NCBI GenBank assembly: GCA_028279215.1
Contig: JANQOF010000002.1
Coordinates: 1 to 64,000 of the forward strand
From: Pirellulales bacterium
GTDB taxonomy: Bacteria; Planctomycetota; Planctomycetia; Pirellulales; Lacipirellulaceae
Direction of reading: 5' to 3'
Length of the DNA stretch: 64,000 bases
Made by a program: the position numbers and the translations under genes. This document shows, in pieces, positions 1 to 64,000 of the stretch. Numbering within the stretch: the first letter of the stretch is position 1; each line of letters begins with the position of its first letter. Below the pieces are notes generated by a model. That model saw nothing but the letters and a program-made list of their open reading frames with translations. It was not told the DNA's origin and searched no databases.

Positions 1-157
1 CTCTTCGGAAATGAAAACACACCGAGAAAAACAGAGGAAAACGAACTTCGAAGGGGATGGTGGGGGACGAATAAAGTCGCCTAGAATCGTTTTTCGGTAT
101 TGGGGACAAAATGGACGAAATACCGATCGTGAGGTTGTCGAACCAAGGACCGTATGT

Positions 158-337
158 ATGCAAGAACATGCCGATTTTTTTGTGGGGTGGGGTACCCTGT
201 CGCTTATCAATGCCGGGCTCGCACAAGCCAAAGGGAGGAGCGGGTTGTTGTGGTGGCTCGGGTCGCTTCTGCTGGGGCCCATCGCAACCTTCTTGATCGT
301 GATACTCGACCCGGTGCCCCCGATCGCGAGTGAGTGA
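158..337 (+). CDS. Small membrane protein of unknown function
   Basis: A short reading frame of 59 residues begins at ATG 158. It carries a Gly/Leu/Trp-rich hydrophobic segment (LLWWLGSLLLGPIATFLIVI) in the last 35 residues, after the stretch LAQAKGRSG. That 'KGRSG then one membrane helix' pattern is common in small bacterial inner-membrane proteins whose function is not known. The frame stays open upstream to position 11, but that part is basic and low in information, so the later start is preferred. The last codons and the stop lie inside a GAGT tetranucleotide repeat. It is the first gene in the window, and its upstream context is nearly absent. Confidence 0.5.
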   Translation: MQEHADFFVGWGTLSLINAGLAQAKGRSGLLWWLGSLLLGPIATFLIVILDPVPPIASE

Positions 338-347
338 GTGAGTGAGT
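328..347. repeat. (GAGT)5 microsatellite over a stop codon
   Basis: Five perfect copies of GAGT run from the last codons of the small membrane protein gene through its TGA stop. Gain or loss of a unit would change the C-terminus of that protein. Confidence 0.85.
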
Positions 348-470
348 TGAATCGATAACCCGATTCACGGATCGATAGCGTATCGTTGGTGGCTTTCGCG
401 GAGCCGGCTGGTAAGTACCATAGAGGCATTGCAGCAATCAGGCTCTGTGGCGGCAAAGGCACCGGCAAAC

Positions 471-1601
471 ATGGCGATCGATCAATGTATTGGCGTACTC
501 ACAAGCGGCGGCGACTGCCCTGGACTCAACGCGGCGATTCGCGGGCTTGGCAAGGCGGCGATCGACCAGTTCGAGATGTCGGTGATTGGCTTTCGTGATG
601 GCTTTCGCGGGCTGGTGCAGGATCGCACCATGCGAATCACCAGCGAGCAGCTATCTGGCATCCTGACCGACGGGGGGACAATCCTCGGCACCAGTCGCGA
701 CAAACCGCACAAGATGCCGATTGGCGACCGTACCGAAGACATGACTGACGCGATCGTCGAAACGTACGAGCGCCACGGGCTGGAAGTTGTGGTATGCATT
801 GGCGGCGGCGGAACGCAGAAGAACGCGATGCGACTTCTGGAAGCCGGCTTGAACGTGGTAACGTTGCCAAAGACGATCGACAATGACATTGCCGAAACAG
901 ACGTTTCGTTCGGCTTCGACACGGCGCTTCAAATCGCTACCGAAGCGATCGATCGGCTGCACAGCACCGCAACGAGCCATCACCGCGTGATCGTGGTGGA
1001 ACTGATGGGCCACCGCGCTGGCTGGCTAGCGCTTGGCGCGGGTATCGCCGGTGGGGCCGACGCCATTTTGATTCCGGAGATTCCGTACGATGCCGAGGTG
1101 GTCGCCGACGCGATCAAGCTGCGTGCAAAGCGCGGGCACCGGTTCAGTATCGTAGCGGTGGCCGAAGGCGCCGTGACGCTGGACGAACAAGCGAAAATCG
1201 AGAAGCTCGTGCAGCAGAAGAAGGACGCGCAAGATAAGGAACAGAAGCGGCTAGCTTCGGAGGAACTCAAGAAGTTTCACGAAGAGCACGTTGATCATAC
1301 GTTGCGTTTGACCAGCCAGCTCGAAGCGAGCACGGGCATGGAATCGCGACTAACGATCCTGGGCCATTTGCAGCGAGGTGGCACACCGTCGGCAGCCGAC
1401 CGACTGCTCGCCACGCGCCTGGGTGCTGCCTGCGCGGAGTTACTTTCGCAGCGGAAGTATGGGTTGATGGTCGCCGCACGTGGTGATTCGACCGAAACGG
1501 TGCCTTTAGAAAAAGTGGCCGGATTCAAGAAGCTGGTGCCACTTGATCACCCTTGGATCACGGCAGCCCGACTGGTAGGCACATGTATGGGAGATCGATA
1601 G
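471..1601 (+). CDS. 6-phosphofructokinase family protein, variant Mg/ATP loop
   Basis: A 376-residue PfkA-family kinase, expected to phosphorylate fructose 6-phosphate in glycolysis. The N-terminal phosphate loop GGDCPGLN (near residue 12), the catalytic PKTIDND (133-139), MGHRAGW (179-185) and GHLQRGG are all present. The usual GGDG(S/T) motif reads GGGGT (111-114), so the Asp that normally helps bind Mg-ATP is Gly. Gly at the next position with Lys in PKTIDND is the combination seen in ATP-using enzymes of the K124 type. A lysine/glutamate-rich, probably coiled-coil insertion of about 40 residues (236-276) precedes GHLQRGG. ATG 471 is preferred because the conserved fold starts six residues later; an ATG at 429 is in frame. 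A second, canonical paralogue lies at 29286. Substrate or phosphodonor may differ from a normal PFK. Confidence 0.85.
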
Positions 1602-1650
1602 CCGGCGTGAAACGTTGCCGCGGGCGCGCCAATCGCTTACGCTGCTCATC

Positions 1651-2853
1651 ATGCTATATCGCACATTTGGCCGCACCGGTCTCCGCATGCCCGTCTTCAG
1701 TTGCGGCGGCATGCGGTATCAACAGTCGTGGAGCGACATGCCGCTGGCGGATGTTGAACAGGAGAACCAACGGAATCTCGAGGCAACCATTCGTCGCGCC
1801 TTCGAACTGGGCATCAACCACATCGAAACAGCGCGGGGATATGGTTCGAGCGAACGGCAATTGGGCGTCGTGCTACCGACGCTGCCGCGTGATGAATTGA
1901 TCGTCCAAACGAAGATCGCGCCCGAGGCCGACCCTGCGGCATTTGAGCGGCACTTCACCGAGTCGCTTGAACGACTGAACTTAGATTACGTCGACTTGCT
2001 GGCGCTGCACGGCATCAACACCTACGAACTGTTGTGGCAATCGACTCGGCCCGGGGGATGCCTGTCGGTTGCCCGGCGACTGCAATCCGAAGGCAAGGCC
2101 CGCCACATTGGGTTTTCGACACATGGCTCGTTGTCGCTGATTCTCGACACGCTCCGACACGAACGCGATGGTGGCTTTGATTACATCAACTTGCACTGGT
2201 ACTACATTTTCCAAAACAATTGGCCGGCCGTCGAATCGGCGCGACGGCTCGACATGGGTGTGTTCATCATATCGCCCAACGACAAGGGCGGTATGCTGTA
2301 CAAACCGAGCGACAAGCTCGTGGAATTGTGCGCGCCGCTTCACCCACTTGTGTTCAATAGCTTGTTTTGCCTGTCGCGTCGCGAGGTCCACACGTTGAGC
2401 CTTGGCGCGGCACGTCCGAGCGACTTTGATTTGCAGATATCGAGCCTGCCGCTGATGGACGAGGTCTCGGAGTTGATTGCCCCCGTAGTTGAGCGGCTTG
2501 ATCGGACAATGCACCACGCAGTTGGCGAGGACGTCGCAAAACGATACACCGAGGGCCTGCCAAGCTGGGAAGAAGCACCCGGATACATGAACATGCCGGC
2601 AATACTATGGCTCCGCAACCTGGCTCTCGCGTACGACATGATCGAGTACGGACAGATGCGCTACAATCTGCTCGGCAACGCTGGTCACTGGTTTGCCGGC
2701 CAGAACGCCGGCAACTTGACAAGCATCTCCGCCGACAAGTTCGATCAGGCGGTGAAGAAATCGCCGTTCTCCGAACAAATGCGTGACTGGCTTACTGAAG
2801 CCCATGAACTGCTCGGCGGGGCAGAACTGAAGCGGCTTAGCGAGGGTGGATGA
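1651..2853 (+). CDS. Aldo/keto reductase, COG1453-like without Fe-S cysteines
   Basis: A 400-residue NAD(P)H-dependent aldo/keto reductase. The (beta/alpha)8 barrel begins with LYRTFGRTGLRMPVFSCGG. The active-site region HIETARGYGSSE holds the catalytic Tyr, with Glu where Asp is usual. The Lys is in VQTKI and the His in DLLALHG. The C-terminal extension (GHWFAGQNAG region) resembles the COG1453 group, in which this part often binds 4Fe-4S clusters, but the cysteine ladder is absent here, so it is probably cluster-free. ATG 1651 is chosen over an upstream in-frame TTG at 1615. It lies 49 bp after the phosphofructokinase and 91 bp before acetyl-CoA synthetase on the same strand, so a shared transcript is possible. 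The substrate cannot be told from the sequence. Confidence 0.85.
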   Translation: MLYRTFGRTGLRMPVFSCGGMRYQQSWSDMPLADVEQENQRNLEATIRRAFELGINHIETARGYGSSERQLGVVLPTLPRDELIVQTKIAPEADPAAFERHFTESLERLNLDYVDLLALHGINTYELLWQSTRPGGCLSVARRLQSEGKARHIGFSTHGSLSLILDTLRHERDGGFDYINLHWYYIFQNNWPAVESARRLDMGVFIISPNDKGGMLYKPSDKLVELCAPLHPLVFNSLFCLSRREVHTLSLGAARPSDFDLQISSLPLMDEVSELIAPVVERLDRTMHHAVGEDVAKRYTEGLPSWEEAPGYMNMPAILWLRNLALAYDMIEYGQMRYNLLGNAGHWFAGQNAGNLTSISADKFDQAVKKSPFSEQMRDWLTEAHELLGGAELKRLSEGG

Positions 2854-2944
2854 ACCGGGCACGATTTGACATGCCGGTAGCGGTTCGCGAAACTTGCACC
2901 GGCGCGAAGTGCATTACTTTTCTCGACAATGGAGAATCTGGGCA

Positions 2945-4903
2945 ATGGCAGATCAATCGGGCGGCGGAATCGACACAGTCATGCACGAGGAGCGGCTATT
3001 TCCCCCGCCACCGGAGTTTGCCGCCCAAGCCCGCATCAAGAGTATGGAGGAATATGAAAGCCTGTGGCGCAAGGCGGCGGCAGACTTGCCGAAATTCTGG
3101 GGGGATATGGCTCGCGACGAGTTGCATTGGTTCGAGCCGTTCGACGAGACCCTGCGTTGGAACGAACCGGTTGCCGAGTGGTTTGTTGGCGGCAAGACGA
3201 ATGCCTGTTACAACTGCGTCGACAAGCACGTTGTCGAGGGACACGGCGACCGGACGGCCATCATTTGGGAAGGCGAACCTGGCGATGAGCGAACACTCAC
3301 CTATGCGGAACTGCTAAGCGAGGTTCGCAAGTGCGCCAATGCGCTGAAGTCGCTCGGCATTCGCGCTGGCGATGTGGTAAGCCTTTACATGCCAATGACA
3401 CCGGAGCTGGCAATCGCCATGCTTGCTTGCGCGCGGGTTGGCGCGATCCACTCCGTGATCTTTGCCGGGTTTTCGGCCGAAGCCATCGCCGAACGCAACA
3501 ACGATGCCGGAGCCAAGCTGGTGATCACTGCCGATGGTGGCTGGCGGCGCGGCAAGGTGTTGCCGCTGAAGGAAACCGTGGACAAAGCGCTTGCCAAGAG
3601 TTCAACCGTCGAGCATTGCATCGTCCTTAAGCGGGCGGGCGACGTGGTTGCGATGCAGGAGGATCGTGATCATTGGTGGCACGACGTGGTGGATGGGGCG
3701 TCGGATCAGTGTCCCGCAGAACCGCTCGATAGCGAAACACCGTTGTTCATTCTCTACACAAGCGGGTCCACCGGGAAACCCAAAGGCATCAAGCACACGA
3801 CCGCTGGCTACAGCCTTTACGCGAAGAAGACGTTCCAGTGGGTATTCGACCATCGTGACGATGACGTCTATTGGTGCACTGCGGACTGCGGCTGGATCAC
3901 CGGGCACAGTTACGTTGTCTATGGCCCATTGGCAGCTGGCGCGAAAGTGTTGATGTACGAGGGTGCGCCAAATCATCCGGCCGAGGATCGATTCTGGGAC
4001 ATCGTCGAACGACACAAGGTGACAGTCTTCTATACCGCACCGACGGCCATCCGAGCATTCATCAAGTGGGGCGATGAGTGGGTCGAGAAGCACGACCTGT
4101 CGAGCCTCCGTTTGCTCGGCACCGTCGGCGAGGGCATCAATCCGGAAGCTTGGATGTGGTATCACAAAGTGATAGGTAACGAGCGCTGCCCAATCGTAGA
4201 TACTTGGTGGCAAACCGAGACGGGTGGCATCATGATGAGCCCGCTACCAGGCGCCATTGCGACCAAGCCGGGAAGTTGCACCAAGCCGCTGCCCGGCATC
4301 GTGCCTGCCATCGTCGACTCCGATGGCCACGAGGTGCCAACCGACCAAGGTGGCTGGTTGACCGTCACCCATCCGTGGCCCGGCATGCTACGAGGCATTT
4401 GGGGCGACATGGACCGCTACCAGGAGGTGTACTGGTCGCAAGTGCCCGGCAAGTATCTGGCCGGCGACAATGCTCGCTGCGACGTGGACGGTTACTATTG
4501 GATCATGGGCCGCATCGACGACGTACTGAATGTTTCCGGGCACCGCTTGAGCACCATCGAGATCGAGAGCGCTCTCGTTTCGCACCCGGCTGTTGCCGAA
4601 GCCGCCGCAGTCGGCCGTCCACACGATCTCAAAGGCGAAGCTGTAGCCGTATTTGTCACGCTCAAGCAGGCCGAACCGGGCGACGAACTCCGCACGGAAC
4701 TGCGGCAGCACGTTCGCAACGAAATCGGTGCCCTAGCTCAGCCTGACGACATCCGCTTCACTGGCTCGCTTCCCAAGACTCGTAGCGGCAAGATCATGCG
4801 GCGACTGCTCAAAGACATCGCCGCGGGGCGCGAAGCGGTCGGCGACACCACCACACTTGAAGATTACAGCGTGCTGGCCAGACTTCGCTCGGACGACGAG
4901 TAA
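2945..4903 (+). CDS. acs: Acetyl-CoA synthetase (AMP-forming)
   Basis: This 652-residue enzyme has exactly the length usual for Acs. It activates acetate to acetyl-AMP and then acetyl-CoA in the cytoplasm. The AMP-binding P-loop [11 protein letters not shown], the [11 protein letters not shown] segment, the TWWQTETGG motif and the C-terminal SGKIMRR are intact; the last contains the catalytic lysine (about residue 616), which is regulated by acetylation in other bacteria. ATG 2945 is chosen because the N-terminal acetyl-CoA synthetase domain starts soon after it; a TTG at 2894 is also in frame. It is preceded on the same strand by the aldo/keto reductase and followed by an Uma2-family gene. 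Confidence 0.97.
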
Positions 4904-4993
4904 GCTAGCGACCTGCGGGCGCCGTTTTTGACCGGCCAGGGATTCGGGGACATAATTGCACGGGTAGGAAGTTCCCGTTCCAAGGAGCGCGTT

Positions 4994-5623
4994 ATGAGCG
5001 TTGTCGACATACCTTCTCCGCCGAACAGGCTGGGTCCCAAGTCGAATGGCATGCTGCTCTCGCCGGAAGAGTACGACACCATCACCGATTGGGACGATCG
5101 CTACCGGTACGAGTTGATTCACGGAGTACTGATTGTGAGCCCCCCAGCCAGCATTGGCGAGCGCGGTCCGAATGACTTTCTTGGCCATTTGATTTGGGCG
5201 TACCAAGAGACCCATCCGCATGGCCGTGCGGTCGACGCTACTGCGCCGGAGCAGGAGATTCAGATCGGAGTGAATCGTCGTCGAGCGGATCGGGCGATTT
5301 GGGCGGGTTACGGCCGGAACATCAACCTAGACCGCGACATTCCGACGATTGCAATCGAGTTTGTGTCCGATTCGAGTCGCGATCGCCAACGTGACTACAT
5401 AGAGAAGCGCCGCGAATACGCACAAGCTGGGGTGAAGGAGTATTGGGTGATCGACCGGTTCCGCCGTGAGATGACTGTCTTTCGCGGTCCGAAAGAGATG
5501 GTATCCGTCGCTGAGGGGGATTGCTATCAAACGTCGCTGCTGCCAGGGTTCGAAGTGCCGCTAGCCACACTGCTCGCGAAGGCCGATCAGTACACGAAGG
5601 GTTCCGAGGGCGGCGAGGCCTAG
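4994..5623 (+). CDS. Uma2 family (DUF820) endonuclease-like protein
   Basis: A 209-residue protein of the Uma2/DUF820 family, which has a PD-(D/E)XK-type nuclease fold and is abundant in planctomycetes and cyanobacteria; its cellular role is unknown. Typical parts are YRYELIHGVLIVSPP near residue 37, the central IAIEFVSDSS with the acidic core residues, and KEYWVIDRFRREMTVF near residue 150. The start at ATG 4994 is supported by AAGGAG seven or so bases upstream. It stands alone between acetyl-CoA synthetase and the VWA gene, with no sign of an associated transposon. Confidence 0.88.
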   Translation: MSVVDIPSPPNRLGPKSNGMLLSPEEYDTITDWDDRYRYELIHGVLIVSPPASIGERGPNDFLGHLIWAYQETHPHGRAVDATAPEQEIQIGVNRRRADRAIWAGYGRNINLDRDIPTIAIEFVSDSSRDRQRDYIEKRREYAQAGVKEYWVIDRFRREMTVFRGPKEMVSVAEGDCYQTSLLPGFEVPLATLLAKADQYTKGSEGGEA

Positions 5624-5706
5624 CTTTTGGTTGGACCCGGAACTTTAGCAGCCGCACACTCGTCTACTACTATGGACAACCCGATCCCGTTCACCGGAGT
5701 AGACAA

Positions 5707-6882
5707 ATGGTCGTGCGCGCTCTTTTCATCGTGACTCTGTTGGCTTGGTGTCCGTTAGCAGCCGCAGCGGATGTGGTGCAGACCAAGACTGCAACAAATA
5801 GCCAACCAGATCCAGCAGCAGTACTAAAGCCTCGTATCGAGATTGCCTTGCTCTTGGACACAAGCAGCAGCATGAGCGGGCTGATCAATCAAGCGCGGAC
5901 CAAGCTATGGAAGATCGTCAATGAATTCGAATCGGCCGAGCGCAATGGCCAACGGGCAGACGTCTACGTCGCCCTATACGAATACGGCCACTCCCGACTA
6001 TCGGGCGAATCGGGGTACATTCGGAAGATCGTGCCGTTGACTTTGGATATCGACAGGATCTCCGAGGAGTTGTTTGCTCTCTCGACCAATGGTGGTAGCG
6101 AACACTGTGGGCAAGTGATCGATCACGCGGTCCGCGAACTGGCTTGGAGTACCAAACCGTCGGACCTGCGATGCATCTTTATTGCGGGCAACGAACCGTT
6201 CACTCAGGGCCCCGTACCCTACAAAGACGCATGCAGTGCAGCAGCGAATAGCAACATTACCGTCAGCACCATTCACTGCGGAAGCTACGACCAGGGCGTT
6301 GCCGGTATGTGGGCAGACGGCGCCAAATTGGCGGACGGGAGGTACATGAATATCGACCACAATCAGACGGAACCACATATTCCTGCGCCCCAGGACAAGG
6401 AGTTGGCAGAGCTCAACACCAAACTCAACGCAACGTACTGTGCGTACGGAGTCGCTGCCGAGCGCGAAGAGGCAGTCGCACGCCAAGTTGCTCAAGACAC
6501 CAACGCGGCCGCCGCCACGCCGGCCGCGGCCGCGGATCGCGCGGTAACGAAGGCGAGTCGGTTGTACCGCAACGCCAGTTGGGATCTTGTAGACGCCGTT
6601 CGCGAACAGAAGGTCAATCTTGGCGAGATGGACAAGCAGCACCTGCCCGAGTCGCTCCGAGGACTATCGGTCGACGAACTCGAGGCCCATGTGGACAAGT
6701 TGGCTGAAGATCGGGCAGAAATCCAGGATCGAATCAAACTGTTGGCAGCCGAACGATCGAAGTACGTCGCTGCTGAGCGAGCCAAGTTGGCCGAGACCGG
6801 TAGCAATGCCCTAGATAACGCGATTGTGGAGACGGTTCGCAATCAGGCAGCACAGCAGTCGTTTGAATTCGCCGGTGAGTGA
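5707..6882 (+). CDS. Secreted von Willebrand factor A domain protein
   Basis: A 391-residue protein with an N-terminal signal peptide (MVVRALFIVTLLAWCPLAAAA). A VWA domain follows, with the MIDAS metal site DTSSSMSG near residue 55, and FIAGNEPFTQG near residue 160 in place of the commoner TDG loop. The C-terminal third is charged and helical, rich in Arg, Glu and Ala, probably a coiled coil. VWA proteins of this type bind protein or metal ligands in the periplasm or at the membrane; the partner is unknown. ATG 5707 is selected because the signal peptide starts there, although the frame is open to 5521. It converges on the SpoIIE-like gene with a 6-bp gap. Confidence 0.85.
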   Translation: MVVRALFIVTLLAWCPLAAAADVVQTKTATNSQPDPAAVLKPRIEIALLLDTSSSMSGLINQARTKLWKIVNEFESAERNGQRADVYVALYEYGHSRLSGESGYIRKIVPLTLDIDRISEELFALSTNGGSEHCGQVIDHAVRELAWSTKPSDLRCIFIAGNEPFTQGPVPYKDACSAAANSNITVSTIHCGSYDQGVAGMWADGAKLADGRYMNIDHNQTEPHIPAPQDKELAELNTKLNATYCAYGVAAEREEAVARQVAQDTNAAAATPAAAADRAVTKASRLYRNASWDLVDAVREQKVNLGEMDKQHLPESLRGLSVDELEAHVDKLAEDRAEIQDRIKLLAAERSKYVAAERAKLAETGSNALDNAIVETVRNQAAQQSFEFAGE

Positions 6883-6888
6883 ACCGCA

Positions 6889-7800
6889 TCAGCCGATCGA
6901 CACTCGATCAACGGCGCGACAAAAGAGCCGAAATGGGGCAAGCAGATTGTCACGCCACCCGACGCCCTTCGCCGTTGTTCGGAAAAGCACCACGGTTGCA
7001 TCACTCGAATCTGTTAGCGTCGGGTTGTTAGCGACGACCGAGCTGAGTAGATCCATCGGAAGGTTCGCCGTGGTCGTCGTTGTAAGTGATTCGACCAAAT
7101 CGCTGATACCGCGTACACCGAGAGTTGCCCCTCGCTCATCGACACATTCCATCAAGCTGCTGCTGTATAGCAAAGCCATGTCTCCGTAATCCATTCCAGT
7201 GGAGAGCTCCTGATACTCGGTTGCATCCAAAAAGGAGTCTGTGCTGTCCTCGCTCGACATCGAGCGTGGAGGCTTAAGAGCTTCCCACTTACGCTTGGCG
7301 GCGCGGTAGAGCAGTGGAGGAGGGTGTCCCGCGTTGCAAAGTGTGAGTTGGCATCGGGAAGAAAAGTAGGTGGCCAGCATCATCGAGACAAAGCAGCCAC
7401 GGTCGGTGGCCTGCTTTAGGCTCTCCGTCAGCTCAGTGACGCAGCCAGTCTGACGGATGCGGTTGATGTGGCGCTGAATGATCGATTGCAATTCGGCGGA
7501 TACCTTGGCGAACTGATGGCCGCGGCTGCAGATGTCTGCAAGTAGGAAACGAGTAATGCGGCCAGAAGCGCATGAAGAAATCAGATGGAGATCCCCGCCG
7601 CCAGCACACTGCAGGTTTGCAGAGAGACTTCCGATCCAGACTTCAATGCCCGGTCGCTCAAAATGGTAGTTGCGCGGACCACTACCCCCCCACACTTCCA
7701 TGCAACCCATCTGGGCCGAGGTGCTATCAGTTTTTTCGGATAATTGAGTGGTCATGACAATTTGGCCGCTATGAATCGTTTGGACGTCGTAAACATCCAT
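6889..7800 (-). CDS. SpoIIE/PP2C-like phosphatase with damaged metal site
   Basis: A 303-residue single-domain protein of the SpoIIE-type PP2C family, in the form common in planctomycetes (CMEVWGG, GGGDLHLISSC, NAGHPPPLLYR). Normal members dephosphorylate serine/threonine phosphoproteins such as anti-anti-sigma factors. Two Asp ligands, in GGGD (residue 70) and LLADI (89), remain. The Thr-Asp pair of the usual YTDS loop is replaced by Ser-Ser-Ser (213-215), and the usual C-terminal Asp-Asp reads Ser-Asp (267). It may therefore be inactive or use fewer metals. It lies 88 bp downstream of the methyltransferase gene on the same strand, which links it to the lipid island. ATG 7755 is an alternative start. 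Confidence 0.8.
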   Translation of the reverse strand: MDVYDVQTIHSGQIVMTTQLSEKTDSTSAQMGCMEVWGGSGPRNYHFERPGIEVWIGSLSANLQCAGGGDLHLISSCASGRITRFLLADICSRGHQFAKVSAELQSIIQRHINRIRQTGCVTELTESLKQATDRGCFVSMMLATYFSSRCQLTLCNAGHPPPLLYRAAKRKWEALKPPRSMSSEDSTDSFLDATEYQELSTGMDYGDMALLYSSSLMECVDERGATLGVRGISDLVESLTTTTTANLPMDLLSSVVANNPTLTDSSDATVVLFRTTAKGVGWRDNLLAPFRLFCRAVDRVSIG

Positions 7801-7888
7801 ACTTCCTATATCCTAGGAGGGGAGGCCGAGGTTGACGAGCCGCGCAAGAAATTCGGCAAATTTGGGCCCGTATCCGCCTGTTCGTTCA

Positions 7889-8962
7889 CTATTTCCTCAC
7901 GCTGTGCTTAGTTGCACGCTGGCCAGGAGAGAGGCTGGCAGCAGACGCACACACTCGCTCGAACCGGTAGTGGCCAACAAACCACTCGTTTCCGCCGCCA
8001 TACCGGAATAGCTCGGCACATGCCATGAAGAACATCCGCCAGCGCTGTAGAGCAATTTTGGCGTGTCGAGGACCAAGTTGTTGCCGCAGGATCTGCAGCA
8101 GACTCTCGTGATTTCGGTCGAGATTCGCAAGCCATTTTTCACACGTGCGCCAGTAGTGCATCCCATTCACACGCCATTGCCGTTCGATCGACAGGTGCTC
8201 GCCAAAATTCCTAAACAGGTCTTCGGAGGGCATTACTCCACCCGTAAAGAAGTGTCTGGCCATCCAATCATCTTTTCCAGTCTGCTCAAATAAGTACGGG
8301 GTACTTCTGTGGCAGAACACATGGACAAACGCCTTGCCGTTTGGTCGTAGCCAGGATGCCACACGCTCAAACAACAGTGCGTAATTCCGCATGTGTTCGA
8401 ACATCTCCACCGACAAGACGCGGTCGAAGCGGTCGGACGTTTGGAAACTGCGCATGTCTGCGGTGATGACGTCCAAATTAGAAAGTCCCAACTGGTCTGC
8501 GCGAGTGAGAATGCAATCTCGTTGGGTAGTGGAGTTGGAAACTGCGGTAATGTGGCAAGCCGGGTGATTCTCAGCAATCCAGAGCGTGAGAGAACCCCAC
8601 CCACACCCAAGTTCCAACAGTCGCATGCCGTCGTTCACTTCTGCTCTTTTGGAAGTCAACGCGAGCATTGCCCTCTCGGCCACCTCGAGTTGTACCTGCG
8701 GCGATTCGAACAGGCAGCAACTGTATTTTAGGCGAGGTCCCAGAATGTACTCGAAAAACTCCGTTGAAACTTCATAATGTTGCTCATTGGCCACCTCGGT
8801 CGCGACGGCCAACGGCGAGGCGCGGAGCTGCTCAACAAGTCGAGCCATGGCATCGTGCTCGCGACGCATGCTGGCCAGTCGTTGCGCTAGCATCCGTCTT
8901 ACTCCCCAGCGCACGGCGGAATCGGACAGCAAACCAAGTTCGGCAAGTCGTAATAGGCCCAT
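7889..8962 (-). CDS. SAM-dependent fatty-acyl methyltransferase (CFA/UfaM-like)
   Basis: A 357-residue class I methyltransferase of the cyclopropane-synthase-like superfamily. The SAM-binding motif is LELGCGWGSLTLWIA near residue 117, preceded by YSCCLFES, which matches the substrate-entry region of CFA synthases. The C-terminal FRYGGGNEWFVGHYRFER is typical of the branch that includes UfaM-like enzymes, which methylate the double bond of membrane acyl chains. It differs clearly from the cyclopropane synthase at 11931. It is divergent from the DUF1295 gene with 77 bp between the two starts, and followed by the phosphatase-like gene. Exact product (methylated, furan or cyclopropane acyl chain) is an open question. 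Confidence 0.85.
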   Translation of the reverse strand: MGLLRLAELGLLSDSAVRWGVRRMLAQRLASMRREHDAMARLVEQLRASPLAVATEVANEQHYEVSTEFFEYILGPRLKYSCCLFESPQVQLEVAERAMLALTSKRAEVNDGMRLLELGCGWGSLTLWIAENHPACHITAVSNSTTQRDCILTRADQLGLSNLDVITADMRSFQTSDRFDRVLSVEMFEHMRNYALLFERVASWLRPNGKAFVHVFCHRSTPYLFEQTGKDDWMARHFFTGGVMPSEDLFRNFGEHLSIERQWRVNGMHYWRTCEKWLANLDRNHESLLQILRQQLGPRHAKIALQRWRMFFMACAELFRYGGGNEWFVGHYRFERVCASAASLSPGQRATKHSVRK

Positions 8963-9039
8963 CTGGCGATGCTCGCGGACTGTGGGGTTGTCACAATGGT
9001 AGAATTGTAGCGTCCCGGCAAGTCCAATTGGCCATCCCC

Positions 9040-9813
9040 ATGACGTTCCCAGAACTATTGCTATCCAATCTAGCGATTGTCGCCACGGTGTTCACTGCGC
9101 TGTGGTTGGTGAGTCTATGGGTTCGCGACGCGAGCATTGTCGACATTGCCTGGGGCCCCAGTTTCGTGGTCGTGTGCTGGGCCAGTTTGTTGTTGACCGG
9201 CCAGAGCAATCCGCAATCGGTGGCCATCGTTACCTTGGTGTCCATATGGGGGATCCGTTTGTGCGTTTACCTGGCCTGGCGGAATCTTGGCAAAGGCGAG
9301 GACTTTCGCTACCGTTCCATGCGCGACAAGCATGGTGCTTGGTTCTCAGCAATCAGTCTTTGCTCCGTATTCTTGCTGCAAGCCGGCATTGTTTGGGTGG
9401 TCTCGTTGCCCATTCAAGCGGGCGTTGCATTGAGCGGCGAGCTGTCGTGGCTCGCTTACCTGGGCATGCTGGTGTACGCCTTGGGATTAACCTTCGAGGC
9501 CGTTGGCGACTATCAGCTCGCAAGATTCAAAGCCGATCCGACGAATCGAGGTAGAGTAATGAACCAGGGTTTGTGGCGATATACCAGGCACCCGAACTAT
9601 TTTGGCGACTTCTTGGTGTGGTGGGGAATCTACTTGGTTGCGTGCGAACCCTCCACCTGGTGGTGGACGGTTGTCGGCCCGCTTATCATGTCGGCCCTAT
9701 TGATATGGGTGTCGGGAGTGCGCCACTTGGAGGGATCGCTGGCCAGCCGTATTAACGGATACAAGGCTTACGTCGAACGAACTAGCCCTTTCTTTCCCTT
9801 GCCACCAAAGTGA
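9040..9813 (+). CDS. DUF1295 integral membrane protein
   Basis: A 257-residue membrane protein with about six hydrophobic helices. It ends in the conserved GLWRYTRHPNYFGDF segment of DUF1295, a family related to steroid 5-alpha-reductase and isoprenylcysteine methyltransferase folds. Such proteins are repeatedly found next to CFA-type methyltransferases, DUF1365 and flavin amine-oxidase-like genes, and probably act on membrane lipids with a reduced cofactor, but the reaction is not established. ATG 9040 starts the first membrane helix; the frame remains open far upstream into the divergent gene, which is coincidental. It is first in the rightward set of lipid genes. Confidence 0.88.
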   Translation: MTFPELLLSNLAIVATVFTALWLVSLWVRDASIVDIAWGPSFVVVCWASLLLTGQSNPQSVAIVTLVSIWGIRLCVYLAWRNLGKGEDFRYRSMRDKHGAWFSAISLCSVFLLQAGIVWVVSLPIQAGVALSGELSWLAYLGMLVYALGLTFEAVGDYQLARFKADPTNRGRVMNQGLWRYTRHPNYFGDFLVWWGIYLVACEPSTWWWTVVGPLIMSALLIWVSGVRHLEGSLASRINGYKAYVERTSPFFPLPPK

Positions 9814-9853
9814 CGGTCGCCGAGGTCAAGTTCGGTGACCCGCTGTGACGGGC

Positions 9854-9882
9854 TTGGCATGTACTGATTGCCGTTGTATAGA
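9854..9882 (+). promoter_or_regulatory. Candidate promoter of the flavoprotein-DUF1365-cfa operon
   Basis: TTGGCA, 17 bp, TATAGA lies about 80 bp upstream of the flavoprotein start. The spacer holds TGTAC and TTGTAT, the kind of sequences MerR-type light regulators bind between -35 and -10 elements. The match to a sigma-70 promoter is good but was found by eye. Confidence 0.4.
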
Positions 9883-9961
9883 GTGTGGTACGATCGATCG
9901 GACCTCAGACGCCCTCACCTACTCTTGGCCTCGACTCTCAGCAATAAGAAGGAATAGTTCG

Positions 9962-11242
9962 TTGCGTATTGCTGTTGTCGGAGCGGGCGTCAGTGGATGC
10001 TTGGTAGCGAGATTGCTCTCATCGCGCCACGAGGTCGTGTTGTTCGAAGCGAACGACTACCCGGGTGGGCATGCAAATACAGTCGACGTTGCCATCGATG
10101 GACGTCGGATTCCGGTCGACACCGGTTTTATGGTATTTAATCATCGCAATTATCCAAATTTCTGTAGATTGCTCCACTTGCTTGAGGTGCCGTCGCAACC
10201 GAGCGACATGAGCTTCAGCGTGCATGACGAGAAGACGGGGCTAGAATACCAAGGTAGCTCGCTAAACGGTTTGTTCGCACAGCGCCGCAATTTTGCCCGT
10301 CCCCAGTTTCTGTCGATGCTTCGAGACATCGTGCGCTTCAACAAGATCGCGACAGCTGTTCTTAGAGATGGCGGACCATCGATTGATCAATCCGTCGAGC
10401 AGTTCTTAGCGAGTTGTCGGGTGGGCCGACGGTTTAGGGACATGTACTTCCTGCCAATGGCAGCTGCCATCTGGTCGTGTAGCACCGGCGACATTCGCGG
10501 CTTTCCGGCAAAGTTCATGCTCGGATTCTTCGCCAACCATGGCCTTCTACAATTGCGCGACCGGCCCCGCTGGAGAACCATCGTCGGCGGGGCTCGTACC
10601 TACCTCGAAGCGCTGCTGGAGCCGATTTCATGCGCTTTACGACTCGGCACTCGCATCGCGTCCGTGGCACGGTCGTCCGACGCAGTTGAAGTTTTGCCTG
10701 AGGATGGCGAAGAAGAGAGGTTCGACGAAGTAGTGTTCGCAACACATGCCGACCAAACACTCCAAATGCTTGCCGATGCTTCATCCGCCGAAAAGGGTGT
10801 TCTCGGGTCGTTCCCCTACAAGTCGAACGAAGCAGTCCTTCACACCGACCGGCGTTTGCTGCCGAAACGCCGCCGCACTTGGGCGAGTTGGAACTACCGT
10901 GTGACGGCCGACGCTTCCAATCTGGTAAACGTGACCTACGACTTGCGCCGACTACAACGGCTGCCATTGACTGGCCCGCTGCTGCTGACACTCAACAGTA
11001 CCGACAGTGTTGCAAGCTCTTCGATTATTCGCTCATTCAGGTATCGTCACCCCGCCTACGATGTGCAATCGATTGCCGCCCAGAATCGATATTCGGAGAT
11101 CGGCGGTGTACGGCGCACACACTACTGTGGCGCCTACTGGGGTTATGGGTTCCATGAGGACGGAGTCAACAGTGCCCTACGTGTTGCCGCCTCCTTCGGT
11201 ATAGGACTCGAGGAATGCAAAGTTGCTTTTATGCAGGCGTAG
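9962..11242 (+). CDS. NAD/FAD-binding flavin amine-oxidase-like protein
   Basis: A 426-residue flavoprotein. A Rossmann FAD motif VVGAGVSGCL starts at about residue 5, followed by FEANDYPGGHANT and the conserved VDTGFMVFNHRNYPN. It ends in YCGAYWGYGFHEDGVNSA, the FAD-contact motif of the family. These proteins are encoded beside DUF1365 and CFA-type enzymes in many bacteria and are thought to oxidise, desaturate or isomerise membrane acyl chains. The start is taken as TTG 9962, since the FAD motif begins four residues later and AAGGA lies 8 bases upstream; no ATG fits. The 3' end overlaps the DUF1365 gene by 28 bp, which suggests translational coupling. Confidence 0.88.
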   Translation: MRIAVVGAGVSGCLVARLLSSRHEVVLFEANDYPGGHANTVDVAIDGRRIPVDTGFMVFNHRNYPNFCRLLHLLEVPSQPSDMSFSVHDEKTGLEYQGSSLNGLFAQRRNFARPQFLSMLRDIVRFNKIATAVLRDGGPSIDQSVEQFLASCRVGRRFRDMYFLPMAAAIWSCSTGDIRGFPAKFMLGFFANHGLLQLRDRPRWRTIVGGARTYLEALLEPISCALRLGTRIASVARSSDAVEVLPEDGEEERFDEVVFATHADQTLQMLADASSAEKGVLGSFPYKSNEAVLHTDRRLLPKRRRTWASWNYRVTADASNLVNVTYDLRRLQRLPLTGPLLLTLNSTDSVASSSIIRSFRYRHPAYDVQSIAAQNRYSEIGGVRRTHYCGAYWGYGFHEDGVNSALRVAASFGIGLEECKVAFMQA

Positions 11243-12018
11243 TAACTCATCAGCGTGCGACTCCTGTACCGCACTACTTGCGTTACAAAGTCTCGATGGC
11301 ATACCTTGACCTCGACGAGACCGAAGTGCTCAAGAAGCGCGGGCGGTTGTCGCGTCGAAGATTCTCGTTAGGAACATTCGACGAGTCGGACCATGTGTTT
11401 GGCCAGCATGGCGCCATCAAGCAGGCACTACGCCAGTTCCTCGCCCGCAACCACGGGCTCCAACTTGAAGGTCCAGTGCGCCTGCTCACACAATTGCGTG
11501 TGCTGGGTCTGTATTTCAGCCCCCTCAATCTGTACTACTGCTTTGATTCGGATGGATCTAGGGTGGTTGCAGTTGTTGCGGAAGTGAGCAACACCCCATG
11601 GAACCAGCGGCACCACTACGTGTTATGCAGCGGAAACCAGATCGCAAATGCTGATAGACTTGAGTACTATCACCCAAAGCAATTCCACGTGTCGCCATTC
11701 ATGCCGATGGAGATGGCTTATAGTTGGCGGTTGAGTGTGCCGACGAAAGAACTGAGCGTTCGGATCGAGACTCAACGAGATGATCAGCCGATTATGACGG
11801 CGGCCATGGAATTGGAGCGGCTGGAGTTATCACCAGCCAACCTTCGTCGCCTCGCATTTCGCACTCCCGCGGCTCCTGTGCAAATCCTATCCGGAATTTA
11901 TTACCAGGCCTTCAAGCTTTGGTGGAAAAAATGTCCCTACTATCCTCACCCCAAGAGTCTCGCCACTCACAGCCCCAGCACGCTGGAAAAATCCACCATC
12001 GCGAACCGAACGCCATAG
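11215..12018 (+). CDS. DUF1365 family protein
   Basis: A 267-residue protein of the DUF1365 family. Recognisable parts are SCFYAGVVTHQR at the start, the HYLRYKV segment, the LLTQLRVLGLYFSPLNLYYCF core near residue 95, the EVSNTPWNQRHHYVL block, and KQFHVSPFMPM near residue 155. The function is not known biochemically. Members occur almost always between a flavin amine-oxidase-like gene and a CFA-type methyltransferase gene, as here. ATG 11215 lies inside the end of the upstream gene, and its own end overlaps the cyclopropane synthase by 88 bp, so the three are co-translated. Confidence 0.9.
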   Translation: MQSCFYAGVVTHQRATPVPHYLRYKVSMAYLDLDETEVLKKRGRLSRRRFSLGTFDESDHVFGQHGAIKQALRQFLARNHGLQLEGPVRLLTQLRVLGLYFSPLNLYYCFDSDGSRVVAVVAEVSNTPWNQRHHYVLCSGNQIANADRLEYYHPKQFHVSPFMPMEMAYSWRLSVPTKELSVRIETQRDDQPIMTAAMELERLELSPANLRRLAFRTPAAPVQILSGIYYQAFKLWWKKCPYYPHPKSLATHSPSTLEKSTIANRTP

Positions 12019-13256
12019 CAACAGTCGACGACCGGCATCGAATCGTCCCCAAGATCGCGAGTCTGGCCGACACAGCGTTTCGACGCTTGGTGTTGTCGAA
12101 GCTTGATGAGATCGACGAGGGGATTCTACTGTTCAGCGAGGGGACGTGCGGTCTACGTTTCGGGCGTTGCGCCGACGACGACCTACAGGGGCACGTTGTG
12201 GTGCGCGATAGGAGGTTCTATCGCATGACAGTCCTCGGAGGGGCGAACGGAGCCGCCGAAGCGTATCTCCGCGGGTATTGGACTACCCCCGACTTAACTG
12301 GCGTGTTGCAGGTGATGGCCAGAAACCTCGCGGCAGCTTCACGCTTGGGGAGATTTGCCACCCAATTGCTGCTTCCATTCACGTCGCTGGCGCGATGGTC
12401 GCAGCGTAACACCGTGCTTGGGAGCAAGCGGAACATTGCTGCCCACTATGATCTGAGCAATGACTTCTTCGGCCTCATGCTCGATCCGACGATGACTTAC
12501 TCGTGTGGAGTATTTCCTCACGCGAGTACGACTTTGCAGGAGGCTTCGCTTGAGAAGTACGATCGCATCTGTCGCAATTTGCAATTACGGCCCGATGACC
12601 GACTGCTGGAAATCGGAACCGGCTGGGGCGGGTTTGCCGAGTACGTCGCGCGCGAATATGGGTGTCACGTCACTACCACCACCATCTCCGATGCCCAGCA
12701 TGAATACGCCCACGACCGGTTCCGCAATGAAGGGATTTCGGACCGGATCACGTTACTACACAGAGACTATAGAGAACTTGCCGGTCAATATGACAAACTA
12801 GTGTCCATCGAAATGGTCGAAGCTGTGGGCGAGCGCTTTCTGCCACAGTTCTTCGCCAAGTGCTCAAAACTGTTGAAGCCGGACGGAATGATGGCCCTGC
12901 AGGCCATCACCATGCCCGATTACCGCTATGCCAGCTATCGCCGGAGCATCGACTTCATTCAGCAGTACATCTTCCCGGGCGGATTCTTGCCCAGCTTGGG
13001 AAAGATGGCTGCTTGCATCGGCGGCGATACCGACTTGCGCATCGCCCAATCAGAGGACTTCACCGCCGACTATGCGCGTACCCTTTCCGCATGGCGGGAC
13101 AACTTCGAAGCGAATCTCGGTCTAGTGCGCGAGTTGGGGTTCGACGACCGATTCGTTCGTATGTGGAGTTACTACCTTTCCTACTGCGAAGCTGGTTTTC
13201 TCGAGCGACAGGTGGCAGTCGGCCAGTACCTGCTTAGGAAACCAATGGCTAAATGA
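11931..13256 (+). CDS. cfa: Cyclopropane-fatty-acyl-phospholipid synthase
   Basis: A 441-residue CFA/mycolic acid cyclopropane synthase family enzyme that transfers a methylene from S-adenosylmethionine to double bonds of phospholipid acyl chains at the inner face of the membrane. The AHYDLSNDFF segment, the YSCGVF motif, the SAM site LLEIGTGWGGFAEYVA near residue 225, SIEMVEAVGE, and DFIQQYIFPGGFLPS are all in place. MWSYYLSYCEAGF near the end holds the conserved Tyr and Cys region. ATG 11931 is used, with an upstream TTG at 11919 as an alternative. It overlaps DUF1365 by 88 bp and converges on the CarH-like regulator 33 bp away. Confidence 0.93.
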   Translation: MSLLSSPQESRHSQPQHAGKIHHREPNAIATVDDRHRIVPKIASLADTAFRRLVLSKLDEIDEGILLFSEGTCGLRFGRCADDDLQGHVVVRDRRFYRMTVLGGANGAAEAYLRGYWTTPDLTGVLQVMARNLAAASRLGRFATQLLLPFTSLARWSQRNTVLGSKRNIAAHYDLSNDFFGLMLDPTMTYSCGVFPHASTTLQEASLEKYDRICRNLQLRPDDRLLEIGTGWGGFAEYVAREYGCHVTTTTISDAQHEYAHDRFRNEGISDRITLLHRDYRELAGQYDKLVSIEMVEAVGERFLPQFFAKCSKLLKPDGMMALQAITMPDYRYASYRRSIDFIQQYIFPGGFLPSLGKMAACIGGDTDLRIAQSEDFTADYARTLSAWRDNFEANLGLVRELGFDDRFVRMWSYYLSYCEAGFLERQVAVGQYLLRKPMAK

Positions 13257-13289
13257 AGAAGTGCGATTTTGGCAGATCCGTCTTGAATC

Positions 13290-14174
13290 TCACGGCACCG
13301 TTTCATTGCCGTCGGTTATCGCCGTGCGCAAAGTTGTTGCGAATGACTCCAAGTGCTGCATGTTGTCGCAATAGGCCGAATACTGCATCTGTTGCCGAAG
13401 CTCTTCATGCAGGGCCCTTCCGCCGACGACGATGCCTGTAGACGCGCCCACCTCTTCGTACAGACCACGGTAATCGCGAAGAAACGTGTTTTCGTCTTCC
13501 AAATAAGAACAGCTCAACCACAGCAGTTTTGGCCGCCGCTTCTTAACGGCATTAGCTAGCGACTCTAGTGGCAAGTTCATGCCCAGCGACGTCGCCGTCC
13601 AATGGCATTCGCTTAGCACGAGTTCTGCCATTTTGGTCCCGAGGGAGTAATAATCCCCTGTGGGCGTACCTCCAATTGCCAATGGACCTTCAACGTTCGT
13701 TGGCACGAACGTTAGGAGTTCGTCCAGTATACGGTCGAGGATCTCGCACCCGTGTCGTTCCTCAAACACTTCCGCTTCGCCACATGCCCAGGCGTCTCCG
13801 ATCTCGACGAAGGCCTGTGCGAACACTTCATCGCACATCCGACTCAGGCTGAACTCTGCAAGGTAAAGGTCGATCGCAATCTGTCGGCAGCGCAGCTCAT
13901 CACCACCAAGTAGGGCTTCGGTGAGCTGCCCCCGAGCCCGGTCGATCGCGAGGCGGCCTGTGCCACTGCTAGCCGGCAACCCCAACGCCTCTGGGTGCAC
14001 GAGCCTGTATTTGGTGCTCGAGAGAAACTGCATAATCGACGAAAGCGCAACGCGGCGATGGCCTCCTGCTGTGTATTCAGTTTCGATGACTCCTTTGTCG
14101 CACCATCGCTTCACAGACGACTCACTCACCCCAAGCCCCCGGGCGACCTGTTTGGGTGTGATTTTGCTTGCCAT
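13290..14174 (-). CDS. CarH/LitR-like MerR regulator lacking the B12 ligand His
   Basis: A 294-residue transcription regulator in two parts. An N-terminal MerR-type winged helix has the wing sequence TAGGHRRV at 36-42. It is followed by a four-helix bundle and a C-terminal Rossmann-like cobalamin-binding domain. CarH-type photoreceptors hold adenosylcobalamin with a Wx9EH motif and the His of DxHxxG. Here the first reads W129-x9-E139-R140-H141, and the second is DYYSLG with Tyr176 in place of His. The domain is therefore probably B12-independent or uses another ligand. Known relatives repress carotenoid, photolyase, cfa and sigma-factor genes in the dark. It converges with cfa and is divergent from a sigma factor. 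ATG 14174 starts the HTH. Confidence 0.85.
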   Translation of the reverse strand: MASKITPKQVARGLGVSESSVKRWCDKGVIETEYTAGGHRRVALSSIMQFLSSTKYRLVHPEALGLPASSGTGRLAIDRARGQLTEALLGGDELRCRQIAIDLYLAEFSLSRMCDEVFAQAFVEIGDAWACGEAEVFEERHGCEILDRILDELLTFVPTNVEGPLAIGGTPTGDYYSLGTKMAELVLSECHWTATSLGMNLPLESLANAVKKRRPKLLWLSCSYLEDENTFLRDYRGLYEEVGASTGIVVGGRALHEELRQQMQYSAYCDNMQHLESFATTLRTAITDGNETVP

Positions 14175-14366
14175 GATACTGCTGTGAATGTTTTGGACGA
14201 TTTCTAAACTACGTACGGATTGGAGCTGCGCGGTTAGAACACCACCACAACTATAGCCGTTTGCCGCCAACTGTACCTAAAATTTTCGGACCATGCATAT
14301 CTCATACTCGGTAAACCACAGTCTTTGGTGAATCTCGGTTTGTGAGCATTATGCCCGTTTTTTGGC

Positions 14367-14395
14367 TTGCCCCAGCGATCAAGTCGGGGTAGACT
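14367..14395 (+). promoter_or_regulatory. Candidate promoter of the sigma-factor gene
   Basis: TTGCCC, 17 bp, TAGACT lies about 43 bp upstream of the sigma-factor start, in the 263-bp space shared with the divergent CarH-like regulator. It is a plausible control point for that regulator. No clear operator palindrome was found. Confidence 0.3.
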
Positions 14396-14437
14396 TATTG
14401 AACGTTGTGAACGAATTTACCACGAGTGAGGTATCCC

Positions 14438-15364
14438 ATGGCCGGCTCCACTATAACTCGGGATCATCGATCTGTAGTCTCCGAGCATTCGCTCACCGAT
14501 CGCGTTGCGGCATTGCTGGAAAAAGAAATGTCGTTCATTGCAAACGAATCGTTCTCTCCGCGTACGACGATCAAGCCATGCAAAGAGTGGGAGGAATTGC
14601 GCCGACATGCGAAAGGGCGAAACGCGTCGGGTCGAACGGGGCGGATCGGTTCCGACGACCTCTTGACGCCCGAACAAGAGGTGAAGCTGTTCCTCCGAAT
14701 GAACTTCCTCAAGTTCCGCGTGACGGCAATCGCCCAGCGCCTTTCGGCTACTGCACCTAACGAAGAGAAGGTAGCACGCGCCGAAGCAATCATGGCAGAA
14801 GCCGAGGCGATTCGCAATCACCTGATCACTGCCAACATGCGGCTCGTTATGTCGATTGCGAAGAAGTATGCGACGCCGCAGCACCCGTTCGACGAGCTGG
14901 TGAGTGAAGGCACCGTTACGCTAATGCACGCGGTAGACAAGTTTGACGCTGATCGTGGATTCCGGTTTAGCACCTACGCCTATCGTTCAATCGTACGAAC
15001 CATTTATCGTTGCCTGATGGAAGCGCAGAAAGAACGGCAGCGTGTTTCATCAAGTGTGGAGGAGCCCGCCTTGGAAGAGGCCGACGAGACGAAGAGTTCC
15101 GTTGCAATTGACCAAGTGTGGCAAGACATTAGGGACCTCGCGTATTCGATGCTCGATCAGCTCGACCGTCGCGAGAGATTTATAATTCGTAGTCGTTACG
15201 CGCTGGGTTCTCATCGCAAGGCGCGCTCCTTCCAGTACCTGGCGAACAAACTTGGAATCTCTAAGGAGAGGGCCCGCCAGCTTGAATCGCGCGCGGTCAA
15301 AAAGCTACGGACGATCGCCGAAGGCTACGACCGGGACGAGCTATTTGGTGCGGCGTTGTCGTGA
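14438..15364 (+). CDS. Sigma-70 family RNA polymerase sigma factor
   Basis: A 308-residue sigma-70 family factor with regions 2 to 4. LITANMRLVMSIAKKYA begins region 2.1, followed by FDELVSEGTVTLMHAVDKFD and FRFSTYAYRSIVRTIYR (2.3-2.4, -10 recognition). Region 4 is FQYLANKLGISKERARQLE, the -35-binding HTH, near residue 275. A long N-terminal part lacks the region 1.2 of housekeeping RpoD, so this is an alternative factor, larger than the ECF class. ATG 14438 follows GAGGT; a GTG at 14426 is the alternative. It is divergent from the CarH-like regulator, an arrangement that recalls the litR-litS pair of streptomycetes, so light- or stress-induced transcription is a reasonable inference. Confidence 0.9.
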   Translation: MAGSTITRDHRSVVSEHSLTDRVAALLEKEMSFIANESFSPRTTIKPCKEWEELRRHAKGRNASGRTGRIGSDDLLTPEQEVKLFLRMNFLKFRVTAIAQRLSATAPNEEKVARAEAIMAEAEAIRNHLITANMRLVMSIAKKYATPQHPFDELVSEGTVTLMHAVDKFDADRGFRFSTYAYRSIVRTIYRCLMEAQKERQRVSSSVEEPALEEADETKSSVAIDQVWQDIRDLAYSMLDQLDRRERFIIRSRYALGSHRKARSFQYLANKLGISKERARQLESRAVKKLRTIAEGYDRDELFGAALS

Positions 15365-15448
15365 GTCTAGCGAGGCGTCGGTTGGTTTGAATTGCGGCCG
15401 TTGTGCTGGTAAACGTGGCCTTGTAGGCGATACTCGCCTAGGTGCTGG

Positions 15449-16798
15449 TTACAGCATCGGGATCTCGAACCCAGGTCTGGGCGTGCGTGCTGCCATGGTG
15501 GCGGCTTGCTCATCGCCCACGATTCGCTCGCTTTGCGGGTCCCATTTGACAACTCGGCCCAGCCGCGCTGCGATCGCGCTGAGGTGGCAAACGTTCATCG
15601 TTTGCACGTGAGAGTAGACGTCGGAAACCGGTAGGCCTCCTTCGCGGATGCAGCGATAGAAGTTGGCCTTATGCGCCTCGTGGGGTTTGCCGCGATAGAG
15701 CCGCTTGCGATCCTCGTCGTCGTAGGCGTCCTTGTCCCAGTGCTCTTCAATCGGGGTGCCGGTAATCTTGCCCCGGTTCACAAACAGCCGCCCTTTCTCA
15801 CCCTCAAACAGGATTCCGTTATCGCCACGGCTTGTCACATGCAGTTCGAAGCCATCGTCGAAGCGGTTAACTACGTTGAAGTCGTGCGACGTGTTGTAAG
15901 CATTGTCGATGGCCGGATAGCCGTCCTTGAACGGAACCGGATGCTTCGCGTCGGTACCGTCGATTTCAACCGGACCTGATCCGAGCTTGTCGAGCCCGAG
16001 CGCCCAGAGCGAGATGTCCACATGGTGCGCGCCCCAGTCGGTAAACTTGCCACCGGAGTATTCGTACCACCAGCGGAACTCGTAGTGGCAACGTCGGGTG
16101 ATGTAGTCGGTCAGCGGTGCCGGCCCCAACCACATGTACCAGTCGAGTTCAGCAGGCGGAATCTCGACGGGGAACGGCCCAGCTTTCGGGCCACCCTTAA
16201 TTCCAGCGGTGACCTTGTGGATCTTTCCCAGCAGGCCTTTCTGCACCATGTTGATCGCGCGGAGGAAGCGGCTACTGTCGCTACGTTGCTGAGTGCCAAT
16301 GAAGAACACAGGATCGGGGTTCTTCTGGCAGGCGTTGCGAATGAGCTGGTTCTCTTCCAGTGTAAGCGTGAGCGGCTTTTGACAGAAAACGTGCTTGCCC
16401 GCCTGAAGCGCCTCGACCGCGATCTTCACATGCCAGTGGTCGGGCGTGACGATGCTGACAACATCGATGTCGTCGCGCTCTAGGACTTTGCGGTAGTCTT
16501 CGTATGCATCGGCCTTGCCTTTGCCGATCTTTTCGTCGTGCTTTGCCGCCTGGGTACGATTCGTGTCGACGTCGCAAACCGCAACAATGTTGCCAAACTT
16601 CCCGTGATCCACGGCGTCGACGACACCCATGCTACCGACGCCAATGCAGCCGATCCCTGGACGGTCGTTGGCGGACTCGTTCGCGAACGTGGTCGGTGTC
16701 GATACGAAGTAAGGAACCGTGCTGGCCGCTACGGCCGTGCCGAGAAATGTGCGGCGGTTGGGAGACCCTGGTTGCGAGCGGGAGGTATTGGATTGCAT
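15449..16798 (-). CDS. Tat-exported Gfo/Idh/MocA family oxidoreductase
   Basis: A 449-residue NAD(P)-dependent sugar or inositol dehydrogenase-type protein. The N-terminus carries a twin-arginine signal (NRRTFLGTA near residue 14), so it is exported folded. The Rossmann motif IGCIGVGSMG follows near residue 50, with HVFCQKPLTLTLEEN (the EKP-like catalytic Lys loop, here QKP) and the C-terminal GGKFTDWGAHHVDISLWALG typical of planctomycete paralogues. Planctomycetes carry many of these and use them for complex sugars, but the substrate is unknown. It converges with the sigma factor and stands apart from the tRNA genes downstream in coordinate order. Confidence 0.92.
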   Translation of the reverse strand: MQSNTSRSQPGSPNRRTFLGTAVAASTVPYFVSTPTTFANESANDRPGIGCIGVGSMGVVDAVDHGKFGNIVAVCDVDTNRTQAAKHDEKIGKGKADAYEDYRKVLERDDIDVVSIVTPDHWHVKIAVEALQAGKHVFCQKPLTLTLEENQLIRNACQKNPDPVFFIGTQQRSDSSRFLRAINMVQKGLLGKIHKVTAGIKGGPKAGPFPVEIPPAELDWYMWLGPAPLTDYITRRCHYEFRWWYEYSGGKFTDWGAHHVDISLWALGLDKLGSGPVEIDGTDAKHPVPFKDGYPAIDNAYNTSHDFNVVNRFDDGFELHVTSRGDNGILFEGEKGRLFVNRGKITGTPIEEHWDKDAYDDEDRKRLYRGKPHEAHKANFYRCIREGGLPVSDVYSHVQTMNVCHLSAIAARLGRVVKWDPQSERIVGDEQAATMAARTPRPGFEIPML

Positions 16799-16991
16799 GC
16801 GTGGGCGCCTTGGTGCGGGCGAATGACAGATAACGTCGGGCGGGACTCTCGATTGTACCGCCGGTTTGCCTGGGACGCAAAATTATGCCGGCGTCTTGAA
16901 TTGGCTGCGCCCGATTCGGCTCGCCGAACCGCTGCACTTGTGGCGGACGGCCATGTACCACGAGGTGTCGTTTTACCCCTTGTTTTCTAAG

Positions 16992-17065
16992 TCGGGCCGA
17001 CAGGATTCGAACCTGCGACCTTTTGACCCCCAGTCAAACGCGCTACCAGACTGCGCCACGGCCCG
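16992..17065 (-). tRNA. tRNA-Pro (anticodon GGG)
   Basis: On the minus strand a full cloverleaf is seen: a 7-bp acceptor stem CGGGCCG/CGGCCCG, an anticodon stem TTTGA/TCAAA with loop CTGGGGG giving anticodon GGG, and a standard T arm GCAGGTTCGAATCCTGT. The discriminator base is A, and CCA is not encoded. The T arm is nearly identical to that of the divergent UGG tRNA. Confidence 0.95.
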
Positions 17066-17120
17066 AACTAGATGGCGCACGCTCCCGAACCTCGCGGGAG
17101 CCGCACCGTGTGATCCCTGA

Positions 17121-17149
17121 AGTATCGCATACCGGCGTGCAAGTGGCAA
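17121..17149 (-). promoter_or_regulatory. Candidate promoter of tRNA-Pro(GGG)
   Basis: Read on the minus strand: TTGCCA, 17 bp, GATACT, placed about 56 bp from the tRNA 5' end. A 7-bp hairpin (17081-17101) lies in the leader. Confidence 0.45.
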
Positions 17150-17223
17150 CGAGGGATCATTGTTGCTCGCGAACCCTGGCAATGCACAATGACTCCTTTT
17201 TATTCGAGCGAGTCGCACCTCAA

Positions 17224-17252
17224 TTGTCGGATCGAACGGCTCTTGTTACGAT
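17224..17252 (+). promoter_or_regulatory. Candidate promoter of tRNA-Pro(UGG)
   Basis: TTGTCG, 17 bp, TACGAT ends 13 bp before the tRNA 5' end, the expected distance for a tRNA transcript with a very short leader. Confidence 0.45.
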
Positions 17253-17265
17253 GGATCGACCAATT

Positions 17266-17340
17266 CGGGGCGTGGCGCAGCCTGGCTAGCGCGACTGCTT
17301 TGGGAGCAGTAGGTCGCAGGTTCGAATCCTGTCGCCCCGA
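17266..17340 (+). tRNA. tRNA-Pro (anticodon UGG)
   Basis: A full cloverleaf: acceptor CGGGGCG/CGCCCCG, anticodon stem ACTGC/GCAGT with loop TTTGGGA giving anticodon TGG, a standard T arm GCAGGTTCGAATCCTGT and discriminator A. CCA is not encoded. It is divergent from tRNA-Pro(GGG) and runs toward the 3' end of parB. Confidence 0.95.
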
Positions 17341-17359
17341 CTTTCTCTTTGGCTTCTTG

Positions 17360-18361
17360 CTACGCTGCCGCAGGCAGTTTTTGTGGTGGCTGTCCGGCGG
17401 TCAGGATCAACCTCAGGCGTTCGAACTCATCGGCATCGGCGAAGTGAATGGTCACCTTACCTTTGCCCTTGGCGTTTTGTGTCAAAACGGCCTTGGTGCC
17501 TAACGCTGCTTTGAGTTCCTGCTCCAAGTGCGCCAGTTGTTCGCTTCGTGTGGCTCGCTTCGAGGTGCCACTCGCCTCGGCACCCGGCATCGACAACAAG
17601 TCTTCGTTGCTCGCATGCAGTTGATCCTGCACGGCCTGTTCCGTGGCCCGAACCGACATCGACTCGGCCTTGATGCGATAAGCGTAGTCGATCTGTCGCT
17701 CCGCGTCGCCCAGCGGCAGTAGCGCTCGGGCATGCCCCTGGCTGATGTCGCCTTTGACGACCAACTTCTTGACCTGCTCGGGCAGTTCGAGCAAACGAAT
17801 CAGGTTGGCGATCGTCGAGCGATCGATGTGGATTCGCGAAGCGAGGTCTTCTTGCGTGCAGTTGTAGTCTTGCAAGTACTTCTGGAAGCAGGCGGCCTTT
17901 TCCAAAGCGTTGAGGTCTTTACGCTGCACATTCTCAACGATCGCCAACTCGGCCATCTGCTGGTCGCTTACGTCGCGCACCTGCACCGGCACTCGTTCCC
18001 AGCCAGCGGCTTGCGCGGCGCGAAGTCGTCGCTCGCCCGCAATGAGTTGAAACCGGTCGCCCGTTTGCCGAACGACTAGTGGTTGGATCACTCCGTGCGC
18101 TCGGATGCTGTCGGCGAGATCCGCGATTTCGACTTCGTCGAATTCCTTCCGCGGTTGGTGTGGATTGGCATCGATCGACACCACGTCGAGCCAGAGTTGG
18201 CCGTTGTAATCGCGGTCCATCGCCGAGTGATCGCTCGCATCGCTAGCAGGCGCGTCGGCAACGAACTCGTTTTCGAGCGGCACGGTTTCGGTCGACGGTT
18301 CGTCGAGCGAACGTCCTAGCAGTGCTTCCAAGCCACGTCCCAGCCGGCGTTGATTAGACAC
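17360..18361 (-). CDS. parB: Chromosome partitioning protein ParB
   Basis: A 333-residue ParB/Spo0J protein that binds parS, loads as a CTP-dependent clamp and works with ParA in chromosome segregation. MSNQRRLGRGLEALLG at the N-terminus is the ParA-contacting region. QPLVVRQTGDRFQLIAGERR is the CTP-binding ParB/Srx core with the GERRLRA box, and a HTH (QEDLASRIHIDRSTIANLIR) follows near residue 175. The C-terminal dimerisation part ends in KVTIHFADADEFERL. The start is GTG 18361, which lies inside the end of parA (8-bp overlap), so the two are translationally coupled. Three parS-like sites lie 2 kb upstream, at 20288-20384. Confidence 0.95.
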   Translation of the reverse strand: MSNQRRLGRGLEALLGRSLDEPSTETVPLENEFVADAPASDASDHSAMDRDYNGQLWLDVVSIDANPHQPRKEFDEVEIADLADSIRAHGVIQPLVVRQTGDRFQLIAGERRLRAAQAAGWERVPVQVRDVSDQQMAELAIVENVQRKDLNALEKAACFQKYLQDYNCTQEDLASRIHIDRSTIANLIRLLELPEQVKKLVVKGDISQGHARALLPLGDAERQIDYAYRIKAESMSVRATEQAVQDQLHASNEDLLSMPGAEASGTSKRATRSEQLAHLEQELKAALGTKAVLTQNAKGKGKVTIHFADADEFERLRLILTAGQPPQKLPAAA

Positions 18362-19100
18362 GATCGAGTACCTCCTGACATAATTCGATGTACGCTCGCG
18401 CTCCCTGCGAGCGTGGTGCGTAATTGATTATCGGCAGCCCATGGCTCGGCGCTTCGGCCAACGCTACATCTCGTGGCACAACGGTAGAGAACACCACTTC
18501 CCCAAAAAACTCGCGAACTTCGCGTTCAATTTCTTGCGTCAGTTCGAGTTGCGGTTCGTACATAGTAAGTAGTATGCCGCCAAACTGTAGCCGAGCGTTG
18601 TCGGTCGCCATCACCTGGCGAATCACTTCAATCATTTGTGTGAGGCCTTCCATCGCGAAGTACTCGCACTGAATCGGCATCAACACTTCGTCACTTGTTG
18701 CCAGCGCCGTCCGCGTGAGCCCACCTAGTGAAGGTGGGCAATCGACGAACACCAGGTCGTATACGCTCAGGCTCGCGGCCAGGTGCTCGACCACTCGCAT
18801 CGACTCGGTGTCAGTTGCGGTGGCCAAGGCGTCGACGTCGCGAAAACTCTGACTGCCGGGCAGCAACTCCAGATTCTCAATGTCGGTCGTTTGCACTACC
18901 TCACGAATCGGCTTAGCGTCGACCAACGGATGGCGCTCGACCGCCTCGCGGCCCACCGCACTGGTCGCATTACACTGAGGGTCGAGGTCGACGAGCAGCG
19001 TTTTTTGTCCGCCGATCGCGCAGCCCGTAGCCAGACTCACCGCGGTGGTCGTCTTGCCGACGCCCCCTTTCTGGTTTGCGATGGTGATGACTCGACCCAT
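18354..19100 (-). CDS. parA: Chromosome partitioning ATPase ParA
   Basis: A 248-residue ParA/Soj-type Walker ATPase. The deviant Walker A motif is KGGVGKTTTA (residues 11-20), with the signature Lys. LLVDLDPQCNAT is the A' motif and VFVDCPPSLGG is Walker B. ATG 19100 begins the conserved MGRVITIANQKGG; the frame remains open for 55 codons upstream, but that part has no similarity to the family. It forms an operon with parB through an 8-bp overlap. The preceding 420 bp hold a perfect hairpin but no gene. Confidence 0.96.
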   Translation of the reverse strand: MGRVITIANQKGGVGKTTTAVSLATGCAIGGQKTLLVDLDPQCNATSAVGREAVERHPLVDAKPIREVVQTTDIENLELLPGSQSFRDVDALATATDTESMRVVEHLAASLSVYDLVFVDCPPSLGGLTRTALATSDEVLMPIQCEYFAMEGLTQMIEVIRQVMATDNARLQFGGILLTMYEPQLELTQEIEREVREFFGEVVFSTVVPRDVALAEAPSHGLPIINYAPRSQGARAYIELCQEVLDRV

Positions 19101-19343
19101 ACGTAGGGACCGGCTAAGTGAGTTAAAAGTCGGAAACCAAAGTGCAGGGAAAGGGCCGAATTGTAGGAATTCGCCTCCCCGCGCGATACGCCAGTTGCCG
19201 CTAGCATTCGCGTCGACCCATCCTGGTAAATGCCCCAAATGGGCCAACACGATCCATGGGGGCAAAACTCAGCCCACTGGCCCGTTTGGCACGATCGCAA
19301 CTCGTTGCCGACACGCAACTTGCGACGATGTTGGACTCTTGCC

Positions 19344-19380
19344 CCTCCGAGTTTTGCCCCAGTGTGGCAAAACTCGGAGG
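19344..19380. repeat. Perfect 15-bp inverted repeat upstream of parA
   Basis: CCTCCGAGTTTTGCC, a 7-base loop CCAGTGT, then the exact reverse complement. No run of T follows on either strand, so it does not look like an ordinary terminator. It could be an operator, an RNA element or a repeat-unit hairpin. Confidence 0.75.
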
Positions 19381-19437
19381 CAGGCCAAGATTCACCAAAC
19401 TACAGCATGCCAATAACCGTAGGACCTGGCGACGGAT

Positions 19438-19490
19438 ACAATCATTAGATCAAAGCAAGCAGCCGTTTCTACAACGAATTTTGGCCACCG
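19438..19490. repeat. Dispersed repeat copy A (similar to 45960-46013)
   Basis: ACAATCATTAGATCAAA ... ACAACGAATTTTGGCCA matches the second site with scattered substitutions and the same spacing. Both sites are intergenic. Similarity was judged by eye. Confidence 0.45.
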
Positions 19491-19519
19491 CCGGGACTCG
19501 GTGGACGCACGGCGCGCGA

Positions 19520-20278
19520 ATGAGTTCGATCTCTGACAGATTTGACCCTGGGCCTTCGACGGAAGTCGTCGTTACGCCATACGTCGGGCCGTATCGCCGC
19601 GATCCAGATTTTGGCACGGTGCTGGTGGGGATGTGGGCCGCGGCGGCGACGTATGTGGTATCGATCTCGCTCGTTGTCTTCATCCTCATGCTGTTCGACG
19701 GCAGTCCCTCGTTCGGGCAGTTTATCGCGGGTGCGGCAATCGCGTTCGCGGTGCTTGGGATTGGCACGATGGCGGTCATCGCCGTGTTTGTCACACCGAT
19801 TGGCGTCGTCTCACTTCTCATAAGTTCGCTGCTTTTTCACACGCTACGGACGAATGCACGCTGGCCAACCGTAACGACGTTTGCAGGGGGGCTTACTGGA
19901 TTCTTCTGCACGGCTGTCGTGTTTGCTGCGGATCGCAGCCCGGCGGCATGGTACGTCGTTTTAATTCTGGTCGGCCCCGCCGCCGCCACGGTGTTCGGTC
20001 AGGTGGGCGCCGCGTGGATTTGTATGGGTCCGCGAATATCGCGCAGTGGTCCAGTCGTTGAAGAATCGGTCGAGCCGGCACATCAGCCGGTGCGTTTTGA
20101 TATCCGCCAACTGATGGCCGCCACGGCGTGGATGGCCGCGGTGCTCACCGTGCTCAAAGTAACCGGTTTGTTGACCGGGACTGTGTTGTCGATCATTTTC
20201 GGCTGGCTGCTGTTTCAAGCTGTGACGCTGTTGGTGGTGCTCCGTGTGGTTCGACACATCCGCGGACACGGAGACTAA
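19520..20278 (+). CDS. Integral membrane protein of unknown function
   Basis: A 252-residue membrane protein that I do not recognise. After a hydrophilic N-terminus of about 40 residues (MSSISDRFDPGPSTEVVV) come roughly six hydrophobic helices, in two groups around residues 40-150 and 190-245. Between them is a soluble stretch with RFDIRQLMAATAWMAAV. The phrase 'F.IRQLM..TA..A' resembles a common planctomycete membrane module, often annotated only as hypothetical. ATG 19520 is preferred because upstream in-frame sequence overlaps the repeat-rich intergenic region. It ends 9 bp before the first parS-like site. Confidence 0.75.
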   Translation: MSSISDRFDPGPSTEVVVTPYVGPYRRDPDFGTVLVGMWAAAATYVVSISLVVFILMLFDGSPSFGQFIAGAAIAFAVLGIGTMAVIAVFVTPIGVVSLLISSLLFHTLRTNARWPTVTTFAGGLTGFFCTAVVFAADRSPAAWYVVLILVGPAAATVFGQVGAAWICMGPRISRSGPVVEESVEPAHQPVRFDIRQLMAATAWMAAVLTVLKVTGLLTGTVLSIIFGWLLFQAVTLLVVLRVVRHIRGHGD

Positions 20279-20287
20279 CCATCGAAG

Positions 20288-20303
20288 TGTTCCACGTGGA
20301 ACA
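20288..20303. promoter_or_regulatory. parS-like site 1
   Basis: TGTTCCACGTGGAACA is a perfect 16-bp palindrome that differs from the general bacterial parS consensus (TGTTTCACGTGAAACA) by one symmetric change. Confidence 0.88.
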
Positions 20304-20328
20304 GACACCCCAGATATCGCATTTTTTG

Positions 20329-20344
20329 CGTTCCACGTGAAACC
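20329..20344. promoter_or_regulatory. parS-like site 2
   Basis: CGTTCCACGTGAAACC begins 41 bp after site 1 and keeps the CACGTG core and the AAAC half-site of parS. Confidence 0.82.
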
Positions 20345-20368
20345 CGCGGTCGACGCTTTCCCCCTGCT

Positions 20369-20384
20369 CGTTTCATGTGAAACC
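20369..20384. promoter_or_regulatory. parS-like site 3
   Basis: CGTTTCATGTGAAACC begins 40 bp after site 2 and matches parS except for the centre (CATGTG) and the outer bases. The three sites lie about 1.3 kb upstream of parA. Confidence 0.8.
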
Positions 20385-20389
20385 ATCGT

Positions 20390-20415
20390 GTGAGCCGACG
20401 GCGCTAGCCGCGGGT
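20390..20415 (+). repeat. REP element 1
   Basis: GTGAGCCGACGGCGCTAGCC and the following CGCGGGT form a REP-type hairpin with stem CGGC/GCCG and loop GCTA. It begins 6 bp after parS-like site 3 and is inverted relative to REP 2. Confidence 0.75.
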
Positions 20416-20480
20416 GCGAACCAATCCAGATCTTTCCGCGCAGGTGAGCTGACTGGTTGCGAACCACGCCAGTGCAACGC

Positions 20481-20502
20481 ACCCGCGGCTAGCGCCGTTG
20501 AC
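20481..20502 (-). repeat. REP element 2, at the 3' end of the RAYT gene
   Basis: ACCCGCGGCTAGCGCCGT is the reverse complement of the REP 1 core and abuts the stop codon of the RAYT gene. REP 1 and REP 2 face each other about 70 bp apart. Confidence 0.75.
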
Positions 20503-20503
20503 C

Positions 20504-20992
20504 TTACAGACTTGCGGCCGGTCGAACTGACTGGCCCTCGCGAACGTATTGAATCGCTGCTTCGACGGATTCATTGCCGTCTAGAATTTCGCAGTCGCCG
20601 CCGCGTGTCCAGGTTCGCGGGACATTGAGCGGAGTCTGTTGAAGCCTGAGCATTCGCGTGCAGTTGGCTTTCAACTGATCTCTTGCAACCTGCGGCTTGT
20701 AATTGGTTGCAATGACGACATGAACATGATTTGTTCGAGCATTGATGGCTAGGAGTGACCACCCGCGAAAACTGCAGTGTTCGTGACACGCCTGATGTAC
20801 GGTCGCCCGGTCATGTTCTTCAAGCAACACCGCTTCCCCGCGCAATCGGGCCTGGCACCAGCGCTCAAGCAGTGGCTGCGAAATTTGCTCTCCACCTAGT
20901 CGCCTTCGCCAACCTCGGCTGTCGCCCGGTAGCCAAGTGCCATAGGTCGTCCAGGTAATCAAGACATGAATGAAGTCATGTGCCACCTCCAT
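20504..20992 (-). CDS. REP-associated tyrosine transposase (RAYT)
   Basis: A 162-residue protein of the IS200/IS605-type Y1 transposase family, of the sort associated with REP sequences. TWTTYGTWLPGDSRGW near residue 11, the HUH metal motif as NHVHVVIA near residue 95, and the C-terminal YVREGQ with the probable catalytic Tyr are all visible. These enzymes cut and join single-stranded REP DNA; they are usually single-copy and domesticated. ATG 20992 has GGAG 9 bases upstream; ATG 21001 is the alternative. Further in-frame sequence to 21082 is encoded by the REP element itself and is not counted. REP copies flank it directly on both sides. Confidence 0.88.
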   Translation of the reverse strand: MEVAHDFIHVLITWTTYGTWLPGDSRGWRRRLGGEQISQPLLERWCQARLRGEAVLLEEHDRATVHQACHEHCSFRGWSLLAINARTNHVHVVIATNYKPQVARDQLKANCTRMLRLQQTPLNVPRTWTRGGDCEILDGNESVEAAIQYVREGQSVRPAASL

Positions 20993-21019
20993 GGAGGTCA
21001 TCTCCGCCTGCTTGCCCCT

Positions 21020-21047
21020 ACCCGCGGCTAGCGCCGTCGGCTCACCC
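21020..21047 (-). repeat. REP element 3, upstream of the RAYT gene
   Basis: ACCCGCGGCTAGCGCCGTCG followed by GCTCACCC has the same orientation as REP 2 and lies 28 bp upstream of the RAYT start codon, between it and the DUF1015 gene. Confidence 0.75.
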
Positions 21048-21078
21048 GGTCGTTGCACCTCCGGCCAGCACCACCCGT

Positions 21079-22461
21079 TCATTCGAGTGGGTTGATCACC
21101 AGGCCGCTTAGCACCTTGGGATAGAAGTAGGTACTCTTGGCAGGCATCCGTTCGCCGTGGGAACTAATCTGGCGGATGTGCTCGAGCGTGGCGGGCATCA
21201 CCAGGGCCGCCAGTTCGAAGCGGCCGCCGCTACCTTGCTGGCCGGTAAGGTCTCGCCCAGCCGAGTCGCCCTCACGTAGCCCGACCGGCACTTCTTCGAG
21301 GCTCCGGACGTACTTCGGCGCTGGCAGGTTGGGTGCGTCGAGCAGCGTGTCGACCACCAACCGGTGCAAGATGCTGACGCCCAGGCTGCGCCAATCGGAG
21401 GAACGATCGCTTGCCACCTCGGCCAGTTTCTCACGGCCGGCGTGCGTCACTCTGGCCAAGGTCCAGGTTTTGTCTTCGGCCGTGTAGAATGCCATCGTGC
21501 CTTGTTCGTCTTCAGTTTCCACTTTGTCCCACAAGGTAATCGCCCTTTCAGGCTCCGTGCCGGCAGGCTCGGTTTCGAAGGCATCGCCCAGCTTCTCGAT
21601 CAGTTGGCCCGAGGTCATCGGCGGGAGGCCACGGAACAAGCGGTGGGTGGGCAGCACCTGCATTCCCGGGTCGCTCATCGAAACGCACATCATCAGCACG
21701 TAGTTCGCCGGATGATCGTGCGGTAGTTCTTTACCATGTTGCTCCTGATAAGCGGCCGCCACTTCGTCGCGATAGTTACACGCGGTTTCGTAGCGATGGT
21801 GACCATCGGCGATGTAGATGGGAAGCTGCGACATCTCGGCTTCGAGGACGGTGATCGTCTCGATGTCGGTGACCGGCCAGATTCGATTCACGACGCCCAA
21901 GTGGTCGGTCGCTTCGTGCGGAGTATGGCCAGCGATCGCCGCTTCGAGCGTCACTTGTGCCTGGTTGAAGTTGTCGGGGTAGAGCCCAAAGATCTGGCTC
22001 AGATTGGCTCGGCAGGCCTTCCATAGTTTCAGCCGGTCGGCCTTGGCGCCGCCGTGCGTTTCCTCGTGCGGGTAGATGTTGCCCTCGCCCCCCGTTCCTT
22101 CAGTATTGAAGGGCTCGAGCCGAACACGGCACATGAAGCCGCGGCGGATGTAGTGCTCGCCGCCCGCCGAGTACTCCTGGTGGTAGACGTAAATCGCGGG
22201 GTCCGCCTCGGTCACCAACGCACCGTCCCGTTGCCACTGCTTGAGCAACTTGGCGGCTCGGGTGTAGCGGTTGTTCTCATCGTTGTCGCCCGGCTCGTCC
22301 TTGTTGAGGATCAAGCGAACCACGTTGCGCTCATTGGCATCGTAAAGCTGCTGCTGCAGTTCGGGGTCGATCACGTCGTATGGCGGAGCGACCACGCTGG
22401 AAAGCGAGCCGACTTGGCCGAGGTTGTAGCGCAAGCCGCGAAAGGCACTGATTTGGGGCAT
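21079..22461 (-). CDS. DUF1015 family protein
   Basis: A 460-residue cytoplasmic protein of the DUF1015 family (COG4198), whose function is unknown. SVVAPPYDVI near residue 22, NVVRLILNKD, the strongly conserved IYPHEETHGGAKADRL around residue 130, IYIADGHHRYETA near residue 225, and NYVLMMCVSMSDPG follow the family pattern. The His/Glu-rich TH and GHHRYE motifs suggest a metal- or phosphate-binding enzyme. ATG 22461 is chosen because the family start motif (PQISAFRGLRY) follows directly; upstream in-frame codons come from a heptamer repeat. The RAYT gene lies downstream on the same strand. Confidence 0.9.
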   Translation of the reverse strand: MPQISAFRGLRYNLGQVGSLSSVVAPPYDVIDPELQQQLYDANERNVVRLILNKDEPGDNDENNRYTRAAKLLKQWQRDGALVTEADPAIYVYHQEYSAGGEHYIRRGFMCRVRLEPFNTEGTGGEGNIYPHEETHGGAKADRLKLWKACRANLSQIFGLYPDNFNQAQVTLEAAIAGHTPHEATDHLGVVNRIWPVTDIETITVLEAEMSQLPIYIADGHHRYETACNYRDEVAAAYQEQHGKELPHDHPANYVLMMCVSMSDPGMQVLPTHRLFRGLPPMTSGQLIEKLGDAFETEPAGTEPERAITLWDKVETEDEQGTMAFYTAEDKTWTLARVTHAGREKLAEVASDRSSDWRSLGVSILHRLVVDTLLDAPNLPAPKYVRSLEEVPVGLREGDSAGRDLTGQQGSGGRFELAALVMPATLEHIRQISSHGERMPAKSTYFYPKVLSGLVINPLE

Positions 22462-22468
22462 GGTTCTC

Positions 22469-22503
22469 GAAGGGGGAAATCGGAAGGGGGAAGGGGGAAT
22501 CAC
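22469..22503. repeat. Heptamer repeat upstream of the DUF1015 gene
   Basis: GAAGGGG, GAAATCG, GAAGGGG, GAAGGGG, GAATCAC are five consecutive 7-base units ending 7 bp before the DUF1015 start codon (read toward it). Confidence 0.8.
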
Positions 22504-22637
22504 GACGCTGATCTACGACCCACCGCGCGACATCCTACCAAATTCCCTTTTCGCCCATCAGCCCGTTGATGGCCGTGAACAGACCAACTCAGTTTCGCAC
22601 ACTGGCAGAAAAATGCTGCTAGGGCGATTGGCAGGGT

Positions 22638-24008
22638 CTACTCGTTCGGCCAGCCTTCAAGCTCGAACTTTTTCTGGACGTTCGCCGTGTGCTCCCCGAA
22701 ATGCCGCTCCATCTGCTTGAGCAATCCGCGCAACGTCCAGCGACTGCCCGGGGCGCGGTCGTCGAGGTCGATGCCATCCAGTAGATAAGCGAAGCGGCGG
22801 ACGTAAGCGTTGACACGCTGCATTTGGCGAGCCTCCTCCGCGCCGTCCCAGTCAGGGTGAGCCGCCTTGTAGTCGGACGGCATTTGCGCCGGGTTCAGGT
22901 CGATGTGAGAGAACTGGTTGTGGGCCCGACGGAGATCGTCGGATTCCACATGGAACTTCTTGGTTTCCGGCAGCCGTTGGTTGCCAATGGCTGCGTAGAT
23001 TTCGGAGAAGAAACCCAATTGCCGCCCCATCATATGCTCGGCATTCCACCTCGGGGTGTGCGTGCCGTTGGGTGGTTGCCAGTTCATTTGATTGGCTGAG
23101 AGCTTGGCAAAGACGTCTTGAGAATCTCGGCACGCGGCGTCCATGTTGTCGAGCAGTTCGGCGAGCTCGCCCTTGGGCTGCCAGGGTTGGTAGTCGAGAA
23201 CTACAACCTTGCCGTCATAGAAAGGATCGTCTCCGTGGTATGCCGACACGGCAAGTGTGTTGTGCGCGAGTCGTCCAAACCGCCAGTTGGCGGGCGTGCT
23301 GCGGGCGAACTTGTCAATCGTCTCCAGCGGAATCTTAAGCTTGTCAGTCTTGTAGTGAATCGGAACCACAACGCGCGGTTTGACCTGGCCAATGATGTCC
23401 CAGGCCTGGACGCCATCGATGGTTTCAACGCCGCCAATTGGAATGAGTAATACATCTACTTCATCGAACTCGCGCAGTAGCTTCAGTTGGTCATCATCGA
23501 GCTTCGATTGTCCCAAGGCACCACAATGGAGAATATGGACTCCATTCACTTCGACATAAAACATCGCTGTGGCGCCGCGCTCCTTGCCAAGGGAGTCGTC
23601 CCGCCATGCAGGAATGCAGCAGGTGGAGAGATAACGAGAGCTACGCATATTCCACGCCCTACTGCAGTCCCAGCGCGGTTGAGTCTCATTAGGCTCGCGG
23701 ACTAGCACTTTGCAGAACATTTGCCGATTACCCGACTCGTCGAGACCGCGTACGACTGCCGGTCGTCCCTTAATCACCTCGGCGATGTCTTGATCTCCGT
23801 GCGTGATCAACACGAGATCGGCAGGCAAGTGCGGCACCTCATACCCGATGTTGTTGCCGTATGGATCGATAACCAGCGGCCCATTCCACCAGGTCTCAAT
23901 CGACACCATCCCCTGCCCCCACCAACGGACGGCAACGGGCGGGTGTTCTTGCGCATCCGCCGGCGTTGCGAATAGGCAAGCAACTACAAGAATGGTCGCA
24001 TAGCGCAT
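22638..24008 (-). CDS. Secreted MBL-fold / DinB fusion protein
   Basis: A 456-residue protein with a signal peptide (MRYATILVVACLFATPADAQ). It has a UlaG-like metallo-beta-lactamase fold domain (about 25-270), then a DinB-type four-helix domain (about 290-456). The metal motif HxHxDH is reduced to THGDQDI, and the later acid loop reads LHCGALG, so one or both metals may be missing; PIHYKTD keeps its His. In the DinB part, AEHMMGRQLGFFS, HIDLN and ERHFGEHTANV supply the expected His triad. The two domains in one exported chain are unusual, as DinB proteins are normally cytoplasmic thiol-linked enzymes. ATG 24008 starts the signal peptide. It lies downstream of ahcY on the same strand, beyond a terminator. 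Confidence 0.85.
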   Translation of the reverse strand: MRYATILVVACLFATPADAQEHPPVAVRWWGQGMVSIETWWNGPLVIDPYGNNIGYEVPHLPADLVLITHGDQDIAEVIKGRPAVVRGLDESGNRQMFCKVLVREPNETQPRWDCSRAWNMRSSRYLSTCCIPAWRDDSLGKERGATAMFYVEVNGVHILHCGALGQSKLDDDQLKLLREFDEVDVLLIPIGGVETIDGVQAWDIIGQVKPRVVVPIHYKTDKLKIPLETIDKFARSTPANWRFGRLAHNTLAVSAYHGDDPFYDGKVVVLDYQPWQPKGELAELLDNMDAACRDSQDVFAKLSANQMNWQPPNGTHTPRWNAEHMMGRQLGFFSEIYAAIGNQRLPETKKFHVESDDLRRAHNQFSHIDLNPAQMPSDYKAAHPDWDGAEEARQMQRVNAYVRRFAYLLDGIDLDDRAPGSRWTLRGLLKQMERHFGEHTANVQKKFELEGWPNE

Positions 24009-24080
24009 CACTTGTCTCCGCGAGTGGTGAAGTCTGAACCCGAACGTGATTGTAAAGGATGGACGTTGCGGTGTGCGCAC

Positions 24081-24109
24081 AAAAAAACCGCCGGCTCTCA
24101 CCGGCGGTT
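24081..24109 (-). terminator. Rho-independent terminator of ahcY
   Basis: On the minus strand an AACCGCCGG stem pairs with CCGGCGGTT around a 6-base loop and is followed by seven T. It lies 66 bp after the ahcY stop codon. It is the only textbook terminator seen in the window. Confidence 0.85.
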
Positions 24110-24138
24110 GTGATTGCTTTTGGAGCGAGGCCACTGAG

Positions 24139-24173
24139 TCCCTGCCCCCTGGCCCCAGACCCCTAAGTCCTCT
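24139..24173. repeat. Heptamer repeat downstream of ahcY
   Basis: TCCCTGC, CCCCTGG, CCCCAGA, CCCCTAA, GTCCTCT show a 7-base period directly after the ahcY stop codon. Confidence 0.7.
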
Positions 24174-24174
24174 C

Positions 24175-25548
24175 CTAGTACCGATAGTGATCGGCCTTGT
24201 AAGGACCATCAACCGGCACGCCGATGTAGTCGGCTTGTTCTTGAGTGAGCTTGGTGAGCTTGACGCCCAGTTTGCCCAAATGCAGTCGGGCGACTTCCTC
24301 GTCGAGCTTCTTGGGCAGCATGTAGACTTTTACTTCGTACTGGCTCGCTACACCTTGCGAGTCGTTCCACAGTTCCATTTGCGCCAGCACCTGGTTGGTG
24401 AACGAAGTGCTCATGACGAAGCTGGGGTGCCCTGTCGCACAGCCGAGATTCACCAAACGACCCTTGGCAAGAATGATGACCGAACGACCAGTGTCGGTGA
24501 AAGTGTACTTGTCCACCGCACCAACGTTCGACGGTTTGATCTCGTCCTTGGTGGCCCGGCCGGCGGTCACTTCGGCCTCGAGCCAGGCAACATCGATTTC
24601 CGTATCGAAGTGGCCAATGTTGCACAGGATGGCGTCGTTGGCCATCTGCTTCATGTGCTCACCAAGAATGATGTCTTTGTTGCCGGTGGTGGTGACGAAC
24701 AGCTTGCCTTCCTTGGCGGCTTCTTCCATGGTAGTCACTTCGAAGCCCTCCATCGCCGCCTGTAGGGCGTTGATGGGGTCGATCTCGGTGACGATCACGC
24801 GGCAACCGTACCGCTGCAAGCTGTGAGCACATCCTTTGCCAACATCGCCGTAGCCACATACCACGGCCACCTTGCCTGCCAGCATGATGTCGGTCGCCCG
24901 CTTGACCCCATCGGCGAGCGACTCGCGACAGCCGTACAAGTTATCGAACTTGCTCTTCGTGGCGCTGTCGTTCACGTTGATCGCGGGCACTTGCAGGCGG
25001 CCCGATCGATTCAGCACCTCCAAGCGGTGGATGCCGGCGGTGGTCTCTTCGCTGATGCCGCCAATATCCGAGAGCAGTTCGGGGAACTTATCGTGCACCA
25101 TCGCGGTTAGGTCGCCACCGTCGTCGAGAATCATGTTCAGCGGCTTGCCCGACGGGAAAGCGGTGAGCGTTTGCTCGATGCACCAATCGAACTCCTGCTC
25201 GCTCATACCCTTCCAGGCGAATACCGGAATGCCGGCCTTGGCGATCGCCACGGCGGCGTGATCTTGCGTGCTGAAGATGTTGCAACTGCTCCACGTAACC
25301 TCGGCACCCAACTCGATCAGTGTCTCGATCAACACCGCGGTTTGGATGGTCATATGAAGGCAGCCGGCGATGCGGGCACCCGCAATCGGCTTCGACTTTC
25401 CGTACTTCTCACGAAGGGCCATCAGGCCGGGCATTTCGTTCTCGGCGAGCGCAATTTCTTTGCGGCCCCATGCGGCCAATCGCTCGAACTCCTGGGGCGA
25501 ACAATCCAAAACCTTGTACGGCAGCTTTTCGGTTTCAACTTCAGGCAC
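24175..25548 (-). CDS. ahcY: Adenosylhomocysteinase
   Basis: A 457-residue S-adenosyl-L-homocysteine hydrolase, which splits SAH to adenosine and homocysteine and so keeps SAM-dependent methylation running. [17 protein letters not shown] (substrate site), [14 protein letters not shown], the NAD motif [12 protein letters not shown] near residue 237, and the C-terminal KADHYRY that closes over NAD are complete. The start is ATG 25548, preceded by CAAGGAG a few bases upstream. It is followed by a hairpin terminator. No SAH riboswitch pattern was recognised in the 100 bp upstream. It may support the SAM-using lipid enzymes at 7.9-13.3 kb, but that link is only metabolic. Confidence 0.97.
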
Positions 25549-25652
25549 GGTGGATTCTCTCCTTGGGAACTTGAACTAGCCCAAACGGGGCGATCGTTGC
25601 GTCGCGGGTAGACTCCTAAGTGTAGATTGCCAGCGGCCCATTCGACAACCGC

Positions 25653-26354
25653 CTAGAGTGACTCGAGCGCCGATTTTGCAGCTTCGATGAACCGTCGCAT
25701 TTTGTCGTGATCCTTCACGCCCGGCGAGCTTTCCACGCCGCTCGCCACGTCGACGCCGGCCGGGCGAACGATGCGAATGGCCTCGGCCACGTTGTCTGGC
25801 GTCAGCCCGCCAGCCAAGATCAACGGCACGTCGCCCAGCCACTCGGAATGGTCGGCCAAGCCCGCCCACGATACGGTCTCGCCCGTTCCGCCGTAGCGGC
25901 CTGGCGTTGCCGCGTCGACCAGCACCGCGTCGGGCAGTCGCCCAGCCGCTTGGCACGCTTCGAGGTCTTCGGCGATGCCCGCCACACCGCGCTCGTCCAT
26001 TCGGCGGGCGCGAATGACCAGTGAGTCGGGAAGTTGAGCGACAAACTCGGGTGGCTCGTCACCGTGGAGCTGAGTAGCGGTCAAGTGTCGATCGCTAAGC
26101 GAGCGGAGTACCTGAGCCCGCGATGGATTGACAAACACTCCGACTGCGTCAATCCGGCGGTTAAGACTAAATCGCAATTCATCAAGTCTTGTCAGCACAC
26201 CTCTAAGTTCGAACAGCGTGTCGTTATCGACATAACGCGAACTCTTGAGGTAGAAATTGAGCCCAATTGCATCCGCACCGGCGGCGACCGCTTCGATGGC
26301 GTCTTCCGCTCGCGTGATCCCACAAATCTTTATACGAAACGGCGGTGCTGGCAT
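25653..26354 (-). CDS. trpF: Phosphoribosylanthranilate isomerase
   Basis: A 233-residue TrpF, which catalyses the Amadori rearrangement in tryptophan synthesis. IKICGITRAEDA at the N-terminus contains the catalytic Cys, VGVFVNPS and TATQLHGDE follow, LVDAATPGRYGGTG carries the catalytic Asp, and LILAGGLTPDNV and GVDVASGVESSPGVKD complete the phosphate-binding site. A short insertion (about 45-60) follows the SSRYV segment. ATG 26354 is preferred, as upstream codons show no similarity. It is divergent from the ExeA-like ATPase gene with 191 bp between the starts. No other trp gene is nearby. Confidence 0.95.
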   Translation of the reverse strand: MPAPPFRIKICGITRAEDAIEAVAAGADAIGLNFYLKSSRYVDNDTLFELRGVLTRLDELRFSLNRRIDAVGVFVNPSRAQVLRSLSDRHLTATQLHGDEPPEFVAQLPDSLVIRARRMDERGVAGIAEDLEACQAAGRLPDAVLVDAATPGRYGGTGETVSWAGLADHSEWLGDVPLILAGGLTPDNVAEAIRIVRPAGVDVASGVESSPGVKDHDKMRRFIEAAKSALESL

Positions 26355-26545
26355 GCATTCATTGTAGCACGGCGCTGCGGGGCGTCCCCTGTGGCCTTCA
26401 ATTCCGTGCTTAGTGCCACACTGGGCAGAGTTTAACCTTTTCGCCGAACTGTAGTTCCGTAACGGTCGCGACCGATGGAAACGACGAGGTTCAGGCTCAG
26501 TCGGGCTGCCTCGTTTCTGCACGCGACGAATCAAGGACGACTGTC

Positions 26546-28129
26546 ATGCCGACCATTGCCGATCTCGCCCGAGCCGACGAGCGTGTGTTCCCTACCCACG
26601 CCAGGGTAGAGCGCTACTATCCGGCGACGGCAGCCGAGGAAGCGCGAGGGGTGTTGGGCCGTTGCCTCGATCGCGGCGAGGGGCCTGCCCTGCTGATCGG
26701 CGCGCCTGGCACTGGCAAGTCGATGCTGCTTGAGGTGCTGGCGGACGATCTTGGGAAGAACCGTCCGGTGGTTTGCCTCACCAGCGCCCAGTTGGGTACA
26801 CGCCGGGCGCTGCTTCAGTCAATTCTGTTTGAACTCGGCCAGCCTTATCGCGAACGCGACGAAGGCGACTTGCGGCTCTCTCTAATGGAACACCTGGCCG
26901 GCGACGATGTTCGCCACACTGGCCTGCTGCTACTGGTCGACGAAGCCCAAACCCTGCCAACTTCGCTGCTCGAAGAACTTCGCGTTATCAGCAACGTCGC
27001 TCACCAAGGCGTGCCGACCGTTCGCCTGCTAATGGCGGGTTCGCAGCAGCTGGAAGAAACGTTCACCGACCCGCACGCCGAAGCGTTCAACCAGCGAATC
27101 GTGGCGCGTTGCTACTTGGCGCCGCTCAGCCACCAAGACACCGCGCAGTTTATTCGAGGTCACTTGGCCGCCGCAGGCGCGCAGCCGGACGAGGTGTTCG
27201 CGCCCGAGGCGCTCGACGCGGTGTACCGAGCGACCGACGGCATCGCCCGATTGGTCAATCAGGTGTGCGACCGGGCGCTGCTCATTGCTGCGGGCCACGG
27301 GCAGTTGAAGGTAACGAAGGAAATTGTCGAGGGCGCCTGGGCCGACCTGCAACAGTTGCCGACCCCGTGGAACTTGCCCGATACGCTGGCCGAGCCGCCC
27401 GTCGGCAGCGACGAATCGGAACAAGTCGTGGAATTCGGTCCGCTGTCCGACGACTTGGCCAACGACGCGCCCGCCGCGCGAGTGTACGAACCCGCCGCTG
27501 AGTTCTTCCCGGAGGAGGAGGTAGGCGACGAGATCGAAGGTACAGAGGTGGTTGCTGAACCAACGGTGCTGGCCACGGATGCGACCAGCGTGGCGACTCC
27601 AGCATTCCCAACCTCGGACGAGTTATTCGGTGGCGGCTTTGAGGAAGAGATTGTGATCGACGACTTCGCCACTCTCGAGCAATCCATACCGAGCACACGT
27701 CCGCGGGTTACCAGTGCGTGCGACGCGGACCTGGGACGGATGCTCGACGAAGTGTCCGCCGCGAGTCCCGTAACGTATGGTGTCGAGCAGTCGATACCGG
27801 TCGAGCCGATTCCCGTCGAAGAGGATCCACGCGATCCATTCTCAGGACTAGCGGTGCGCGACAATTCGCAGAACGAATTGCCTATCGACGCGACCGAACT
27901 CGATGACGATGAGGAAGACGACGCGCTACTCAACACGATCGACAACCTGGCTTCCGAGACACAACAGTTCGCCGCCGAGGAGAGTGTGGCGGCTAGCGAA
28001 GACTACGACTATGCGAACGAAGATATCAACATCTTGGTGATCGAAGACGAACTCGCGATTCCGGTCAACACCGCCGCCGCGTCACGTGCCGACTATCGGC
28101 AACTCTTCAAGACGCTTCGCGACAGCTAG
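26546..28129 (+). CDS. ExeA-like AAA ATPase with a long acidic tail
   Basis: A 527-residue protein. An AAA+ module of the ExeA/GspA/TniB kind occupies about residues 30-270, with Walker A GAPGTGKS (52-59) and Walker B LLLLVDEAQT (131-140). GIARLVNQVCDRALL is the family's sensor region. Residues 290-527 are acidic and low in complexity, rich in Glu, Asp, Val and Pro, and end in a short basic tail. ExeA-type ATPases help assemble secretion machinery at the cell wall or control transposition; no transposase or gspB partner is present here. The pilus/secretion locus begins 18 kb away, so a link is uncertain. Confidence 0.82.
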   Translation: MPTIADLARADERVFPTHARVERYYPATAAEEARGVLGRCLDRGEGPALLIGAPGTGKSMLLEVLADDLGKNRPVVCLTSAQLGTRRALLQSILFELGQPYRERDEGDLRLSLMEHLAGDDVRHTGLLLLVDEAQTLPTSLLEELRVISNVAHQGVPTVRLLMAGSQQLEETFTDPHAEAFNQRIVARCYLAPLSHQDTAQFIRGHLAAAGAQPDEVFAPEALDAVYRATDGIARLVNQVCDRALLIAAGHGQLKVTKEIVEGAWADLQQLPTPWNLPDTLAEPPVGSDESEQVVEFGPLSDDLANDAPAARVYEPAAEFFPEEEVGDEIEGTEVVAEPTVLATDATSVATPAFPTSDELFGGGFEEEIVIDDFATLEQSIPSTRPRVTSACDADLGRMLDEVSAASPVTYGVEQSIPVEPIPVEEDPRDPFSGLAVRDNSQNELPIDATELDDDEEDDALLNTIDNLASETQQFAAEESVAASEDYDYANEDINILVIEDELAIPVNTAAASRADYRQLFKTLRDS

Positions 28130-28182
28130 CCGCCATGTTATGTTATACAATCGGCCCCGAGAAACGCAGGCGCGATTGACTG

Positions 28183-29121
28183 ATGGCAAATTATCTCGTC
28201 ACCGGAGGCGCGGGCTTTATTGGTTCGCACATTGCCACCGTGTTGGTTGAAAAGGGCGACTCGGTGAAGGTGGTCGATAATCTGTCGAGCGGCTTTCGCA
28301 AGAACCTATCGCACCTCGACGGCAGCATTGAGTTCATAGAGGGCGACGTCGGCGACGCGGCGACGATGAAGGCCGCGACGAGCGGTGTGGACATTGTGTT
28401 TCACGAGGCGGCCTTGGCCTCGGTGCCTGCGAGCGTTCGAGATCCGCTCGAGTCGCATCGACAGTGTGCCACCGCAACGGTGAACGTACTTACCGCGGCT
28501 CATCGAAGCGGTGTGCGTCGGGTAGTACTGGCCGCATCGAGCGCCGCGTATGGCGATCGCCCCGCGCCGGTCAAGCGCGAGACCGACCCGGTCGACCCGT
28601 TGTCGCCGTATGCCGCGGCAAAAATCGCCAGCGAGAGTTACTGTCACGCATTCACCAAGGGCCTCGGGCTCGACACGGTTTGCCTGAGGTACTTCAACGT
28701 GTATGGTCCGCGACAAGATCCCACCAGCGAATACTCGGCGGTGATCCCGATCTTTGTCAGCAAAATGCTCGCTGGCAAGCGACCCACCGTGTTCGGCGAT
28801 GGCCACCAGTCGCGCGACTTTGTGTACGTAGCGGACGTAGTGGCCGCCAATCTTCTGGCCGCCGAGTCGGACGCGGTCGTGGGCGAGACGATCAACGTCG
28901 CTTCCGGCAGCGAGTCGAACTTGCTCGACTTGGTGGCCGCTATCAATTTGGCGCTTGGCACCAGCATCGACCCAGAGTTTGCCCCACCCCGCGGCGGCGA
29001 CGTCCGCCGTAGTCAGGCAGATATCTCGAAGGCGCGCAAACTTCTCGGCTATGAGCCGTCGGTCGATCTCTACGAAGGGCTCACGCGATCGATCGACTAT
29101 TATCGGGCAATCGTAGCGTAA
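28183..29121 (+). CDS. NAD-dependent nucleotide-sugar epimerase
   Basis: A 312-residue short-chain dehydrogenase/epimerase of the extended class, close to UDP-N-acetylglucosamine or UDP-glucose 4-epimerases. The NAD motif TGGAGFIGSH (residues 7-16), the catalytic Ser in AASSAAYG, and the Tyr/Lys pair in YAAAK are intact. CLRYFNVYGPRQDPTSEYS and DFVYVADVV are the nucleotide-sugar contacts typical of the WbpP/TviC-like branch. It probably supplies a sugar for polysaccharide or glycoprotein synthesis. It stands alone, 53 bp after the ATPase gene and about 165 bp before a phosphofructokinase. Confidence 0.92.
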   Translation: MANYLVTGGAGFIGSHIATVLVEKGDSVKVVDNLSSGFRKNLSHLDGSIEFIEGDVGDAATMKAATSGVDIVFHEAALASVPASVRDPLESHRQCATATVNVLTAAHRSGVRRVVLAASSAAYGDRPAPVKRETDPVDPLSPYAAAKIASESYCHAFTKGLGLDTVCLRYFNVYGPRQDPTSEYSAVIPIFVSKMLAGKRPTVFGDGHQSRDFVYVADVVAANLLAAESDAVVGETINVASGSESNLLDLVAAINLALGTSIDPEFAPPRGGDVRRSQADISKARKLLGYEPSVDLYEGLTRSIDYYRAIVA

Positions 29122-29285
29122 GCGTCCTCCTGTACCGATTACTCCGTTTGTACGGCGTGCCGCCACCGCGTTTGAGACAATGGCGCCGCGTGCATGAAGC
29201 GCATTCTATGCTTGCTCATGGCAACCGCACCCGATCGAACCTGAACGGATTGCCGAGCACACTCATACCCAAAGGAGTTCTAGTC

Positions 29286-30482
29286 ATGTCCAAGCGTATT
29301 GGTATCCTTACCAGCGGCGGCGATTGCCCCGGTTTGAATGCAGTGATTCGTGGCACGGTAAAGAGCTGTGCCCAGCTTGGTTACGACTGTGTTGGGTTTC
29401 TAAAGGGCTACGAAGGCCTATACGATCCAGTTCAATACGTGCAACTAACGCCCAAAAGCACCGTGGGCATATTGAACCAGGGCGGCACGATCTTGGGCTC
29501 GACCAACAAAGGTCGCTTCGCCGCTGTGAAGGGCGTTGAAGACCGCGTGGAGATCGCACAGCACCTGGTCGACGGTGTGAAAGAAACCGTCAACCAACTC
29601 GATATCGACGGACTGATTTGCGTCGGCGGCGACGGTTCTCTCGCGATCGCCCAACAGTTTCACGAACATGGAATCCCTGTCGTCGGCGTGCCGAAGACGA
29701 TCGACAACGATCTGTCGGCCACGGCGTTTACATTTGGATTCGACAGCGCGATTGAATGTGCGACCGACGCCCTCGATCGTTTGCACACCACTGCAGCCAG
29801 CCACGAGCGGATCATGGTGCTGGAAGTAATGGGCCGCCACGCTGGCTGGATTGCGCTGCACTCGGGCATAGCCGGTGGTGGCGACGTGATTCTGATTCCC
29901 GAAATCGGTTGGTCGTACGAACATGTGTGCCACAAGATTCTGCATCGCGAAAGCCAAGGAAAAAAGTTCACCCTGGTCGTCGTGGCGGAAGGCGCTCATC
30001 TACCCGACGGTGGCATCGTCGGCGAAGAGAACGCGGGACGACAAATCAAGCTTGGTGGCATCGGCAAGGCGGTGACGACCGAAATCGAACGCCGTCTCCA
30101 TCGTGAAGCTCGGCTGTGCGTGCTTGGGCATCTGCAACGAGGCGGTATGCCGACAACCTTCGACCGCGTGTTGGCCACTCAATTTGGCGCTCACGCGGTG
30201 CGACTGGTGGTCGAGGGCCGTTTTGGCGAGATGATCTGCTCGCGGCCACCAGAGATGACCAGCGTCCCAATTTCCGAAGCGGTTCACCGTGTTCGCCAAG
30301 TCGATCCGAACGGCCCGGCAGTGCAAGCAGCCCGAGCTTTGGGCATCAGCTTCGGCGACCGTCCAGCCGACGAGGTGTCACACGGCGTGTTCGACATCAA
30401 GCTAGAGCATCTGCCCGAGAATGGCCCCGACAACCTCCTCGAAACGGCTGAACTGGCGGTCGAGGCGGCGCTGGCCAACTAG
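29286..30482 (+). CDS. pfkA: ATP-dependent 6-phosphofructokinase
   Basis: A 398-residue canonical PfkA-family enzyme for glycolysis. [28 protein letters not shown] with the Mg-binding Asp present, and PKTIDND are all intact. MGRHAGWIALHSG and [13 protein letters not shown] complete the active site. The Gly after GGD together with Lys in PKTIDND is the ATP-dependent K124-type signature. AAGGAG about 10 bases upstream of ATG 29286 fixes the start. It lacks the lysine-rich insertion of the paralogue at 471 and is therefore the better candidate for the housekeeping enzyme. A 138-bp repeat follows its stop codon. Confidence 0.95.
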   Translation: MSKRIGILTSGGDCPGLNAVIRGTVKSCAQLGYDCVGFLKGYEGLYDPVQYVQLTPKSTVGILNQGGTILGSTNKGRFAAVKGVEDRVEIAQHLVDGVKETVNQLDIDGLICVGGDGSLAIAQQFHEHGIPVVGVPKTIDNDLSATAFTFGFDSAIECATDALDRLHTTAASHERIMVLEVMGRHAGWIALHSGIAGGGDVILIPEIGWSYEHVCHKILHRESQGKKFTLVVVAEGAHLPDGGIVGEENAGRQIKLGGIGKAVTTEIERRLHREARLCVLGHLQRGGMPTTFDRVLATQFGAHAVRLVVEGRFGEMICSRPPEMTSVPISEAVHRVRQVDPNGPAVQAARALGISFGDRPADEVSHGVFDIKLEHLPENGPDNLLETAELAVEAALAN

Positions 30483-30519
30483 TTGATAACCGGAGTTAGG
30501 GCGCCCTTCGCTTATCTTC

Positions 30520-30657
30520 AGGGTGTTGGCTTACTGAGTGAGCATCTGACTACATTAGCCTGCATCGACGGATCATGCAGATTCGTCTGCTTCGGCCGCC
30601 TTGCCAGACATGACTCATTTGGGCCAACATCGCTTCCGCTAGCCGAAGCACGTTCTA
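30520..30657 (+). repeat. 138-bp dispersed element, copy A
   Basis: It runs from AGGGTGTTGGC to AGCCGAAGCACGTTCTA and aligns without gaps to the reverse complement of 38973-39110, with about 30 differences counted by eye. The central block CTGCTTCGGCCGCCTTG is identical. It fills the space between convergent genes, and its last three bases are the stop codon of the AAA ATPase gene. Confidence 0.8.
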
Positions 30658-31992
30658 GATGGCCGCGAAGTAGTTTTCAACCGCTACGTCGATGCACTCG
30701 TTGGTGATGTCCAAAGGAAGTTCGTGCACGGCACAATAGTTTCGGATTTGGCGCAGTAGATCGCGGGGTTGGCAGAATCGCAGGGGACGATTGGCATGCT
30801 GATAGTGCTTGCTTATGAGGTAGTCGATCGCTTCGGTTGTACACTCAAAGCCCGATTGCTCGGCAAGGTTCGCGAATAGCTCTCGAAACTCTTCGTCGGT
30901 TGGGTCGTCGACTTCGATCTTGTAGGGAATCCGTCGCAGGAACGCTTCGTCGACCAATTCGCGTGGTTCGAGGTTGGTCGACAACAGGAAGAGCATGTCA
31001 AACGGCACCTGAATCTGTCTGCCAGTTGCCAGGTTCAGGTAATCAAGTTGTTTCTCCAGCGGCACAATCAGGCGGTTGAGAATGTCGGTGCTGCTGACTC
31101 GCTGGCGGCCAAAGTCGTCAATTACGAGTGCCCCGCCGTTGGCCTTGAGTTGCACGGGGGCTTCGCTGATGCCGGTGGCCGGGTTGTAACTGGTATCGAG
31201 TTGTGCGAGGGTTAGCTCGCCGCCCACCACAACCGTCGGACGACGAATGAGCACCCACCGCCGGTCGTATTTCTCAGTCGAGAAGTTGCTCATGTCGACC
31301 AGTTCGTGGCAACTCGGATCGAACAGGCGAATCAGATCACCACCAACGCAGATCATCTTGGGAATCCACAGGTATTCGCCGAAGGCGTCGCAAATCCGCT
31401 CGGCGATCGTCGTCTTGCCATTTCCTGGGTTTCCAAACAGGAATAGGCCACGACCGTCGTTGATGGCTTGAGCAAGACGGCTGAGAATCTTGGGTTGCAG
31501 CTTCAAATCACTAAACGCGGCAGCTAATTGCCCCAGGCTGAGTGAAGCGTCTTGGATCGACTGGTGCTTGATCGCCATCTGATAGGCCATCAGTGGGACC
31601 GGAGCCGCTCCGACGTACTTGGAACGCTGGGCGTGCTGCCTGGCGCGTGCAAAGCCTGCGTCGGAGAGTTGGTAGAGGAAGTCGCCGACGCCAGCAGTGT
31701 TCTTGATCACCACGAGGAGTTCGTCGCGCAGCCGTTCCAGCGAATCGTTCACGAACAGCCGCGGCAGGCACAAGTTGGCCGCCGTTTGACTGCCAACCGA
31801 GTTGCCGTACTGAAGCAAGTGCTTGAGCACCAGCGCGTCGAGTTCCGATTCGCTCATTCCCGCCTCGGCAAGCGAGCGCGGCTGGCGCGGCAACGGGGGA
31901 TACTCTGTTGTCGGCGCCGTGTTGTCCGGCAAGACTTCGGCTCGCTGTGAAGAGCTTGCAAGCGGTGTGACGGACGATGCTGGGACACTCAT
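30655..31992 (-). CDS. AAA ATPase of unknown role
   Basis: A 445-residue protein. A low-complexity N-terminus of about 45 residues is followed by a helical domain that may be winged-helix-like (50-150). An AAA+ domain then has Walker A GNPGNGKT near residue 200 and Walker B ALVIDDFG near residue 290. STNLEPRELVDEAFLRRIPY carries the sensor-1 Asn and the arginine-finger region. It resembles a family of ATPases widespread in planctomycetes and cyanobacteria, of no known function. The stop codon overlaps the 138-bp repeat, and its start is not shared with any neighbouring operon. Nothing in the neighbourhood names a substrate. Confidence 0.82.
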   Translation of the reverse strand: MSVPASSVTPLASSSQRAEVLPDNTAPTTEYPPLPRQPRSLAEAGMSESELDALVLKHLLQYGNSVGSQTAANLCLPRLFVNDSLERLRDELLVVIKNTAGVGDFLYQLSDAGFARARQHAQRSKYVGAAPVPLMAYQMAIKHQSIQDASLSLGQLAAAFSDLKLQPKILSRLAQAINDGRGLFLFGNPGNGKTTIAERICDAFGEYLWIPKMICVGGDLIRLFDPSCHELVDMSNFSTEKYDRRWVLIRRPTVVVGGELTLAQLDTSYNPATGISEAPVQLKANGGALVIDDFGRQRVSSTDILNRLIVPLEKQLDYLNLATGRQIQVPFDMLFLLSTNLEPRELVDEAFLRRIPYKIEVDDPTDEEFRELFANLAEQSGFECTTEAIDYLISKHYQHANRPLRFCQPRDLLRQIRNYCAVHELPLDITNECIDVAVENYFAAI

Positions 31993-32170
31993 CGAAATGC
32001 AATTCCCGCGCCTGCAAGCTGGCTATGCCATTTCCGCATGACAACAACGGTCAACTCAAGCATTGCTTTAGGGCGAGGCGTGTCCAGGCAGTTGAACTCT
32101 TTGACTGATGCGAATCGCGGAAATGTGCAGGCGCGGCGCGATTGTCACGATTGCGCAGCCTATGCGCGCT

Positions 32171-33040
32171 CTAGACGACAAGGCGTTTCAGAGTGAACAC
32201 CGTGATCTCGGGTGAGCAACAGAATCGCACTTGCCGCAAATAGCCAAGCCCGCGATTGACGTAGAGTCGCCGGCCATCGTACAGAGAGACTTCACCCGCC
32301 GTGTAGCGGCGGTTGCGAATAGGCACAATGGGTGCGCCGAAGTAGGGCAGTCGGCACTGCCCACCGTGCGTATGGCCCGCCAATACCCAGCCCGAGTAGC
32401 CGGCCCACCCTGGCAGGTCCACCGTATCAGGATTGTGGGTCAGGGCGATACCCTCGCGCATCGTGTCGAACTTCCACAGTGCTTCGGTTGGTCGGAAGCG
32501 CCTGGCGAACACCTCGTCAAATCCCACGATCTGCAACCCTTCGTACTCGCTTAGCTCGTTGCGGAGCATTCGCATGCCAGCACGTTCCATCTGGGAAGCC
32601 AGCGTATCAGCTTGTTCCGGGTGGGCACCGTGGGCACCGTAGTCGTGGTTCCCCGGTACTGCATAGACGGCGGTTTGATTGGGGTTTAGCTGTTTCAGGA
32701 TCTCAACCGTCGGCTGCACCTGCTCCAGCGCCCGAGAAGTCATCAGGTCGCCCGTGACCACGGCAATGTCCGGTTGGAGTTCGGCCGCCTGGGCGACGGC
32801 GCGCGCCAGATAATGGTGCGAAATGGACTCACTGACATGCAGGTCACTAAGGTGCACCAGCCGCTTCCCTTCGACAGATGACGGCAAATTGTGTAGCGGC
32901 ATGCTCCGCTCGACTACGTCGATCCAATGCGGCTCGATTTGCCACGAGTAGAACCCAGCGGCCGCAGCGCCTCCCACGGTCCATCGCACAGCTCGTGGCC
33001 AAAACTGTCTGCGGTTGACTTTAATTCGATCGACAGGCAT
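32171..33040 (-). CDS. Metallophosphoesterase (membrane-anchored)
   Basis: A 289-residue calcineurin-like phosphoesterase of the YkuE type, which acts on the outer face of the membrane. The N-terminus has RRQFWPRAVRWTVGG and a short hydrophobic stretch, likely a Tat-type or anchor signal. The metal motifs LSDLHVS, VTGDLM, PGNHDYG, LTHNPD and LAGHTHGGQ appear in order. The substrate is unknown; relatives act on phospholipid head groups or UDP-diacylglucosamine. ATG 33040 is preferred over an in-frame start at 33103. It is divergent from the lipoprotein gene with 129 bp between them. Confidence 0.9.
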   Translation of the reverse strand: MPVDRIKVNRRQFWPRAVRWTVGGAAAAGFYSWQIEPHWIDVVERSMPLHNLPSSVEGKRLVHLSDLHVSESISHHYLARAVAQAAELQPDIAVVTGDLMTSRALEQVQPTVEILKQLNPNQTAVYAVPGNHDYGAHGAHPEQADTLASQMERAGMRMLRNELSEYEGLQIVGFDEVFARRFRPTEALWKFDTMREGIALTHNPDTVDLPGWAGYSGWVLAGHTHGGQCRLPYFGAPIVPIRNRRYTAGEVSLYDGRRLYVNRGLGYLRQVRFCCSPEITVFTLKRLVV

Positions 33041-33169
33041 GGTGAACGTAGAAACTCGGCGATTGGTGCTTCCAGCGGCCCAAATCGGTGGAGTCGCCAC
33101 CAACAGATCTGGAAACGAACGGATACAATAACCGACGTGGCACCACTTCGTACTCTACGGGATCGGGTC

Positions 33170-34387
33170 ATGGCGGTTCGGTTTTTTGGGCAAATTCTAG
33201 TAAGACCGATCCTGCTGGCCCTGGCGTTTGCGCCGGCTGCTGGCTGCTGGACGGACATTCCGTACAACTCGACCGCCGAGAGCGAATCGACAAGCTCGCA
33301 GATGGCAAGCCAAGCGGGAACCCAGCCCTTGGAAGAACCGCCTGTTATCGAACCAATCTCGGACTCCGTTGCCAACCCTGCAACGAACGAGACAACCGCC
33401 GAGGAGCTATTCAGCGACATCGTGGTGCCTGCTCCACCACCCCAAACAACTGGGCCGCCGGCACTCGACGAGCCAACTGATAGGCCACGACCAGCACCCG
33501 AGCCAGTCGCTATCGCCGAACCGGCTGAAGAGGAATCGATGGTGGCCGAGGTAGAGATCGAACCGGTCGACGAGATTTCCTCGTTCGACGAATTGTTTGG
33601 GACGCCTGCGGCGCAAGCAAAGCCCGAACCCGCCCCGTCCGACAACGAGTCGCCTCCAGAAGCAACCCCTTCGCTGCTTCCTTGGGAAATCGACGCGCCG
33701 ACGACAGTCGACAGCGGCCAGGCCGATGCGGAATTCGCCGATGCGGAATTCCAAGAGCAGCAGCCGCTATCGTGGGTCGAACCCCGGCCGCGAGACGACG
33801 ACGAACCCGTTGCGGATGAACCAGCCGCCATTGAGATTGAATCGAGCGCCGAACTCGGACCAGCCAGAGAGTTCGACTCGCGCCAACTCACCTGGCAGTT
33901 GGCCTCGCGGCTCAGCTATGTTGTTCTGGCCCCGGACGTGGCCGTTTCGGATGTGGCGGGCGAATTGGAGGCGGTTGCGGACGTGCTGGAGATCGAATCA
34001 CCCTACGTGCCGTCGTCAGACGCCGAGGACGAGCGCGACCGAGTGCGCGAATCATTGGCGGTTGGTCGAGAGTTAGGCAAGCGGATCGCGGATAAGTACG
34101 GGCCCGATCACGCCGCCCTGGTCGAGGTCGCGTTCAAGAGCAACCTGCTAATGGCAGTCGCCGCAAGTCGGCCCCATTTGAAACACGCGATCAGCAGTTC
34201 CGTAGCGTCAGCCGCCGTTAGGGCAGGCCTTCCTGAATCAATCTGGCAGCCATTGCAAGACCGTATCGCCGAGAGCACCACACCAAGTGAGATTGCCAAC
34301 GCCGTAGTCGACTTGCACAATCAACTGGGATCATACTTCGATAGTGGCGCGGTGGGCGACGATCTGGATGAGTCCCTGATGCGCTAA
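33170..34387 (+). CDS. Acidic, proline-rich lipoprotein
   Basis: A 405-residue protein that I do not recognise. A lipoprotein signal ends in PAAGC near residue 26, so Cys is the probable lipid-anchor residue. Residues 30-240 are acidic and rich in Pro, Glu and Ala, of low complexity, and contain a perfect 15-bp tandem duplication (33724-33753) that gives ADAEFADAEF. The last 150 residues are helical and better ordered. It lies 36 bp before the apolipoprotein N-acyltransferase gene on the same strand, an apt neighbour for a lipoprotein. ATG 33170 is chosen because the signal peptide starts there, although the frame is open to 32927. Confidence 0.75.
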   Translation: MAVRFFGQILVRPILLALAFAPAAGCWTDIPYNSTAESESTSSQMASQAGTQPLEEPPVIEPISDSVANPATNETTAEELFSDIVVPAPPPQTTGPPALDEPTDRPRPAPEPVAIAEPAEEESMVAEVEIEPVDEISSFDELFGTPAAQAKPEPAPSDNESPPEATPSLLPWEIDAPTTVDSGQADAEFADAEFQEQQPLSWVEPRPRDDDEPVADEPAAIEIESSAELGPAREFDSRQLTWQLASRLSYVVLAPDVAVSDVAGELEAVADVLEIESPYVPSSDAEDERDRVRESLAVGRELGKRIADKYGPDHAALVEVAFKSNLLMAVAASRPHLKHAISSSVASAAVRAGLPESIWQPLQDRIAESTTPSEIANAVVDLHNQLGSYFDSGAVGDDLDESLMR

Positions 34388-34423
34388 CTCTCTTCCGCTA
34401 GTCACTCGAGGCAGATAGACAGG

Positions 34424-36070
34424 ATGTCGCAAATCATCGGTTCCGAAACCGTACCCGAGCCCCGAGGTTGGCTGCGCCAACCATTTGTGCCGGCGACGAT
34501 CGGCAGTGTACTGTTGCTGGTCGCCCAGCCACCGCTTTCATTGGCGCCGCTGGCCTGGGCGGCACCGCTGCCGTGGCTATATCTCGCGACAAGGCCGCAG
34601 CTTGGTGCCCGCCGACCCAACTTGCAGCTCTGGGCCGCGGGATTCCTGTACTGGGTGCTGGCCGCGCACTGGCTTCGCCTGGCGCACCCAGCGACGTTTC
34701 TTGGATTGCTGGCGCTAGCGGCCTACTTTGGCGTTTACTTGCCAATCTTTGTGCAGGTCGTACGTCATGGCGTCAAACGCTGGGCACTGCCCGTTTGGCT
34801 CGTGGCGCCGGTGGTTTGGGTGGCGATTGAGTGGCTCCAAGCCCATCTACTTGGTGGCTTTTTGATGGCCGCACTTGGCCATACGCAGATCGAGTATTCG
34901 CCGCTCGTGCAAATCGCCGACCTCGGCGGCGCGTATCTCGTGTCGGCGCTCGTGATACTTGTAGCGGGCTGCGTGTGCGAGATCGCGATGGCGGCAGTCT
35001 CCCACCTAGGCGTCGTATCACGTTCGCGTGCCGTGCTCGCCGCATTGGTCGGCGTAGTAGCTGTAAGTAGCTCGCTCCACTATGGGCGCAACCAACTCGC
35101 CAACTACGCGCCAGCACCGGATGCCGAAACAAAGCGACTTGCACTCATCCAAGGCAACGAACGCGCGGTGTGGACCAGCGATCCAGGCCGCGACAAGCGG
35201 GTGATGGACGTCTATGTTCGGCTCACAGACGAGGCAACCACGACTGCCGCCCAGCAGCGACGGCCACTCGACCTCGTTGTGTGGCCCGAGGGAGCATTCC
35301 GCACACCTATGTTCGAGTACGGCGAGTCCACCGAATTCACAGACCAGATGCTGCAAAACGAGGGTGTTGCCGAGCGCGATCTTAGTTCGTTTGTAAAGAT
35401 CACTCAAGCGCCAGTATTGGTCGGTATTGATCGATTGTACTTCGCAGACCCCAACGCCTTCGGCAAGGTATTCAACGCCGCCGTGGCCATCGACGCCGAT
35501 GGGGCGATCGTTGGTACGTACGACAAGAATCATCTGGTGATGTTTGGCGAATACGTCCCCGGCGGCTCGATCTGGCCGGGCATCTATCGCTACTTTCCAA
35601 TCGGTGGCGTCACTCCAGGTGGCGAAGCCGCGTTGTTTGCGATCGACGGAGTCAAGTACATGCCAACCATCTGCTACGAGACGGTAATACCACACGTGAT
35701 CCGTAGACAAGTTGTCGAACTGACCGACGCCGGCGAGCGGCCTGATGTGCTGGTGAACATCACCAACGACTCGTGGTTCTACGATTCGAGTGAATTGGCC
35801 ATGCACTTGGCATGCAGTCGGTTTCGCGCCATCGAATGTCGAACGCCGATGGTAGTGGCCGCGAATGGCGGCCTATCGGCCAACATCGATCGCTGCGGTC
35901 GGGTGCTCGACGTCAGCCAGCCGATGACTGAGGAAGTGCTGCTTGTGGACGTTGTGCCTGGGGGCAGCGATACACCCTACCTACGCTACGGCGACACTTT
36001 CGCGATCGCCTGCCTGGTTGTTAGTGTACTACTGGCCGCCGATGGTCTGCTGCGGCGATGGCAAAGCTGA
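34424..36070 (+). CDS. lnt: Apolipoprotein N-acyltransferase
   Basis: A 548-residue membrane enzyme that adds the third acyl chain to lipoproteins in the inner membrane. About six N-terminal hydrophobic helices (20-230) precede a periplasmic nitrilase-type domain. The catalytic Glu is in VVWPEGAFRTP, the Lys in DKNHLVMFGEYVPGG and the Cys in MPTICYETVIP. LVNITNDSWF follows as expected. It follows the acidic lipoprotein gene by 36 bp and precedes the ABC-F gene by 10 bp, so all three may share a transcript. Confidence 0.92.
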   Translation: MSQIIGSETVPEPRGWLRQPFVPATIGSVLLLVAQPPLSLAPLAWAAPLPWLYLATRPQLGARRPNLQLWAAGFLYWVLAAHWLRLAHPATFLGLLALAAYFGVYLPIFVQVVRHGVKRWALPVWLVAPVVWVAIEWLQAHLLGGFLMAALGHTQIEYSPLVQIADLGGAYLVSALVILVAGCVCEIAMAAVSHLGVVSRSRAVLAALVGVVAVSSSLHYGRNQLANYAPAPDAETKRLALIQGNERAVWTSDPGRDKRVMDVYVRLTDEATTTAAQQRRPLDLVVWPEGAFRTPMFEYGESTEFTDQMLQNEGVAERDLSSFVKITQAPVLVGIDRLYFADPNAFGKVFNAAVAIDADGAIVGTYDKNHLVMFGEYVPGGSIWPGIYRYFPIGGVTPGGEAALFAIDGVKYMPTICYETVIPHVIRRQVVELTDAGERPDVLVNITNDSWFYDSSELAMHLACSRFRAIECRTPMVVAANGGLSANIDRCGRVLDVSQPMTEEVLLVDVVPGGSDTPYLRYGDTFAIACLVVSVLLAADGLLRRWQS

Positions 36071-36080
36071 CGATCCCTTT

Positions 36081-37853
36081 ATGCCGGTTGTACTTACTCT
36101 CCAGGACGCACACAAACGCTACGGCGAGCAGCACTTGCTCGACGGTGCGACCTGCGCGCTGGCCGACGACCAGAAAGTCGGACTGATCGGCCGAAATGGC
36201 GCTGGCAAGTCGACGCTGTGCCGAATCCTGCTCGGCGAGGAAGACCTCGACGCCGGTGAGGTGGTGCGAAGCAAGAAGCTCCGCCTTGGCTATCTACGGC
36301 AGCACGACCCGTTTGAGCCGGACGAAACGGTGCTCAACTTTCTCACCCGCGATAGTGGCCAACCCGAGTGGCGATGTGGTGAGATTGCTTGGCAGTTCGC
36401 GCTCTCCGACGCGATGCTCGATCAACCCGTGAAAGAACTTTCGGGCGGTTGGCAAACCCGCGTGAAGCTCGCCGCGCTGCTGCTGCACAATCCCAATTTG
36501 TTGGTCCTCGACGAACCAACCAACTTTCTCGACCTGCGAACGCAGATGTTGTTGGAGCATTTTCTCCGCGAGTTTCGTGGGGGCTGCTTGATCGTGTCGC
36601 ACGACCGGTCGTTCCTGATGAAGACGTGCAACCACACGCTGGAAGTGTCGCGCGGCCAGCTAACCATGTTTCCAGGCAACGTCGAAAGCTATCTGAACAA
36701 TCTTGACGAGCGCCGTGAACACGATCGCCGAGCTAACGCGGCTACACTGGCGAAGCGAAAGCAGTTGGAGACTTTCATCAACAAGAACCGGGCCAATGCC
36801 AACACCGCAAGCCAGGCGCGAAGCAAGGCGAAGCAACTCAAGCGGCTCGAGCTTGTGGAAGTCGCCGGCGACGAGGCCTCGGTTTCGTTCAGCTTCCCAA
36901 AGATCGAACCTCGTCGTGGTCCGGCGGTGCGCACCGAAGGTCTAGCGATTGGCTATCCTGATTTGACGGTGGCCGACGACATCCATGTGGAGATCGAACA
37001 TGGCTCGCGAGTTGGCATCGTGGGCGACAACGGCCAAGGCAAAACGACCTTCCTGCGGACACTTTGTGGATCGCTCAAGCCACTGGCGGGTGAGATGAAA
37101 TGGGGTTTTGGTTGCGAGGTGGGTGTCTACGCGCAGCACGTTTACACCACGCTCGATCCAAAAAAAACGGTGATGGAGTATCTTGAGTACCAAGCCGCCA
37201 GCGATGCCACCACGCAGCAAATCAAAGACATCGCCGGCAGCTTCTTGTTCAGCGGCGAACTGGCCAACAAACGAATCAACGTATTGAGCGGTGGCGAGCG
37301 GGCGCGGTTGGTGCTGGCTGGCTTATTGCTAGAGAAGCACAACGTGCTCGTGCTCGACGAGCCGGGCAACCACCTCGACGTCGAGACGGTCGAGGCACTT
37401 GCCGATGCGCTCGAGCGGTACCAAGGCACGGTGATCTTCACCAGCCACGACCGCCATTTTATGCACCGCGTGGCGACCGACGTCGTCGAGGTGCGCGAAG
37501 GGCGCGTGGTGATCTACCCGGCAAGCTACGACGATTACGTGTACCGCGTGCAGAAGGAAATCGACACCGGACTGCGGGCGGAGGCGGCTGCCCACGCCCG
37601 GCCCGACGACGCAACCGCATCGCGAAAGGCCGACGCGCGTGCCGACCGTGAAGCACAGAAGCGATTGAAGTCGGTCGAACGGAAAATCGCCAAACTGGAC
37701 GCGGAACGCAAAGAAGTGGGCGAGCAACTGCTAAACGTGACCGAAGCGGCCGAAGCGCAGACGTTGCACGAGCGGACCACGGCTATCTCTGAAGAGATTG
37801 ATTCGCTCGAGCACCAGTGGATGGAACTCTATGAGCAAGTCGAAGGCGGTTGA
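36081..37853 (+). CDS. ABC-F family ATPase
   Basis: A 590-residue soluble protein with two ABC ATPase domains and no membrane helices, so it belongs to the ABC-F class that acts on the ribosome. Walker A motifs GRNGAGKST (about 39-47) and GDNGQGKTT, signatures KELSGGWQ and NVLSGGERAR, and Walker B LLVLDEPTNFLDLR and VLVLDEPGNHLDVE are visible. The second Walker B has Gly-Asn where Thr-Asn is usual. The linker is lysine-rich, and the C-terminal tail is a coiled coil (about 510-590). ATG 36081 is the obvious start. Confidence 0.92.
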   Translation: MPVVLTLQDAHKRYGEQHLLDGATCALADDQKVGLIGRNGAGKSTLCRILLGEEDLDAGEVVRSKKLRLGYLRQHDPFEPDETVLNFLTRDSGQPEWRCGEIAWQFALSDAMLDQPVKELSGGWQTRVKLAALLLHNPNLLVLDEPTNFLDLRTQMLLEHFLREFRGGCLIVSHDRSFLMKTCNHTLEVSRGQLTMFPGNVESYLNNLDERREHDRRANAATLAKRKQLETFINKNRANANTASQARSKAKQLKRLELVEVAGDEASVSFSFPKIEPRRGPAVRTEGLAIGYPDLTVADDIHVEIEHGSRVGIVGDNGQGKTTFLRTLCGSLKPLAGEMKWGFGCEVGVYAQHVYTTLDPKKTVMEYLEYQAASDATTQQIKDIAGSFLFSGELANKRINVLSGGERARLVLAGLLLEKHNVLVLDEPGNHLDVETVEALADALERYQGTVIFTSHDRHFMHRVATDVVEVREGRVVIYPASYDDYVYRVQKEIDTGLRAEAAAHARPDDATASRKADARADREAQKRLKSVERKIAKLDAERKEVGEQLLNVTEAAEAQTLHERTTAISEEIDSLEHQWMELYEQVEGG

Positions 37854-37861
37854 CGCCATGC

Positions 37862-38860
37862 TCAACTGGCATTCGCGTACGCATTGTAGAGCGCCTGGCA
37901 CTCATCGACGCTCATCTCGCCTTGCTTGACCACGAATCGATACTTCACGTCCAGTGGATCGTCGGCCGTCACGTCGGTGACGAAGAACGAACCAAACCGA
38001 CCATAGTCACGCTCGCTGGAATGCGCGGGTTTAGGGTTGTCTGGGTGTTCCAGGCGTAGCACGGTGTAGCGCTCGCCATCCAGCACAAAGCTCAGCGCCA
38101 ACCACGGGCGATTCGTGGTTTCCACGTTCATTGGGTCGCCGGCGTCTCTGTGATTCCAGTTGCGTGCTTCGCCTGGCTCCCCAACCCCATCAGTCCGTAC
38201 GTAGTACGTTTGCTTAGATGTTTCGTCAGGCACCTTTTGCGAGGCGCGAAACTGTACACCCGAATGTTGTGGATCGCCATCGAGCTGGATCGAATCGACT
38301 TCGTCTGCCGGCGTAAGTTTCGACTCAAAATCGATCTGCAGCATCCCGTCCACAAGACCAACATCCTGAGTGCGGTGTTCGGTGGCGAACTGCTCACCTT
38401 CTTCGCCGTGCCACGTAACTACCGACGTGAACCATCCGCCCTCGTCGTCGGCGTCTATGGCGTCGAACTTGGCATGTTGCTGGAATGCCTTGCCTAGGCA
38501 GTGCCAAGTGTCGCAATGCTTGTCGTCGCCGTAGGTGATCTTGTTATATCCAAAGAAGATGCCACGGTGATGCGGATACAAACCACCGGGACCTTTGGTA
38601 AGGATCTGCGACCCGTCTGGGCTGAACACATGCAGATAGGGCTTATACGTCTCAGCTCGCCGCTCGTTCGACGAATCGTCGACTGGCGCGTACATGTACC
38701 GCACCAACGGCGTGCGGCCGTGGAGTAGTTCGGCAGTATGTTGCTCCGTCGAATCGACCCAACGATACGGTTGAGCAATGCCGCAGTCTGGTAGGATAGA
38801 AAGAACCAGCAGCGTGCAGATCGCGGCTGCTAACGGATGTACACGGGCATTCTTGTTCAT
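37862..38860 (-). CDS. Secreted DUF6807 (PmoA-like) protein
   Basis: A 332-residue exported protein with a signal peptide (LAAAICTLLVLSILPDC). The DUF6807/PmoA-like domain shows PYLHVFSPDGSQILTKGPGG, HHRGIFFGYN, GDKHCDTWHCL-type residues and HPDNPKPAHSSERDYGRFGS. The family is frequent in planctomycetes and Verrucomicrobia, often beside sugar-degradation genes, and despite its name it is not a subunit of methane monooxygenase. The reaction is unknown. It converges with the ABC-F gene with an 8-bp gap and stands apart from the exporter genes by about 270 bp of repeat-bearing DNA. Confidence 0.88.
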   Translation of the reverse strand: MNKNARVHPLAAAICTLLVLSILPDCGIAQPYRWVDSTEQHTAELLHGRTPLVRYMYAPVDDSSNERRAETYKPYLHVFSPDGSQILTKGPGGLYPHHRGIFFGYNKITYGDDKHCDTWHCLGKAFQQHAKFDAIDADDEGGWFTSVVTWHGEEGEQFATEHRTQDVGLVDGMLQIDFESKLTPADEVDSIQLDGDPQHSGVQFRASQKVPDETSKQTYYVRTDGVGEPGEARNWNHRDAGDPMNVETTNRPWLALSFVLDGERYTVLRLEHPDNPKPAHSSERDYGRFGSFFVTDVTADDPLDVKYRFVVKQGEMSVDECQALYNAYANAS

Positions 38861-38972
38861 GCAACTAGCTTATCCACCGGCCACCCGTTCGGCAACGTCC
38901 TAGCGAGACGATTACAAGCGGCTTATTGAACCGCCAAGAACCTTAAGGACGGTCGATTGACGTTGCGCAGGC

Positions 38973-39110
38973 TAGAACGTGCTTCGGCTAGCTGTAGCGG
39001 TGTTGGTGCAAACGAGCCGAATCTGACAAGGCGGCCGAAGCAGGCAACTCTTTACGATTCGTCGATGTTGGCCAACATAACCAGATGCAGACGCTGTAGG
39101 CCAACACCCT
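38973..39110 (-). repeat. 138-bp dispersed element, copy B
   Basis: Reverse-complement copy of the element at 30520-30657, same length and no gaps. It lies just downstream of the ABC permease gene, in 273 bp that hold no gene. Internal complementarity between GTGTTGG near one end and CCAACAC near the other suggests a folded RNA or DNA hairpin. Confidence 0.8.
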
Positions 39111-39133
39111 AAAAAAGGCGATGGACGCTCAAG

Positions 39134-39946
39134 TTACACGGTGCAGATGCTCCGTCGCGCCATAATCTCGCTACCGGCCGCTAGGGATACGCACGCAATC
39201 GTGAGTAATACGGCGACGTCGCTCGTAGGAAACTCACCAGACTGCAAGACGACCGCCGGTCGGTAATACTCAAGAATTCCTAGGAAGGCAACTCGCCCAG
39301 CCGGCTCCCAAAGCTGCGCGGCGAAGTTCAGCAGGAAAGAGCCGAGTACCAGAGCAAACACCACGGCAATCGCACGGCTGCGGTGGCTCGCAAGTGACGA
39401 CACCAGGAATCCCACAGCACCGACCGCCAAGTAAACGCAGTACAGATTCGTCATCATCATGAGCGCTACGTGCGTCTCTGGTCGCATGTGCTCGGGCATG
39501 GCTGGCGAGGCGAGGCGATGGCCCGCAAAACCAAATGCCAGCAACAGCAATCCAGTTGCCAGCCACATGAGCACTTCGCTCCAGTAGAGCTGCCTGCGAC
39601 CGACTGGTAGTCCGAGTAGAAAGTCGATGGTGCCACGATCGATTTCGCCGGCTGGGACGCGAGTCGACAGACTGATAGCGTGGAACCAAAGCAGCGTCAG
39701 CACGATTGGATGGACCCATAGCACGGCCTGCATCGCCTCAGCGGCCATTTGGTCGCCGAGCTCGGTGCCAAGTAGCGCCTGCAACATGGATTCAACGAAT
39801 GGCAGCTTATCGAATACCTCTTCGAATCCCTCTTGCACCTTGGGAATCAGAACCGTCAGCAAGATGTTGACTCCGAACAGTCCGCTCGCAACCAATAGCG
39901 TCGGTAGCCAAATCTCCCGGAGTGTCTTTGTCAGCAGTCCTAGCAT
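39134..39946 (-). CDS. ABC-2 type transporter permease
   Basis: A 270-residue membrane protein with about six hydrophobic helices. It starts with a cytoplasmic LLTKTLREIWLPTLLVASG, followed by long alternating helices. STRVPAGEIDRGTIDFLLGLPVGRRQLYW-like sequence (about 94-122) is the characteristic loop of ABC-2 permeases of the ABC exporter type. The start codon shares one base with the stop of the upstream ATPase gene (TGATG), so the pair is co-translated. The cargo is unknown. A 138-bp repeat follows the stop codon. Confidence 0.85.
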   Translation of the reverse strand: MLGLLTKTLREIWLPTLLVASGLFGVNILLTVLIPKVQEGFEEVFDKLPFVESMLQALLGTELGDQMAAEAMQAVLWVHPIVLTLLWFHAISLSTRVPAGEIDRGTIDFLLGLPVGRRQLYWSEVLMWLATGLLLLAFGFAGHRLASPAMPEHMRPETHVALMMMTNLYCVYLAVGAVGFLVSSLASHRSRAIAVVFALVLGSFLLNFAAQLWEPAGRVAFLGILEYYRPAVVLQSGEFPTSDVAVLLTIACVSLAAGSEIMARRSICTV

Positions 39947-40842
39947 CAGCCCCCCGTCTCCGCGTTGTGGTACAGCGAATGAAATACGGCATCCAGATCG
40001 GGGTGACTAATGCGAATGTCGACCAATGGTTGTTGACTTGCCCACGCAAGCAGCGGCGGTGTGGGGCCTCTCAGTTCGCACTGTAGCTCACTCTTGGACT
40101 GTTGCCGCATTGCGAGGAACTCGGGGAGACGAACGGCACTTGCTGCTTCCACGGAATCGTACACAAGTTCCACCGTGCGGGGTGCCTGTTCGCGAAGGGC
40201 GTGTAGCGGCTCGTCGACCACCAGTTGTCCGTGACGCACGATGGCCACTCGATCGCATAGGGCTTCGACTTCACTAAGTGTATGGCTGGAGAAAAATATG
40301 GTTTGGCCTGCGGTCGCCGCCTCGCGAACCAAGTCGGCCAGCACCGATTGCATCAGTGGGTCGAGCCCCGAGGTCGGCTCGTCGAGTATCAGCAGCTTGG
40401 GGCGATGAGCCATGGCAAGGACCAATCCCAGTTTTTGCCGTGTGCCACGCGACATCTTACGCACGGGCAAGTTCGGTTCGAGTTCAAAGCTGTCTGCCAA
40501 CTCGGCGGCGCGCGGCTGGATGTGCTGCTGGCGGATGCGGGAGACGATTGTGACTGCCGATCTCAGCGACAGCCACGGGTACAGTCGTAGGTCGCCAGGA
40601 AGATATCCTACGGCGTGCTTCAGCCGCGCGCTCTCTCGCCAGCAGTTGAGACCCACAATCTCCGCCCGTCCGGAGTTGGGTTTGAGCAGCCCCATCAGCA
40701 GCCGAATCGTCGTCGTCTTTCCTGCTCCATTGGGCCCTAGAAAGCCAAACGTTTCGCCTGGTCCAACCTCAAGATCAATCCCGTCGACACCCCGCCGGAC
40801 GCCATACCGTCGAGTCAGTTTTTCGGTGCGAATAACACTCAT
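39946..40842 (-). CDS. ABC exporter ATP-binding protein
   Basis: A 298-residue ABC ATPase of the exporter (drug/antibiotic or multidrug-like) class. Walker A is GPNGAGKTT near residue 42, signature KMSRGTRQK, and Walker B LLILDEPTSGLDP near residue 155. The His loop follows in FFSSHTLSEVE. The C-terminal domain beyond 220 is typical of ABC-2 exporters that pair with a separate permease. It precedes the permease gene with a TGATG overlap. ATG 40842 starts the ABC domain; the frame is open to 40935. Probably a two-gene efflux or lipid-export unit. Confidence 0.92.
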   Translation of the reverse strand: MSVIRTEKLTRRYGVRRGVDGIDLEVGPGETFGFLGPNGAGKTTTIRLLMGLLKPNSGRAEIVGLNCWRESARLKHAVGYLPGDLRLYPWLSLRSAVTIVSRIRQQHIQPRAAELADSFELEPNLPVRKMSRGTRQKLGLVLAMAHRPKLLILDEPTSGLDPLMQSVLADLVREAATAGQTIFFSSHTLSEVEALCDRVAIVRHGQLVVDEPLHALREQAPRTVELVYDSVEAASAVRLPEFLAMRQQSKSELQCELRGPTPPLLAWASQQPLVDIRISHPDLDAVFHSLYHNAETGG

Positions 40843-40888
40843 AAGAGATACAGGAGAAGCACGTCGAACGCGTCGGAACGACGTCGCA

Positions 40889-41782
40889 TTAGAATCGTAT
40901 GGCAAATCGCTCCGCCTGCTCGGCGATATCGACACCCACTAGTTTGCGCCATGTGTCAAGGAACCTGGCGTACATGCTTCCGGGCGTTCCGCTTCCAATC
41001 GGTTGGTCATTGAACTCAACGACCGGCAACATGCAAATCGATGTGCTGGCGAGCCAGACCTCCTCCGCGGCGGCGAATTCCTCAACCGTGATGTCCCGCT
41101 CGACCAGTTCGAGACCGAGCGCCGGGGCAAGTTCAGCGATAACGCCCAGGCTCACGCCCGGAAGCACCTTGGTGCTCTTCGGCGTTGATAGCCCATTCTT
41201 GCCATCAAACGTTACCAAATTGGCTGTCGATCCCTCGCCGATGTAGCCTTCTTGGTCGAGCAGCACCGCCCGGGATGTGGGATTATAGGTGCGGGCTTCG
41301 ATTTCTGCCAAGTAGTAGTGCATGCGGCTACGACACTTGAGCGATGCGGGCCAACAACTGGGCGGCACCTGCCGGTGCTGACTCTGCAACATCGAAACAC
41401 CGCTGTTGTACTCGTTAGCCCAATCACCGAACGGTAGCGGATGGCCGTGTACGCAAATGGTTGGACCGGCGCCCACGCCTGGTGTGACAAACGCAATCAC
41501 GGCCCAATCGTCGCCCGGCTTGACTTGTTCGCGATGGCGTCTCTCATACTCGTCGATGGTGACCTCGAGTTCGGCCACTACTGTGCTCGCCGCGAGTCCA
41601 ATCACTTCGAGCGACGATCGCATCCGTGCCAGGTGATCGGCTTTGCGGAACACTTGTCCGCAGAACGTCCGCAACCGCTCTGTCACGGTGACGCCCATGG
41701 CGAATCCCAGGTCGGCGACCGGTATCGCAAGTTCGCTCTCGGGTATCCACGCCCCGTTATAGTAGGCCGTTCGGTCGTTCAT
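40889..41782 (-). CDS. PLP-dependent class IV aminotransferase
   Basis: A 297-residue fold-type IV enzyme, related to branched-chain and D-amino-acid aminotransferases and aminodeoxychorismate lyase. The N-terminal YYNGAWIPESELAIPVADLG is typical. The PLP Lys is probably in SLKCRSRMHYYLAE near residue 170, followed by EGSTANLVTF with the phosphate-binding Thr, and LPGVSLGVIAELA. Substrate class cannot be fixed from sequence. It lies 46 bp upstream of the ABC ATPase gene and could share its transcript. The alpha/beta hydrolase gene lies upstream on the same strand. Confidence 0.88.
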   Translation of the reverse strand: MNDRTAYYNGAWIPESELAIPVADLGFAMGVTVTERLRTFCGQVFRKADHLARMRSSLEVIGLAASTVVAELEVTIDEYERRHREQVKPGDDWAVIAFVTPGVGAGPTICVHGHPLPFGDWANEYNSGVSMLQSQHRQVPPSCWPASLKCRSRMHYYLAEIEARTYNPTSRAVLLDQEGYIGEGSTANLVTFDGKNGLSTPKSTKVLPGVSLGVIAELAPALGLELVERDITVEEFAAAEEVWLASTSICMLPVVEFNDQPIGSGTPGSMYARFLDTWRKLVGVDIAEQAERFAIRF

Positions 41783-41822
41783 GTTGCCTGGTGGCGAGTG
41801 GCCGCAAGCGACTGCGGCGCCG

Positions 41823-42800
41823 CTATCGCTCGATGTACGTCAGGTGTTCCCACACCCGCGTCATCGTACGCCCTGTTGCTAGGTATCTGAAGAGGTCGTG
41901 TGAGCGACCGACGCACCTGCTGCAATCGTAGTTCGTCACGCGCGAGCGGGCCTCGGCACTCAGGCACGTGGGGCCACAGTAGCCCATCGCCTGTGGGTTG
42001 CTGCACTTGTCGATCAATCTGTAGTAACGCATAGCCGGGTCGTTCCGGTTGTTTAGCAGCATCAACTCTTCGATCTGGTTCATGGCCAACCCGTGGTAGC
42101 AATTTGGGCCAAACCAGTGGGCGTGCGTCGCTGCCGCCAGGAAGGCAACCCGCATCGGCGGCCGGTGTCCCGTTGGCTGGTCGTAAAGTCCAAGCCCGTT
42201 GAGATCCCCGCCGGCGAGCAGGTGCATGGCCCCGCCGACGATTCGCGCTCCGTAGCTGTAACCGAGAAAGCTGATCTGTTCCTCTACCGGCATCTGATTC
42301 ACCACCCAAGCCAACTCCCAACCAACCGGCCTGGTGCGAGCAGCCTTTACTCGAAAGTCTTTCAACAGCCCGGGTATCTCCGTAGACGGCCACGAGAAGA
42401 TCACGAACCGCACCGCTCGGTCGTTACCCAGCCGCCGCGCCATCGACCGATAAACTCGCAGGCCGCGCGAGCGCGCCATGCAGGTATCGACCTTATTGCC
42501 GTGCACGAAGAACACAGTAACAACGCCGGGCGCGGTGGGTTCGATAAGCGTCCAAAAATCGGAATCCATCCACCGGCGTGCGCCTGACTCGTCAACCACC
42601 GCGTACTCTTTCACGCGAAGTCGTTCAGCCAGACGCGCTTCGTTGGTTGTGCAACCCGCCGGGCGAACGTTTACCACGAGTATCTGATCGGCGAGCCGAG
42701 AGTTGCAGGTCGCGGCAGCAAGAGCTGCGTCGACATACCCAAACGAGGCGGCAGCCAACAGTGCGCAAGTAATCAATCGGCGGGCGGGGCGTACGCGCAT
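41823..42800 (-). CDS. Exported alpha/beta hydrolase (DUF900-like)
   Basis: A 325-residue secreted hydrolase. A signal peptide (LITCALLAAASFGYVDAALA) is followed by a core in which TVFFVHGNKVD carries the oxyanion His-Gly and ISFLGYSYGARI holds the nucleophile Ser in GxSxG. ATHAHWFGPNCYHG is near residue 225. The C-terminal part has an unusual Cys cluster (CSNPQAMGYCGPTC and NYDCSRCVG) that could form disulfides or bind a metal. The substrate is unknown. ATG 42800 starts the signal peptide; the frame is open to 42851. About 40 bp separate it from the aminotransferase gene. Confidence 0.82.
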   Translation of the reverse strand: MRVRPARRLITCALLAAASFGYVDAALAAATCNSRLADQILVVNVRPAGCTTNEARLAERLRVKEYAVVDESGARRWMDSDFWTLIEPTAPGVVTVFFVHGNKVDTCMARSRGLRVYRSMARRLGNDRAVRFVIFSWPSTEIPGLLKDFRVKAARTRPVGWELAWVVNQMPVEEQISFLGYSYGARIVGGAMHLLAGGDLNGLGLYDQPTGHRPPMRVAFLAAATHAHWFGPNCYHGLAMNQIEELMLLNNRNDPAMRYYRLIDKCSNPQAMGYCGPTCLSAEARSRVTNYDCSRCVGRSHDLFRYLATGRTMTRVWEHLTYIER

Positions 42801-43250
42801 GGTGATTAATAGTGGGACTGAGAGTACTGTAGGAACGGACTGTGTAACCATCGGTAGTCGATTGCTAGCTGCGCCACACGAATGGACATCGGTAGTGGTC
42901 GAGCCGGTCTTTCGGCCCGCGCGTCTTGGTCGGGCAGTACGGGCTGCAGGCCGGCTGTGCGGGTTGCAGAACTTGCGTCGTTCGGTGCGGTGGGTGGGAT
43001 CGCAGTTTGTTCAAAAAAATCAACCGTTGCGTTTGCACTACGTGCCCTGTGGTGTACGTTTCGAGGACGCAACCTGCCGCAGACAACGTCGTCGTGTGAC
43101 TGCTTGCCCGCCAAGGTTGTGCCCCGCCAGTTTCCCTCCCCAATCGCTCGCCCACAAGGCGTGTGCCCACCATTTGCCTGTTGCCGCCGACCACCGGCCC
43201 GCCGCTGCCATTGACCGGCGCGGTAGAAGCACAGGCAAGGAGTGATCAAC
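42801..43250. other. 450-bp region without a recognised gene
   Basis: Space between the divergent alpha/beta hydrolase and Cys-rich lipoprotein genes. Open frames exist on both strands but are overlapping, arginine- and proline-rich, and without family likeness. A promoter for the lipoprotein should lie here; no strong match was found. AAGGAG lies 8 bases before its start codon at 43251. Confidence 0.6.
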
Positions 43251-43865
43251 ATGAAACGCATTGCCCTGCTGCTGGTTGTCGTAGTATGCGCGTCCAGCCT
43301 GACTGGTTGTGGATGCTGCCGCCGCGTCCGTGGCACCTTGTGCCGAGGTTCGTGGTGCGGTGGTTCGCGAGCACCCGTGTATACTACTCCCGTTGTGGCC
43401 ACTCCCCAGGTTGTCACCGCGCCTCCCGTGGTCCAGGCGCCGGTTGTCCAAGCGCCGCCGGTCGTGCAACCACAAGTGGTCCGGCCGCAGATCGTCCAAC
43501 CGCAACCGGTCATTCAGCCGCAGCCAGTCATCCAGCCCCAGGTGGTTGCCCCCCAATACGTGCCGTGCCCGCCGCAATGTGTACCCTGTCAGCCGCAGTG
43601 TGTGCCGTGCCAACCAGTTTGCCCTTGCCCCTCCCCGTGTCCACCCGCTTGCGATCCGTGCTGCGAATGCTACAGCGATTGCAGTTGCGGTAAGTGCAGC
43701 ACCTGCGACGCAGGCTATGCTGGAGCGGGTAGCGACTGCGGATGCAATGGTCCGTTTGGCATCGAGGTAGCGCCGGGCGAATACCTGAGCGACGTCGAAA
43801 CCAGCGGCGACAACTGGCAGGCGTCGCCCACGCCGGCCGACGAGAGCCAAGACCCCAGCCCGTGA
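43251..43865 (+). CDS. Cys- and Pro-rich lipoprotein
   Basis: A 204-residue protein that I do not recognise as a named family. A lipoprotein signal ends in LTGC (Cys near 21). It is followed by a Val/Gln/Pro repeat region (about 50-105) with repeated motifs such as PQPVIQ. A cysteine-rich block (about 105-165) then has CPPQC, CVPC, CCEC and CGKC pairs. The block could bind metal or form disulfides in the periplasm. Small Cys-rich lipoproteins are frequent in planctomycetes, but their role is not known to me. AAGGAG precedes ATG 43251. Large open frames on the opposite strand are caused by the repetitive codons and are not genes. Confidence 0.8.
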   Translation: MKRIALLLVVVVCASSLTGCGCCRRVRGTLCRGSWCGGSRAPVYTTPVVATPQVVTAPPVVQAPVVQAPPVVQPQVVRPQIVQPQPVIQPQPVIQPQVVAPQYVPCPPQCVPCQPQCVPCQPVCPCPSPCPPACDPCCECYSDCSCGKCSTCDAGYAGAGSDCGCNGPFGIEVAPGEYLSDVETSGDNWQASPTPADESQDPSP

Positions 43866-44065
43866 CTCGGTACCTAACACTACATCCATGAAACAGTCCG
43901 GGCCGCCGCCCTCCCCCCACGTTTGGCGGCCTCGCGGAACCGCCCCCCAACCGCGCGTTCCGCCCTACAACCCACCCCGCCCTTCGCATGCCGTCCTGAA
44001 CGTGCAAAGGTTAGCGGGGTGGTTGTTTTTTGCGCCGTCGTTTTCCCGGCAAGGTACAATGGACC

Positions 44066-45082
44066 ATGATGTTCAACTCTATGACGACTCGAATGCCGAT
44101 CCGTACCGCCGTTACACTTGCCGCTTGCATGGCCATGTCGCAACTCGCTCCCGCGCAGTTGCTCGACGCGCCCACCGCAAGCTCCAACCCCGAACGGTAT
44201 GTAAGCGACGAGCCCGTTATGTTTCGGGTTGGTGCCGAAATCACTGCCAGCCGCGGGGCGTGTCGCGACGTCAGGGCGATGGTTGCCGTCCCGTTCGAGT
44301 GCGACGAGCAGCAGGTTCGCGTGGTCAGCGAAGACATTAGCCGGCACGTCGAAAAGGTTCGGTATCGGCCGCTCGACGGCGTTCGGCAGATGCTCATCAC
44401 AATTCCCCATCTGGCCGCTGGCGAGACCGCCACCGCCGTGGTGACGTTCGAAGTCGACACCAAGAAGATCGAACCGCCCGACGACGATCTTGCCGCGGAA
44501 CTCGTCATTCCTCGCAAACCCAAACGACCGATTCGCAAGTACCTGACCGAAAGCCCCTACATCGAGGTTCGTAACGGCAAAATTCGCTCGCTGGCGCGCC
44601 AACTGTGGCGCGAGTCGGACGAGTTGGCCGGCGATGGCGACCCAACCGACTGGCAGCGCATCGAGTACCTTTACGACTACATGCTCGACAACATCCAATA
44701 CTCCGAAGGCCCCGACAAGAGCGCCCTCAACACGCTTCGCGATGGTAAGGCCGATTGCCACGGTCGCAGCGCTCTGTTCATCGCGCTGTGCCGGTCGAAC
44801 AAAGTGCCCGCTCGTGTCGTGTGGGTGAACAACCACTGCTATGCCGAGTTCTATCTCGAAGACGCCGAGGGCAACGGCAGCTGGTATCCTGTCGAGTCGG
44901 CCGGCACGCGCTCCTTCGGCGGCATGCCACTCGCCCGAACCATCTTGCAAAAGGGCGACAACTTCCAAGTCCCCGAACGCCGCGGCGAAAAGCTCTTCTA
45001 CGCCACCGACTACCTTCTAGCCCTCCCCGTCGGCAACAGCGGCAAGCCCAAGGTGAAGTACATCCGGGAGGTGGTGGAGTGA
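44066..45082 (+). CDS. Exported transglutaminase-like protein
   Basis: A 338-residue protein with a transglutaminase-core (papain-like) domain. A signal-like hydrophobic segment (AVTLAACMAMSQLAPAQ) lies about 17 residues in. A beta-rich N-terminal domain reaches about residue 150. The Cys-His part follows: KADCHGRSALF holds the nucleophilic Cys near residue 235, VNNHCYAEFYL the His, and WYPVESAG an acidic residue (Glu for the usual Asp). Such proteins cut or cross-link peptide or pseudomurein-like bonds; the substrate is unknown. Start is ATG 44066, with 44069 or 44084 as alternatives. It converges with the thioredoxin-like gene with one base between stops. Confidence 0.85.
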   Translation: MMFNSMTTRMPIRTAVTLAACMAMSQLAPAQLLDAPTASSNPERYVSDEPVMFRVGAEITASRGACRDVRAMVAVPFECDEQQVRVVSEDISRHVEKVRYRPLDGVRQMLITIPHLAAGETATAVVTFEVDTKKIEPPDDDLAAELVIPRKPKRPIRKYLTESPYIEVRNGKIRSLARQLWRESDELAGDGDPTDWQRIEYLYDYMLDNIQYSEGPDKSALNTLRDGKADCHGRSALFIALCRSNKVPARVVWVNNHCYAEFYLEDAEGNGSWYPVESAGTRSFGGMPLARTILQKGDNFQVPERRGEKLFYATDYLLALPVGNSGKPKVKYIREVVE

Positions 45083-45083
45083 G

Positions 45084-45617
45084 CTACCGCTCACCGCCCA
45101 CCTCCGCGCCCGCTATTAGCTCATCCAACCCTCCCAAGTGGTGGCCTTTCCACGCTAACTTGCCGGTCGGATCGTAAGCGACCAAGGTCGGGATCATCTG
45201 CACCCCCAACTCATCAAACACTTCTCCTCCTCCGTACGCCACCGGCCAATCGAAGCCGGGGACATCGTCGATTACATTGCGGATCTGTCTCAGCTCTGCC
45301 GCTGTATCGCTAGTGATACCAATCACCACCACGTTCTTGCCTTCCCACCGCTCGTGGAACGCCGCCAAGTCCGGCATCGACGCAATGCACGGACCGCACC
45401 AGGTCGCCCACAGATCAACCACCACCCACTTGCCCGCCAAGTCGTCGGCAGTTAGCGGCTTGTCGGTATTCAGCCAGCCAACGACATTCGCGTCCGGCAA
45501 CGGAGCGGGCAGGCGCACACTCGGCGTGCTGCGCACTTGGCTCACCATGACCACGCCTGCAAACACCAACAACAGCAGTAGCAGCGTCCACATCGGCGAG
45601 GATTTCTTATCGGGCAT
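45084..45617 (-). CDS. Membrane-anchored thioredoxin-like protein (TlpA/ResA type)
   Basis: A 177-residue protein with one N-terminal membrane helix (MWTLLLLLLVFAGVVMV) and a periplasmic thioredoxin fold. DLWATWCGPCIASMP holds the redox pair WCGPC near residue 72, and GVQMIPTLVAYD provides the cis-Pro near residue 145. Proteins of this kind reduce disulfides in cytochrome c or other exported proteins. It lies next to a transglutaminase and near a Cys-rich lipoprotein, both of which could need disulfide control; that is an inference. Confidence 0.93.
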   Translation of the reverse strand: MPDKKSSPMWTLLLLLLVFAGVVMVSQVRSTPSVRLPAPLPDANVVGWLNTDKPLTADDLAGKWVVVDLWATWCGPCIASMPDLAAFHERWEGKNVVVIGITSDTAAELRQIRNVIDDVPGFDWPVAYGGGEVFDELGVQMIPTLVAYDPTGKLAWKGHHLGGLDELIAGAEVGGER

Positions 45618-45837
45618 CGGTCAGCAAGTGAGGGTTTGGTGGGTGGATAACTCTCAGGGCAAGCGGCTGAGTAAATTCACAAAACGCCCAAAACGATTCG
45701 CTGTGCATTTACTCTTCGGCAACTTACAGCGACTGCATGCCAAAAAACAACAGCAAAACAAGTTGCTTATTCATGTGTTCGCAACGTAAGTGAATCGCCA
45801 ACCTGCGAATAAATTCATCCCCTTGGGAATTTACTCC

Positions 45838-45926
45838 CAACGAGGTGAGCCGAACGCGCTAGCGTCGGGTAGCTCCGAACGAGGTGAGCTAGCGTCGGGT
45901 AGCGGCGAAAACACCCGAGGCTCACC
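45838..45926. repeat. REP-like cluster
   Basis: Two tandem copies of a motif with GAGGTGAGC ... GCTAGCGTCGGGTAGC, followed by the inverted piece CCCGAGGCTCACC. The first copy is GTGAGCCGAACGCGCTAGCG plus TCGGGT. It matches REP 1 at 20390 in 22 of 26 positions. The four changes keep the 4-bp stem (ACGC/GCGT here, CGGC/GCCG there). Confidence 0.75.
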
Positions 45927-45959
45927 CCACAGATCAGCGGCTGCAGCGCACCCCCGACC

Positions 45960-46013
45960 ACAACCATTAGACCAAACCCTCAGCCAGCGTCCACAACGAT
46001 TCTTGGCCATCAT
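45960..46013. repeat. Dispersed repeat copy B (similar to 19438-19490)
   Basis: ACAACCATTAGACCAAA ... ACAACGATTCTTGGCCA parallels the segment upstream of the membrane protein gene at 19520. Confidence 0.45.
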
Positions 46014-46064
46014 TCGCGGAGCCGTAGTGCAATGCGTGCACATTTGCATAACACGCCAATGGTT

Positions 46065-46098
46065 CCCCCTCTCGCCAGAGGGAGAGGGTTAGGGTGAG
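46065..46098. repeat. Hairpin repeat with CCCTCTCG...AGAGGG core
   Basis: CCCTCTCGCCAGAGGGAGAG followed by GGTTAGGGTGAG has the look of an intergenic hairpin repeat seen in many bacterial genomes. Only one copy is in the window. Confidence 0.6.
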
Positions 46099-46270
46099 CG
46101 AACATGGTCCGCCAGATAGAGCACGCTCGATACCCGGCCTACAAACAGTTGCAAAATAGTGAGCCGTATGCGCCAGCATCGGATGATTTGGCGCATGAGG
46201 ACGGACTTGAAAGCAACCAAGGCTAGCGACTACCGATCACTCGATGGGCAACTTCAGTTTCCAACCCGGA

Positions 46271-49200
46271 CTAGTCAATCCGGCGGCGAAGCAGAATCGC
46301 GCCTTCCACGTTCACGTCCTCACCCGGCTTAAACGCCACTGGCCGCGTGCGGTCGATCATGTAGAACGCCCGATGCCGGTCGGTGTCGCCCGTTTCGCTA
46401 CCGATTTCTTTCCCAAGCTGATAACCCTGCGGATAGACCTTGTTGTAAAGCGCACGACCTCGCGTCGCGTCGCCACCCGCCTGATTGTTGAACTTCTGCC
46501 GCACATTCGCATCATTGTCCCAATCAGGCGCCGGCAAAACCTCAAAGTACCCCACCGTCACCCACACCGCGAACACCCCGCTCCGCGTCGTCGTCAAATT
46601 GTCGAGCCGCGTCAGCGGCATGTAATGCATGGCGCTGTTGCGCGTGCCATCGATGGCGGGGGTGGAGCAGAGTTCTGAGAACAATGGGACGAGGGCACCA
46701 GGGATGCTTGAATCGAGCGCTGGACCATCGCTAATCCCTGCCTCACGCGCGTCACCGATCAATCCGTTTCCGTTATTATCCGTGGCTGGAGCGCCCCAGG
46801 CGTATCCGTCGCCAGGTCGGAAGGGGTGCGAACGCAGGAGTGAAACATCGACACTTCCATCAAGCAGGTCAGCAATAGGAACCAAGTCACCCGCTTCGGG
46901 CGATCTAAACGGATTGGCAAAGAAAGTTGGACTTAGATTATTGAGTACCAATTCTACACGATCGACCCCTGTTGCTGTTCCTGCAGCAAACAGCGGATCG
47001 TTGTAACCACGTCGACTGAGAACGATGTCGCGCCACGCGGGGCCGAAGTGGCCGTAGCTGGCCAGCGATCCACCAATCACGGCGTCGCCATCGCGTACAC
47101 GATGCATCAAGCCATCGAATACATCTGACCAGAGTGTTGGCAATGTGCCTCCCGGCAATCGCTGGCCAACCACCGTATTCAAGTTCACTTTGCCCGGTTC
47201 GCGGTAGTCGGGCACGCGATTGAACGGGGCAGCGAGGCCGGCGCGTGGATCGTTGAGGTCCACGACGTTGTCGATAGAGTTGGCTGGGTCCGAGCCCAGC
47301 TTGTTGAACGCGACGGGGTTCAACAGCGTGTCGGTCGCGACAAAACGGCTGGGTGTGTGCACGTAGTCGAGAATGCGATGAAAGTGGGGGGCACCGACAG
47401 GCACAGGGTTGCCATTGATGTCGGCTTCGACCGTTGCCGCCGCTGGAGTCGATTGCGTCATATTCAGCAAATGCCCGAAGCCGGCAACCATCGACAGATA
47501 ACGAACGGCATTGGTACGTTCAGCGTCGAGATTGCCGCCGGCGTCCGTGACGGGTCGTCCGGCATCGTAACCATTAATCTGGTCGCCTGCCGCAGCGAGC
47601 GTATTCATCGTCGAGAACTTCCTCAGCATCTCCGCACTACTCCACGCTGGCACCTGCAACAGCTCGTTTTCGCTCACGAATGGGCGGTTGTTCCAGCTGA
47701 GCCAGGGGTAGGTGGAGGCAATACTTCCGTCGGGGCGAGGTGCGCCGAGCGCGGTGCCCATGGTTTCTTCCAAACCGTCACCATTAGGGCCACCAGGATC
47801 TGTTGGGTCGATGCTCGCCTGTGACACAGGTTCCACAAGTTGGGCACGAAGTTCTGGCCTTATGTATACATCGCCGAATACTATGTTTGCAAATCCAAGT
47901 GAATGATTAAGTACGTAGTCGAAGTGGTTGTCATTGACGCGATGAAGATCCTTTACTTCCTGCGGTACCCAGGTTGTTGACAGAGAGTTCCAGTCAATGA
48001 GGTCGACCGGGCGGACCCACGCGAAAAAGTCCTGGAACCAGGACAACCTTGGAGCGATGTTCGCCCATCGAGTCGACATTAAGCCACGTTCCGTTGAGCG
48101 GAATTGAACGTCTGCCGGATTGCCGATGTTCACGCTACTGGTGCCATTGAATATGGTGAGATCAACGGTTCCCGAATCGACAGTCAAATAGGGATTGACC
48201 GGGATACCCGGATCGTACACTGTGCCAACAGTCGCATTATCGTGAATGTTGTAGCTCGGCGGTGGATTCCATGGCAGAGTGGGATCGGCAAGCCGTTGGA
48301 GATGCAAAACCCGATACTTCGTTTCGGTATTTACACCACTCTGAATCGCGTCGGCGAACTCCGGATCATCATCAAACGGTGTGTCGAAGTGCCTACCGTC
48401 ACCTTCGCCACCGGCTGAGTTTTGCGTCGTGAATCCGCCCTCGCCTTCAGCGGCCAATGGATTCCACGTTTGGCCCTCGTCACCTGAGTCGACCTCCAGT
48501 TGTCTAAGTTCGCGCGCACGAACTCCATATCCATAGGCGGGCTCCGATACATTCATATCTTCGACGGGGATGGCAATCGTGGGAGCAACGACTCTGGCGT
48601 TGGTTCTCAACCTAAACCCATCAACCTCTGCAGTCATGTTGATCGTTTCATTTCCAATGGCGATCAGTTCATTTCCTCTGTCCGTCTCAATATATGGAAC
48701 TCTGTTATCAAAACCGCCATTACCATCGATGACGAGTTGCTGTGAGAATGGGTTCGACGATGGACGAAGCTCGATCCGTCGAGTCGCGTCAATCTGCAAC
48801 CCGTGCCGAGTATCTGGTGTCGATCTCTTCGGATCTTGCGTGCCCCCAACATTGCGTCCCATGGTTGTTACAAACCGGAGCCGTTGTCGGTCGTCCCGGA
48901 CCTTGTTGTCGTAGACAGCCCCCGACGAGCCGATGACGGCATAGCGGCCAGGCAAAATCGGGGAAATACTGACATCCCTCCGATCGTCGTCAATGACATT
49001 TGCCACGAAGCGGTGAGTCAAAGAGAACATTTCTCGGGGAGCTCGCTCTTGCCGTCCAAGCGCGACGTAGCTAAACGGTATTCGAACCTGCAACTCGTCG
49101 TACAGCATCCGCAGATCCTCTGACTCCAGATCGTGGTACGTCCGTGTTTGCGCCCTCCATTCATCTTGCGTTTGAAACGTGCCACTCGTTTGCTTCCTGT

Positions 49201-52200
49201 ACGCGCGATACGGCGAGTCGTTGGTGGTGAAGTAATACTCGCGTTCGATGTAAGGATATGGTTTCGCAAACAACAATCGGTCAAAGGAACCGGGTTGATT
49301 CTGTGGGTTGTTATAGGTGGTAACATTATTGTCCACGCCTGTTCGTCGCTGTTGCCATGTGCCTGCCGATGATTTGACCAAGCCACCACTTGGATGCGGG
49401 GCCGTATAATAGTACATATCGTCCCAATCCATGTTGGTGGGAGCGAGCGTATGAACGCCGGGAAGGTTGGCGCCGACTGCCGCATGGACTTGCTCTTTGT
49501 CATACAAAGGATGTGGATCGGATTCATTGCCGGAACTAACGTCCCCGGCGTGCGATTGTGGGTCGTCTCTTGTCTCTTGAAGCCGATCCTGTCCACCGGC
49601 AACTTGATAGCCTGGGTGTTCCTCGACAACAATGAGACGCCACACTGGCGATCGGCGCACCTTGCCACTAACTGGATCAACGTGTGCGGCGTTTGACAAC
49701 CGATCCAGCAAAACTCCATCGATGTCAAGTCGGGTTTCAGGTGTGCCATCACCATCTATGTCTGCCCAGTGGTAGGTGTCGTTCAAGTCGATGACGTTGT
49801 TGCCATCCTGATCGAACGTCTTGATGAACTCCTGGTTAGTTTCGTTCGGATGCTTGGAGAATCCGTGTCGATACAACTCTACCGCTCGCGGACCGTCGCC
49901 TGACCATGGATTGTAAATCTCCACGAAGAGCGAGCCACGTGGTTCCAATCTCTGGTCAAGATCGTCATCCTGTGGGCGGTCTGTCGACGCTCCCGGAGCA
50001 CTTAGATAATTGTCGCCCTTATCTTCCGTTGTGACTCGGTCTTCCAGCCGCGTATCGTGGAATGCAAGCGTCTCGCTTATCAGTAGCTCCGGACGTTCAA
50101 CTCCCCAAACGACGTCACGCGTCGTGTCACCCGGCAACAGTCGATTGCCAACCTGGATGCCATCCGTCAGCGTCGGAATAGGGTTGGTCATGAGCTTGTG
50201 CCCATCGGCGCCAATATTGTCCCAATCGAATACCTGCTGGTGGTTCTCGTCCGTGGCCACATCACCATCGAGTGGGAACACCGACCCATCTTGGCTATTG
50301 ACGCAGTTCCAGCCGTCCCACGGATTCGTGTCGAACTCAAACGGTGTGTTACACGCATCGGAGTCGCGAAAGTCGACGCAATTTACGGCCCATTGAGCGA
50401 TCTGTCGGCATGTGTAACGGCGAAGAGCCTCGCGTCGGGCAGCACGGTCCGACTGGCTGTTATCCGACAGGCGACCATCATCCGTAAGTTCCCGCGCACT
50501 AATTCGCAGGAACCCGCGCACCGATGGATCAAATGGATCATACGGCGCCAAGTAGTCTTCGTCCGTCAGCAGGAGCATCAACACGTAGAGATGCCGGGCG
50601 TAGAGTTGCCGCGCGAGGTGGGCGTCGTCGCGGAAGATCGTTTCGCCGCTGTCCCAAACTCCATTACCATTGGCGTCCAAGAACTTACCGTTACCAGTGA
50701 CATCCTTGCTCATGACGTTGTCGACGTAAGCTGGCGTGCCTAGCTGTTGTTCCCACAGGCTATCCAAAACAGGTTCCAAATCGTTGTTGTCGATGACGCC
50801 GTCGCCCGTTATGTCTCGGGTCGCCAACCGATCTATGAAGCCATCTTCGTCCTTGTCGGCATAAAAGAGGCCGTCACCATCGAGATCGATGAACGGTTCA
50901 CCTGGCTGCCAGACGCCATCGCCATTCAAATCGACCCACGGCTCGCCCGCTTCCACAGGTTCGTCGACGATTCCATTGCCGTTGTTATCTCTGCCATCGC
51001 CGAAGGGGCGGTTGATGTCCATCTTGTAGCCGGCCAGCACCTCTGGCGGCAGAAGCTGCTCGGCGATGTTGTTGAGAATCTGGACGGCCACCGGATCGGT
51101 AGGATCAAACGGAGCCAAATTGCGATCGATTCGGTTGCGTTGGATGCGGAACCAGAGCACGTCTACGATACGCGCGTCGGTCACGCTCTTTCCGGTAAGT
51201 GACTCAAAGTCGTCCGGCCATTGTTGCCGAATTTGGGTTGCGCCAGTGTTGGGGTACACCCCACTTGCAAGTCCTCGTGCAAGCGGCCAGCCGATCTCGG
51301 TAATGTCGTCAACCGTTCCGTTTTGGTCATCGTCGATACCGGCGATACCGGGCGCGCCATCCGGCCCCAACTCGGTGATGTAACTTGGCACCACGTCGGC
51401 TGGTACGGGGATTTCGTAGCTGTCGGTGGTGACTTGGCGGCGATTGATCGATGTGTTGGCGGTTGCCAGAGCAAGTTCCACCGCCGAGGGTTGCGTGGGG
51501 TCGGACGCGACGGTCAGTACGTACTTATTCGGATCGAACGCATCGACCACGTCCCACAACCGACTCGGCGCCGTGCCCGTCTCCGCATCGTAGGCTCGCA
51601 AGATTCGCTCCATTTCAGAAGTGGCGAAAGGAGCGTCGTCGTTGCCCAAGAAAGTCGGATCAGACGCTACTGAACTCGCTGGTAGTCCACGTCGGCTGGC
51701 CATCGATAGATCAGTCTCATAGGTCGAGTCGTCGACCAATGGCACTACGGGGCCGGTCATCGTTGCAGGGTTGACGTTATCCCATACGGCTTCGTTCACA
51801 GGCTGCCCGGTGTAGTCGACGCCTGTGGCGTACTTACTTCGCATGTCGGGCGACGTAGCAAAGGCTGTTGGCGGAACAAACGCACCTAGTCTGGCAGCAC
51901 GCAATGCGTCGGTTTCCGGATAGCCATTGAACTCATAGGCAAACGTCGGTTCGCGCGTATTCATATTGGCGAGGTTGAACGTGCGCCCAGCCGTCCATCG
52001 CTGCGTGATCTGCTGGGAGCCAAACCGACCAATCACGCTCTCGAATCCGACATTGGTACTTCCGGGAACGTTGGCATTTCCAGCCAAAGTTGTTGTCGGC
52101 CGTCCGCCAAAAAGCCGTGCGTTGTCATCAAAGTACGGATCGCCAATCGTGAAGTTGGCGGCAAACGCGCCACTACGCGGCTGCGTAGTTGGCGACAAAA

Positions 52201-54067
52201 TCGACCGTAACGTCACGTCGCCCGGGCCCCAGCCCATACCGACGGGCATTACGTTGGAAGTCCAAAGTGTTACGCTTGGGTCGATGAGGAATTGCAGATC
52301 CCCACCGGCAAGATTGCCTGCATAAGGCTGTTCATTGTCACTCGTAGTGGCAATCAACGTCGGATCGAAATCGGTCGTCGCAAAGTGATCCACCGACCCA
52401 TGCGCATTTAGATTCAGTCGGTTGTCGAGGTCGACAATCAGGAATGCGTACAGCGGTTTGTAGAGCCTGCCGTTCTCGGTCTCCTGTACCGCGTCGCCCA
52501 AGTCGACCCACACGCTGTCGTTGATGCCGTCGTTGTCGTTGTCCACATCCCACGGGCCAACGATCTCCCAGAAGGGATTCTCCGACACAGGGTTCGATCC
52601 GTTGAAGCTGGGGTGGTCTTCACGAATAGGCCGGAGTGAGATCTTGCGCTTTAGGGCGACAATCTGATCGTAGATTGCGTTGCCGGGGCTTCCCATGCTG
52701 CCGATGTCGTTCAAGTTGTACGGATCGGCCAAGGCCAGAATGCGCTGGGAAGAATCCATGATGATATCAGTTAGCCAGGGCGTCCCTTCGATCCTTTGGT
52801 ACCAGTAGTTCATCAAGGCAGGTCGGTGAAACGACGGAATAATTGTGTTTTCATGGTCAAAGCGCACCGTGTCTGATGGGCCGGCGAAAGCAACGATTGC
52901 GTCTTGGCCCTCCAGGATCGGTGCGCTGCCCGCAGTAGTTATCGCCCCAGCCATGTCCCTTGGCGTAAGCGGCATGTGGGCGAGGAACATGTTTTGGAAG
53001 TCGACCGCGTCATACGATTCGTCGCTCCCGCCCGGGCCTTCGTAGGAGGTGTAAAGCTGCTGGTCGCCCGAAGCTTCGTAGCCGAATGGTTGATAGCCGC
53101 CGCCTAGCATTGCGCCAATGTTCGAAACCGAAGCACCCAGGTTTGAATCTTGATACCAAAACGGATTCATGAACTGACCATTGGGCGTGAGGGCCAATTC
53201 CCAGGCATCGAGAGGTACCGTTCCCGACTGGTCGACGAGCAGCTCGACCGCGTTGAGTCTTGGTGTCCCCGTGGCCGCCAGGCGGTTGTAACCAACCCCC
53301 GTTCCATTGTGCGGCCGACCGTTGACCATGAAGGCGTGGCCGGCCAACGTGGCGGTCTGATCAGCAGGAATGGTGGAGCCATCGGAATTGCCAAACGCCA
53401 TGACACGGATTCGATACACTGGCAGACCAGGAGCGCTTAGCGCCGGCATCAAGTCGTAATCAACAATCCGCGTTGTCTGGCCAGCGGCTGGCCCGGTGAG
53501 CATGGTGAGCAAGCAACCTGCGTAGTAGTCAGTCGCCGCAGGTAGCGTGAAATCGGCAGTTGTGCCGTCGGGATCGCGTTCGAGTTTGATGACAAAATTG
53601 GAATCTGGATTATCTTCAGTTGTGCTGCGGTCCACGACGTACAGGTCCATCAGTTGACCATCGGTTAGCCCGTAGTCGACCGCTCCGCCTGACGATCCCG
53701 CGTAACGCGGGGCAAGAGGGTCTGCCGCGAGGTTCCCCACAAACCCATCACTCCCATACACATCGCGCAGCAAACTGTGGTAGCGCACGGCGCTGTTGGG
53801 GTTGTTGGTGTCGCGGAGCACTTGCAGCATCGCCCGCTCGAGCAGGTCGGCCGGGTTGTTCTCGGTGCGATTCTCCTTCGCCGCCTCTTTGCCGGTCGTG
53901 GCGTAGAACTGGCTGCTTACCAAGAATGCCGTACCCAGCAGCAGGAACAGGGCCAGCATGCTGAGCACCACCATCAACAGCACGCCACGGCGGTCGCGGC
54001 GACCAGGGCGATTGCCCCGCAGCGACCGGCGACGCAGTTCCAACATTCGTCGTTTTCGATGAGACAT
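46271..54067 (-). CDS. Giant prepilin-like exported protein of the pilus locus
   Basis: A 2598-residue protein. After a basic stretch of about 25 residues comes one membrane helix (GVLLMVVLSMLALFLLLGTA) like those of PilX/GspK-type minor pilins, though the G-FTLxE cleavage motif is lacking. The rest has no family I can name. It holds many calcium-loop-like sequences typical of dockerin or EF-hand repeats: DNDNDGINDS, DNNGNGIVDE, DLNGDGVWQPGE, DKDEDGFID, DITGDGVIDNND, DANGNGVWDSGE. Much of it is rich in Asn, Asp, Thr and Pro. It is last in the leftward pilus/secretion locus after four prepilin-like genes, so it may be the tip, the cargo or the cell-surface part. Function is unknown. Confidence 0.85.
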   Translation of the reverse strand: MSHRKRRMLELRRRSLRGNRPGRRDRRGVLLMVVLSMLALFLLLGTAFLVSSQFYATTGKEAAKENRTENNPADLLERAMLQVLRDTNNPNSAVRYHSLLRDVYGSDGFVGNLAADPLAPRYAGSSGGAVDYGLTDGQLMDLYVVDRSTTEDNPDSNFVIKLERDPDGTTADFTLPAATDYYAGCLLTMLTGPAAGQTTRIVDYDLMPALSAPGLPVYRIRVMAFGNSDGSTIPADQTATLAGHAFMVNGRPHNGTGVGYNRLAATGTPRLNAVELLVDQSGTVPLDAWELALTPNGQFMNPFWYQDSNLGASVSNIGAMLGGGYQPFGYEASGDQQLYTSYEGPGGSDESYDAVDFQNMFLAHMPLTPRDMAGAITTAGSAPILEGQDAIVAFAGPSDTVRFDHENTIIPSFHRPALMNYWYQRIEGTPWLTDIIMDSSQRILALADPYNLNDIGSMGSPGNAIYDQIVALKRKISLRPIREDHPSFNGSNPVSENPFWEIVGPWDVDNDNDGINDSVWVDLGDAVQETENGRLYKPLYAFLIVDLDNRLNLNAHGSVDHFATTDFDPTLIATTSDNEQPYAGNLAGGDLQFLIDPSVTLWTSNVMPVGMGWGPGDVTLRSILSPTTQPRSGAFAANFTIGDPYFDDNARLFGGRPTTTLAGNANVPGSTNVGFESVIGRFGSQQITQRWTAGRTFNLANMNTREPTFAYEFNGYPETDALRAARLGAFVPPTAFATSPDMRSKYATGVDYTGQPVNEAVWDNVNPATMTGPVVPLVDDSTYETDLSMASRRGLPASSVASDPTFLGNDDAPFATSEMERILRAYDAETGTAPSRLWDVVDAFDPNKYVLTVASDPTQPSAVELALATANTSINRRQVTTDSYEIPVPADVVPSYITELGPDGAPGIAGIDDDQNGTVDDITEIGWPLARGLASGVYPNTGATQIRQQWPDDFESLTGKSVTDARIVDVLWFRIQRNRIDRNLAPFDPTDPVAVQILNNIAEQLLPPEVLAGYKMDINRPFGDGRDNNGNGIVDEPVEAGEPWVDLNGDGVWQPGEPFIDLDGDGLFYADKDEDGFIDRLATRDITGDGVIDNNDLEPVLDSLWEQQLGTPAYVDNVMSKDVTGNGKFLDANGNGVWDSGETIFRDDAHLARQLYARHLYVLMLLLTDEDYLAPYDPFDPSVRGFLRISARELTDDGRLSDNSQSDRAARREALRRYTCRQIAQWAVNCVDFRDSDACNTPFEFDTNPWDGWNCVNSQDGSVFPLDGDVATDENHQQVFDWDNIGADGHKLMTNPIPTLTDGIQVGNRLLPGDTTRDVVWGVERPELLISETLAFHDTRLEDRVTTEDKGDNYLSAPGASTDRPQDDDLDQRLEPRGSLFVEIYNPWSGDGPRAVELYRHGFSKHPNETNQEFIKTFDQDGNNVIDLNDTYHWADIDGDGTPETRLDIDGVLLDRLSNAAHVDPVSGKVRRSPVWRLIVVEEHPGYQVAGGQDRLQETRDDPQSHAGDVSSGNESDPHPLYDKEQVHAAVGANLPGVHTLAPTNMDWDDMYYYTAPHPSGGLVKSSAGTWQQRRTGVDNNVTTYNNPQNQPGSFDRLLFAKPYPYIEREYYFTTNDSPYRAYRKQTSGTFQTQDEWRAQTRTYHDLESEDLRMLYDELQVRIPFSYVALGRQERAPREMFSLTHRFVANVIDDDRRDVSISPILPGRYAVIGSSGAVYDNKVRDDRQRLRFVTTMGRNVGGTQDPKRSTPDTRHGLQIDATRRIELRPSSNPFSQQLVIDGNGGFDNRVPYIETDRGNELIAIGNETINMTAEVDGFRLRTNARVVAPTIAIPVEDMNVSEPAYGYGVRARELRQLEVDSGDEGQTWNPLAAEGEGGFTTQNSAGGEGDGRHFDTPFDDDPEFADAIQSGVNTETKYRVLHLQRLADPTLPWNPPPSYNIHDNATVGTVYDPGIPVNPYLTVDSGTVDLTIFNGTSSVNIGNPADVQFRSTERGLMSTRWANIAPRLSWFQDFFAWVRPVDLIDWNSLSTTWVPQEVKDLHRVNDNHFDYVLNHSLGFANIVFGDVYIRPELRAQLVEPVSQASIDPTDPGGPNGDGLEETMGTALGAPRPDGSIASTYPWLSWNNRPFVSENELLQVPAWSSAEMLRKFSTMNTLAAAGDQINGYDAGRPVTDAGGNLDAERTNAVRYLSMVAGFGHLLNMTQSTPAAATVEADINGNPVPVGAPHFHRILDYVHTPSRFVATDTLLNPVAFNKLGSDPANSIDNVVDLNDPRAGLAAPFNRVPDYREPGKVNLNTVVGQRLPGGTLPTLWSDVFDGLMHRVRDGDAVIGGSLASYGHFGPAWRDIVLSRRGYNDPLFAAGTATGVDRVELVLNNLSPTFFANPFRSPEAGDLVPIADLLDGSVDVSLLRSHPFRPGDGYAWGAPATDNNGNGLIGDAREAGISDGPALDSSIPGALVPLFSELCSTPAIDGTRNSAMHYMPLTRLDNLTTTRSGVFAVWVTVGYFEVLPAPDWDNDANVRQKFNNQAGGDATRGRALYNKVYPQGYQLGKEIGSETGDTDRHRAFYMIDRTRPVAFKPGEDVNVEGAILLRRRID

Positions 54068-54130
54068 GTTTCTCGGTTCCGTTACTCAATTCGCGCCGCG
54101 ACTTGCCAACGCGGCACGATTGTTTAATTG

Positions 54131-54165
54131 CGAGTGGCGAGGGGTAGTGGCTAGTGGGTTCTGGG
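54131..54165. repeat. Heptamer repeat between giant gene and prepilin gene
   Basis: CGAGTGG, CGAGGGG, TAGTGGC, TAGTGGG, TTCTGGG: five units of seven bases. Confidence 0.75.
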
Positions 54166-54194
54166 CCAGCGCCTCACTATCTACTGCCCGCCGC

Positions 54195-55475
54195 CTACTG
54201 ATAAGCTCCTAGCGTTTCCAGCCGCATCGTCTTGGTATGCACGGCCACCGCGCCCGGGAATAGGCCAACGCGGACGCTCGGAAGATTCCCATTGGTGATA
54301 GTCCACGGCCAGTCTGGACCACGTAGGCCGACGACGCGCTGTTTGTCGGGGTCTTGCAGGGGACCACGTTCTTGATCATCGATTGCCAGCACACGATACC
54401 ACTGCGAGAAAAATAGCGGTTCCTCGGCAGTACTGTTGGGATGCGGGCCGCTCACGAGCACCCATTGGCCCGTCCTTAAGTCTTCAAATGGATCAGTGGC
54501 GTCCCGATCAAACTTGGTTAGCAGGATCTCGCCGCCGCCCGTTCCTGTAGATATGACGCTACCATGGGTAAGGCGTTCGCTCGTGTCGATAGCGTCAGTC
54601 GGTCGCTTAAAGAACACGACGACCGACACATCGAAGTAATAGGCTGATGGATCGAGGGTCAGCGCTTCGCGAGCGTTGCTCGTCGTAGGAGCAACCATGG
54701 CCATCCACGAATAGTCGCCGCGCGACTCGCGGGTGAGCGCCGAGTTCGGATTGCCATCGCCGTCGGTGTCAGGTCCCACCACCCGTTGCCGCGTAGGGAC
54801 CTCCTCGTCATCGACCGAGAATGCGATGTCGTCTTGGCTCGCGTACACACCCTGCGCTACTGGTTCGGACGGTACGTTTCCGATCATCGAGGTGCTGGTC
54901 GCCAGGCGTTTCACCGGCCAATTTGGGAATTGATCTGTCCATCGACTAATGCTCTGAGCATCAAGAGTTGGCACTTGCGCGTCGCCGATGGAAGCGCCAG
55001 GGACGGCGGCATAAGGTGCCAAGTCTATCAAACTTTCTGGGAGATTTGCGCGCAGTCCAGCGGCAGTGCCAAGTGGATCGATGACGTAAACGAAACCAGC
55101 GGCAGAGTTCATCCCGGTTTGAAAGTCTTGTACACCAAGGCCTTGGTTTGATGGCTCAGCCATCCAATCGCGAACAAACTGATCCATTGGTCGATAGGAA
55201 CCGCCGTTCCACTCGGGGTCCCACACCTGCCAGTTATCCGGGTGCAAATCGCCACGGGCCACTAAATCGGCGAAGGCGGCTTGGGCAATGGCGGCGCCGC
55301 GGTCGGCGATCTCACCCTTTTGCATGAAGTACCCGCCAACAGGAAACATGGCCGCCGCGCCCAACAACCCAATCGCCAAAATGGCCATCGAGATGAGCAC
55401 CTCGGTAAGCGTGACGCCGCCGCGCGGCGTCGGGCTGGGGGCTAGGGATTGGGGGCTGGGGAATCTGAATCTCAT
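54195..55475 (-). CDS. Prepilin-like protein with repeat-encoded leader
   Basis: A 426-residue type IV prepilin/pseudopilin. The peptidase site and helix read RGG-VTLTEVLISMAILAIG near residue 19, ending in AAAMFPVGG, so it resembles the PilV/GspI-type. The body is large for a pilin and holds ordinary beta-rich sequence. The leader (MRFRFPSPQSLAPSPTPRGG) is encoded by four 7-bp units (55434-55461). Indels of one unit there would shift the frame before the cleavage site. ATG 55475 is chosen because the leader has a typical length; other ATGs reach 55532. Confidence 0.88.
   Translation of the reverse strand: MRFRFPSPQSLAPSPTPRGGVTLTEVLISMAILAIGLLGAAAMFPVGGYFMQKGEIADRGAAIAQAAFADLVARGDLHPDNWQVWDPEWNGGSYRPMDQFVRDWMAEPSNQGLGVQDFQTGMNSAAGFVYVIDPLGTAAGLRANLPESLIDLAPYAAVPGASIGDAQVPTLDAQSISRWTDQFPNWPVKRLATSTSMIGNVPSEPVAQGVYASQDDIAFSVDDEEVPTRQRVVGPDTDGDGNPNSALTRESRGDYSWMAMVAPTTSNAREALTLDPSAYYFDVSVVVFFKRPTDAIDTSERLTHGSVISTGTGGGEILLTKFDRDATDPFEDLRTGQWVLVSGPHPNSTAEEPLFFSQWYRVLAIDDQERGPLQDPDKQRVVGLRGPDWPWTITNGNLPSVRVGLFPGAVAVHTKTMRLETLGAYQ
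55434..55461. repeat. Heptamer repeat within prepilin leader codons
   Basis: GCTGGGG, GCTAGGG, ATTGGGG, GCTGGGG: four exact-period heptamers inside codons 5-14 of the prepilin gene. Confidence 0.8.
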
Positions 55476-55584
55476 GGTTCTGTCTGCTTTCTCAGTTTGC
55501 CCCTGAGAAATAATGATTTTTTGGGGCACCAATCACCGCCTAATCGGATCGGTGAGAACTAGTGGCGATTAGTGGTCTCAGTTC

Positions 55585-57105
55585 TTACCGCCCTCCAATT
55601 CGTCGCATTTCGCGAACGTATTCTTGAGCGGCTTGGATCTGCCCCATTCGTATCTCGAGCGCGGCACCATCCTGGTCGCCATCTCGGTCGTAGTCGCCCG
55701 TCGGAATAGTCGAGGGTTCCACAAATGCGTTCTCGGTAGTCACCACATTGCCCGTTTGCGCGCCGATAGTGACCCAACGGCTTTCGAGGTTCAGCCAGTT
55801 GAGCTTTGCCCGTTCGATGGCACGTTCGGCATTCGAAAGATTGGTGTAGGACGCAGCATTGAAGTCGATGCCTTCGGCGGGAATATTCTCGCGACTTCCG
55901 ATGAGCAGCGAGATGTTGGCCGTGGGACGTGTCACCGCGCACTCACATACCGCCTGCAGGCCATCGCTGATTGAGGCTGCCGTAATGCTTCCAAGAACAC
56001 CTCCACCGCCTGGGCAGTTCTTTGTGAATTGGAGGCGCTCGACAAACCCGTCGGGGCTAAACATCAAGAAAATGGGCTGATCGTTGTTGTTGGTACCAGT
56101 GGCGTGCAGCGGCACATCGCCAACGGTGCCTGACGCCTGCAAATCGATCGCGGTCCCTTCAGGCAATTGGAGCGGAGGCGCCGATGTCGGAGTCGGTTGG
56201 CGCAGCACCTGGTACTCCATTGGCTCACTCCAGTAGGGTCCGACAGGCTCCACGTTCGCAGCCCCCTGCCGGTAGCGCTCAAGCCACCCCTCGTTCAGTC
56301 GCGGTCCAGCCTGGTCACCGCTACCGGCAACCAAATCATCTGCAATTCGACCGGTCTGATCGGCCACCGGCTTAAGTACTTGTCCGGTGTCGTTGATCGG
56401 TCGCGCAACTACGGTGAATAGGTTGGGCGTTGTTACCCCGACGAAGAAGACACTGCCGGTTGCGCTGTCCAGCGGCAAGAGCTGAATTCCATTTTGCCCG
56501 GGAGCCGCCGCCGGAGTAAGAATTTCGTAACGGGTTCCGGCGATGACGATCTCGTCGCATGGACGCAAAACACTTGATGGGATTAGGTCTGGGGTCCATC
56601 CAGCGGGCAGTCCGCTGCTCGTTGCGCTTCCCCTCGTTACGAATTGAATGAGCACTGTCGAAATACTCTCATAACCAGGCACCGGCAGTTGTACGTTGTT
56701 TGACGGATCGATGTCCACATTCAGCGCGACGCGCACACGCGAATTTTCATTGAACCCCGCGTACGGCGCTGGTTGTTCGACCATGAATACTTCAACGCAC
56801 GCGCCGCGATCTTCTGCTCGATCGGTATCCGTCGAGAGTCGTTTAAGCGCAATGCCGTAAGGTCGCTGCGTGCCGATAGATTTGGCCTGGGCCTGCGATA
56901 TGTAACTGTTGAGCGCCCGCGACGCCTCACGAATCCGTCGCTCGGAGGTGGTCGGGGTTAGAATCGGCAGCGCCGCCGCCGTGAGCAATGAGAGTATCAC
57001 AATGACAATCAACAGCTCGATGAGCGTCATGCCAGCCCGAAGGGGCTGGATAACCACCGTTTGCGAATCAGACTCCTGCATCTTGGACTTCGCAATCATG
57101 TTCAT
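55585..57105 (-). CDS. Prepilin-like protein
   Basis: A 506-residue prepilin-like protein. The leader ends in LRAG followed by MTLIELLIVIVILSLL near residue 26, with Glu at position 5 of the mature helix, as in type IV and type II pseudopilins of the GspH/FimT kind. The body is long for a pilin and contains an internal Cys motif (KNCPGGGG) and a DGFVERLQF segment. ATG 57105 overlaps the stop of the previous prepilin gene (ATGA). The protein should be inserted in the inner membrane and assembled by GspF/PilC and GspE. Confidence 0.88.
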   Translation of the reverse strand: MNMIAKSKMQESDSQTVVIQPLRAGMTLIELLIVIVILSLLTAAALPILTPTTSERRIREASRALNSYISQAQAKSIGTQRPYGIALKRLSTDTDRAEDRGACVEVFMVEQPAPYAGFNENSRVRVALNVDIDPSNNVQLPVPGYESISTVLIQFVTRGSATSSGLPAGWTPDLIPSSVLRPCDEIVIAGTRYEILTPAAAPGQNGIQLLPLDSATGSVFFVGVTTPNLFTVVARPINDTGQVLKPVADQTGRIADDLVAGSGDQAGPRLNEGWLERYRQGAANVEPVGPYWSEPMEYQVLRQPTPTSAPPLQLPEGTAIDLQASGTVGDVPLHATGTNNNDQPIFLMFSPDGFVERLQFTKNCPGGGGVLGSITAASISDGLQAVCECAVTRPTANISLLIGSRENIPAEGIDFNAASYTNLSNAERAIERAKLNWLNLESRWVTIGAQTGNVVTTENAFVEPSTIPTGDYDRDGDQDGAALEIRMGQIQAAQEYVREMRRIGGR

Positions 57106-58133
57106 TCGGACGTGATGTTGTGGTTGTTGATGTTGTCGGCGGCTGCAGTGGGATCAACTTGATTGCCCGCCTCATTCATTGGTGTTCCGAGGTAGAAGTC
57201 TCCCTCCACCGAATTCACTAAGTTGTACGGATTCAACTGGCTATTGCTTGCCCCCAGGGGCCAAACCGTCGTATCGCGGGCGGTGTACAGGTCATATCGC
57301 TCATCGCCGCCGGCCGAATAAATGAGCGGAACCATTCGAAACGCAGGAAGATCGACGCGAAAAACGTCGAACGGATCGTGATCGGCTGACGCGCCGTTAA
57401 GCCACTCTTGGCTGGTCGGATCACCTAGGTTGCGTGCGTTTAGCTGCAGGTCCGATTCAAAACCAACCGGCCAGCGAATGAAGCTTATCGGATTACCCCA
57501 CCCATCAAGGAATTCCGGTGCCCCATCACCGTCGGTATCTCCGATACTGCTTTCGTTAAATAGCGATCTGGCTTCGCCATCGGCGGTAGCGATCATCACA
57601 AACATATAGAGGCATTCAGCCCCCTGATTACGTTTGATAGTTTCTCTGTCGACACCGGCTCCTAGCATTGAGAAGTACTGGCGACGATAAGCTTCGACAA
57701 TTGGCGTTGGCCCAAAGTAAGTTGAACTCAAATTCGGCGGCAGATAGACCGGCTGCCCAACATCGCTAGCCATGCTGACGTTGTCCACCGCACCGAGCAG
57801 GACGTCGCTCCAACGATCTGGGATTTCCATCAACATCAACTCGCGGATGGCATAAAGCCTAGCCAACGCACGCGGTTGCCCAGTCAGTGCCCTCAGTGTC
57901 GCATTATTTTCATTCAACGGAGCCCTTCGATCCTTATATGTATCGTAATGCTCCATCACCAGCGTATGGATGCGGGCGATCATGGCTTTGGTGCGGGCTT
58001 CGCGGCCCCGCTCCCCAGCCCGGGCCGCGACACCCAACAACAAGGCCGCCAAGATCGCCAAAATGGAAATGACGATTAGCAATTCGATGAGGGTAAACGC
58101 CGATGAGTGGCGAGTGAATTGGCGGTTGCGCAT
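57102..58133 (-). CDS. Prepilin-like protein
   Basis: A 343-residue prepilin-like protein with HSSA-FTLIELLIVISILAILA at residues 10-30; Ala replaces Gly before the cleavage point, which prepilin peptidases sometimes tolerate. The body includes a DTDGDGAPEFLDGWGNPISF calcium-loop-like segment near residue 220, as in T2SS major pseudopilin relatives (GspG). The stop overlaps the start of the next gene (ATGA). ATG 58133 gives a leader of normal length. ATG 58208, also in frame, overlaps the previous stop, has GAGG upstream, and would put a heptamer repeat into the leader, so the start is open. Confidence 0.85.
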   Translation of the reverse strand: MRNRQFTRHSSAFTLIELLIVISILAILAALLLGVAARAGERGREARTKAMIARIHTLVMEHYDTYKDRRAPLNENNATLRALTGQPRALARLYAIRELMLMEIPDRWSDVLLGAVDNVSMASDVGQPVYLPPNLSSTYFGPTPIVEAYRRQYFSMLGAGVDRETIKRNQGAECLYMFVMIATADGEARSLFNESSIGDTDGDGAPEFLDGWGNPISFIRWPVGFESDLQLNARNLGDPTSQEWLNGASADHDPFDVFRVDLPAFRMVPLIYSAGGDERYDLYTARDTTVWPLGASNSQLNPYNLVNSVEGDFYLGTPMNEAGNQVDPTAAADNINNHNITSE

Positions 58134-58172
58134 AGCAGCCGTACCGACGCGGCGACTTACGTCGTAGTCGTT

Positions 58173-58200
58173 ACCACTAACCACTTGCCACTCGCCACTC
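58173..58200. repeat. Heptamer repeat between two prepilin genes
   Basis: ACCACTA, ACCACTT, GCCACTC, GCCACTC: four units. Two degenerate units of the same type (TTCACTC, GCCACTC on the minus strand, near 58104-58117) fall within the leader codons of the following prepilin. Confidence 0.78.
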
Positions 58201-58204
58201 AACC

Positions 58205-59242
58205 TCATGGCTGCGAATCCTCAAGCGTCGCGCTGGTGGAGAAGTTGGTGATGGTGTCGGCCGCTTCGCCGGTGAACGGGCCATCGGGATAGACCACTCC
58301 ATTGAATGTCGTGTCTGGTTGTGTCCAATCGGCACCAAACAGAGTGACCAACGGTCCCCAGGCGTCGTCCAGACCGGCCGATAAGATTTGGCACTTGCCT
58401 TCGTTGGCCAATCGGACGTTTGCGACGGAGTTGTCGGTGGCGTTGAGTTTGACCTGCTTGACGGGCACGACGCCATCGTACTGTGGGTCGAATTTCGGCT
58501 TGCGCGAAGCGTCGAAGTAGACGTACGGTATTTCGCGATTTCTTGGTACGTAGACCCAGAGGTTAATGCGTCGTCGTTCGTCGTTCGGGCCGTCGTACGT
58601 GATGTAGCGCCCCACTCCTCCAAACGTGTTGTCGCCAGCCCGCGGGCCGAGCCGTGTTTGATCGAAGTCGAAGATTGGAGTCCGTGAGCCAAAATCCTCT
58701 GCCGACTGGTCAGTGCCGCCGGAATTGGTGACGAACGATGGTCCACCGGGCCCGCTGATCGGATACTTCGGGTCGTCGCTGAAACCGCCGAGCCAGAACA
58801 CCACCGCTTCATATGGCGTCAATCCATCACGGACGGTTGCACCCGAACCATCGATGAGATTCACGCCACCTGTGTCGCCTTGTCCAGCCAACACGGCCAG
58901 CAAGGCGTTGGACTCACGGTGCTTTGGAAATGCCTTGTTAAAGTGACGCTTGAACGTGTTGAATGCTTCGGTGCCTGAATCGGAGTTCGTACCGATGCCA
59001 CTGGCCCAGATCACGTTCGGAGGATAGTCGCCGCCCGAGCGATCGTTGGTGTACTCAATAAACGCCGAGTCGAGTTGAGAAATCTCTGCCTGAATGGCGG
59101 CTTGTCTCGATGCCACGAGTGCGGCTCGCCCGCCCACCAAAATGAGCGACGCCAGAACGGCGATGATCGCGATGACCACCAAGAGTTCGACCAGCGTAAA
59201 CCCTGGTCTCTGATTTCTGATTTCTGATTTCTGAGTGCCCAT
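58205..59242 (-). CDS. Prepilin-like protein, possible phase-variable leader
   Basis: A 345-residue prepilin-like protein. The leader MGTQKSEIRNQRPG is followed by FTLVELLVVIAIIAVLASL, a classic type IV/T2SS N-methylation site. The body contains GSRTPIFDFDQT and GRYITYDGPNDERRR segments, with a C-terminal DDAWGPLVTLFG typical of GspG-like planctomycete pseudopilins. ATG 59242 starts at the leader; the frame is open to 59356. Codons 4-11 lie on a TTTCTGA heptamer (minus-strand TCAGAAA) array, so a change of unit number would shift the reading frame. Confidence 0.88.
   Translation of the reverse strand: MGTQKSEIRNQRPGFTLVELLVVIAIIAVLASLILVGGRAALVASRQAAIQAEISQLDSAFIEYTNDRSGGDYPPNVIWASGIGTNSDSGTEAFNTFKRHFNKAFPKHRESNALLAVLAGQGDTGGVNLIDGSGATVRDGLTPYEAVVFWLGGFSDDPKYPISGPGGPSFVTNSGGTDQSAEDFGSRTPIFDFDQTRLGPRAGDNTFGGVGRYITYDGPNDERRRINLWVYVPRNREIPYVYFDASRKPKFDPQYDGVVPVKQVKLNATDNSVANVRLANEGKCQILSAGLDDAWGPLVTLFGADWTQPDTTFNGVVYPDGPFTGEAADTITNFSTSATLEDSQP
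59208..59234. repeat. (TTTCTGA)3 heptamer array within prepilin leader
   Basis: Three perfect units plus a partial unit lie 8 bp inside the start codon of the prepilin gene. Seven is not a multiple of three, so slippage would change frame. Confidence 0.85.
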
Positions 59243-59307
59243 TGCAGCGCTCCTCGATGAGCTATGTGTGGTTTGTATTGTTGTTCTTTCAGTGGGCGAA
59301 ACCAGGC

Positions 59308-59342
59308 ATCCCTGACCCCCGACCCCTGAATCCTGACCCCTA
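59308..59342. repeat. Heptamer repeat at the 3' end of gspF/pilC
   Basis: ATCCCTG, ACCCCCG, ACCCCTG, AATCCTG, ACCCCTA: five units; the last contains the stop codon of the gspF/pilC gene. Confidence 0.8.
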
Positions 59343-60662
59343 CGACAAGCCTTCAATTAACTTCACCAGCGGGATGAACAAAGCGATCACGATGAAGCCG
59401 ACCATGCCGCCTAGCACGATGATCAGGATCGGCTCCATCAGCTTCGTCAGGCTGTCGGTCAACACGGCGACTTCTTCGTCGTACACGTCGGCCACCTTAT
59501 AAAGCATGGTGTCGAGTTCACCTGTCTCTTCGCCGACGTCGACCATGTTGACCACAATGTCGTCGACGATCCGCTGCTTATATTTCAGCAAGTAGATGAG
59601 CGCGCCGATCACCGGAATCGATGTGATCCAGAAGAACAACGCGACTGGATGAAAGCCGGGCGTGCTGTTTTCCTTCATGGGCTTGGCAATCGATTCACCT
59701 TCGCGAATTGCCTCGCTGATGCGTGTGTACATTCGCTCGAACACGGCGTTGCCGGCCGTGTCTCGCGTGATGTTGAGGGCCTCCAGAATCGGCACGCCGC
59801 TGGCCACGAGTGTGCCAAGCGTTCGAGCCGTACGGGCGAGCGTGTTCTTTTCGAACAGTTGCCCAAAGATGGGAATCTTGATGATGTACTGATCCCACCC
59901 CATGCGTCCCGCCTTGAACTTGCGGATCAGCTTGATCAATAGCCAGATACTGGTGGGAATGAGCGGGATGAGGTACCAGTACTGCACCGTCCATTCCGAC
60001 ATCGCCACGAGCATCTCAGTCATTGGCGGCAGTTCGAGATCGAACTCGGTGAAGATCTCGCGGAACTGCGGCACGATGAAGATCATGATCAACGTCAGAA
60101 TCAACACGGCGATGCCTACCACGAACACCGGGTAGATCATCGCGCCTTTGACCTTTCGCTTGAGCGACTCGGCCCGCTCCTGGAAGTCGGCCAATCGCTG
60201 CAAGATGAGTTCGAGCGCACCGCCCGCCTCGCCTGCTTTGATCATGTTGACGTACAGGCGGTTAAAACACTTGGGGCTCTTGGACATGGCCTCGGACAAC
60301 GTGGCGCCAGCTTCGATCTCGTCGCAAGTGTCTTCCAGCGAGTACTTCAGCCGCCCTGGCTTGGCCTGCGCCGCCAGGATACGGAGCGACCGCAAAATGG
60401 GCAGGCCAGCGTCTTGGAGAATGGAAAGCTGTCGGGTGAACGTGGTGAGGTCTTTACTCTTCACGCCGCCGAACACGAACCCGCGCTTCTTCTTCGCTGG
60501 CCCAGCCTCTTCCTTCTTCCGGCTCTTCTTGACGGAAATCTTCGTCACGAAGTAGCCCATCTGGCGAATGGTCGCTTGCGCTTCTTCCTCGGTGGTGGCC
60601 TCGATCACGTCTTTGATCTCGGTACCCGTGGCGTCCATCGCTTCGAATTGGAAAGTAGGCAT
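59340..60662 (-). CDS. gspF: GspF/PilC inner-membrane platform protein
   Basis: A 440-residue polytopic protein that anchors the assembly ATPase and passes pilin subunits out of the membrane. Two GspF domains each carry the conserved LxxLxxxGxxLxxAL-type sequence (FTRQLSILQDAGLPILRSL and LARTARTLGTLVASGVPILE). Three membrane segments (about 170-195, 225-245 and 405-430) include IMIFIVPQF and IVLGGMVGFIVIALFIPL. It follows the GspE/PilB gene in the operon. The N-terminal charged linker is lysine-rich. Confidence 0.93.
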   Translation of the reverse strand: MPTFQFEAMDATGTEIKDVIEATTEEEAQATIRQMGYFVTKISVKKSRKKEEAGPAKKKRGFVFGGVKSKDLTTFTRQLSILQDAGLPILRSLRILAAQAKPGRLKYSLEDTCDEIEAGATLSEAMSKSPKCFNRLYVNMIKAGEAGGALELILQRLADFQERAESLKRKVKGAMIYPVFVVGIAVLILTLIMIFIVPQFREIFTEFDLELPPMTEMLVAMSEWTVQYWYLIPLIPTSIWLLIKLIRKFKAGRMGWDQYIIKIPIFGQLFEKNTLARTARTLGTLVASGVPILEALNITRDTAGNAVFERMYTRISEAIREGESIAKPMKENSTPGFHPVALFFWITSIPVIGALIYLLKYKQRIVDDIVVNMVDVGEETGELDTMLYKVADVYDEEVAVLTDSLTKLMEPILIIVLGGMVGFIVIALFIPLVKLIEGLS

Positions 60663-60666
60663 CGGT

Positions 60667-60694
60667 CTAGGGGCTAGGGTTTAGGGGCCAGGGA
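60667..60694. repeat. Heptamer repeat upstream of gspF/pilC
   Basis: CTAGGGG, CTAGGGT, TTAGGGG, CCAGGGA: four units beginning 5 bp from the start codon. Confidence 0.8.
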
Positions 60695-60701
60695 CTGCGT
60701 T

Positions 60702-60718
60702 GGTGCGTCGCACGCACC
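60702..60718. repeat. Short hairpin GGTGCGT-CGC-ACGCACC
   Basis: A perfect 7-bp stem with a three-base loop in the gap between gspE and gspF. No T run follows, so it is more likely a repeat or processing hairpin than a terminator. Confidence 0.55.
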
Positions 60719-60724
60719 CTACGA

Positions 60725-62443
60725 TTACGCTTCCAAAATGGTTTCTCGAATCACTTCTTCAGGCGTCGTCACCCCTTCGAGCGCGGCCTTCATGCCAGCC
60801 GATCGAAGTGAGAGCATTCCATGTTTCTCCGCCGCCTTGCGAAGTTCTTCCGTCTGGCAGTTTTCCATAATCATGTCGCGAAGGTCGTTGTTCATGACCA
60901 TTAGCTCGAACAAACCGACGCGGCCTTTGTAGCCCGTGTTGTTGCAAATCTCACAGCCACTTCCGCGATAGAACTTTTTGCCCTTGATGTCGTCGGCGGT
61001 CAGCTCCAAGTCGTCGAGCACTTCTTGTGTTGGTTGGTACTCTTCACGGCAGCTCTTGCACACCTTGCGAACCAGCCGCTGGGCGAGAATTGCCTCGACA
61101 GTCGCGGTGATGAGGAACGTCGGCACGCCCATGTCTTTGAGCCGGGTGATCGTGCTGGGCGCGTCGTTGGTGTGCAGCGTGCTAAACACCAAATGGCCGG
61201 TGAGCGACGCCTGTACGGCAATCTCCGCGGTTTCAAGGTCGCGAATCTCGCCCACCAGGATTTTGTCCGGGTCCTGCCGCAAAATGGCTCGCAAGCACTG
61301 GGCAAAAGTATTGCCGATCGACGAGTCGATCGGCACCTGGACGATGCCATCCATGTCGTATTCCACCGGGTCTTCGGTGGTAATCAGTTTGTCTTCAATG
61401 CTGTTAAGTTCGTTGAGCGCTGAGTACAGCGTGGTGGTCTTGCCCGAGCCGGTTGGCCCGGTGACCAGCACGATTCCGTTGGGTTTCTTAATGGCGTCGC
61501 GAAAGCCGCCCATGGTTTCGTCGTTCATGCCAACGTTTTGCAAGTCGAGCGACACCACGGAACGATCAAGCACCCGCATAACCACGCTCTCGCCGAACAT
61601 GGTGGGCAGCACGCTCACCCGCAAGTCGACGGGATGTCCGCCGACGGTCAACTCGATCCGTCCGTCCTGCGGCATCCGCCGTTCGGCGATATCAAGATTA
61701 GCCATCACCTTGATGCGCGTGGTAATGGCGAACGCCAAGTGGCGCGGTGGCGGCACCATTTCGTACAACACGCCGTCGGCCTTGATGCGGATGCGAAACT
61801 CGTCTTCAAACGGCTCGAAGTGCAAGTCGCTCGCATGATCTTTGATCGCCAGCAGCAGCACCATGTTCAGTAGCTTCCGCACCGGGGCGCTATCGGCCAA
61901 CGCCTCGACGCTTGTGAGGTCGATCGGCCCGTCGGCACTGACTTCGGCGGCCGCCTTGGCGAGTTCTTCATCGGCCTCCAAGTCGCCTACAAGGCTCTCC
62001 ACGCTCTCGGTGTTTTCGCCGTAATAGCGTTCGAGCGCGGCGTTCATGCTGCTGGCGGTCGTTACCATCACGCGGATGTTGTGCCCGAGAAAAGTGCGCA
62101 GCTCGTCTTGCACGGCCAAGTTTTGCGGGTCGGACATTGCCACCGAGAGCGTGTTGCCGTCGAACTCGGTCGGAACAATACGGTACATTTGCGCCATGGG
62201 CTCGGTGACCATGGCCAGCACGTCCTTGTCGATGGTCAGATCGGCAACCGTCACCACGTTGAGCCCCATTTGCTCGCCGAGCGCGTGGGCCACTTGTTCC
62301 TCGGTCACCAGGCCCATGTCCATGGCGACGCGGCCAAACAACTGCCCGGGCTGTTGCTTTTGTTCGTCGACCAGCAGTTCGAGCTGTTCGTCGGACAAAT
62401 AGCCCATGTCGACCAGGATCTGTCCAATACGCCGCATTGCCAT
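60725..62443 (-). CDS. gspE: GspE/PilB-type assembly ATPase
   Basis: A 572-residue hexameric ATPase that powers extension of the pilus or pseudopilus. The N-terminal MshEN-like domains hold RRIGQILVDMGYLSDEQLELL and repeats of this pattern. Then come the Walker A GPTGSGKTTTLYSAL near residue 320, the Asp box GIVQVPIDSSIGNTFAQCL, the Walker B ILVGEIRDLETAEIA and the His box. The zinc-binding tetracysteine is CKSCREE ... GSGCEICNNTGY. ATG 62443 or 62437 can serve as the start. It lies between pilT and the gspF gene. Confidence 0.95.
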   Translation of the reverse strand: MAMRRIGQILVDMGYLSDEQLELLVDEQKQQPGQLFGRVAMDMGLVTEEQVAHALGEQMGLNVVTVADLTIDKDVLAMVTEPMAQMYRIVPTEFDGNTLSVAMSDPQNLAVQDELRTFLGHNIRVMVTTASSMNAALERYYGENTESVESLVGDLEADEELAKAAAEVSADGPIDLTSVEALADSAPVRKLLNMVLLLAIKDHASDLHFEPFEDEFRIRIKADGVLYEMVPPPRHLAFAITTRIKVMANLDIAERRMPQDGRIELTVGGHPVDLRVSVLPTMFGESVVMRVLDRSVVSLDLQNVGMNDETMGGFRDAIKKPNGIVLVTGPTGSGKTTTLYSALNELNSIEDKLITTEDPVEYDMDGIVQVPIDSSIGNTFAQCLRAILRQDPDKILVGEIRDLETAEIAVQASLTGHLVFSTLHTNDAPSTITRLKDMGVPTFLITATVEAILAQRLVRKVCKSCREEYQPTQEVLDDLELTADDIKGKKFYRGSGCEICNNTGYKGRVGLFELMVMNNDLRDMIMENCQTEELRKAAEKHGMLSLRSAGMKAALEGVTTPEEVIRETILEA

Positions 62444-62455
62444 GGCAGGTAGTTG

Positions 62456-62490
62456 TTGGGTTTTAGGTGTTCGTTGTTAGGAATTACGGT
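62456..62490. repeat. Heptamer repeat between pilT and gspE
   Basis: TTGGGTT, TTAGGTG, TTCGTTG, TTAGGAA, TTACGGT: five units of seven bases, each beginning with TT. Confidence 0.65.
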
Positions 62491-62536
62491 TGGTTCGCTT
62501 CATCACGACCAAAGTTTGCTTTGGTCGTTTGAGTTC

Positions 62537-63640
62537 TCATTCTGAGTCGGTTGGTTCGTCGTCGAACATGCCACGTTCGGCTGCGGCGAATCGCGCCGCC
62601 AATTCGTCCGCGTTGTTGCACTTGGCAATGGCGTCTTCCTTGCTCACCAGGCCGTCTTGCCAGAGTTTGAAGATGTGATCGTCCAGCAGTTTCATGCCGT
62701 ACTTCGCACCGGTTTGGATCTGCGAAGTGATACGGAAAATCTTGTTCTCGCGAATCAGGTTGGCGATGCCGGAGTTCACCACCAATACCTCATGCGCGGC
62801 GATCCGTCCGCCGCCAACCTTCTTGAGCAACTGCTGCGACAGGATGCCAATAATCGAAGAGGCCAACTGGGTGCGGATTTGATCTTGCTGGTTAGTTGGG
62901 AAGACGTCGATGATCCGGTTAATCGTGCCCGCGGCGCTGGAAGTATGGAGCGTACCGAACACCACGTGGCCCGTTTCGGCGGCGGTAATCGCGGCCTCAA
63001 TGGTTTCTAGGTCGCGAAGCTCGCCCACCAGAATAACGTCGGGATCTTGCCGCAACGCACGACGAATCGCCTCGGCAAAACTGGTGACGTCGACACCCAC
63101 TTCGCGCTGGTTGACGGTCGACTTCTTATGGTTGTGCTGGAACTCGATAGGGTCTTCGATGGTGATGATGTGGTGGTCGACGTTCTCGTTGATGTAGTCG
63201 ACCATCGCCGCGAGCGAGGTACTTTTTCCCGACCCGGTGGGCCCCGTGACCAGTACCAGCCCGCGAGGACGGAGGATCATCTTTTTGAACACCTCCGGCA
63301 GCTTCAGTTCGTCCATGGTCCACAGCTCGACCGGAATCTGCCGCAGCACCATCGCCGCTTTGCCGCGTTGGCGAAACACCGACACACGAAAACGCGCCTG
63401 TTCGCCAAAAGCGAAACCGAAGTCGGTGCTGCCGGTTTCTTGAAACTCTTGTTGGCAACGATCGGGCGTGATGCTCTTCATCAGGCCCATGGTGTCTTCC
63501 GGCTCGAGCACCTTGGTCTTGAGCTTCTGCATGCGCCCATGCAGACGCAACACGGGCGGTTGGCCGACCGTGATGTGCAAGTCGCTCGCCCCCTGCTTGA
63601 TAGCAGCCGAGAGCAATTTGTCGATTAGAATGGTGCCCAT
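62537..63640 (-). CDS. pilT: PilT retraction ATPase
   Basis: A 367-residue PilT-type secretion ATPase that depolymerises pilin and retracts the pilus. DKLLSAAIKQGASDLHITVG at the N-terminus is the PAS-like domain. The ATPase core has Walker A GPTGSGKST near residue 130, the Asp box TIEDPIEFQHNHKKSTVNQRE, Walker B VILVGELRDLETIEAA and the AAETGHVVFGTLHT His box. GMKLLDDHIFKLWQDGLVS is the C-terminal element of PilT. GGGAGGAAG precedes ATG 63640; the frame is open to 63928. It is the first gene of the leftward locus in this window. Confidence 0.95.
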   Translation of the reverse strand: MGTILIDKLLSAAIKQGASDLHITVGQPPVLRLHGRMQKLKTKVLEPEDTMGLMKSITPDRCQQEFQETGSTDFGFAFGEQARFRVSVFRQRGKAAMVLRQIPVELWTMDELKLPEVFKKMILRPRGLVLVTGPTGSGKSTSLAAMVDYINENVDHHIITIEDPIEFQHNHKKSTVNQREVGVDVTSFAEAIRRALRQDPDVILVGELRDLETIEAAITAAETGHVVFGTLHTSSAAGTINRIIDVFPTNQQDQIRTQLASSIIGILSQQLLKKVGGGRIAAHEVLVVNSGIANLIRENKIFRITSQIQTGAKYGMKLLDDHIFKLWQDGLVSKEDAIAKCNNADELAARFAAAERGMFDDEPTDSE

Positions 63641-64000
63641 GGCGATCACTTCCTCCCGCGCAGGATGGCAACGCGCCACCGTACCGGTGGCACACAAATC
63701 GCGCCGGCGAGGAAGATTCCTGTTCCGTTGGTTTCCCGCTCCCCCGCGTCTGCCCCTGAGCAACGTGGTTTGTCGTGGAAACGCGACCTGGTAACCGGCC
63801 AAACGTGTGGCGTTACGAGCGATCGACGAACGTGGCCCTAAAGGTCGATCTCGGCATTCCGCACATCTTGGCTGGCACGTGATGAGCGGCCGGTAAAGGA
63901 TTATTCGCGCCCGCGCGAGGCGACTCAAGTCTCGATTTTACTAACAGTTAACTCTGCTGGGTGCTCGAATATGTGCAGGAGACCAACAATCGCTCGCCGA
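63641..64000. other. 360-bp upstream region of the pilus locus
   Basis: No gene recognised. On the minus strand TAAAAT (near 63940) could be a -10 element, but no good -35 lies at 16-18 bp. The open frame upstream of pilT is arginine-rich and without similarity. Confidence 0.4.

Follow-up and report, generated by a model that had tools for sequence, protein, structure and literature searches.

The locus lies between positions 6,889 and 15,364 of the window, i.e. the whole 64,000-nucleotide stretch of DNA that was analysed. It comprises eight open reading frames, all of them real at the coordinates given below. Profile matches placed them in the families SpoIIE, CMAS (two genes), DUF1295, flavin amine oxidase, DUF1365, HTH with B12-binding_2, and sigma-70 regions 2 and 4, in agreement with the preliminary description. 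Six of its gene labels were kept; its "CFA synthase" was relabelled as a UfaM-type enzyme, and its "UfaM-like" gene as a FufM-type one.

The predicted furan-fatty-acid cassette

The UfaM-type methyltransferase (11919..13256, forward strand; PF02353, 284.6 bits) is encoded in a frame that opens at 11919, its true start being uncertain. It possesses Gln where the aligned CFA synthases 6bqc and 5z9o carry His, as did all 25 UfaM-type proteins compared (25/25). The CFA synthase 6bqc is from E. coli, and the His in question is a bicarbonate ligand. Because of the Gln, "CFA synthase" was rejected as a label, and the comparison with these two solved enzymes points to the UfaM type. The other methyltransferase (7889..8962, reverse strand; PF02353) had coclaurine N-methyltransferase as its closest relative among solved structures (6gkv, 235 bits, the CFA synthase 6bqc reaching 95 bits), for which reason "UfaM-like" was dropped; this likeness points to a SAM methyltransferase of the FufM type. 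AT4G33110 is presumably coclaurine-N-methyltransferase-like. The FufM-type protein also shared 45.5% identity over 336 aligned positions with a Mesorhizobium CMAS protein whose gene adjoins DUF1295 and ECF-ChrR genes.

Three further forward-strand genes encode a DUF1295 membrane protein (9040..9813; PF06966, 239.7 bits), a UfaD-type flavoprotein, the putative acyl desaturase (9962..11242; PF01593/NAD_binding_8; proposed TTG start after AAGGA), and UfaO of the furan-forming oxygenase family (DUF1365; 11215..12018; PF07103, 249.3 bits). The UfaD-type protein matched the flavoproteins of four proteobacterial cassettes at 43-46%. Judged by family matches and by similarity to proteobacterial cassettes, homologues of UfaD, UfaO and UfaM occur together at the locus, and with FufM and DUF1295 types they form a predicted furan-fatty-acid cassette of five genes. 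The chemistry of UfaM, UfaD, UfaO and FufM, and the presence of DUF1365 within UfaO, are described in the accessible part of PMC7380195, which has zero occurrences of DUF1295 and gives it no role in furan formation.

Most probably the pathway yields a (di)methylated furan fatty acid and not a cyclopropane lipid. The lipid-modification set had been described as belonging to the type of singlet-oxygen or light regulons, a reading that stands and is narrowed here to the furan set UfaM/UfaD/UfaO/FufM. Methyl-branched or cyclopropane lipids, hardening the membrane against general stress, would be quite an improbable alternative. It is favoured by the CMAS family membership of both methyltransferases and by the silence on DUF1295 noted above. 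The Gln of the UfaM-type enzymes argues against it, however, as do the UfaO and UfaD types that accompany the methyltransferases in nearly every locus.

At the genome level, DUF1365/UfaO was present in 108 of 392 sampled planctomycete genomes. Of the 40 additional UfaO loci read in planctomycetes, 33 held all five cassette families; the 40 comprised those of all 21 REG-bearing genomes with an unlinked cassette (21/21) and of 19 of the 58 REG-less genomes with UfaO; REG denotes the regulator treated below. At least one family was absent in the remaining 7/40, some of them at contig ends, and DUF1295 was present in most of the 40. In Mesorhizobium, the same five-family cassette adjoins an ECF sigma-ChrR pair.

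PPM phosphatase sites are defined by four metal-binding Asp residues. The SpoIIE/PPM-like protein at the edge of the locus (6889..7800, reverse strand; PF07228, 60.9 bits; in-frame ATG at 7755 as possible true start) has Ser at the Asp of the YSDA/FSDA motif and so does not retain the full Asp set, while this Asp is intact in the homologues of L002, L005 and L007_4. The phosphatase-like partner proposed earlier neighbours either REG or the sigma gene at five loci, namely that of the window and L002, L005, L007 and L149, but one conserved Asp is missing from the window copy.

A CarH-like sensor fold with a replaced cobalt ligand

The regulator REG (13290..14174, reverse strand) possesses a MerR-type N-terminal HTH, with HTH_17 at 34.3 bits (cut-off 27) and the MerR model at 21.4, below its cut-off of 28.2. 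B12-binding_2 scored 29.0 bits (cut-off 23), B12-binding 28.6 (below the cut-off of 32.1), and the curated CarH family NF052513 only 44.8 bits against a cut-off of 400. The predicted four-helix bundle and Rossmann B12 fold are those of the CarH sensor. The structures listed as similar included the CarH, photocobilin and AppA SCHIC domains; such a comparison does not discriminate between bound ligands. In the Wx9EH motif, W129 and E139 are kept and His is replaced by R140; in the D/ExHx2G/P cobalt-ligand motif, D-Y-Y stands in place of D-x-H. Among 69 REG homologues (69 of 70 rows, L055 being dropped as it lacks these columns), the first pair read ER in 39 and EH in 28, and the cobalt-ligand position held Tyr in 63 and His in one. 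As both the ligand and the EH residues differ, REG was not accepted as an ordinary CarH protein. The earlier description of a LitR/CarH-like protein next to a divergently transcribed sigma gene holds for this locus, and relatives share the arrangement; a CarH-type B12 light receptor is not supported, owing to the two changed photoreceptor residues and to the absence of any photolyase match from this genome.

REG could still act as a cobalamin photoreceptor, with Tyr176 or cobalamin's own base as lower ligand, and be released from DNA by green or blue light as in CarH. This is considered unlikely, as the cobalt-ligand His is absent in 68 of the 69 homologues, EH has become ER in REG, and the genome has no photolyase match. 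The same Arg-bearing domain, moreover, bound neither AdoCbl nor MeCbl and was light-independent according to its authors, in the accessible part of their account.

Given the two replaced residues and the lack of a photolyase match, light has no higher probability as the signal for this locus than singlet oxygen or another oxidant or lipid cue. No ChrR-type cupin (PF12973) was matched in this genome (0 matches), and tblastn with three ChrR proteins, in search of an anti-sigma gene beside the sigma gene, gave hits in 0/121 planctomycete loci. The lack of both photolyase and ChrR-type matches in this genome makes a light-specific reading weaker. A simple gene caller was applied to 68 REG-homologue loci, of which ten had no called REG, leaving 58 to be tabulated (three of them without a REG label). 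Their recurrent neighbours (counted in these loci only) were genes of the epimerase/DUF1731 type (10), DCC1-like (9), SOUL (4), fasciclin (4) and photolyase (4), a composition that would fit photo-oxidative stress. Photolyase was not clearly more common in REG loci (9/81) than in cassette-only loci (1/40; P = 0.10). The planctomycete light/oxidative membrane-remodelling system proposed initially is partly supported.

Direct-repeat operators and the REG-SIG pair

A direct-repeat operator, TGAACGWTTTGAACGAATTT, is newly described here upstream of both REG and the divergent sigma-70 gene SIG (14438..15364, forward strand; ATG after GAGG). All features in this gap were read on the forward strand. 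Copy C (14184..14205; 29.1 bits) matches the pattern exactly and precedes the start codon of REG by 9 nt. Copy B (14398..14419; 33.0 bits), likewise exact, is located at the expected SIG transcription start. The degenerate copy A (14342..14363; 9.8 bits) lies upstream of the SIG -35 element; an unrelated site at 7086 scores no lower, and copy A was counted because of its placement 56 bp from copy B, as in the pairs of relatives spaced by 57-59 bp. Between A and B lies a proposed SIG promoter, TTGCCC-17-TAGACT (14367..14395), which the consensus scan did not report, and at whose place relatives possess better hexamers. The regulator thus stands beside a sigma gene with candidate sites flanking the proposed promoter, the upstream one being weak, which is the arrangement of LitR-LitS. 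A weak resemblance to the operator at 7771 (6.9 bits), ahead of the start proposed for SpoIIE, was not counted, since unrelated places score higher.

The operator model was built from REG-SIG gaps, with sites in 19/22 and no seed site in 3/22. At the threshold of 16 bits used throughout, at least one site was found in 25 of 48 held-out REG loci, leaving 23/48 without, compared with 2/48 for the opposite orientation, 2/3040 background pieces, 0/858 pieces of matching low GC and 0/960 pair-shuffled upstream regions. Thresholds of 14, 16, 18, 20 and 24 bits gave 28, 25, 22, 20 and 12 of the 48 loci, respectively. A second held-out set yielded 9/14, and 0/14 in the opposite orientation. Scanning the whole genome returned two exact copies, both at this locus (14184 and 14398), and no further close ones. 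The repeats are candidate binding sites of REG.

SIG has a long N-terminal part and matched sigma-70 regions 2 and 4 in Pfam, with no region-3 match. Among the 25 NCBIfam models listed, the best were of RpoS/RpoD types, and only the sigma70-ECF superfamily model exceeded its cut-off. In the REG tree, SIG was the divergent partner in every row of a 17-row clade (support 100/99, from a bootstrap that had not settled); the SIG label required five changes, with 4 of 21 SIG-linked rows outside this clade.

UfaO was present in 50 of 74 REG-bearing genomes and in 58 of 318 REG-less ones (Fisher P = 6e-16, the 392 genomes being counted as independent although kin), so that 24 of the 74 had no UfaO match. 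REG and UfaO were at most 15 kb apart in 29 of the 50 genomes with both, including this one. Given this co-occurrence and linkage, the clustering of the regulator with DUF1365 is not due to chance. Related genomes retain the regulator and sigma genes next to the lipid genes; the lack of such conservation, which had been named beforehand as one half of what would refute the proposal, was not encountered. Among 23 UfaD-bearing gene-called loci (L001, whose UfaD is cut by a contig end, not among them), 16 had UfaD within a continuous series of same-strand genes that diverges from REG; 12 of these runs were SIG-first (nine from one genus) and four were without SIG. An operator of at least 16 bits was present in 15 of these 16 gaps, L090 having none. 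In three other same-genus genomes, REG was 38-39% similar in two, with no operator upstream, and was not found in the third.

REG and SIG might instead form an independent pair that merely adjoins a cassette under its own control, which is considered very doubtful. In its favour, the operator scan found no site in the divergent FufM/DUF1295 region of this genome, Adhaeretor mobilis (L002) has REG, SIG and SpoIIE with no cassette genes within its 20.9 kb, and the 58 genomes mentioned above possess UfaO without REG. The co-occurrence and linkage of REG with UfaO, the divergent runs that reach UfaD even without SIG, and the operator upstream of 4/21 unlinked cassettes in REG-bearing genomes (one of them, L163, reversed) speak against it; for the last, REG-less genomes gave 0/19, a difference within reach of chance (one-sided P = 0.07). 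A functional link between REG-SIG and the cassette is preferred. As the FufM/DUF1295 region has no operator, and no shared SIG promoter motif was found in the FufM/DUF1295 gaps of three loci (window, L149 and L199), the step from SIG to the cassette remains an inferred one. SIG homologues beside the cassette in the REG-less L197 and L198 were not used as proof of this step, because L200, a paralogue encoded at another site of this genome, scores equally against the SIG set in BLAST.

Proposed mechanism and comparison with known systems

The conserved five-gene cassette, its link to REG, the placing and rarity of the operators and the absence of CarH's cobalt-binding His are brought together in a mechanism held to be moderately probable. 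REG, bound to the direct-repeat operators, would repress its own gene and SIG. An oxidative signal, photo-oxidative or other, presumably not read by CarH-type AdoCbl photolysis, would lift this repression. SIG in turn would serve the divergent FufM/DUF1295 promoter region and so transcribe the lipid genes, and the enzymes would make furan lipids that may protect from singlet oxygen. Repression is preferred to activation since copy B covers the expected SIG start site and the -35 and -10 elements are separated by the usual 17 bp. More speculatively, and with little confidence, REG may represent a new class of B12-fold sensors. In an ancient lineage of planctomycetes, the cobalt His would have given way to a near-invariant Tyr; the sensor would thereby read another chromophore or an oxidant (heme, porphyrin or a furan-lipid oxidation product) and would fire, with no ChrR, a sigma factor for the production of furan lipids that scavenge singlet oxygen.

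Furan fatty acids are thought to shield membranes from singlet oxygen. Their presence, and a regulated defence by them, are predicted here in many Planctomycetota, and no paper combining "planctomycet" and "furan fatty acid" was found in the open-access full texts searched. One lipid cassette appears to be wired to unrelated regulators across phyla. Moreover, nature provides here a series of B12-fold regulators that lack the cobalt ligand, so that the signal perceived by such a domain can be tested directly, using the candidate operator for the assay.

According to the accessible part of PMC7380195, the furan pathway of Rhodobacter and Rhodopseudomonas shares the enzyme families of this locus, including a FufM-type second methylase, and R. 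palustris RPA2571-2569 groups ufaD-ufaO-ufaM in the same way. The characterised Ufa proteins have the UniProt accessions Q3IYV7, Q3IYV8, Q3J4I7 and Q6NBA4 (PMC10940516). In R. sphaeroides, furan genes are under sigma-E/ChrR, whereas at this locus no ChrR was found, DUF1295 is a regular member and the product is predicted. The singlet-oxygen system sigma-E/ChrR (ECF11), whose core regulon includes furan synthesis, likewise has a sigma factor beside furan-lipid genes; here no anti-sigma factor was found, and the sigma gene is proposed to be controlled by a DNA-binding regulator instead.

CtMerR of Chloracidobacterium (8JBS) and Thermus CarH have in common with REG the HTH, helical bundle, Rossmann B12 fold, GxxW and GxxxP, from which REG departs by EH to ER, GxxH to GxxY and its GAACG direct-repeat operator. 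The class II LitR proteins of Pseudomonas (PmlR/PplR) are, in the accessible part of PMC9758184, also CarH relatives thought unable to bind B12, and control ufaM, photolyase and other light-inducible genes. They keep the helical bundle only, with a LOV-protein signal in P. mendocina, whereas REG retains the complete sensor fold and carries Tyr. Streptomyces LitR-LitS offers a precedent for a MerR-fold regulator that drives an adjacent sigma gene through its promoter, as proposed here (PMC12705666, accessible part). LitR, with AdoCbl, activates litS on light and serves carotenoid genes, while REG has lost the ligand, would act in the opposite sense by repression, and is proposed to govern a lipid cassette.

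Predicted furan-fatty-acid genes of the window

All eight reading frames of the preliminary description were present at their coordinates and matched their broad family labels, in a source genome of 4.56 Mb (83 contigs, 95% complete). PMC7380195 describes the pathway of Rhodobacter and Rhodopseudomonas: an 18:1 chain is methylated by UfaM and then desaturated by the flavoprotein UfaD; UfaO (DUF1365) is required for O2-derived oxygen to enter the furan ring, and a second methyl group comes from FufM. In R. palustris, RPA2571-2570-2569 correspond to ufaD, ufaO and ufaM. The window likewise possessed, consecutively, a flavoprotein of UfaD type (9962-11242), a DUF1365 protein (UfaO; 11215-12018) and a CMAS-family enzyme ending at 13256. 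The latter, initially labelled a CFA synthase, is probably of UfaM type instead, as alignment with the CFA synthases 6bqc and 5z9o placed a Gln at the position of their His, a replacement found in all 25 compared UfaM-type proteins (22 planctomycete, including that of the window, and 3 proteobacterial). The CMAS-family enzyme at 7889-8962, initially called UfaM-like, is probably of FufM type: its nearest solved structure was a coclaurine N-methyltransferase, and it shared 45.5% identity with a Mesorhizobium CMAS protein adjoining DUF1295, at a locus also containing UfaD-UfaO-UfaM and ECF sigma-ChrR. AT4G33110 belongs to the plant coclaurine N-methyltransferase family. This Arabidopsis protein is given as 37.87% identical to FufM in PMC10940516.

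Based on families and other homologues, rather than on direct comparison with the characterised Rhodobacter proteins, the lipid genes are assigned to a furan-fatty-acid cassette with one UfaM-type and one FufM-type enzyme. As both types are present, mono- and dimethyl furan lipids are the predicted products.

The five families (UfaD, UfaO, UfaM type, FufM type and DUF1295) occurred together in 33 of the 40 planctomycete UfaO regions fetched, comprising 21/21 from genomes with the MerR/CarH-like regulator (REG; 13290..14174, minus strand in the window) elsewhere and 19/58 from REG-less genomes. A Mesorhizobium terrae plasmid typed as mobilizable (L131) also carried the full five-family cassette, including the FufM type and DUF1295, adjoining ECF sigma-ChrR, fasciclin and MsrPQ. 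A fatty acid desaturase lay close to UfaD in cassettes L063 (Pfam), L062 and L072 (clustering) and L149 (by eye), and may be the source of the double bond methylated by UfaM.

Linkage to the regulator and sigma factor

REG, whose named relatives were planctomycetes such as Adhaeretor mobilis (the ground for placing the source genome among them), was present in 74 of 392 planctomycete genomes and UfaO in 108. Both were found in 50 genomes (odds ratio 9.3, P = 6e-16, in a test that assumes independent genomes, an assumption violated by kin), and lay at most 15 kb apart in 29 of these, source genome included. In 16 of the 23 gene-called loci where UfaD lay near REG, an uninterrupted run of genes on one strand, divergent from REG, extended to UfaD; it passed through the sigma-70 gene (SIG; 14438..15364, plus strand in the window) in 12 loci (9 from one genus) and lacked SIG in four. 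REG and SIG are a stable pair, SIG accompanying every member of the 17-protein REG clade that includes the window (support 100/99). Overall, the locus is real and conserved. Two adjacent REG homologues were observed in L043 (G152) and L059 (G044), one pair being arranged in tandem and the other divergently. 

The SpoIIE-like protein (6889-7800, minus strand) shared a CMxVWGG start motif with those of L002, L005 and L007, where such relatives were located near REG or SIG; in L149, a homologue adjoined REG. The Asp set was intact in L002, L005 and one L007 copy, while the window copy lacked one Asp; another L007 copy had lost most of the set. An anti-sigma kinase and an antagonist, both required for partner switching, were absent among the eight genes. 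Two to three genes past SIG, ParB-like and ParA-like genes (17360-19265, minus strand; recognized by eye from translations) perhaps indicate a nearby replication origin.

A candidate operator in the REG-SIG gap

The REG-SIG gaps of relatives had in common a 22-bp element with a 9-bp direct repeat as its core, TGAACGWTT-TGAACGAATT, represented by a matrix of 32 sites from 19/22 gaps. In held-out loci, sites of at least 16 bits occurred in 25/48 REG upstream regions in the same orientation and in 2/48 in the other; a second, later-fetched set gave 9/14 and 0/14, respectively. The background frequency was 2/3040 pieces on that strand (3/3040 on either strand), these pieces having a higher GC content than the upstream regions, and no site was detected in the 858 pieces whose GC did not exceed the upstream-region median, nor in 960 pair-shuffled upstream regions. 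The element was retained by REG homologues at about 30% identity (L064, L076). Genome-wide, an 18-base pattern had two exact copies, both within the REG-SIG gap; their exactness is by construction, the pattern being partly written from them, and the informative result is the absence of others, with no copy at one mismatch, five scattered places at two, and 59 places at up to three (same order as the 43 of the reversed-pattern control).

Two copies lay 56-59 bp apart in 13/22 gaps (one being weak in some), with TTG-like and TATAAA-like hexamers between them. In the window, the weak copy A (14342..14363) and copy B (14398..14419) enclose a candidate SIG promoter, TTGCCC-17-TAGACT, which was not among the matches of a consensus promoter scan, and copy C (14184..14205) lies 9 nt ahead of the REG start codon. 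Because copy B overlies the expected SIG start site, its position would be consistent with repression of SIG, whereas LitR is described as an activator of its sigma gene (PMC12705666).

Sites of at least 16 bits were found in 15 of the 16 gaps between REG and a divergent UfaD run (exception, L090). Where the cassette stood elsewhere in REG-bearing genomes, 4/21 cassettes had the operator upstream, compared to 0/19 in REG-less genomes (one-sided P = 0.07); the four sites lay next to the first matched cassette gene or up to about 1.2 kb away from it, that of L163 being reversed. L149, from the same family as the source genome, repeated the window layout, with the cassette separate from the operator. 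In such layouts SIG would act in trans on the cassette; a search for a SIG promoter motif for the cassette in this layout found none.

Possible signal and comparison with known systems

Genes recurring near REG in 58 gene-called loci included the epimerase/DUF1731 type (10), DCC1-like (9), and photolyase, SOUL heme-binding and fasciclin types (4 each), with one representative per type identified by Pfam. The control, run for photolyase alone, gave 9/81 REG loci vs 1/40 cassette loci (P = 0.10). A Salinivibrio relative of the cassette was accompanied by photolyase and a MerR gene, and other proteobacterial relatives by ECF-ChrR. PMC6852236 states that singlet oxygen destroys the furan lipids of Rhodobacter and that sigma-E cannot be fully activated without them. 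These neighbours and this lipid behaviour favour photo-oxidative stress as the signal. Light as such is counted against, since neither PF00875 photolyase nor ChrR-type cupin had a match in the 95% complete source genome. The organism may use B12 as such, as its genome encodes a cobalamin adenosyltransferase. Separately, the L053 homologue, the sole one of 69 keeping the cobalt-ligand His (GDAH), adjoins photolyase and epimerase-type genes, and may on these grounds still be a B12 light receptor.

In the open literature (most subscription journals being outside its scope), 'planctomycet' was found neither together with 'furan fatty acid' nor together with both CarH and LitR. Furan-lipid defence is known from proteobacteria, and the candidate operator was first found here. 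The planctomycete version appears to use the same lipid system, but its sequence suggests a new wiring, in which the cassette is coupled to a CarH-fold regulator lacking the cobalt ligand and accompanied by its own sigma factor.
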